In this document: piece after piece, positions 1 to 20,790 of the stretch | Layout of the letters: every line of letters begins with the position of its first letter | How positions within the stretch are numbered: the first letter of the stretch is position 1 | IMG/VR virus record: IMGVR_UViG_3300025652_000699 | Span: 1 to 20,790 of that record | DNA length: 20,790 bases | Source of the DNA: a virus | Strand: one strand, 5' to 3' | Made by a program: the position numbers and the translations under genes | Notes under the pieces: model-generated | The model's input: only the letters and a program-made list of their open reading frames with translations | What the model was told of the DNA's origin: nothing | Databases searched by the model: none

Positions 1-446
1 GCTGCAAGCTGATTTATCTGGACCACATCACAATCGCTGTCTCAGAGACGGAAGACGGCAACATCAACCAAGCAATCGACAAGTTCATGTCGGACCTCCT
101 CAAGGTCGTTAAACGGCATAACGTGTGGATTGGTGTAGTTTCTCACCTACGTAAAGTCCGTCAAGGAGAAGAGTCTTTCGAGACAGGAGCTCCGATAACT
201 GAAGACGACCTGAAGGGTTCTGGTTCCTTGAAGCAAGTCAGCTTCCAGACCATTGCTCTGTCACGAAACAAGCTGGCTGAAAATCCTGAAGTCAGACACA
301 GGACAAAGATCTATCTTCTGAAAGACCGTAAGACTGGTAACACAGGTCTAGCGGGTGCTTGCACCTACGACAGGGTTACAGGTAGAATGTTGGAAGTAGA
401 AAGTAAAAAGGACGCCGATGAATTTGAAGTGGAGATCGACATATGA
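1..446 (+). CDS. T7 gp4-like replicative DNA helicase, C-terminal end (partial)
   Basis: The frame is open from the left edge (codons begin at base 3), so the first Met at 87 is internal and the gene starts outside the window. The visible 147 residues match the end of the RecA-type helicase domain of T7 gp4/DnaB-like helicases. Seen in order are a Walker B strand (IYLDHITIAVS), the strand ending in SHLRK (motif H3 region), the DLKGSGSLKQ loop that resembles the T7 DLRGSGALRQ DNA-binding loop, and ALSRNK, whose Arg aligns with the T7 arginine finger. Known for the family: a hexameric ring couples NTP hydrolysis to 5'-3' unwinding at the fork. Whether this protein also carries a primase domain cannot be seen. 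The stop overlaps the next ATG (ATGA), which suggests translational coupling. Confidence 0.93.
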   Translation, partial: CKLIYLDHITIAVSETEDGNINQAIDKFMSDLLKVVKRHNVWIGVVSHLRKVRQGEESFETGAPITEDDLKGSGSLKQVSFQTIALSRNKLAENPEVRHRTKIYLLKDRKTGNTGLAGACTYDRVTGRMLEVESKKDADEFEVEIDI

Positions 447-901
447 TCAGTATCAAGCAGTATGACAAGAAGCATCTCAGGATTGTAACTGAGTTGGCAA
501 TGGAGTTTTATAATAAAAACCAATACACTAGGGGGAAGGGGAGCCTGAACCCAATGAGCTTCGCGGCTCTGATGGACAACTCAAACAATGATGACCCTGA
601 CGTCTTTGCAAAAGTCTTTGTTGACGACAAGGAAGGAACTGTTGTGGGCTTCTTCGTTGGCTTGGCCTTTGACAACCGGTTGTTCAACTTAGCGATCGCT
701 CAGGAGCAAGGCTTCTACAGTCGCAAGCCAATCGGTTTGAAAAAGTCCCGTGAGGTAGTTGAGGCCTTTGAAGAGTGGGCTGCGGACAAAGGAGCAGACT
801 TCACGGTTCTCAGCGCTCTCAACGGCACTCGAGCTGGTAAGCTGTTTGAGCGCTTCGGTTACGAGGCTTCCGAGACGGCTTACTCCAAGGCGTTGGGCTA
901 A
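443..901 (+). CDS. GNAT-like acyltransferase, putative
   Basis: A 152-residue protein that starts in an ATGA overlap with the helicase stop. The layout fits the GCN5-related N-acetyltransferase fold: an N-terminal beta/alpha unit (ISIKQYDKKHLRIVTELAMEF), a central strand (TVVGFFVGLAFDN), a helix (SREVVEAFEEWAADKG), then a strand and the motif-B-like end NGTRAGKLFERFGYEASE, which resembles the xxxFYxxxGFxxxxxxY end of GNAT enzymes. The Q/R-x-x-G-x-G/A acetyl-CoA loop is degenerate (PIGLKKSRE), so catalysis is less certain than the fold. Proteins of this kind are common in tailed phages, sometimes as virion-associated proteins. The substrate is unknown and the neighbours do not reveal it. Confidence 0.6.
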   Translation: MISIKQYDKKHLRIVTELAMEFYNKNQYTRGKGSLNPMSFAALMDNSNNDDPDVFAKVFVDDKEGTVVGFFVGLAFDNRLFNLAIAQEQGFYSRKPIGLKKSREVVEAFEEWAADKGADFTVLSALNGTRAGKLFERFGYEASETAYSKALG

Positions 902-902
902 G

Positions 903-1115
903 ATGTCGCTGATACCAGAGCCTGCAATGAGGCGTAACGGCTATGAGAAACTGTGTCGTTTGATGAACGACGCTTTCCAGGCCGATGACCAAAGAACACT
1001 AGCTTTCTGGATGGCACGTTACCAGCTATTCAGGAAGAGCACATACCACGATGCACAACCAATTTACCGCGATATCATGAACGCGGAATACGGAGGAAGA
1101 CAACATGCGGAATAG
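903..1115 (+). CDS. hypothetical protein, 70 aa
   Basis: The reading frame is open from 759, but its first 48 codons overlap the acyltransferase gene in another frame. The ATG at 903 lies one base after the preceding stop and is the sensible start. The protein begins MSLIPEPAMRRNGYEK. It is polar and predicted mostly helical, with aromatic and Arg residues, and has no signal peptide or membrane segment. Its end overlaps the start of the next gene by 11 nt. I do not recognise a family. Its place inside a tightly packed gene run supports it being real. Confidence 0.6.
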   Translation: MSLIPEPAMRRNGYEKLCRLMNDAFQADDQRTLAFWMARYQLFRKSTYHDAQPIYRDIMNAEYGGRQHAE

Positions 1116-1461
1116 AAGACTTTTCAACCCAGGTGATATTGTGAGAGAATGGGACGGCTCAACGGTATACGTAGCCACGGGGTTTATCGGTAACTCTACA
1201 GGTCTAGTGAAGCTGGTAGACATTAATGGCGGTAAGAAAAAGATACTTCACCATCATAAGCTTGTTCTGGTCGACCCGCCAGAGGTCTCTCATGATATCA
1301 AGGTGGGATCAATAGTTCGTAGACCGGGAGAAGGTGCTCTCCATGTTGTCCTTGGCCTCTCAGGTCGCAACCTCGAGTATGCCTTCTTGGAAGAGCGGTC
1401 CACTGGCTGGCGATCAACAGCGAAGGTGGTTGCACTAATCAGGACTAAACATGCCGCGTAA
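1105..1461 (+). CDS. hypothetical protein with two SH3/KOW-like repeats
   Basis: A 118-residue protein whose ATG follows a good ribosome site (GGAGGAAGA, about 7 nt upstream). It contains two similar halves. Residues about 8-56 begin NPGDIVREWDGSTVYVATG, and residues about 66-114 begin KVGSIVRRPGEGALHVVLG. Each half has the G-D/S-I-V-R start, a turn, and a run of short beta strands typical of small SH3-like barrels such as KOW domains. A related single-domain protein is encoded at 6393-6617. Such barrels often bind RNA, DNA or protein, but no specific role can be assigned. It overlaps both neighbours (11 nt each side), so it probably belongs to the same transcript. Confidence 0.72.
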   Translation: MRNRRLFNPGDIVREWDGSTVYVATGFIGNSTGLVKLVDINGGKKKILHHHKLVLVDPPEVSHDIKVGSIVRRPGEGALHVVLGLSGRNLEYAFLEERSTGWRSTAKVVALIRTKHAA

Positions 1462-1966
1462 CTACTGGTTTGTATCCGACACCCATTTCGGCCATGAAAA
1501 CATACTGAAGTGGTCCGCTACTCGTTCTGGCCTATTCAACTCAGCCAAAGAGATGGACGAACATATGATTGAGCAGTGGAACTCTGTCGTCAAGCAAGGA
1601 GACATCGTGTATCACCTCGGTGATGTCTTTCTGGGTCCGAATAACCAAGAACGTAAGGCTAAGGTGATGTCTCGCCTCAAAGGGTCTAAACGCCTAATCT
1701 TGGGAAACCATGATGATGTGAAGGACCTCAGCAGAGGCGGTTGGTTCAAGAAAGTAATGCTTTGGAGGGTTTGGGATACTCGTCCCCTCCTTTTCTCGCA
1801 CGTTCCTGTGCACGAATCTTCATTAAGCGAAAGGGTTATCTCGGCTGGGGGTATAAACGTCCACGGCCACACTCACGACAACGGGTCCCCTGAAGGCCCC
1901 TACCTCTCGGTCTGCGTTGAAAAAACCAACTTCAGACCAATCAATCTGGATGAAATTGAAAGCTAG
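1451..1966 (+). CDS. calcineurin-like metallophosphoesterase
   Basis: A 171-residue protein carrying the full metallophosphoesterase signature: D10-x-H12 (SDTHFGHEN), HLGD58, GNHD at 85-88, H117 (LFSHVPVH) and GHTH at 139-142. These residues bind the two catalytic metal ions in this superfamily. The short length and the SDxHFGHxNI start match the small single-domain phosphoesterases common in phages and bacteria. Some family members act on nucleotides, cyclic nucleotides, RNA 2',3'-cyclic ends or capped nucleotides, so the substrate is not determined here. The ATG sits 7 nt after AGGA and overlaps the previous stop by 11 nt. It lies among nucleotide-metabolism and small accessory genes. Confidence 0.9.
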   Translation: MPRNYWFVSDTHFGHENILKWSATRSGLFNSAKEMDEHMIEQWNSVVKQGDIVYHLGDVFLGPNNQERKAKVMSRLKGSKRLILGNHDDVKDLSRGGWFKKVMLWRVWDTRPLLFSHVPVHESSLSERVISAGGINVHGHTHDNGSPEGPYLSVCVEKTNFRPINLDEIES

Positions 1967-1974
1967 GAAAAATA

Positions 1975-2109
1975 ATGGCTAAATGGAAAGAAATCCCGCT
2001 GAAGAAACCAACACCGCCACCACCACCACTGCCAATCAATTGGGTCTTGGTGATCTGGGTTGCACTTGGCTTCTCTATAGTTCTGGGTCTTGTACTCGCC
2101 TTCCTCTAG
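1975..2109 (+). CDS. small proline-rich single-TM membrane protein, 44 aa
   Basis: This short frame starts with ATG 8 nt after the phosphoesterase stop, with AGGAAA just upstream. It ends 9 nt before the next start and fills the gap exactly. The protein has a basic N-terminus (MAKWKEIPLKK), a run of five prolines within PTPPPPPLP, and one strongly hydrophobic helix (residues about 22-44, from INWVLVIW to the last Leu). It would sit in the inner membrane with its basic end probably in the cytoplasm. I recognise no family. A role in lysis timing or host interference is possible but unsupported. Gene-like spacing, a ribosome site and the hydrophobic design support it being expressed. Confidence 0.62.
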   Translation: MAKWKEIPLKKPTPPPPPLPINWVLVIWVALGFSIVLGLVLAFL

Positions 2110-2118
2110 GAGCTCGCA

Positions 2119-2394
2119 ATGACGTTCAAGGAATTCTTAGAGTACGTCATCGGCCCTGATAGACTGGTTTGTGCCCACGCGCAAGTCTATCTAGTTGAAA
2201 TACCTAATGACGTTGCGTTGATAGCGGGCGGAATAACGGTGAACGTCCATCAGCTTAGTACAAGAGCCAACCGAACAATGCCTTTTTATGACGTGAGGTT
2301 GGATCGATTTACGTTAGTTGATGGCACACGGTGTTCTGTGTCGGCGATTCACGAGTCGTATATGCACTTCCGAAAAAGAAAAACCACCAGGTAA
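2119..2394 (+). CDS. hypothetical protein, 91 aa
   Basis: The ATG lies 8 nt after a TAGGAG-type ribosome site and 9 nt after the preceding stop. The N-terminal helix (MTFKEFLEYVIGPDRLV) is followed by mostly beta-prone sequence and a very basic end (FRKRKTTR). There is no signal peptide, no membrane segment and no metal-binding motif. I do not recognise it. Its frame is the only long one here and it fits the packed operon. Confidence 0.62.
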   Translation: MTFKEFLEYVIGPDRLVCAHAQVYLVEIPNDVALIAGGITVNVHQLSTRANRTMPFYDVRLDRFTLVDGTRCSVSAIHESYMHFRKRKTTR

Positions 2395-2419
2395 CATTAA
2401 AGCATGAAAAGGATAAAAC

Positions 2420-3013
2420 ATGCCAAACATAACAGACACCCCTTGCTGCGGCCTTAAACTCGTTGAAGGCTTTGGGGGCGACTACACCCCAAGTCGTGAT
2501 CGGCTCCGGGGGGCTATGCTCAATGACCGTAACAACTTTTCAGGGTTGCAGGTGGCAGCCTATGGAGTTGTAACAAACGCGCAGCTGGCAAACGCCCAGA
2601 ACGCGCAGATGTTGTTCGACGACGGTTGGCGAACAATCGCTCGGTGGAAGAACATAAACTCTTCGCACTACTGTAACTTGTTGTTCAACGCTCAACTGGA
2701 AGACCCGATGAACACCACCGACCTGACCGTGCAAGAATCGGTGCTTCTGCAGGAGCAACTGAACATCACAGTTGAAGTAGTCGCAGAGGCGGAGACGCAA
2801 CCCCAAACAGCCCGCGGCGAACTGTGGGAGCTGATCCGTTTCCGCTTCGACGAAGATGGCATAGTTGACTTTGCTGAGTCGATTGTCCTTCAGGCCTACG
2901 ACCACGAACCAGGTAATCTTGAGATCGCAGAGGAAATTCAGGCTTACAAGGATTCTTTCAACCGAACCTCCACAGGGCGTATGCGGTTCGGGACTAGGCG
3001 GGTGGACCAGTGA
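2420..3013 (+). CDS. hypothetical phage protein, 197 aa
   Basis: The ATG follows AAAGGATAAAAC. The protein has a Cys-Cys-Gly element near its start (DTPCCGLKLVEGFG), a central region with repeated NAQ (TNAQLANAQNAQ) and Trp-rich sequence (DGWRTIARWKNINSS), then an acidic, helical second half (LWELIRFRFDEDGIVDFAE). The third gene downstream of it (3178-3510) also has a CCG element at a similar place. I do not recognise a named family or an enzyme motif. The 24-nt gap upstream holds only the ribosome site. The TGA stop overlaps a GTG start of the next short gene. Confidence 0.68.
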   Translation: MPNITDTPCCGLKLVEGFGGDYTPSRDRLRGAMLNDRNNFSGLQVAAYGVVTNAQLANAQNAQMLFDDGWRTIARWKNINSSHYCNLLFNAQLEDPMNTTDLTVQESVLLQEQLNITVEVVAEAETQPQTARGELWELIRFRFDEDGIVDFAESIVLQAYDHEPGNLEIAEEIQAYKDSFNRTSTGRMRFGTRRVDQ

Positions 3014-3168
3014 GGCCAGACTGCCTCTCGGAGGAAGCGTTATTGCGCTTCTTCCAAATCACCGAACTGGGGTATGAAAAAATCCTGAACGCTTACTTCC
3101 TCTATGGTGACGAGAAGTTTGCATGGTTACTCAATGAAAACATCGGTTTATGGTGTTTCTTATCTTAG
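3010..3168 (+). CDS. small hypothetical protein with GTG start, 52 aa
   Basis: A 52-residue frame beginning with GTG in a GTGA overlap with the previous stop. It ends at TAG, 9 nt before the next ATG, and so fills the gap exactly. The product begins MRPDCLSEEALLRFFQ and is rich in aromatic residues (RFFQITELGYEKILNAYFLYGDEKFAW). It has helical character but no clear membrane span. No family is recognised. The start is inferred from the overlap. No strong Shine-Dalgarno is seen, so expression would depend on translational coupling. Confidence 0.5.
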   Translation: MRPDCLSEEALLRFFQITELGYEKILNAYFLYGDEKFAWLLNENIGLWCFLS

Positions 3169-3177
3169 GAGATAAAT

Positions 3178-3510
3178 ATGGCTTTCAAATACAAGAGTCA
3201 CGGCGGGTTATGCTGCGGAATGCACCACCTCCACAACATACCCGCACACTCGGAGCAGACCGAAGAAAACCTCCGACAACTCTGTCTGCGGTACTCAAGT
3301 AACCAGCGGGTGCCTCCAACGCGAAAGACGATTGCCCTGGAAATGATCTTTACTGACCAGAAGCTTAAGAGGGGTTGGAAAGAAGCGCTTGCTCGACTAG
3401 GGTTTAAACGGACAATCCGTTGGAGCAACCCTAACACCGGAAATTTTTTGAATCAATACGTCCTTTGCTTGGAAGCTCCACCAGTCGAAGGATACCAGCA
3501 GGAGAACTAA
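3178..3510 (+). CDS. hypothetical phage protein with N-terminal CCG motif, 110 aa
   Basis: The ATG lies 5 nt after AGGAGA. The protein starts with a basic segment followed by HGGLCCGMHHLHNI. It then has a helix and a C-terminal unit running LARLGFKRTIRWSNPNTGNFLNQY. The Cys-Cys-Gly followed by His residues could bind a metal, but no fold can be asserted. Phages often carry a small protein of this general look near their ribonucleotide reductase genes. I recall the pattern but cannot name the family. The gene abuts the reductase beta subunit directly, so it is co-transcribed and probably co-regulated with dNTP synthesis. Confidence 0.65.
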   Translation: MAFKYKSHGGLCCGMHHLHNIPAHSEQTEENLRQLCLRYSSNQRVPPTRKTIALEMIFTDQKLKRGWKEALARLGFKRTIRWSNPNTGNFLNQYVLCLEAPPVEGYQQEN

Positions 3511-4491
3511 ATGGGTCTATTTGACCATCAAGTATCACGAAAACCAAATCTCTACCCCGAAACACAAAAGTTCATTGATGCTATTTGGTCATCGCACTGG
3601 ACTCCAAACGAGTTTAGCTTCCGTTCTGACTACAACCAGTTTCATAGTGAGTTGTCACCTGAACAGAAGATGGTGATCATCAGATCTCTCTCAGCCATTG
3701 GGCAAATTGAGGTGGCTGTCAAGACGTTCTGGGGTAAACTAGGACAGAACCTCCCACACCCCGCGATGGTTGATCTGGGGTTTGTGATGGCCAACAACGA
3801 GGTCATTCATAATCAAGCTTACGAGAAGCTGATCACCTCTCTCGGTCTCGAGGCGGTGTTTGAAAAGAACCTGGAAGAAAAAGTAGTTGCTGGTCGAGTT
3901 CAGTATCTACAAAAGTACAATGACAAGGTCTACGAAGATGATCGAAAGCAGTACATCTACGCGATCTGCCTCTTCACGTTGTTCGTTGAAAATGTATCAC
4001 TGTTCAGCCAGTTCTACACTGTCATGCACTTCAACCGGTTTGACGGAGTCTTGAAGGATACTGCACAACAAATCCAGTATACTCGTTCTGAAGAGACTCT
4101 ACACGCTCAGATCGGTATGTTCCTCATCAACAAGCTGCGAGAGGAGTACCCAGAACTCTTTGACAAGGAGCTGGAAGATCGGGTACGAGAAGAGTGTTTG
4201 GTGGCCTTCCAATCGGAGTGTGAAGTTATCGATTGGATCTTGCAAGGCTACACGGATCAACACCTGTCAAGCGATATCTTGAAAGTCTACATTGCAGATC
4301 GACTGAACGAGTCTATGCAAATGATTGGCTTCCAGGGCATCGGCACTGATCCAGAGAAAGCACACCTAATTACAGAGACTCTGTGGATGGAGGAGGAGAC
4401 TTACGGCAACAACATGACCGATTTCTTCCACAAGAAACCCACGGAGTACTCCAAGAAAGATAAGCCGATAACGGCAGAGGACATATTTTAA
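3511..4491 (+). CDS. nrdB: class I ribonucleotide reductase, beta subunit (radical-generating)
   Basis: A 326-residue protein matching the NrdB/R2 family in length and motifs. Likely diiron ligands are E67 (in GQIEVAV), E97 and H100 (NNEVIHNQAY), E160 (LFVENV), and E195 and H198 (RSEETLHAQ). Y104 sits seven residues after E97, as the radical Tyr122 does after Glu115 in E. coli NrdB, so a stable tyrosyl radical is expected. The first ligand appears to be Glu rather than Asp. The protein holds the radical that the alpha subunit uses to reduce ribonucleotides to deoxyribonucleotides in the host cytoplasm. The stop shares one base with the alpha-subunit start (TAATG). The beta-before-alpha order is the reverse of the E. 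coli nrdAB order. Confidence 0.96.
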   Translation: MGLFDHQVSRKPNLYPETQKFIDAIWSSHWTPNEFSFRSDYNQFHSELSPEQKMVIIRSLSAIGQIEVAVKTFWGKLGQNLPHPAMVDLGFVMANNEVIHNQAYEKLITSLGLEAVFEKNLEEKVVAGRVQYLQKYNDKVYEDDRKQYIYAICLFTLFVENVSLFSQFYTVMHFNRFDGVLKDTAQQIQYTRSEETLHAQIGMFLINKLREEYPELFDKELEDRVREECLVAFQSECEVIDWILQGYTDQHLSSDILKVYIADRLNESMQMIGFQGIGTDPEKAHLITETLWMEEETYGNNMTDFFHKKPTEYSKKDKPITAEDIF

Positions 4492-6191
4492 TGACATTCG
4501 AATGGGCAAACAAAGACAGTAGGGACTTCTTGTCGAAGGGGTATCTACAAGACGGAGAAGACATCGAAACTCGGGTTTCCTTCATGGCTGACAAATTCTA
4601 CGACGAACTGTTGAGGATGGGGATGACACGTGAGAAGGCTAGCGGGATCTCGAAGTCTTTCTTTGAGTACGCTGGTCGGGGTTTCTATAGCTTCGCTTCA
4701 CCCGTCCTAGCTAACTATGGTCGCGATCAGGGACTACCCGTCAGCTGCAACAATGTTGTAATCGACGATGACATGGGAGAAATCCTTCAGAAGGTAGCTG
4801 AGATCGGGATGCAAACAAAACACGGGGCAGGGACTTCGGCTTACCTTGGTCGACTTCGCCCTCGTGGCTCGCCCATTCGAGGGACTAGCTCTACCGCTGA
4901 CGGGGCCGTTCACTTCAGTTCACTCATTGAGTCGAATGTTGAGACGGTTCGTCAGGGTGGGGTGAGACGTGGCGCTTGCGCAGTCTACTACGAGATCGAC
5001 TCTCCTGACATCTATGAGGTGTTGCGAATTCAGGAGGACGGTTTCTATATCAAGCACCTTAGCTTTGGATTGTGTGTAGGTGACGACTGGTTGAAATCTA
5101 TGCTTGAGGGTGATCCTGAGAAGCGAAAGATTTGGGCCGCTGTAATTAGTAAACGTCGAGAGACAGGTTATCCTTACCTGTTCTTCAAAGACAACGTTAA
5201 CAAGGCTGCTCCAAAGCACTACAAAGACGCAGGGTTGACAATTCTGAGCAGCAACCTCTGCACCGAGATCATGCAGCCTAGTGACACAGACATCAGCTTC
5301 GTTTGTGTTCTGGGCTCCATGAATCTCGCCCTGTTTGATGAGTGGGTAATAACTAACGCAGTTGAAGTCTACACCTACTTCCTCGATTGTGTTGTTGAAG
5401 AGTATGTCCGTAAGACAACAGGTATTAAGTTCATGGAGTCTGTCAACAAGGCTGCTAGTGAGCACCGAGCAATCGGTATTGGTACCTTGGGGCTGCACAC
5501 CCTTTATCAGAGCCGTGGGTTGCCCTTCGAATCTGTAGAGGCTCGTGAGCTTAACATTGAAGTTCACAAGGTCATTGACGAGCGCACAAAGTCTGCTTCT
5601 CGAGAGATGGCTAAACTCTTTGGAGAACCTGAGCTGCTAAAGGGTACAGGCCTCCGAAACGCCACACTGATGGCTGTAGCACCAACCACCAGCTCCAGCT
5701 TTGTGTTGGGTCAGGTATCACCCAGCATCGAACCTCTCAACTCTAACTACTTCACCAAGGATCTGGCAAAGGGGAAGTACACCTTCCGCAACCCAGAATT
5801 AAAGAAGTTGTTGGAAGAGAAGTACGCAGCGGGTAAGGCTGAGCCAGAGCGGACTGTCTGGCTTAATAGTGTGTGGCGGAGCATCCTCATCAAGGACGGC
5901 TCTGTACAACACCTAGACTTCCTATCTGAGGATGAGAAGGCTGTCTTCAAGACCTTTGGCGAGATCAGCCAGCTGGAGCTAGTCATTCAGGCTTCAGATC
6001 GCCAGCAGTTCATTGATCAGGGCCAGTCTCTGAATCTAATGATCCACCCAAGTACCCCCGCCAAGGACATCCACGAGTTGCTAATCACAGCTTGGTCTCT
6101 TGGTCTTAAGTCTCTATACTACCAGCGTTCCACTAGCCCTGCGCAACAACTTGCGAGGGATTTGGTTAGCTGTACAGCGTGCGAGGCTTGA
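4491..6191 (+). CDS. nrdA: class I ribonucleotide reductase, alpha subunit (catalytic), lacking ATP-cone
   Basis: A 566-residue catalytic subunit. Active-site residues are visible: C86 (LPVSCNN) and C272 (SFVCVLGS) as the redox pair, N255-C257-E259 (SNLCTEI) with the thiyl-radical cysteine, the Y543-Y544 radical-transfer pair (LYYQRS), and a C-terminal C561-x-x-C564 pair that is re-reduced by glutaredoxin or thioredoxin. RGSPIRG at about 125-131 fits the conserved core. E. coli NrdA has 761 residues. The missing part is mainly N-terminal, where the dATP-sensing ATP-cone would be, so overall dATP feedback inhibition is probably absent. There is no intein or intron interruption. A glutaredoxin-like gene follows directly. 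Confidence 0.96.
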   Translation: MTFEWANKDSRDFLSKGYLQDGEDIETRVSFMADKFYDELLRMGMTREKASGISKSFFEYAGRGFYSFASPVLANYGRDQGLPVSCNNVVIDDDMGEILQKVAEIGMQTKHGAGTSAYLGRLRPRGSPIRGTSSTADGAVHFSSLIESNVETVRQGGVRRGACAVYYEIDSPDIYEVLRIQEDGFYIKHLSFGLCVGDDWLKSMLEGDPEKRKIWAAVISKRRETGYPYLFFKDNVNKAAPKHYKDAGLTILSSNLCTEIMQPSDTDISFVCVLGSMNLALFDEWVITNAVEVYTYFLDCVVEEYVRKTTGIKFMESVNKAASEHRAIGIGTLGLHTLYQSRGLPFESVEARELNIEVHKVIDERTKSASREMAKLFGEPELLKGTGLRNATLMAVAPTTSSSFVLGQVSPSIEPLNSNYFTKDLAKGKYTFRNPELKKLLEEKYAAGKAEPERTVWLNSVWRSILIKDGSVQHLDFLSEDEKAVFKTFGEISQLELVIQASDRQQFIDQGQSLNLMIHPSTPAKDIHELLITAWSLGLKSLYYQRSTSPAQQLARDLVSCTACEA

Positions 6192-6193
6192 TC

Positions 6194-6412
6194 ATGGGAG
6201 TTGTACTTGTAACTAGGAAGACTCCTTACTGCTCTCAGTGTGATATCGGTAAACGGTATCTTGAGAGGGCAGAAATCCCCTTTGAAATGGTGGATATAAC
6301 AGAGTATGAAGGGGATCTAGGGGGTATCAAATCACTCCCGATCCTCATCATCGATGGGAACCCGGTGGGTTCTCTCGAAGAGGTTCGCAACTATGCGAGA
6401 AACATCGTTTAG
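6194..6412 (+). CDS. glutaredoxin-like thiol-disulfide oxidoreductase
   Basis: A 72-residue protein with a thioredoxin fold. The active-site motif is TPYCSQC (C13-x-x-C16) after the first strand (VVLVTRK), and the cis-proline is P49 in KSLPILIIDG. It ends with the helix SLEEVRNYARN. It very likely reduces the C-terminal cysteines of the ribonucleotide reductase alpha subunit encoded just upstream. An in-frame GTG at 6179 lies inside the reductase gene. I prefer the ATG at 6194, which has GCGAGG about 7 nt upstream and gives the normal family N-terminus. It overlaps the next small gene. Confidence 0.9.
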   Translation: MGVVLVTRKTPYCSQCDIGKRYLERAEIPFEMVDITEYEGDLGGIKSLPILIIDGNPVGSLEEVRNYARNIV

Positions 6413-6617
6413 AGACTACGCAACACTGAAGCGTGGCGATATTGTGGAGTTTGATGACGGTAGCGAGTACACCGTTATCTACTCCGCACAACTGGAAGAC
6501 GGTAGCCTGATGATCCTTTTTAATCAGGCGACTATTTTTGTGTCTTCACGACAAGCTGTGTTTAAGCCCTTCAAGATTGTTGGGTATCACAAACTTCAAC
6601 CGATAAGAAAGCTCTAG
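6393..6617 (+). CDS. hypothetical protein with SH3/KOW-like motif, 74 aa
   Basis: The frame is open from 6354, but the ATG at 6393 has AAGAGG about 8 nt upstream and gives a sensible start (MRETSFRDYATLKRGD). It overlaps the glutaredoxin-like gene by 20 nt. Residues about 11-60 carry KRGDIVEFDDGSEYTVIYS followed by short beta strands, closely like the repeats in the protein at 1105-1461 (PGDIVREWDGSTVYVATG). A small beta-barrel binding protein is likely. The partner is unknown. It is the last gene before the terminator at 6616-6636. Confidence 0.68.
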   Translation: MRETSFRDYATLKRGDIVEFDDGSEYTVIYSAQLEDGSLMILFNQATIFVSSRQAVFKPFKIVGYHKLQPIRKL

Positions 6618-6636
6618 CACCCGCTGGGGCTTTTTT
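6616..6636 (+). terminator. rho-independent terminator after the nucleotide-metabolism block
   Basis: AGC-A-CCC, loop GCT, GGGGCT, then six T. The stem is six G-C-rich pairs with one bulged A. An AAAGC at 6608-6612 could lengthen the stem against the T tract side. It overlaps the TAG stop of the gene at 6393-6617 and separates this block from the amidoligase block. I see no clear promoter in the 19 nt between it and the next ATG, so partial read-through or an upstream promoter is needed for the next genes. Confidence 0.8.
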
Positions 6637-6655
6637 ACCAAACTAGAGAGTCGTT

Positions 6656-7591
6656 ATGGCTGAATATATCGAAACGTACAAGAATAAAAAGATCTTGGAG
6701 CCTCTGCAGAGCTCCAGCAGCAATGTCAAGTATGCGGCACTCAACGTCGATGGGCGGAGTGTTGATATGGCGGGGGCCTGCCATGCTGGGCTGTTCCGTT
6801 TTCTGAAAGACAATAAGTCGAACGGGTGGGACTACTGTGTTGTCATGACTGACCCCAAGGTCATCGAGGCCCCTGGAGTTGAAACCCTTGTTGGTTGGCT
6901 TGTGAACAAGTCGCCCTGGGCCGTTGTCTTTGAAGAAAAAGATATTGACGTCATCAAAGAGTTTGGTTTTCTCCTTGACCTGACTCAAGACTGGAACTTG
7001 GTTGGCGGGGCTCTCCAGCTGTCAAGAACCACCACGAACGAGTTCCGTGAAAGGCTTCAGAATACCGGAGCGGTCGTAGAGTGCGACTTCGGTGTCTCTA
7101 TCATGGGGTTGCTGGCAATGTTCTTGTCAGGGAACAACTTCACCATCGATAAGGATAAATCTGTCAGGCTGATGGGTCACGCTGCGGCCTCAGGTAAATT
7201 CATGTCAACAAACCACCTTCCCTTTCCTGACTTGGATTTCTCAGGGCTGGTTAACTTGCTGAGGGACGAATACCAGCTCCCTAGCAGGGGGGTGTCGTTC
7301 CTGGCTGAGCCCGGTATGTTCGGGTTGTCAAAGGTGATGCGGACGTACCGCGAAGGGGGTGACAAAAAACCTAAGCTTTCTGGAAACCTCAGCGGCATCC
7401 TCTCAGAACACCCCACAATCCTTGGGATGAAAGAAGCTTTGGTCAAGGTCAGCAACTACAAGTCGCTCTGGCCGGAAATGGCGGAGAAGCTGCGCAAACT
7501 AAACTTGGAGTCAGGGGGTCAAAACGCAGAGTCAAAAGTAGGCGTCAATCTCATGGCGCTTGAACTGGTTATCGAACAAACAAAAGGTTAA
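6656..7591 (+). CDS. unrecognised protein at head of amidoligase cluster, 311 aa
   Basis: The ATG lies just after AGAGAG and is the first after the terminator. The protein has an alternating alpha/beta look in its first half: a strand at about 25-32 (KYAALNVDG), then a helix with HAGLFRFL, then WDYCVVMTD and SPWAVVFEEKDI. This could be a Rossmann-like or glycosyltransferase-A-like core, but no diagnostic motif is present. The C-terminal third is helical and basic (MKEALVKVSNYKSLWPEMAEKLRKL). It has no membrane segment. It sits 4 nt upstream of the glutamine amidotransferase gene, so it probably acts in the same pathway, for example as a substrate carrier, transferase or accessory subunit. That role is inferred only from position. 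Confidence 0.72.
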   Translation: MAEYIETYKNKKILEPLQSSSSNVKYAALNVDGRSVDMAGACHAGLFRFLKDNKSNGWDYCVVMTDPKVIEAPGVETLVGWLVNKSPWAVVFEEKDIDVIKEFGFLLDLTQDWNLVGGALQLSRTTTNEFRERLQNTGAVVECDFGVSIMGLLAMFLSGNNFTIDKDKSVRLMGHAAASGKFMSTNHLPFPDLDFSGLVNLLRDEYQLPSRGVSFLAEPGMFGLSKVMRTYREGGDKKPKLSGNLSGILSEHPTILGMKEALVKVSNYKSLWPEMAEKLRKLNLESGGQNAESKVGVNLMALELVIEQTKG

Positions 7592-7595
7592 AATT

Positions 7596-8630
7596 ATGTG
7601 TGGTCTAGTAGGAATTATCGACAAGAACGTCGATGTAAATCAAATCAACATGTTCCGTTGGATGTTGCATCTTGATGTAGTTCGAGGCGAAGACTCCACA
7701 GGAGTTGCGGTTCGTTCTTCAAAATACAACGGAAAAGATGGTCGGGTCGACCTGTTCAAGGCCGTCGGGCACCCCTCATCTCTCTTCAGGAAGTACCCAG
7801 AAGTGTTTGAAAGCAATGGTAAACTTGATAAGTCTGCCTTTGAAAGCAGCATCAGCTTTTTGATGGGGCACAACCGTGCAAAGACAATTGGGGCCACGAG
7901 CGAGACAAACGCTCACCCCTTCCATGCACAGCACATTGTGGGTTGCCACAACGGAACTCTCTCCGGCGGTCTCCACCAACTTCCTGACAACGAGGAGGGT
8001 GAGACTGATTCAGAACAGATCTTCCGGGCTCTTGCCGAGGGGTGGTCCATCGATAAGATCGTGGAGACTGCCAAGGGTGCCATGGCCCTCACTTGGTGGA
8101 ACGCGAAGGAGAAGTCCTTCAATATCTACCGCAACAGTGAGCGTCCGTTGTTCATTGCTCACAACGCCTCAAAGACGGCCTACGCCTACGCAAGCGAACA
8201 GTGGATGCTGTCAGTTGCAGCGGCAAAGGCTCGGCAGTCAGCAATCTTCAAGGAGGTCAAGGAGATACCCGCTCACACCTACATGAAGTTCCAGATCGAG
8301 CCTAAGGTGGAGCTTGTGGAAGAAAGGGAGATCACCCCCAAGGTTTTTACCATTCCCCAGAACAACAATCACCGTGGGGTTTCTGGGGGTGGTAACCGGC
8401 AGTTTAAGGGCATTACTCACTCGAACGTAACGAGTTTCGACACTGGTTGGGTTGACGTCAGCTTCAAGGACGCAACTGAGTTTGATAAACATACCAAGTA
8501 CGGTTGTTCCTTGTGTCAGGACAATCTGAGTTTCGATGAGCACAAAGAAGGCGATATACGTTGGCTGGACAAGGAGACACCCCTGTGTGCTCTCTGCGCA
8601 GCTGAATTTAAACAAGAAGGAGCCGCATAA
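7596..8630 (+). CDS. class II glutamine amidotransferase with C-terminal Cys4 extension
   Basis: I place the start at ATG 7596, not further upstream, because Cys2 must become the N-terminal nucleophile after Met removal. AAAAGG lies 8 nt upstream. The 344-residue protein shows the Ntn-hydrolase glutaminase motifs: MCGLVGIID, RGEDSTG (30-36), GHNRAKTIG (91-99), NAHPF (105-109), HNG (118-120) and TDSE (137-140). These match GlmS, PurF and AsnB glutaminase domains, which release ammonia from glutamine. No synthase domain follows, so the ammonia must be used by a partner, most likely the amidoligases or ATP-grasp enzyme downstream. A C-terminal part has C304-x-x-C307 and C331-x-x-C334, a probable zinc ribbon, which is not part of the usual glutaminase. 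It shares one base with the next gene (TAATG). Confidence 0.92.
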   Translation: MCGLVGIIDKNVDVNQINMFRWMLHLDVVRGEDSTGVAVRSSKYNGKDGRVDLFKAVGHPSSLFRKYPEVFESNGKLDKSAFESSISFLMGHNRAKTIGATSETNAHPFHAQHIVGCHNGTLSGGLHQLPDNEEGETDSEQIFRALAEGWSIDKIVETAKGAMALTWWNAKEKSFNIYRNSERPLFIAHNASKTAYAYASEQWMLSVAAAKARQSAIFKEVKEIPAHTYMKFQIEPKVELVEEREITPKVFTIPQNNNHRGVSGGGNRQFKGITHSNVTSFDTGWVDVSFKDATEFDKHTKYGCSLCQDNLSFDEHKEGDIRWLDKETPLCALCAAEFKQEGAA

Positions 8631-9508
8631 TGGTTAAGATCAAAGGTACCGAATTTTTCCTGGGTTGCGACCCTGAAGTCTTCATGTTTGATACGAAGGA
8701 AAGCCGCTACGTCTCTGCCTACGGAATGATTCCAGGGACAAAGGAAGCACCACACCTTGTTGAGCACGGCATGGTTCAAGTCGACGGTATGGCGTTGGAA
8801 TTTGGGATTGATCCCTCACGGACTTCAAAGGAGTTCTTGAGCAACATCCGCGCTGTCATGGCTCAACTGCAGGAGATGGTTGGTTCCCGTTACGAGCTCC
8901 ACGCAAAAGCTCTTGTGAACTTCGGGGCAAAGGAGATGAAGGAACAGCCTGAAGAGGCGCTGGAGCTTGGTTGTGAACCTGACTTCTCCGCCTACACAGG
9001 GGTTGCTAACCCAGCACCTGTGGTTTCTTCCCTCCTGGAAAACTGTCGGTCTGGAGGGGGCCATGTTCACATTGGGTGGGGTGCTGACTTTGATGCCTTC
9101 TCACCGGAGCACATGATGGAGTGTCAGGTGCTTGCGGCCCAGCTAGACCACTATCTTGGTCAGAGCTCTCTCGGTTGGGAGGGTCCTGGTCTCAAGGTTC
9201 GGGACGACAGCCCGCCAAAGAAACGTCGTGAGCTCTACGGCAAGGCTGGTGCCTTCCGCCCGAAGCCCTATGGGATGGAGTATCGCACACTGAGTAACGA
9301 GTGGTTGAATTCCGACGATCTGATCGTGACGGTATTCGATCGAACAGTTCAAGGGATCAGAGCGTTGATGTCTGGTACAACCAAGTTTGACAAGAAGGTC
9401 AACCTCTTCGGGGGTAACGTTCAACTGACACCGAGATTCTTGATTGAGTCTCCACTTTTCGATCACATCAGTGATCAAGCTATCAGGGAGAGCATCATTA
9501 ATGTTTAA
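8630..9508 (+). CDS. phiEco32-like COOH-NH2 ligase type 2 (amidoligase)
   Basis: A 292-residue protein with the signature of the phiEco32-like COOH-NH2 ligase type 2 family (glutamine-synthetase-like fold). Visible are GCDPEVF (12-18), VDGMALEFGID (51-61), GCEPDF (114-119), GGGHVHIGW (142-150), and YGKAGAFRPKPYGMEYRTLS (203-222). The acidic residues (D14, E16, E57) and H145/H147 are likely Mg-ATP ligands. R210 and R219 likely bind phosphate or substrate. Family members are predicted to activate a carboxylate with ATP and join it to an amine. AAGAAGGAG precedes the start. It is followed by an 8-nt overlap with the next gene. The substrate is unknown. Confidence 0.9.
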   Translation: MVKIKGTEFFLGCDPEVFMFDTKESRYVSAYGMIPGTKEAPHLVEHGMVQVDGMALEFGIDPSRTSKEFLSNIRAVMAQLQEMVGSRYELHAKALVNFGAKEMKEQPEEALELGCEPDFSAYTGVANPAPVVSSLLENCRSGGGHVHIGWGADFDAFSPEHMMECQVLAAQLDHYLGQSSLGWEGPGLKVRDDSPPKKRRELYGKAGAFRPKPYGMEYRTLSNEWLNSDDLIVTVFDRTVQGIRALMSGTTKFDKKVNLFGGNVQLTPRFLIESPLFDHISDQAIRESIINV

Positions 9509-10127
9509 CAACGATCTGAGCTATGCTGTGAGCCGGGTGCAGGGCACCTACATGTTCAACAAGACGTTGGGTCAGCTGATGCTGATCGACCACATAGAGC
9601 CTGACGGCGGCTCGAATCGTCTCGACCGAGCGACTATCCACCAAATCGGTCGGGACTCAGAAGGGGTAGCCATCAGCGCGGTGGGTGTTAGCGGAGACTT
9701 GCAATTTCAGGTAGGCCGCTTCGGCTATGTTAACCCCCTTGAGGGGCCGACAAAGTTCATCACCAGGGCACCACTGCGGAGAGAGTACCGACAGGGTATC
9801 CGAAGCTCGCAGCTGAACTTCACAAGGGAGGGCTCCGTAGCGGGGGTCTCTACCGGGTGGCTGAACACTAACAGCAAGCGTTTGTCAGACACAATCTGCT
9901 CGATGTTCCCTTCCAATCTTGGGGCATTGTTTGAGGACGTTGAAGAGAAAGGGGTCGCTACAGCCTTCAGCCGCTACTTCGCTCTCACTCAGCATTTCAA
10001 GTTGGCGTACCGAGGGAACGTCGTTGGCAAGGTTGACAAGGCCGATAAGTTCAAACTAAACACCGATAAAATGTTCCTCATTGAGGAGCTGTCGCAAGTC
10101 GTAGGAGAAGAAAACATTGCTCGATAA
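9501..10127 (+). CDS. unrecognised protein between two amidoligases, 208 aa
   Basis: The frame is open from 9444, but the ATG at 9501 makes a short 8-nt overlap with the preceding stop, as elsewhere in this block. The protein begins MFNNDLSYAVSRVQGTYMFN. It has a beta-rich N-terminal half containing GRFGYVNPLEG and the basic stretch RAPLRREYRQGIRSSQ. A helical C-terminal half follows (FEDVEEKGVATAFSRYFAL). The YVN...RxPxRxxxQG pattern is one I associate with small phage proteins near amidoligase genes, but I cannot name a family. It may bind nucleic acid or an acidic peptide substrate through its basic loop. That is inference. Confidence 0.7.
   Translation: MFNNDLSYAVSRVQGTYMFNKTLGQLMLIDHIEPDGGSNRLDRATIHQIGRDSEGVAISAVGVSGDLQFQVGRFGYVNPLEGPTKFITRAPLRREYRQGIRSSQLNFTREGSVAGVSTGWLNTNSKRLSDTICSMFPSNLGALFEDVEEKGVATAFSRYFALTQHFKLAYRGNVVGKVDKADKFKLNTDKMFLIEELSQVVGEENIAR
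10103..10108 (+). promoter_or_regulatory. Shine-Dalgarno that decides a TTG start at 10117
   Basis: AGGAGA, with its AGGAG core 9 nt upstream of TTG at 10117. No ATG is available before the first conserved motif of the amidoligase (TFGVEVE), so TTG is the likely start. The start overlaps the end of the preceding gene by 11 nt. Confidence 0.7.
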
Positions 10128-10923
10128 AAAGGTACGAGAGGTCTTTGGTTTGATTGAAACCAAGGGTACGTTTGGGGTGGAGGTTGAGGTGGAGGGTTCT
10201 CCACGAACCGAGGATCTCCCCAACTGGAATGCAACAAGGGACGGCTCTCTTCGCGGTAGTGGCGCTCTTGAGTATGTCCTACGTCAACCAGTGAGTCTAG
10301 ACGCTGCGAAGAAGGCAGTCCAAGATCTTTACAACAACATTAAACAGTCGGGAGGAAAAATCCGTAGGTCCATGCGGGCGGGTATTCACGTACACGTCAA
10401 CTGTCAGGACTTGACAATCAGGCAGCTGGGCACGGTGATCGCTGCCTACTACGCCTTTGAAGAGGTTCTCACCGAAAGATTTGGTGAAGACCGCGTTGGG
10501 AATTTGTTCTGTCTTCGTTTGGCGGATGCTGAGTACATTAGTACAGCTCTGCATCGGGCTTTCGTGAACAAAAACTTTGATTCCTTGACTTCAGATAATA
10601 TCCGTTACGCGGCTATGAATCTGAACGCTCTCTCTCGTTACGGTTCTCTCGAGTTCCGGGCGATGGAAACACCCACTACACCGGGTAGTATCCTTGAGTG
10701 GATAGATATTCTGGCGCGGCTGCGGGAGACTCATGCTTCCTTCAGTGATGCCTCAGATCTACTCAGTGCCTTCAGCGCAGGAGGTATCGAGAACGCAATC
10801 GATATTATCTTCGGGGGTGGAAAAGAAGCAGCACTGATTCGGGCTGTTCCTGGCTACGAAGAAAAAATCTACAACGGTATCCGCGACACGCAATACTGGG
10901 TTTACTCAACTGATTGGAAGTAA
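10117..10923 (+). CDS. putative amidoligase, Amidoligase_2-like
   Basis: A 268-residue protein with the pattern of the putative amidoligase family (Amidoligase_2). Visible are GTFGVEVEVEG (17-27), RDGSLRGSGALEYVLRQPVS (41-60), AGIHVHVNCQDLT (88-100), and a MNLNALSRYGSLEFRAMETP stretch (167-186). E22, E24, E52, H91 and H93 are likely metal and ATP ligands, and R181 likely binds phosphate. It belongs to a different subfamily from the amidoligase at 8630-9508, so the pair probably catalyses two separate amide-forming steps. The start is TTG with a good ribosome site. Alternative GTG starts would remove the first motif. One base (924) lies between its stop and the ATP-grasp start. Confidence 0.88.
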   Translation: MLDKKVREVFGLIETKGTFGVEVEVEGSPRTEDLPNWNATRDGSLRGSGALEYVLRQPVSLDAAKKAVQDLYNNIKQSGGKIRRSMRAGIHVHVNCQDLTIRQLGTVIAAYYAFEEVLTERFGEDRVGNLFCLRLADAEYISTALHRAFVNKNFDSLTSDNIRYAAMNLNALSRYGSLEFRAMETPTTPGSILEWIDILARLRETHASFSDASDLLSAFSAGGIENAIDIIFGGGKEAALIRAVPGYEEKIYNGIRDTQYWVYSTDWK

Positions 10924-10924
10924 G

Positions 10925-11731
10925 ATGGTAGCTACTACTTTTGTTTTCCCCTACCGCGCAGGGTCACGTAGCGCACGGGCTCTGACAGAGGCGCTAGAAG
11001 GGCGACTGATCAGACGTGAGAATTCGCGTTTCCGTCCTTCACGAAACAAGACGCTGATCAACTGGGGGTCTACCGATCTACCTGAGTCACACACTCGGGG
11101 GTTGGGTAAACTTCTAAACCACCCGGAAGCCGTTCGCTCTGCCTCAAACAAGCGGATGTTCTTTGAGCGAAACAGCAGTTCAGCAGAACCTGCGCGGACT
11201 CCTGACTGGACCACTGACAAGGCCGTGGCGAGGAGTTGGTTTCAGGAGCGAGAGAACCAGTTAGTGTTTGCTCGTACTGCTCTCGCTGGACACAGCGGGG
11301 AAGGCATCGTCAAGATCACAAATGAACGTGAGTTAGACGGTGTGCGCGACGGAACTCTTCTGGTCAAGTACGTCAAGAAAGCTAGTGAGTTTCGAATCCA
11401 CGTAGGACGGGCTGATGGCCCCTTCTCGGTGATCGATGTTCAGAAGAAGCTAAGACGTATTGAAGTCCCTGATGATCAAGTTGATTTTCAGGTTCGGAAT
11501 CACGCTAACGGCTTCATCTTTGCTCGTAACGATATCGAAGTTCCTCAAGATGTTATCTACCAGGCAATTCGTGCGACTGCAGCGATGAGGGACCTTGACT
11601 TCGGTGCGGTGGACGTCATCTACAATGAGCGGCATGGTGAAGCCTATGTTCTGGAAATCAACACCGCTCCTGGTTTGGAGGGTTCTACTATCGACAACTA
11701 CGCTACCTTTTTTAGGTCAGTGACTATCTAG
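10925..11731 (+). CDS. phage ATP-grasp ligase
   Basis: A 268-residue protein with a compact ATP-grasp fold. Visible are the glycine-rich loop AGHSGEGIVKI (121-131), the adenine-binding strand LLVKYVKKASEFRIHV (K148, E155, R157), and D230 in DFGAVDVIYN. The Mg-binding strand YVLEINTAPGLEGSTIDNY (E244, N246) closes the domain. It resembles D-Ala-D-Ala ligase and RimK-type enzymes, which form an acyl-phosphate and then an amide or peptide bond. An ATP-grasp gene of this kind occurs next to amidoligases in phiEco32-like phages. It is the last gene of the block and is followed by a strong terminator. The substrate is unknown. Confidence 0.9.
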   Translation: MVATTFVFPYRAGSRSARALTEALEGRLIRRENSRFRPSRNKTLINWGSTDLPESHTRGLGKLLNHPEAVRSASNKRMFFERNSSSAEPARTPDWTTDKAVARSWFQERENQLVFARTALAGHSGEGIVKITNERELDGVRDGTLLVKYVKKASEFRIHVGRADGPFSVIDVQKKLRRIEVPDDQVDFQVRNHANGFIFARNDIEVPQDVIYQAIRATAAMRDLDFGAVDVIYNERHGEAYVLEINTAPGLEGSTIDNYATFFRSVTI

Positions 11732-11737
11732 TGACGG

Positions 11738-11791
11738 GGGGTCGTGGAGCATTGTGCTCTGCGGCCTCTTTTTTTTTTTTTTTTTTTTTTT
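11738..11791 (+). terminator. rho-independent terminator with 23-T tract, end of + strand block
   Basis: A 14-pair stem (11738-11751 with 11755-11768, including four G-T wobbles) closes a TTG loop. The inner five pairs are perfect (GAGCA/TGCTC). It is followed at once by 23 consecutive T (11769-11791). It starts 7 nt after the ATP-grasp stop. A U tract this long is far beyond the usual 6-9. Confidence 0.88.
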
Positions 11792-11801
11792 ACCTCTCTC
11801 C

Positions 11802-11829
11802 AGTTTGAAAAGAAAGGCCCCGAAGGGCC
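11802..11829 (-). terminator. rho-independent terminator of the lysis/tail block
   Basis: On the - strand, GGCCC-TTCG-GGGCC forms a five-pair G-C stem capped by the extra-stable C(UUCG)G tetraloop, followed by TTTCTTTTC. It lies 3 nt after the spanin stop. Together with the + strand terminator it forms a back-to-back barrier between convergent operons. The approximately 100 nt between the two genes hold nothing else. Confidence 0.85.
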
Positions 11830-11832
11830 AGT

Positions 11833-12216
11833 CTACTTTTTCTTTTTCCAGATTTCATCAGGTGAGGGGAGCTTCCAAAGAAGGTACGACCAAGCAACGA
11901 AGAGCAATAGAAACAAACCAACGAGCCAAGGAGGAATCTCATTGACTACAAGAGTCTCAACGGATTCTGTACTAACTCTATTGGTGTCGGAGGTTTGTTT
12001 GATGTCTCTAGCTTGAGGTCGAACGATGCTTTGCTCCGTGTTCTTAGAGCTGCCTATCGTCTGGTTGTTCGTCTTCCCTACTTGCGTGTTCGCTGCCACG
12101 TTCGGTCCACCGCCTGTTAGAAGGCCGAGAACCGGGTTGCTGCAGCTTGCTGTAAACATCAGCACCCATAGCAAAAGCAATATAGAGAAAAATCGGTGGA
12201 GCGAGGGTCGAAACAA
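11833..12216 (-). CDS. candidate unimolecular spanin (lipobox plus C-terminal TM)
   Basis: A 127-residue protein. The N-terminal signal (RPSLHRFFSILLLLWVLM) ends in a lipobox-like FTASC, with C25 the likely lipidated cysteine. The -3 residue is Thr, which is tolerated but not ideal. Residues 26-94 are polar, Asn/Thr/Gly-rich and without cysteine. One inner-membrane helix follows (IPPWLVGLFLLLFVAWSYLLW, about 95-114), then a basic tail (KLPSPDEIWKKKK). A lipoprotein head for the outer membrane plus a C-terminal inner-membrane helix is the design of u-spanins such as phage T1 gp11 (similar length), which fuse the two membranes at the last step of lysis. The start is TTG with AAAGGAGA 6 nt upstream. 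173 nt overlap the preceding gene in another frame. Confidence 0.78.
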   Translation of the reverse strand: MFRPSLHRFFSILLLLWVLMFTASCSNPVLGLLTGGGPNVAANTQVGKTNNQTIGSSKNTEQSIVRPQARDIKQTSDTNRVSTESVETLVVNEIPPWLVGLFLLLFVAWSYLLWKLPSPDEIWKKKK

Positions 12217-12298
12217 GTTGAATCTCCTTTGTCTCAGTGATATAAACCAACCACAAAAACATTACCAGACCTAGTTCTCGTTTAAATGTCTTTTTCAT
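12044..12298 (-). CDS. small two-TM membrane protein, holin-like, 84 aa
   Basis: The chosen ATG (12298) gives MKKTFKRELGLVMFLWLVYI. Two hydrophobic stretches follow: LGLVMFLWLVYIT (about 10-22) and IQLVSTLAPPIFLYIAFAMG (about 26-45), joined by a short polar turn, then DVYSKLQQ and a long polar tail of about 30 residues. This topology resembles small phage lysis-associated membrane proteins and class II holins, but I recognise no exact family. An upstream GTG at 12331 would add 11 residues. Neither start has a strong ribosome site. The polar tail is encoded where the spanin signal sequence and lipobox lie in another frame, so the tail may have little function. The start overlaps the preceding gene by 17 nt. 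Confidence 0.62.
   Translation of the reverse strand: MKKTFKRELGLVMFLWLVYITETKEIQLVSTLAPPIFLYIAFAMGADVYSKLQQPGSRPSNRRWTERGSEHASREDEQPDDRQL
12223..12230 (-). promoter_or_regulatory. Shine-Dalgarno deciding the TTG start of the spanin
   Basis: On the - strand AAAGGAGA, with the GGAG core 7 nt before TTG at 12216. It lies inside the coding sequence of the preceding gene. No ATG in frame would keep the signal peptide, so this site sets the spanin start. Confidence 0.7.
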
Positions 12299-12737
12299 TT
12301 CGATGGACTCTGAAGATGTTGCTCTCCGCACAGGTTGTTTTTGGCGGTAGTATACCGTACATTGGTGACGTTATCGTCCAACAAGTCTTCAAGCGATAGA
12401 CACCTTCAGCAAGCCGTTTTCCGTCGCCGTAAGTTCGAGGCGACCACCAAGACATGAGCAAAGGATCTGGCCTGATGCTTTCTAGTTTGTACTCGAAAGG
12501 TCCACCAGCGTCTTCCATCTCGATCTCGTTCGTGATGACGTTTCGGACTACAACAGAGTACTTGATTTGGGTCTGGACAACAACCCCGCCATCGTAACCG
12601 AGGACCATATCCTCACCGACTAAGCTGTCAGCCACGAAGAGGTCTCCAGGCTTATACCAGAGAGTTGCGGGCAGAGCCATCAGCGACACGTAGACTAGCA
12701 CAACCAACCAGATTAGTCTTTCTAATTTATTGAACAA
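12282..12737 (-). CDS. membrane-anchored protein with periplasmic domain, lysis cluster, 151 aa
   Basis: The frame is open from 12827, but the best start is TTG at 12737, with a perfect AAGGAGG 8 nt upstream. This shortens the overlap with the upstream gene to 11 nt. The product begins MFNKLERLIWLVVLVYVSLM, a signal anchor (TM about 8-26). A beta-rich domain with Cys at two places (RLKTCWTI and PPKTTCAES) follows, probably in the periplasm, where the cysteines could pair. I recognise no family. Membrane-anchored proteins of this type with a CxI.SP...PPK.TCxES-like end recur in phage lysis regions in my memory, but no function is established. The neighbours suggest a role in or near lysis. Confidence 0.7.
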   Translation of the reverse strand: MFNKLERLIWLVVLVYVSLMALPATLWYKPGDLFVADSLVGEDMVLGYDGGVVVQTQIKYSVVVRNVITNEIEMEDAGGPFEYKLESIRPDPLLMSWWSPRTYGDGKRLAEGVYRLKTCWTITSPMYGILPPKTTCAESNIFRVHRNEKDI

Positions 12738-12981
12738 CTGAGAGCCCTCCTTGAAGAACGAATTGAGCCACGTAAGCGATGACAGCGGCACCAAAGCCCC
12801 TGGAGATCCATCGGAGACTGTTCTCAATGTTGGTCAAGCGTGTGTCAACCATCGAAGTGTTAAGTTTGTCTGTTGCGGACTTGATTTCCTGTTGAACCAT
12901 TCGGTTCAGCAATTCTTGATTCCGCATCTCAAGATTATCAATTCGACGAATCAGGTTACCTCTCCATTCATCCGTAGTCAT
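12727..12981 (-). CDS. XhlA-like / holin-like coiled-coil membrane protein, 84 aa
   Basis: I choose the ATG at 12981, which overlaps the endolysin stop as ATGA. The ATG at 12999 has no ribosome site, while GGAGG lies 11 nt before 12981. Residues 8-58 form a probable coiled coil (LIRRIDNLEMRNQELLNRMV ... TRLTNIENSLRWI), and a single TM helix follows (about 62-80, FGAAVIAYVAQFVLQGGL). This order, a charged coiled coil then one C-terminal helix, matches XhlA-type hemolysin/holin proteins that act with endolysins. It sits directly downstream of the endolysin gene. It could equally be a regulator of another membrane protein. Confidence 0.7.
   Translation of the reverse strand: MTTDEWRGNLIRRIDNLEMRNQELLNRMVQQEIKSATDKLNTSMVDTRLTNIENSLRWISRGFGAAVIAYVAQFVLQGGLSVVQ
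12746..12752 (-). promoter_or_regulatory. Shine-Dalgarno deciding a TTG start at 12737
   Basis: On the - strand AAGGAGG, the full consensus, 8 nt before TTG at 12737. It lies inside the end of the preceding holin-like gene and is the strongest ribosome site in the lysis cluster. Confidence 0.75.
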
Positions 12982-13442
12982 TCTGGGTGAGACCTCCATG
13001 TCAGTTGGAAGTGCGGTCCGTCCATGAAGGGCCTACGGTTCTCCGCTCGGCGAGCCTTGACGTAGTCGTCCATCGCTGACTGAGCGCTCAAGTATTCGTT
13101 GAGGGGGCGGAGCCAGGAAGCGCCCCACATTACCTCAACATCCAACTCAATAGCAGCTCTTCGAAAACCTTCAGCAATGTCAACGTAGAGCTCAAAGGGC
13201 TCGTACGTATACACCCCCTCGTGGTGGGCTACAACATCAACCGCGTGACCTGTCAGATGGCGTGATCGCATTGTCTTGGAGCGGCCTTCCTGGACATACC
13301 GTCGCTGTTGTTCAAGGGTTCGCAGACCTTGGGTGATTCCAAAGTCTACTGCGGACAACTGAATGGCGCGGTTCGCCACTTTCACAAGAGGAGCCTTGAC
13401 TCCTCGTAGTCGTTGTTTTGATCGTGCGCTAAATTTGTTCAT
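12978..13442 (-). CDS. M15-family peptidase endolysin
   Basis: A 154-residue single-domain peptidase with the M15/VanY-type zinc site. SRHLTGHAVDV (60-70) supplies H62 and D69, and DGPHFQL (141-147) supplies H144 and the probable catalytic D141. WGA at 106-108 is also typical. Close functional relatives include L-alanyl-D-glutamate peptidases such as phage T5 endolysin and Ply500, which cut the peptide stems of peptidoglycan. The size matches. There is no signal peptide, so release to the periplasm needs a holin, consistent with the neighbours. A strong ribosome site (TAAGGAGAAACC) precedes the ATG. Confidence 0.92.
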   Translation of the reverse strand: MNKFSARSKQRLRGVKAPLVKVANRAIQLSAVDFGITQGLRTLEQQRRYVQEGRSKTMRSRHLTGHAVDVVAHHEGVYTYEPFELYVDIAEGFRRAAIELDVEVMWGASWLRPLNEYLSAQSAMDDYVKARRAENRRPFMDGPHFQLTWRSHPE

Positions 13443-13451
13443 GGTTTCTCC

Positions 13452-14165
13452 TTAGGGCCAATAAATATCGTTTGTGTAATCTTCGGGGATCGGGTCCATA
13501 GCTTTGAGTGCCCAAGAGTCAATGAATACTTGCTCTACCCAGTCTATGGCCTGAACACCGAGGTCTACCATCTGGGCAGGTGTCAGTGCGTGGTCTACGT
13601 TGTTCATGTCTCGAAAGACATTCGTAGTTGTGTCGTTGCTATCTACTCTGATCTTTGCTCTTGACAGCAGACCTTGAATAGTCTGGATATCTGAGGGCAA
13701 ACCTCGTAGGTGTATCGTGTTGGGATAGCCAGCCACAGAGACCGCTACCCCCTGAACAATACGACGAGAACGCTCAAAATTTATCTTGTCAGAGATAGTC
13801 GTGGAGGGCTCAACGGGCCAAACAATGGACTCTGGTGTGGAGTACAAAGAGGGGATAGCTCGCAGCTGAGATCGATAGACCGCCCAAGCATACCCGTTAG
13901 CAGGAGTATCCCCAATCTGAGACCAGTCGGAGTTAGACAGCCTAAAATGCACTTTTTGCATAGCTGCATCCCAAGCAATATTTGGTATCGGAAGGGTGGT
14001 GGGTACAACCTCCCCTACGTCTACCATGAAAAGATCTATGTTTTCCAGTGGCTCTGGGATTTCCAGAAAGCTGACCTCAGGAGGAAGACCCGGTGGGTCC
14101 CCCCCTAACTCGATTTGAGAACAAATCTTTCCAGTTGATGTTATGTAAATTAAGTATGTTTTCAT
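13452..14165 (-). CDS. tail fibre/assembly-type protein with DUF4376-like domain
   Basis: A 237-residue protein. The N-terminal part begins MKTYLIYITSTGKI, a beta start common among phage tail-fibre-associated proteins. The C-terminal half has the DUF4376-like pattern: an FERSRRIVQGVAVSVAG segment, DIQTIQGLLSRAKIRVD, then LTPAQMVDLGVQAID and a tail ending WALKAMDPIPEDYTND plus YWP. Proteins with this domain occur next to tail fibre or tip genes and are often called tail fibre assembly proteins, though function has rarely been shown. It starts right after the stop of the tip-attachment gene. AAGG about 9 nt upstream serves as ribosome site. Confidence 0.7.
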   Translation of the reverse strand: MKTYLIYITSTGKICSQIELGGDPPGLPPEVSFLEIPEPLENIDLFMVDVGEVVPTTLPIPNIAWDAAMQKVHFRLSNSDWSQIGDTPANGYAWAVYRSQLRAIPSLYSTPESIVWPVEPSTTISDKINFERSRRIVQGVAVSVAGYPNTIHLRGLPSDIQTIQGLLSRAKIRVDSNDTTTNVFRDMNNVDHALTPAQMVDLGVQAIDWVEQVFIDSWALKAMDPIPEDYTNDIYWP

Positions 14166-17100
14166 TTATTTATACCTTATGAATGCGGTTAGGTTACCGT
14201 AAGCCGAAATAGTACTTGCACCACCAGCTGCGCTGTACCAGTAAAGCAGAACAGTACGATCCGTTGCACTGGAAGTATACTTGTCTGTCCAAACAACAGT
14301 GCCAGAGGGGTGGTCATTGACTGCAATCATCAGTGGTGAATTACGGCTACTGCCAGGAGTTGTGGCTCCATCCATGGTGACTTTATATCCCCACTGAGCT
14401 CCGGGGCCGTCTGGATAACTCTGTTCAAAGTTCCAGATCACGATAATGTCTGCAGTAGTGCCAGCTGGCTGAGGGAGGATGCAAGTAGTAGCGAGCCCAT
14501 TGTGCCCAGTGCTCATGGATCCACTCCGGTTAAAGGCCGCGTTAGTGGCCGCGTCAGACGCAAGATACGGCGAGGATATACCCCCTGATTTGATGGTTAG
14601 AGAGTTGCCAGAAGTTGCCAGCCTGCCAGTGTCTAGTATTAGCTGGCTGGCGGTAAGCTGACCACGAATACTGGCTGAGCCGAATTCAGCTGAACCACCG
14701 TTTCTCCTGATTCTCCAACCTGAAGACCCAGCCACAAAGTTGTCGGACTGGATATCGCTGGGGAACACAGTAGACCCGTTAGGGGCTGTAAAGCTGATTG
14801 TTACAGCTCCACTGTCAGGTTGAACAACATAGAACTCAGAAGTCCAGAGTTGGTTACTGATTGTGGGCAAGCTTGACATACCAGGAGGCGTTCTTGACCA
14901 CCCCGAAGAGAGACCTGTAAAGACCCCTGTGCTGAAATCAAAACCACTGGCGGAAGGAGTTGCAGGGGCAGTACTTGAGTACGTATTGAAGTACAAAAGG
15001 CCTGTTGCTGTCCTGTCGCCTGTTGAACCGTCAGCTCCATTGGCACCATCGGCACCATCTGCTCCGGCTTTTGCCTTTGAGATCGTCTGAGTCACTGTTT
15101 GAGAGAAAGAGTCTCCAGCAAAGGTCAGACCAATGATTTCCAGTGTGATAGTTGCAACATCTACGTTAGAGTCCATTGCTGAGTGTTGGCCAAGGAGTGC
15201 ATAAGACCCGGCGTCGCTTATAGACCCGACAGATAGCGAGGCCACTGGCGAGACTCCAAGAACAGAAACAGAGTAAGTTCCGGGTGTTGCACCCAGACCG
15301 TCATACTGAACTTCCGTAGCGCCTTCATAGACTCGGATAGTTGAGCCAGAGCCAAAGTACGTTTGGATGACGCCATTAACAGAAGCAGGCATAGCGTGAC
15401 TGGAGTTATCCATTACTACCTGAATAGCATTTGATCCGTCTTGTGTATAGATCACAAAGACAGAGTCTCTCGCAATCTCGATTGCATCCTCGTAGACAAT
15501 GAGTTCGATGCTATCGGCTTCAGAAGGGATCGAAGTAGGCGCGGTGATTGTGTAGTTATCGCTACTACTTACGAAGGCTCCATTCTTGTTCCACACATAG
15601 GTGATAACGCCGGGGGCATTAAACACACTAGCGGTAAAGCTCGCCTCGCTAGGAACCGGAGAAGTACCTGCGGTGTTGTACTTCATTGCTAGTTTACCTG
15701 AAGCTATGGTTATCTTAGCGGTTTTTCCAGGAGGCCCGATTGGACCAGGATCACCAACTATTCCATCTTCGCCAGCAATTGCCTTTGAGATAGACTGCTG
15801 GAAGACTCTGGAGAAGTCGTTACCATTTAGGTCTTTACCTGTAATGGTGTACTCAATCACTGCGCGATCCGTGGACATGTTAGCATGGTTGCCAACAGAC
15901 CCGTTAGAGAACGCGCCAACGGTAATCGTACCCTGAGTGACGACTGAGTCTGCAATCAACCACTCACCAGCAATCGGTGTTGGGTCGTAGTCCAGTTCAG
16001 TTGGGCCTTGGAAGACTCGGAAGGTACCACCTGTGCTAGAGTAGTTAGTCACAGCACCATTGGCTTCTGCCGCCAGAGCTTGCGACGGGTTATCGAAGAA
16101 GACTTGGATAGCATCACTACCCGCCTGTGTGCCCCCGATAGAGAGATAGTCTTCGCCAGCAGGTACACCATCGTCGTACATCACTAGCCTGACAACGTCA
16201 GGTAGCGAAGAGCGATTAGGTGGTGGTGTATATACAAAGTCTTCGGTGTTGACACTACTAACCCCATCAACTGACCAAGAGTAATTTTTTGTACCCTGGA
16301 AGTTGTACCCGACAGCCGAGAGAGTAACGTTAGCAGGGAAGGGGTTCTGGCCTGTTTGATCGTAGGCGAATACCGCCCCGTTTTCTCCAACGGAAATTGC
16401 AACAGTCTTACCGTCGAGGCCAGGAGCACCTTCTTCTCCAGGAATCTGGATCATTATAGGTGTACTGACAATGGCAGAGCCCGTTGGGTCTGAGAACTCG
16501 AAGCTGACTGTCGCGCTAGCTCCTGCGATGTTAATGCTGGGAGTGATAGCTAAATTGTCAGCAACAGTTTGGAAGTTGGCCCGGATACCTTGGATAGATA
16601 CATCAGTAGCGACCCAGTAATCAAAGCCTGGTTGATCCGGCTGCCTACTAAAGATCTCTAAGTAAGCGTTGTAAATGTCGAGCTCTCTCTGGGTGAAACC
16701 AGGATCAAATGCAACTGCAGGGTCAATAACTTCTGTTATTGTCGATGACCAAGTGTCTCCGTCTCGGGTAATCCTGTAGCGAGCAGCCGCCAGCTCTTTC
16801 TCAATGAGAGTAAAACGGACGTCAAGATCAAGGAAGTCAGCACTGTAAACGCCTTCAGTGGTCTTGGAAATAGTGAGACCAGAAACGGGGTCAATGTCAC
16901 CAAAGATCAGGTTATTACGTTGGAAGGCTGAGTTGGCGTAGATACCTCTGGCCGACTTGTTGTTAACACCATCACGAGATCGAATACTGAAGTCGTAGGC
17001 ACCAGTGTTCAGACCTTGAATCTCAAAGCGGGGGACAGTAGTTGTGCCCAAGACTACCCACTGCTTTTCAGCAGCAGCATAGAATCTTTGGCTCATTGTG

Positions 17101-19406
17101 GCAATATCTAGAGTTGTAGCGTTCCAGAAGTCAAAACCTGATTGGTCTGGCTGCCTATACAGAATAGAGGCATACAGGTTGAAGATATCCAACTCACGAG
17201 CTGAGAACCCTGGGTCAAGAGGAACAGGGTCGACAGGGTCCGGCGGGTTGATCAGAGAGGCTTCAACGACCCAGTCACGAACGTTCACATCAGTTGGGTC
17301 ATCCCAAGTGAGAACACCTGTAGTGTCTGCCTTGATAGACGTGAAGTCATCGGTCAGCAGCTGGATATTCGTCGGGATAGGAAGTCTGTAGATGTTTTGG
17401 TAAGTGTAGGCATAGCCGATGTTGTCGTCTACATTCCACGCAAGGTCGTTATAACGGAAGCCAACTGCCTTGACATTCACAGTGAGATCTTCGTTTGTCT
17501 TGATCTCTTCGACTTTGAAGACATCATCAACGGGGAGAAGCTCATCACTCTGGAAGCCAGTAGTACTTTCAGTGACTCGAATAAGGTCACCGGGCTCCAA
17601 CAAGATACCCGTGGTGTCGACAGTCATCTCTAGAGTGATTGATCGACGGCTCGACCGGACAAGCTGCTCGGCCTTGGCTAGAGCGTGGTAGCGATCGGTA
17701 GTGCCTGCCGCAAACATCTCGAAGGTAGAGTCTACACCTCGGTCCTCTTCAAGGAATTGTTTATGAACAGCACTGTAACGGGGAGGCCAGCTAACACTGT
17801 CTTCTCCGTAGTCGCTAGATTCATCCCTGAAGCGAATAGTCGCTTGGTTATACTTGTCCGACATAGAAGGCCAGCTAATGCTGATAGACTTGCGGATAAT
17901 GTTGGAGCTGTCGAAAGACATGACAACAGCCGCATCTTGCTCAATCTCAGAAGTAGGGTAAGCCAGTTGAAGCTTGTACTTACCGCCGGACCAGACAAGC
18001 TCTGCGTTGTGCATTGTCTCCAGGAAAGCTTCAATGTTTTCCCGAATAGGTGTTCCGGTGTTAATTGCCATGTTACAGGCAAACCGCTTTACTGAAACCT
18101 TGATGGGGGTCTGAGGATCGCCTTCTTCGGTCGGCCTAACACCGTTGATCTTACCACCCATGTCCTGATTAGACATGACTTCCTCGTCACAGATTTGAGC
18201 TGCGTTGTAAAAGCTCTCAAGGTCGATCTGTTCAGCTTTCAGACCCTTACCGTAGATAGGGTTCATCAAGTAGTCAAGGAGGCACAAAGAAGGGTTGTTA
18301 GAGTAGGCTTTGTCATCGCTGAGTGAGTAGACTTGTCCTACCTTATTGACTGATTTGATTCGCATACCTTCAACGTAGAAGGAAACGTTTGGAACAGAGC
18401 CTGAGTAGTTGTAGTCGTCTCTGTTGAGACGGAATACCATACTAGCGTAGGCGGTGTTCGTGAATGTCATATTCTCGGGGTTGGCGATGGTGAAGTTAGC
18501 AACTGCCATTGGATCTGCTACGTTACCGTTGCGATAGAAGTGGATCCGTTGACCGTATTGGTAGTCTTCGTCATCCCAAGGCTTGTCGTTAACATCAATG
18601 TCAACTACCCGGTTGATACCACCATAGGCGACAGCCTGCTGTAGGAACAGGAACTCTCGTTTTTCACCATTGATTGTCTCTCCGGGTTCAAGGCCGTGAG
18701 CAAAGTAAGCGCTCTTGGAGTTGGTGTTAGTATCGGGAACAACTTTGTAGACTTGGTAGTCGGTAATAGTTGCCGTGGAGCCAGCGGTCACTTCCCCCTC
18801 GCCTCCGCCGAAGCTGACCTGAACCATTGCAGTGGTAGAGTTCACGACTGAGCCCTTGAGGTAGACTGCACCATCATTACCATAGACAGAGCCGGTTGAC
18901 TCACTATAGTCAGAGTAGTTGCTGTCCATTGCGGAAGAGTCAGCTCGGAGAGCCTGAGTAGGGTCAGTGGCGTTGTTGGTCTTGGTGTAGCCGCCCCAGA
19001 GGACGTATACTTGACTTGGGGGCGTCAAGCCATTTACTGTAGAGTAGGTGACAATACGGAAATAAGTCTGATCTGCGGTGTACCAAGCGCCTGTTGCGGG
19101 TTCACGAACCCCGCCTTCGAGGTCAACCAACAGGTTAGTGAAACTGTTATAGTCTGACTTGACTTCGTAGTAAGTCCGACCTCCTGCGATTTTACCCCTG
19201 CCATACAGAACTGGAAGGTCAAAGGCTTCGCCATCAACAGCGATTTCAAAGCCTTTTTGCTTGTCCATGTCCGCTTCCATGCGGTCTTGCATCTTCTTCT
19301 GGCGGATTCGCTGGTACAACATACTGGTACCAAGAGAGAGGATGGATAGAGCAGTAGTTGATAAGGTGATTACGTTAGCCGCTACAAGTAGTGTAAAGAT
19401 AGCCAT
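14166..19406 (-). CDS. tail tip attachment (J-like) host-specificity protein, 1746 aa
   Basis: The start at 19406 (MAIFTLLV) shares one base with the preceding stop and has GGGGGAAAA upstream. An ATG at 19421 is possible. Approximate layout: hydrophobic N-terminus 4-31; tail-hub and tip-attachment region to about 660, ending LEPGDLIRVTE...VKAVGFRYNDLAW; an FN3-like domain from about 676; two DUF4214-like repeats at about 731-783 and 897-937 (IFNLYASILYRQPDQSGFDF and IYNAYLEIFSRQPDQPGFDY); collagen-like Gly-X-Y at about 990-1000, 1213-1228 and 1447-1463; Ig-like modules between them; then SGWRIRRNGGSAEFGSASIR, like the lambda J C-terminal region, and a distal receptor-binding end. It should sit at the tail tip and contact the host receptor. 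Confidence 0.9.
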   Translation of the reverse strand: MAIFTLLVAANVITLSTTALSILSLGTSMLYQRIRQKKMQDRMEADMDKQKGFEIAVDGEAFDLPVLYGRGKIAGGRTYYEVKSDYNSFTNLLVDLEGGVREPATGAWYTADQTYFRIVTYSTVNGLTPPSQVYVLWGGYTKTNNATDPTQALRADSSAMDSNYSDYSESTGSVYGNDGAVYLKGSVVNSTTAMVQVSFGGGEGEVTAGSTATITDYQVYKVVPDTNTNSKSAYFAHGLEPGETINGEKREFLFLQQAVAYGGINRVVDIDVNDKPWDDEDYQYGQRIHFYRNGNVADPMAVANFTIANPENMTFTNTAYASMVFRLNRDDYNYSGSVPNVSFYVEGMRIKSVNKVGQVYSLSDDKAYSNNPSLCLLDYLMNPIYGKGLKAEQIDLESFYNAAQICDEEVMSNQDMGGKINGVRPTEEGDPQTPIKVSVKRFACNMAINTGTPIRENIEAFLETMHNAELVWSGGKYKLQLAYPTSEIEQDAAVVMSFDSSNIIRKSISISWPSMSDKYNQATIRFRDESSDYGEDSVSWPPRYSAVHKQFLEEDRGVDSTFEMFAAGTTDRYHALAKAEQLVRSSRRSITLEMTVDTTGILLEPGDLIRVTESTTGFQSDELLPVDDVFKVEEIKTNEDLTVNVKAVGFRYNDLAWNVDDNIGYAYTYQNIYRLPIPTNIQLLTDDFTSIKADTTGVLTWDDPTDVNVRDWVVEASLINPPDPVDPVPLDPGFSARELDIFNLYASILYRQPDQSGFDFWNATTLDIATMSQRFYAAAEKQWVVLGTTTVPRFEIQGLNTGAYDFSIRSRDGVNNKSARGIYANSAFQRNNLIFGDIDPVSGLTISKTTEGVYSADFLDLDVRFTLIEKELAAARYRITRDGDTWSSTITEVIDPAVAFDPGFTQRELDIYNAYLEIFSRQPDQPGFDYWVATDVSIQGIRANFQTVADNLAITPSINIAGASATVSFEFSDPTGSAIVSTPIMIQIPGEEGAPGLDGKTVAISVGENGAVFAYDQTGQNPFPANVTLSAVGYNFQGTKNYSWSVDGVSSVNTEDFVYTPPPNRSSLPDVVRLVMYDDGVPAGEDYLSIGGTQAGSDAIQVFFDNPSQALAAEANGAVTNYSSTGGTFRVFQGPTELDYDPTPIAGEWLIADSVVTQGTITVGAFSNGSVGNHANMSTDRAVIEYTITGKDLNGNDFSRVFQQSISKAIAGEDGIVGDPGPIGPPGKTAKITIASGKLAMKYNTAGTSPVPSEASFTASVFNAPGVITYVWNKNGAFVSSSDNYTITAPTSIPSEADSIELIVYEDAIEIARDSVFVIYTQDGSNAIQVVMDNSSHAMPASVNGVIQTYFGSGSTIRVYEGATEVQYDGLGATPGTYSVSVLGVSPVASLSVGSISDAGSYALLGQHSAMDSNVDVATITLEIIGLTFAGDSFSQTVTQTISKAKAGADGADGANGADGSTGDRTATGLLYFNTYSSTAPATPSASGFDFSTGVFTGLSSGWSRTPPGMSSLPTISNQLWTSEFYVVQPDSGAVTISFTAPNGSTVFPSDIQSDNFVAGSSGWRIRRNGGSAEFGSASIRGQLTASQLILDTGRLATSGNSLTIKSGGISSPYLASDAATNAAFNRSGSMSTGHNGLATTCILPQPAGTTADIIVIWNFEQSYPDGPGAQWGYKVTMDGATTPGSSRNSPLMIAVNDHPSGTVVWTDKYTSSATDRTVLLYWYSAAGGASTISAYGNLTAFIRYK
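15068..16445 (-). repeat. tandem approximately 220-residue Ig-like modules joined by collagen-like linkers
   Basis: Within the tip protein, two modules share their order of motifs. Each starts after a Gly-X-Y linker with GKT[VA][AK]I, then an xFxA.. Ig strand set, then S[DN]AIQV[FV][FM]DN[PS]S, a GxxRV[FY][QE]GxTE strand, and ends with QxISKAxAGxDG, which leads into the next Gly-X-Y run. The linkers are GEEGAPGLDGK, GEDGIVGDPGPIGPPGK and GADGADGANGADGSTGD. A duplication is the simplest origin. Confidence 0.75.
16598..17216 (-). repeat. two copies of a DUF4214-like coding repeat in the tip protein
   Basis: Two segments of roughly 100-150 nt, about 16600-16716 and 17060-17216, encode similar peptides (DPGFSARELDIFNLYASILY and DPGFTQRELDIYNAYLEIFS, each followed by RQPDQxGFD[FY]W). 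Similarity is visible at the DNA level around RQPDQ. Each copy is inserted next to FN3/Ig-like beta sequence. The pattern (L/I-Y ... R-x-P-D-x-x-G-x-x-x-W) is that of DUF4214. Confidence 0.7.
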
Positions 19407-19975
19407 TAGCTTTTCCCCCATTCCAGAGTCTTAGACGACCCCTTATAGAGAAAGTCAAAGCTCGTATCGTTTACATTGATTTGGTCCATGCCATCGCGCG
19501 ACACCGGATACCCACCTCGTTGGTCAAGGTTGGCCATAGGTGAAGAGCCCGTGACGATGACTTGTAGTGATTCAAAGTCATTACTGATTGAGTCTTGGTC
19601 AACAGTTCCGCGGTAAGCCAGAAGCATATCGTTGAAAGAGCTCACCACAGGAGCACCATTGGTGTCGAAACGACCAATCCACACTTCCATCTTCTTGCCA
19701 GCCAGGCCGTTCTTGTGGTCTGACAGAGGAATAGGATTACCCCCCGCCAGAACAATCTTGAACTGCTCTTTGTCAACTGAGCTGCTCGCCCGAGGTGTGT
19801 CCACAGCCACGAGGTTTGCACCACCATGGACAAGGTAACCATCGATAGTCATTGTAGTTGGAAAGCTAGAAAAGAAGTAAGAGGCAGAAGTCGCATGGAT
19901 AGCCACAATGAAGTAGAACTTGAGGTCTTTCTGAGAGAGCGCAGTAACAAAGCCTGCAGGTATGTTGTTTCTCAT
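19406..19975 (-). CDS. minor tail protein (tail-tip hub), putative
   Basis: A 189-residue, mostly beta protein beginning MRNNIPAGFVTALSQKDLKF. Its middle has LAGKKMEVWIGRFDTNG and YRGTVDQDSISND. The C-terminus runs SRDGMDQINVNDTSFDFLYK and ends TLEWGK. The pattern (early FxxAxSxK/QxL, a central GrxxxxxxxF, and a terminal LxWGK) is that of minor tail proteins encoded just upstream of tip-attachment proteins in siphoviruses. It starts in an ATGA overlap with the gene before it and shares one base with the J-like gene. Its position between the tape measure and the tip protein supports a structural role in the tail tip. No enzyme motif is seen. Confidence 0.72.
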   Translation of the reverse strand: MRNNIPAGFVTALSQKDLKFYFIVAIHATSASYFFSSFPTTMTIDGYLVHGGANLVAVDTPRASSSVDKEQFKIVLAGGNPIPLSDHKNGLAGKKMEVWIGRFDTNGAPVVSSFNDMLLAYRGTVDQDSISNDFESLQVIVTGSSPMANLDQRGGYPVSRDGMDQINVNDTSFDFLYKGSSKTLEWGKS

Positions 19976-20565
19976 AGCGCCTCCAAGAGTCTAAGCCCCT
20001 GAACGGAGGCAAGAACACCATCTTCGTAGGTGACACCAAGACTGGTAGCCTCATCCTTCCAGTACTTGAAAGCAACGCCCTCGGATCCAGGGTGATAAAC
20101 ACTCTCGGAAACGTTGACGGGCGCAATCAAGGCTGGGAAAAAGGTCATAGTCCCGCTACTCTCACGGTCGGCAGTCAACATGTAGAGCTTATCATGTCCT
20201 GAGAACTTAACGAAAGAACCTTTGGGGATAAGACCGAAGCAAGTCACTGAAATACTCGTGGAGCCTGTCAGAGCGCTTGCAGCCGTTGAAGCGGGTGAGG
20301 TAGTGGTAACCTTCTTGTTGACGTCGTTAAGTTGTGGAAACTCCATAACTTGTGGTGCTGATCGTGTGGAAACCATGGCCACTAGAGCGTCTGCTTCAGT
20401 GTCCTTCATCAGCAAGTCAAAACTAATCTCCCAGCGTTGAGCCCCTTGCGAGGCTCTTGACTGAGAAAGTGAGATTGAATCGTTGATGAAAACAGGTTCG
20501 TTAGATTCGATGCGGAGTGGGGCAACAATGGTGTTACCCTCAAACTCGTATGTCCTGATACTCAT
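19972..20565 (-). CDS. tail tip / distal tail-like protein, putative
   Basis: A 197-residue protein beginning MSIRTYEFEGNTIVAPLRI. It has an N-terminal unit with SLSQSRASQGAQRWEISFDL, a typical distal-tail or tail-tip beta sandwich start, then a Ser/Thr/Ala-rich linker (TTTSPASTAASALTGSTS). A small beta domain follows (LIPKGSFVKFSGHDKLYML ... FFPAL), which resembles the coordinate-like barrel found in lambda-type tail tip proteins. The start follows AGAGGAAATAG and forms ATGA with the stop of the tape-measure gene. The stop overlaps the next start in the same way. It probably joins the tail tube to the tip. Confidence 0.7.
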   Translation of the reverse strand: MSIRTYEFEGNTIVAPLRIESNEPVFINDSISLSQSRASQGAQRWEISFDLLMKDTEADALVAMVSTRSAPQVMEFPQLNDVNKKVTTTSPASTAASALTGSTSISVTCFGLIPKGSFVKFSGHDKLYMLTADRESSGTMTFFPALIAPVNVSESVYHPGSEGVAFKYWKDEATSLGVTYEDGVLASVQGLRLLEAL

Positions 20566-20790
20566 CTATTTCCTCTTTCTTTGTTATACATGTTAACCCC
20601 GTTAGCAATCTCGGGGAGCATTGAGACGATTTCCTTGCGAGACTGTCTGGACACGTCGCCGTGAACATTGATCTCGAAGTGTTGTGATGTTTGACCTCTA
20701 CGGCCAGAAGCTTGAAAAACTGCTTTCTTGTTTACTGGACCAACTTGACCACCCCTTGCAAAGGCAGGGACGTTGTCATTGTTAATCGCT
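20562..20790 (-). CDS. tail tape measure protein, C-terminal end (partial)
   Basis: The frame is open to the right edge (codons begin at 20789 on the - strand), and the stop TGA overlaps the next ATG. The 75 visible residues run from NDNVPAFARGGQVGPVNKKA, a collagen-free Gly-rich loop, through FEINVHGDVSRQSRKEIVSM to LPEIANGVNMYNKERGNR. The FARGG..G motif followed by INVxGDVSxxxRxEI is the usual end of siphovirus tape measure proteins, which set tail length and help DNA enter the host. The upstream position relative to the tail-tip genes fits. The gene start lies outside the window. Confidence 0.85.
   Translation of the reverse strand, partial: AINNDNVPAFARGGQVGPVNKKAVFQASGRRGQTSQHFEINVHGDVSRQSRKEIVSMLPEIANGVNMYNKERGNR

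Follow-up and report, generated by a model that had tools for sequence, protein, structure and literature searches.

A further copy of the phage amidoligase cassette in a virus record with a lambda-like tail tip

A six-gene unit in the virus record IMGVR_UViG_3300025652_000699, which was analysed over its full 20,790 nt (the window) and is probably a fragment, almost certainly belongs to the phage amidoligase, or 'peptidoglycan modification', cassette. Because this cassette has already been described (PMC5498523, PMC6256558, PMC11945000), the locus is best regarded as a further copy of it and not as a new system. Hundreds of sequenced phages carry the cassette, among them model phages of E. 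coli and Pseudomonas, and what the present locus adds is that the cassette also occurs in a phage clade with a lambda-like tail tip. With regard to its function, the best overall explanation, to which we assign a probability of about 0.45, is amide ligation on cell-wall precursors by this widespread set of genes.

The six-gene unit and the known cassette

The unit consists of six complete open reading frames, g1 to g6, on the + strand at positions 6656-11731. A gap of 4 nt separates g1 from g2, the g2/g3, g3/g4 and g4/g5 pairs overlap by 1, 8 and 11 nt respectively, and g5 and g6 are 1 nt apart; the junctions thus measured agree with the original prediction of a six-gene cluster whose members overlap or lie within 4 nt of each other. 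A terminator-like hairpin with a T run is located 21 nt before g1 (6607..6634, + strand; fold -16.9 kcal/mol, z -3.8; sequence AGAAAGCTCTAGCACCCGCTGGGGCTTTTTT); it was found by RNA folding and not picked up by a simple scan. A strong terminator-like hairpin with a 16-pair stem and a run of about 22 T behind it (11736..11770, + strand; -24.4 kcal/mol, z -6.4), marks the end of the unit, and both flanks are hence terminator-like. No sigma-70-like promoter was found on the + strand between 6150 and 12300.

Four of the encoded proteins are recognizable enzymes. The g2 product (7596..8630, + strand) is a class II (Ntn) glutaminase (GATase_6, 5e-15; phrog_4736, 2e-56), and profile searches of the PDB connect it to the glutaminase domains of PurF and GlmS. 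We take its start to be the ATG at 7596, which gives an N-terminus of MCG with the catalytic cysteine as the second residue, the place it has in class II glutaminases, because translation from the upstream TTG at 7560 would leave this cysteine internal. The C-terminal part of g2 carries a CxxC...CxxC pattern, and no synthetase domain was recognized in it. The two amidoligases are of different families: g3 (8630..9508, + strand) is a phiEco32-like COOH.NH2 ligase of type 2 (PF14395, 5e-8; phrog_3815, 2e-65) and g5 (10117..10923, + strand, with a TTG start) is an Amidoligase_2 protein (PF12224, 6e-11; phrog_7469, 2e-63). The last gene, g6 (10925..11731, + strand), encodes an ATP-grasp ligase of the RimK / D-Ala-D-Ala ligase-like type (phrog_2599, 1e-74; PF07478, Dala_Dala_lig_C, 6e-6). 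All three Pfam domains of the ligases score over the cut-off in the HMM scan. In profile searches of PDB sequences g3 and g5 had no credible relative of solved structure, and g6 found alpha-L-glutamate ligase/RimK as its best match (6e-11), with weaker matches to cyanophycin synthase and D-Ala-D-Ala ligase. Each of the four enzymes was aligned with its counterparts from ten other, diverse phages, and every column invariant across the 11 phages is kept in the window proteins. The prediction that the key motifs are intact therefore holds, and the Pfam and phrog matches uphold the four enzyme assignments. The two other genes are g1 (6656..7591, + strand, 311 aa), which has no Pfam match and was placed in a family by iterative HMMs, and g4 (9501..10127, + strand, 208 aa), which matches phrog_11055 (1e-13).

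A seven-gene 'peptidoglycan modification cassette' has been reported from RIO-1-like podoviruses and is conserved in phiEco32, 7-11, PA11, tf, MR299-2, LUZ24, PaP3 and CW02, where its predicted products are three unusual linkages in the side chains of peptidoglycan and its predicted effect is the prevention of superinfection (PMC5498523). The cassette and the proposed wall modification have also been reported for other phages (PMC6256558, PMC11945000). PMC5498523 cites Hardies 2013 for the RIO-1-like cassette (PSA-HP1 ORFs 40-47), PMC10580990 credits the anti-superinfection idea to Iyer 2009, and the predicted pathway of the phiEco32 cassette is likewise attributed to Iyer 2009. As in the window, the RIO-1-like cassette combines on one strand a class II glutaminase, a pair of amidoligases from separate families, an ATP-grasp protein and further, unassigned proteins. 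In contrast to the RIO-1-like podoviruses, the window, being a fragment, has no visible gamma-glutamyl cyclotransferase (GGCT) or C26, and in place of a podoviral tail it encodes a tail-tip J protein. The phiEco32 cassette (phi32_86-80) contains HMM-detectable homologues in the order g3-g4-g5-g2-g6, in keeping with the previously suggested kinship with phiEco32-like phages; however, its glutaminase follows g5, GGCT lies downstream, and its four enzymes are only 24-33% identical to those of the window. The Pseudomonas phages PA11 / O4 (Paundecimvirus) have the order g2-g3-g4-g5-g6 of the window and a g3 that is 47-48% identical, but their cassette includes a C26 glutamine amidotransferase that the window lacks. 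The original prediction was thus sound in its assignments and kinship, but it understated that the whole cassette, including the positions of g1 and g4, had already been described along with a proposed role.

Linkage across phages and the g1 and g4 families

Matches to g3 and g5 were found in 317 and 322, respectively, of 50,697 phage records. For a comparison of gene order, loci were fetched from IMG/VR with the g3 and g6 profiles, joined by 11 named phages and read by iterative HMMs; removal of duplicate contigs left 150 distinct contigs. Since the loci were collected by way of g3 or g6, the rates represent co-occurrence given one member: all of g2-g6 are present in 120 of the 150, on a single strand every time, and these 120 contigs include 81 with g1, 100 with C26 and 46 with GGCT in the locus. 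The most frequent order, seen in 52 contigs, is g1-C26-g2-g3-g4-g5-g6, and the arrangement is common to RIO-1, PA11, CW02, phiEco32 and tf. This recurrence of same-strand, mostly same-order genes argues that the clustering is not due to chance, and the earlier proposal that the six genes travel together is borne out. A chance assembly of six unrelated neighbours was ruled out on the basis of the same linkage. In the relatives the cassette is located among replication genes.

It has been speculated for Phage-ZRK32, a carrier of similar genes, that such genes are part of general nitrogen or amino-acid metabolism (PMC10945688), in which case they would have been taken from hosts. We consider this highly improbable and have set it aside, as a g3 scan of 84,980 species in cellular-genome collections, which rests on two short peptide patterns, gave 11 hits, all of them on MAG contigs. 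Judged by this two-pattern scan, the cassette does not appear to be widely spread in cellular genomes. Moreover, the fixed linkage of multiple genes speaks for one pathway.

The g1 and g4 families, with 100 and 156 loci respectively, emerged only after iterative HMMs were run on the loci fetched with g3 and g6. Single-sequence searches of viral contigs with g1 and with g4 gave no match, and neither did a tblastn search of the phage collection with g1. Profiles of both recovered no credible match among PDB sequences and no relation to the ligase families, and Foldseek searches of the PDB with their models returned nothing at E <= 0.001. The g1 proteins form a divergent family that belongs to the cassette. 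Its predicted structure (pLDDT 74) has as its relatives in BFVD uncharacterized proteins of CW02, CVT22, RIO-1, GAP52 and Aeromonas 4_4572; as these are all cassette carriers or close kin, the model provides independent backing for the HMM-built family. Cys42 and Arg124 are invariant in the g1 alignment and His187 is 97% conserved, and g1 is for this reason possibly an enzyme, a role that the conserved residues fit but do not prove. Over 148 residues the g1 model bears a weak resemblance to YbdK (1r8g; Z 3.8, rmsd 4.4), a protein with the fold of glutamate-cysteine ligases; a GCS2 / glutamine-synthetase-like fold in g1 was not supported when its profile was compared with those of g3 and g5.

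The g4 family is a core family of the cassette, with Gly75, Arg89 and Gly99 invariant in its alignment. Its AlphaFold model (pLDDT 92) has no clear PDB match, and the N-terminal part shows a weak likeness to small beta-barrels (Z at most 4.2 in the VIA rows). Since nothing in g4 looks catalytic, we infer that it is perhaps a scaffold or adaptor. With both g1 and g4 counted as part of the core, a reconstitution omitting them may fail.

The tail-tip lineage and the absence of C26

Most descriptions of the cassette come from podoviruses, and the present copy sits with a lambda-like tail-tip protein: genes for a distal tail protein and for a lambda-like central tail fibre, J, lie downstream of it in the window. 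A test of 36 records with the cassette found a J protein in 9. In a quick tree of g3 the J-bearing records (the IMG/VR contigs L015, L016, L022, L023, L025, L036, L098 and others) and the window constitute one supported clade (SH-aLRT 95), which is nested among J-less contigs that include known Zobellviridae. This single nested clade suggests that the cassette was acquired once, by a lineage whose tail is siphovirus-like.

Within this clade, all the J-bearing contigs that cover the g1-g2 junction carry between these genes a C26 protein, a class I glutamine amidotransferase of the gamma-glutamyl hydrolase family, whereas the window has none at that site or elsewhere in the 20,790-b record. Across contigs with both g1 and g2, C26 is present in 80 of 85, the window being one of the five without it. 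The complete genomes of phiEco32 and RIO-1 also contain no C26; hence, C26 is not obligatory and its absence has precedent. Likewise, no GGCT was found in the 20,790-b record, which is a fragment; in the closest relatives, G003 and G009, the gene is some 17-18 kb away from the cassette, further out than this fragment reaches. The original prediction had missed both the absence of the usual C26 between g1 and g2 and the presence of GGCT in many relatives. C26, and possibly GGCT, may accordingly be dispensable, which would narrow the minimal pathway to six genes. A bolder proposal, which we consider unlikely, is that g1 represents a new enzyme family performing an unrecognized step of the cassette, and that the C26-less, siphovirus-like copy ends in a product differing from that of the podoviruses.

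Predicted chemistry and candidate targets

The analysis establishes the gene identities, the intact motifs and the conserved linkage; the chemistry of the cassette, namely formation of ATP-dependent amide bonds with ammonia derived from glutamine, can be inferred from the enzyme families. As ATP-dependent carboxylate-amine ligases, g3, g5 and g6 would act on a glutamate-rich substrate in the cytoplasm and make on it as many as three amide bonds of an unusual kind; this substrate is most likely a precursor of the peptidoglycan stem peptide, either soluble or linked to lipid. The lack of a recognizable synthetase domain in the C-terminal part of g2 suggests that this Ntn glutaminase would act in trans as the source of ammonia or of a glutamyl group. 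The g4 and g1 proteins would be conserved accessory subunits, the former perhaps a scaffold and the latter possibly an enzyme. The altered wall would then impede superinfection or the action of lysins from competing phages. The earlier scheme, in which ammonia from the glutaminase feeds one putative amidation and the two other ligases add further units, is plausible. As for the substrate and purpose of the cassette, we are guessing: a peptidoglycan precursor is the leading guess for the target, at somewhat less than even odds. In its favour, g6 resembles both RimK and D-Ala-D-Ala ligases, and C26 and GGCT, partners that cleave gamma-glutamyl linkages, are present in relatives. On the other side, wall modification rests on family resemblance, and C26 and GGCT, on which the case for it usually draws, are not visible in this record. 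Furthermore, the phages that carry the cassette infect widely differing hosts, which would fit a general metabolite as well.

Such a metabolite could be a soluble gamma-glutamyl oligopeptide that either resembles glutathione or is an effector with an amide cap; in the infected cell it might serve as a redox partner, for instance, or protect or inhibit something. Here g5 or g3 would correspond to a gamma-glutamyl ligase and g6 to glutathione synthetase, with GGCT and C26, both known from relatives, trimming the product. An HMM scan detects in g5 a weak GCS2 signal (0.066) beside Amidoligase_2, which would be common to the two families. Ribonucleotide reductase and glutaredoxin genes, also identified by HMM scan, stand immediately upstream of the unit in this record, and a glutaredoxin adjoins the RIO-1 cassette; however, phages of this kind often have these genes, so that their adjacency may mean nothing, and the first terminator-like hairpin stands between glutaredoxin and g1. 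Moreover, two ligases suffice for glutathione itself. We accord this explanation roughly a one-in-four standing, behind wall-precursor ligation. Less probable still is the tagging of a protein or nucleic acid, whereby the ligases would attach amino acids to a macromolecule of the host or the phage. The closeness of g6 to the RimK-type alpha-L-glutamate ligases, which modify ribosomal protein S6, and the position of the cassette among replication genes in relatives are consistent with it, but no base-hypermodification gene was recognized in the annotated neighbourhoods viewed and no dedicated tag peptide was identified.

Our literature search recovered no experiment on the product of any cassette member and none demonstrating peptidoglycan modification. 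Directed evolution of Pseudomonas phage FJK gave missense mutations in its amidoligase and GlmS-like glutaminase genes (PMC11450229), and a phenotype of the cassette may therefore be accessible.

Variant cassettes in other phages

In Rhizobium phage RHph_I3_11, the ligases are flanked by two class II glutaminase genes (3213-4394 and 9274-10407 of locus L010), and its genome contains two gamma-glutamyl cyclotransferase matches. Two crAss-like phage loci (L011 and L012) carry homologues of the ATP-grasp ligase (g6), the phiEco32-type COOH.NH2 ligase (g3), the glutaminase (g2) and Amidoligase_2 (g5), in the order g6-g3-g2-g5, with no recognizable counterpart of the unassigned core proteins g1 and g4; the cassette is here either reduced or highly divergent. 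A few contigs among the fetched loci contain two g6-family ATP-grasp genes within one cassette, as in the order g1-C26-g6-g2-g3-g4-g5-g6, where C26 is a gamma-glutamyl hydrolase family gene.

Flanks of the window cassette

The cassette lies directly downstream of genes for the beta and alpha subunits of a class I ribonucleotide reductase and then for glutaredoxin (3511-6412, plus strand), and in the podovirus RIO-1 a glutaredoxin is likewise close to the related cassette. On the 3' side, a 16-pair hairpin between convergent genes is followed by a run of about 22 T (11770-11792), the length of which may be an assembly artefact.

Probable lysis module and tail-tip protein

An M15-type peptidase endolysin (phrog_465; 12978-13442, minus strand) has two neighbouring proteins, one small and phrog_1193-like, the other beginning like a lipoprotein; the three probably constitute the lysis module. 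The lambda-like tail-tip protein J (1751 aa; 14166-19421, minus strand) contains a DUF4214 match and the repeated motif RELDIYNxYxxIxxRQPDQxGFDxW, inserts that are unusual in a tail protein.
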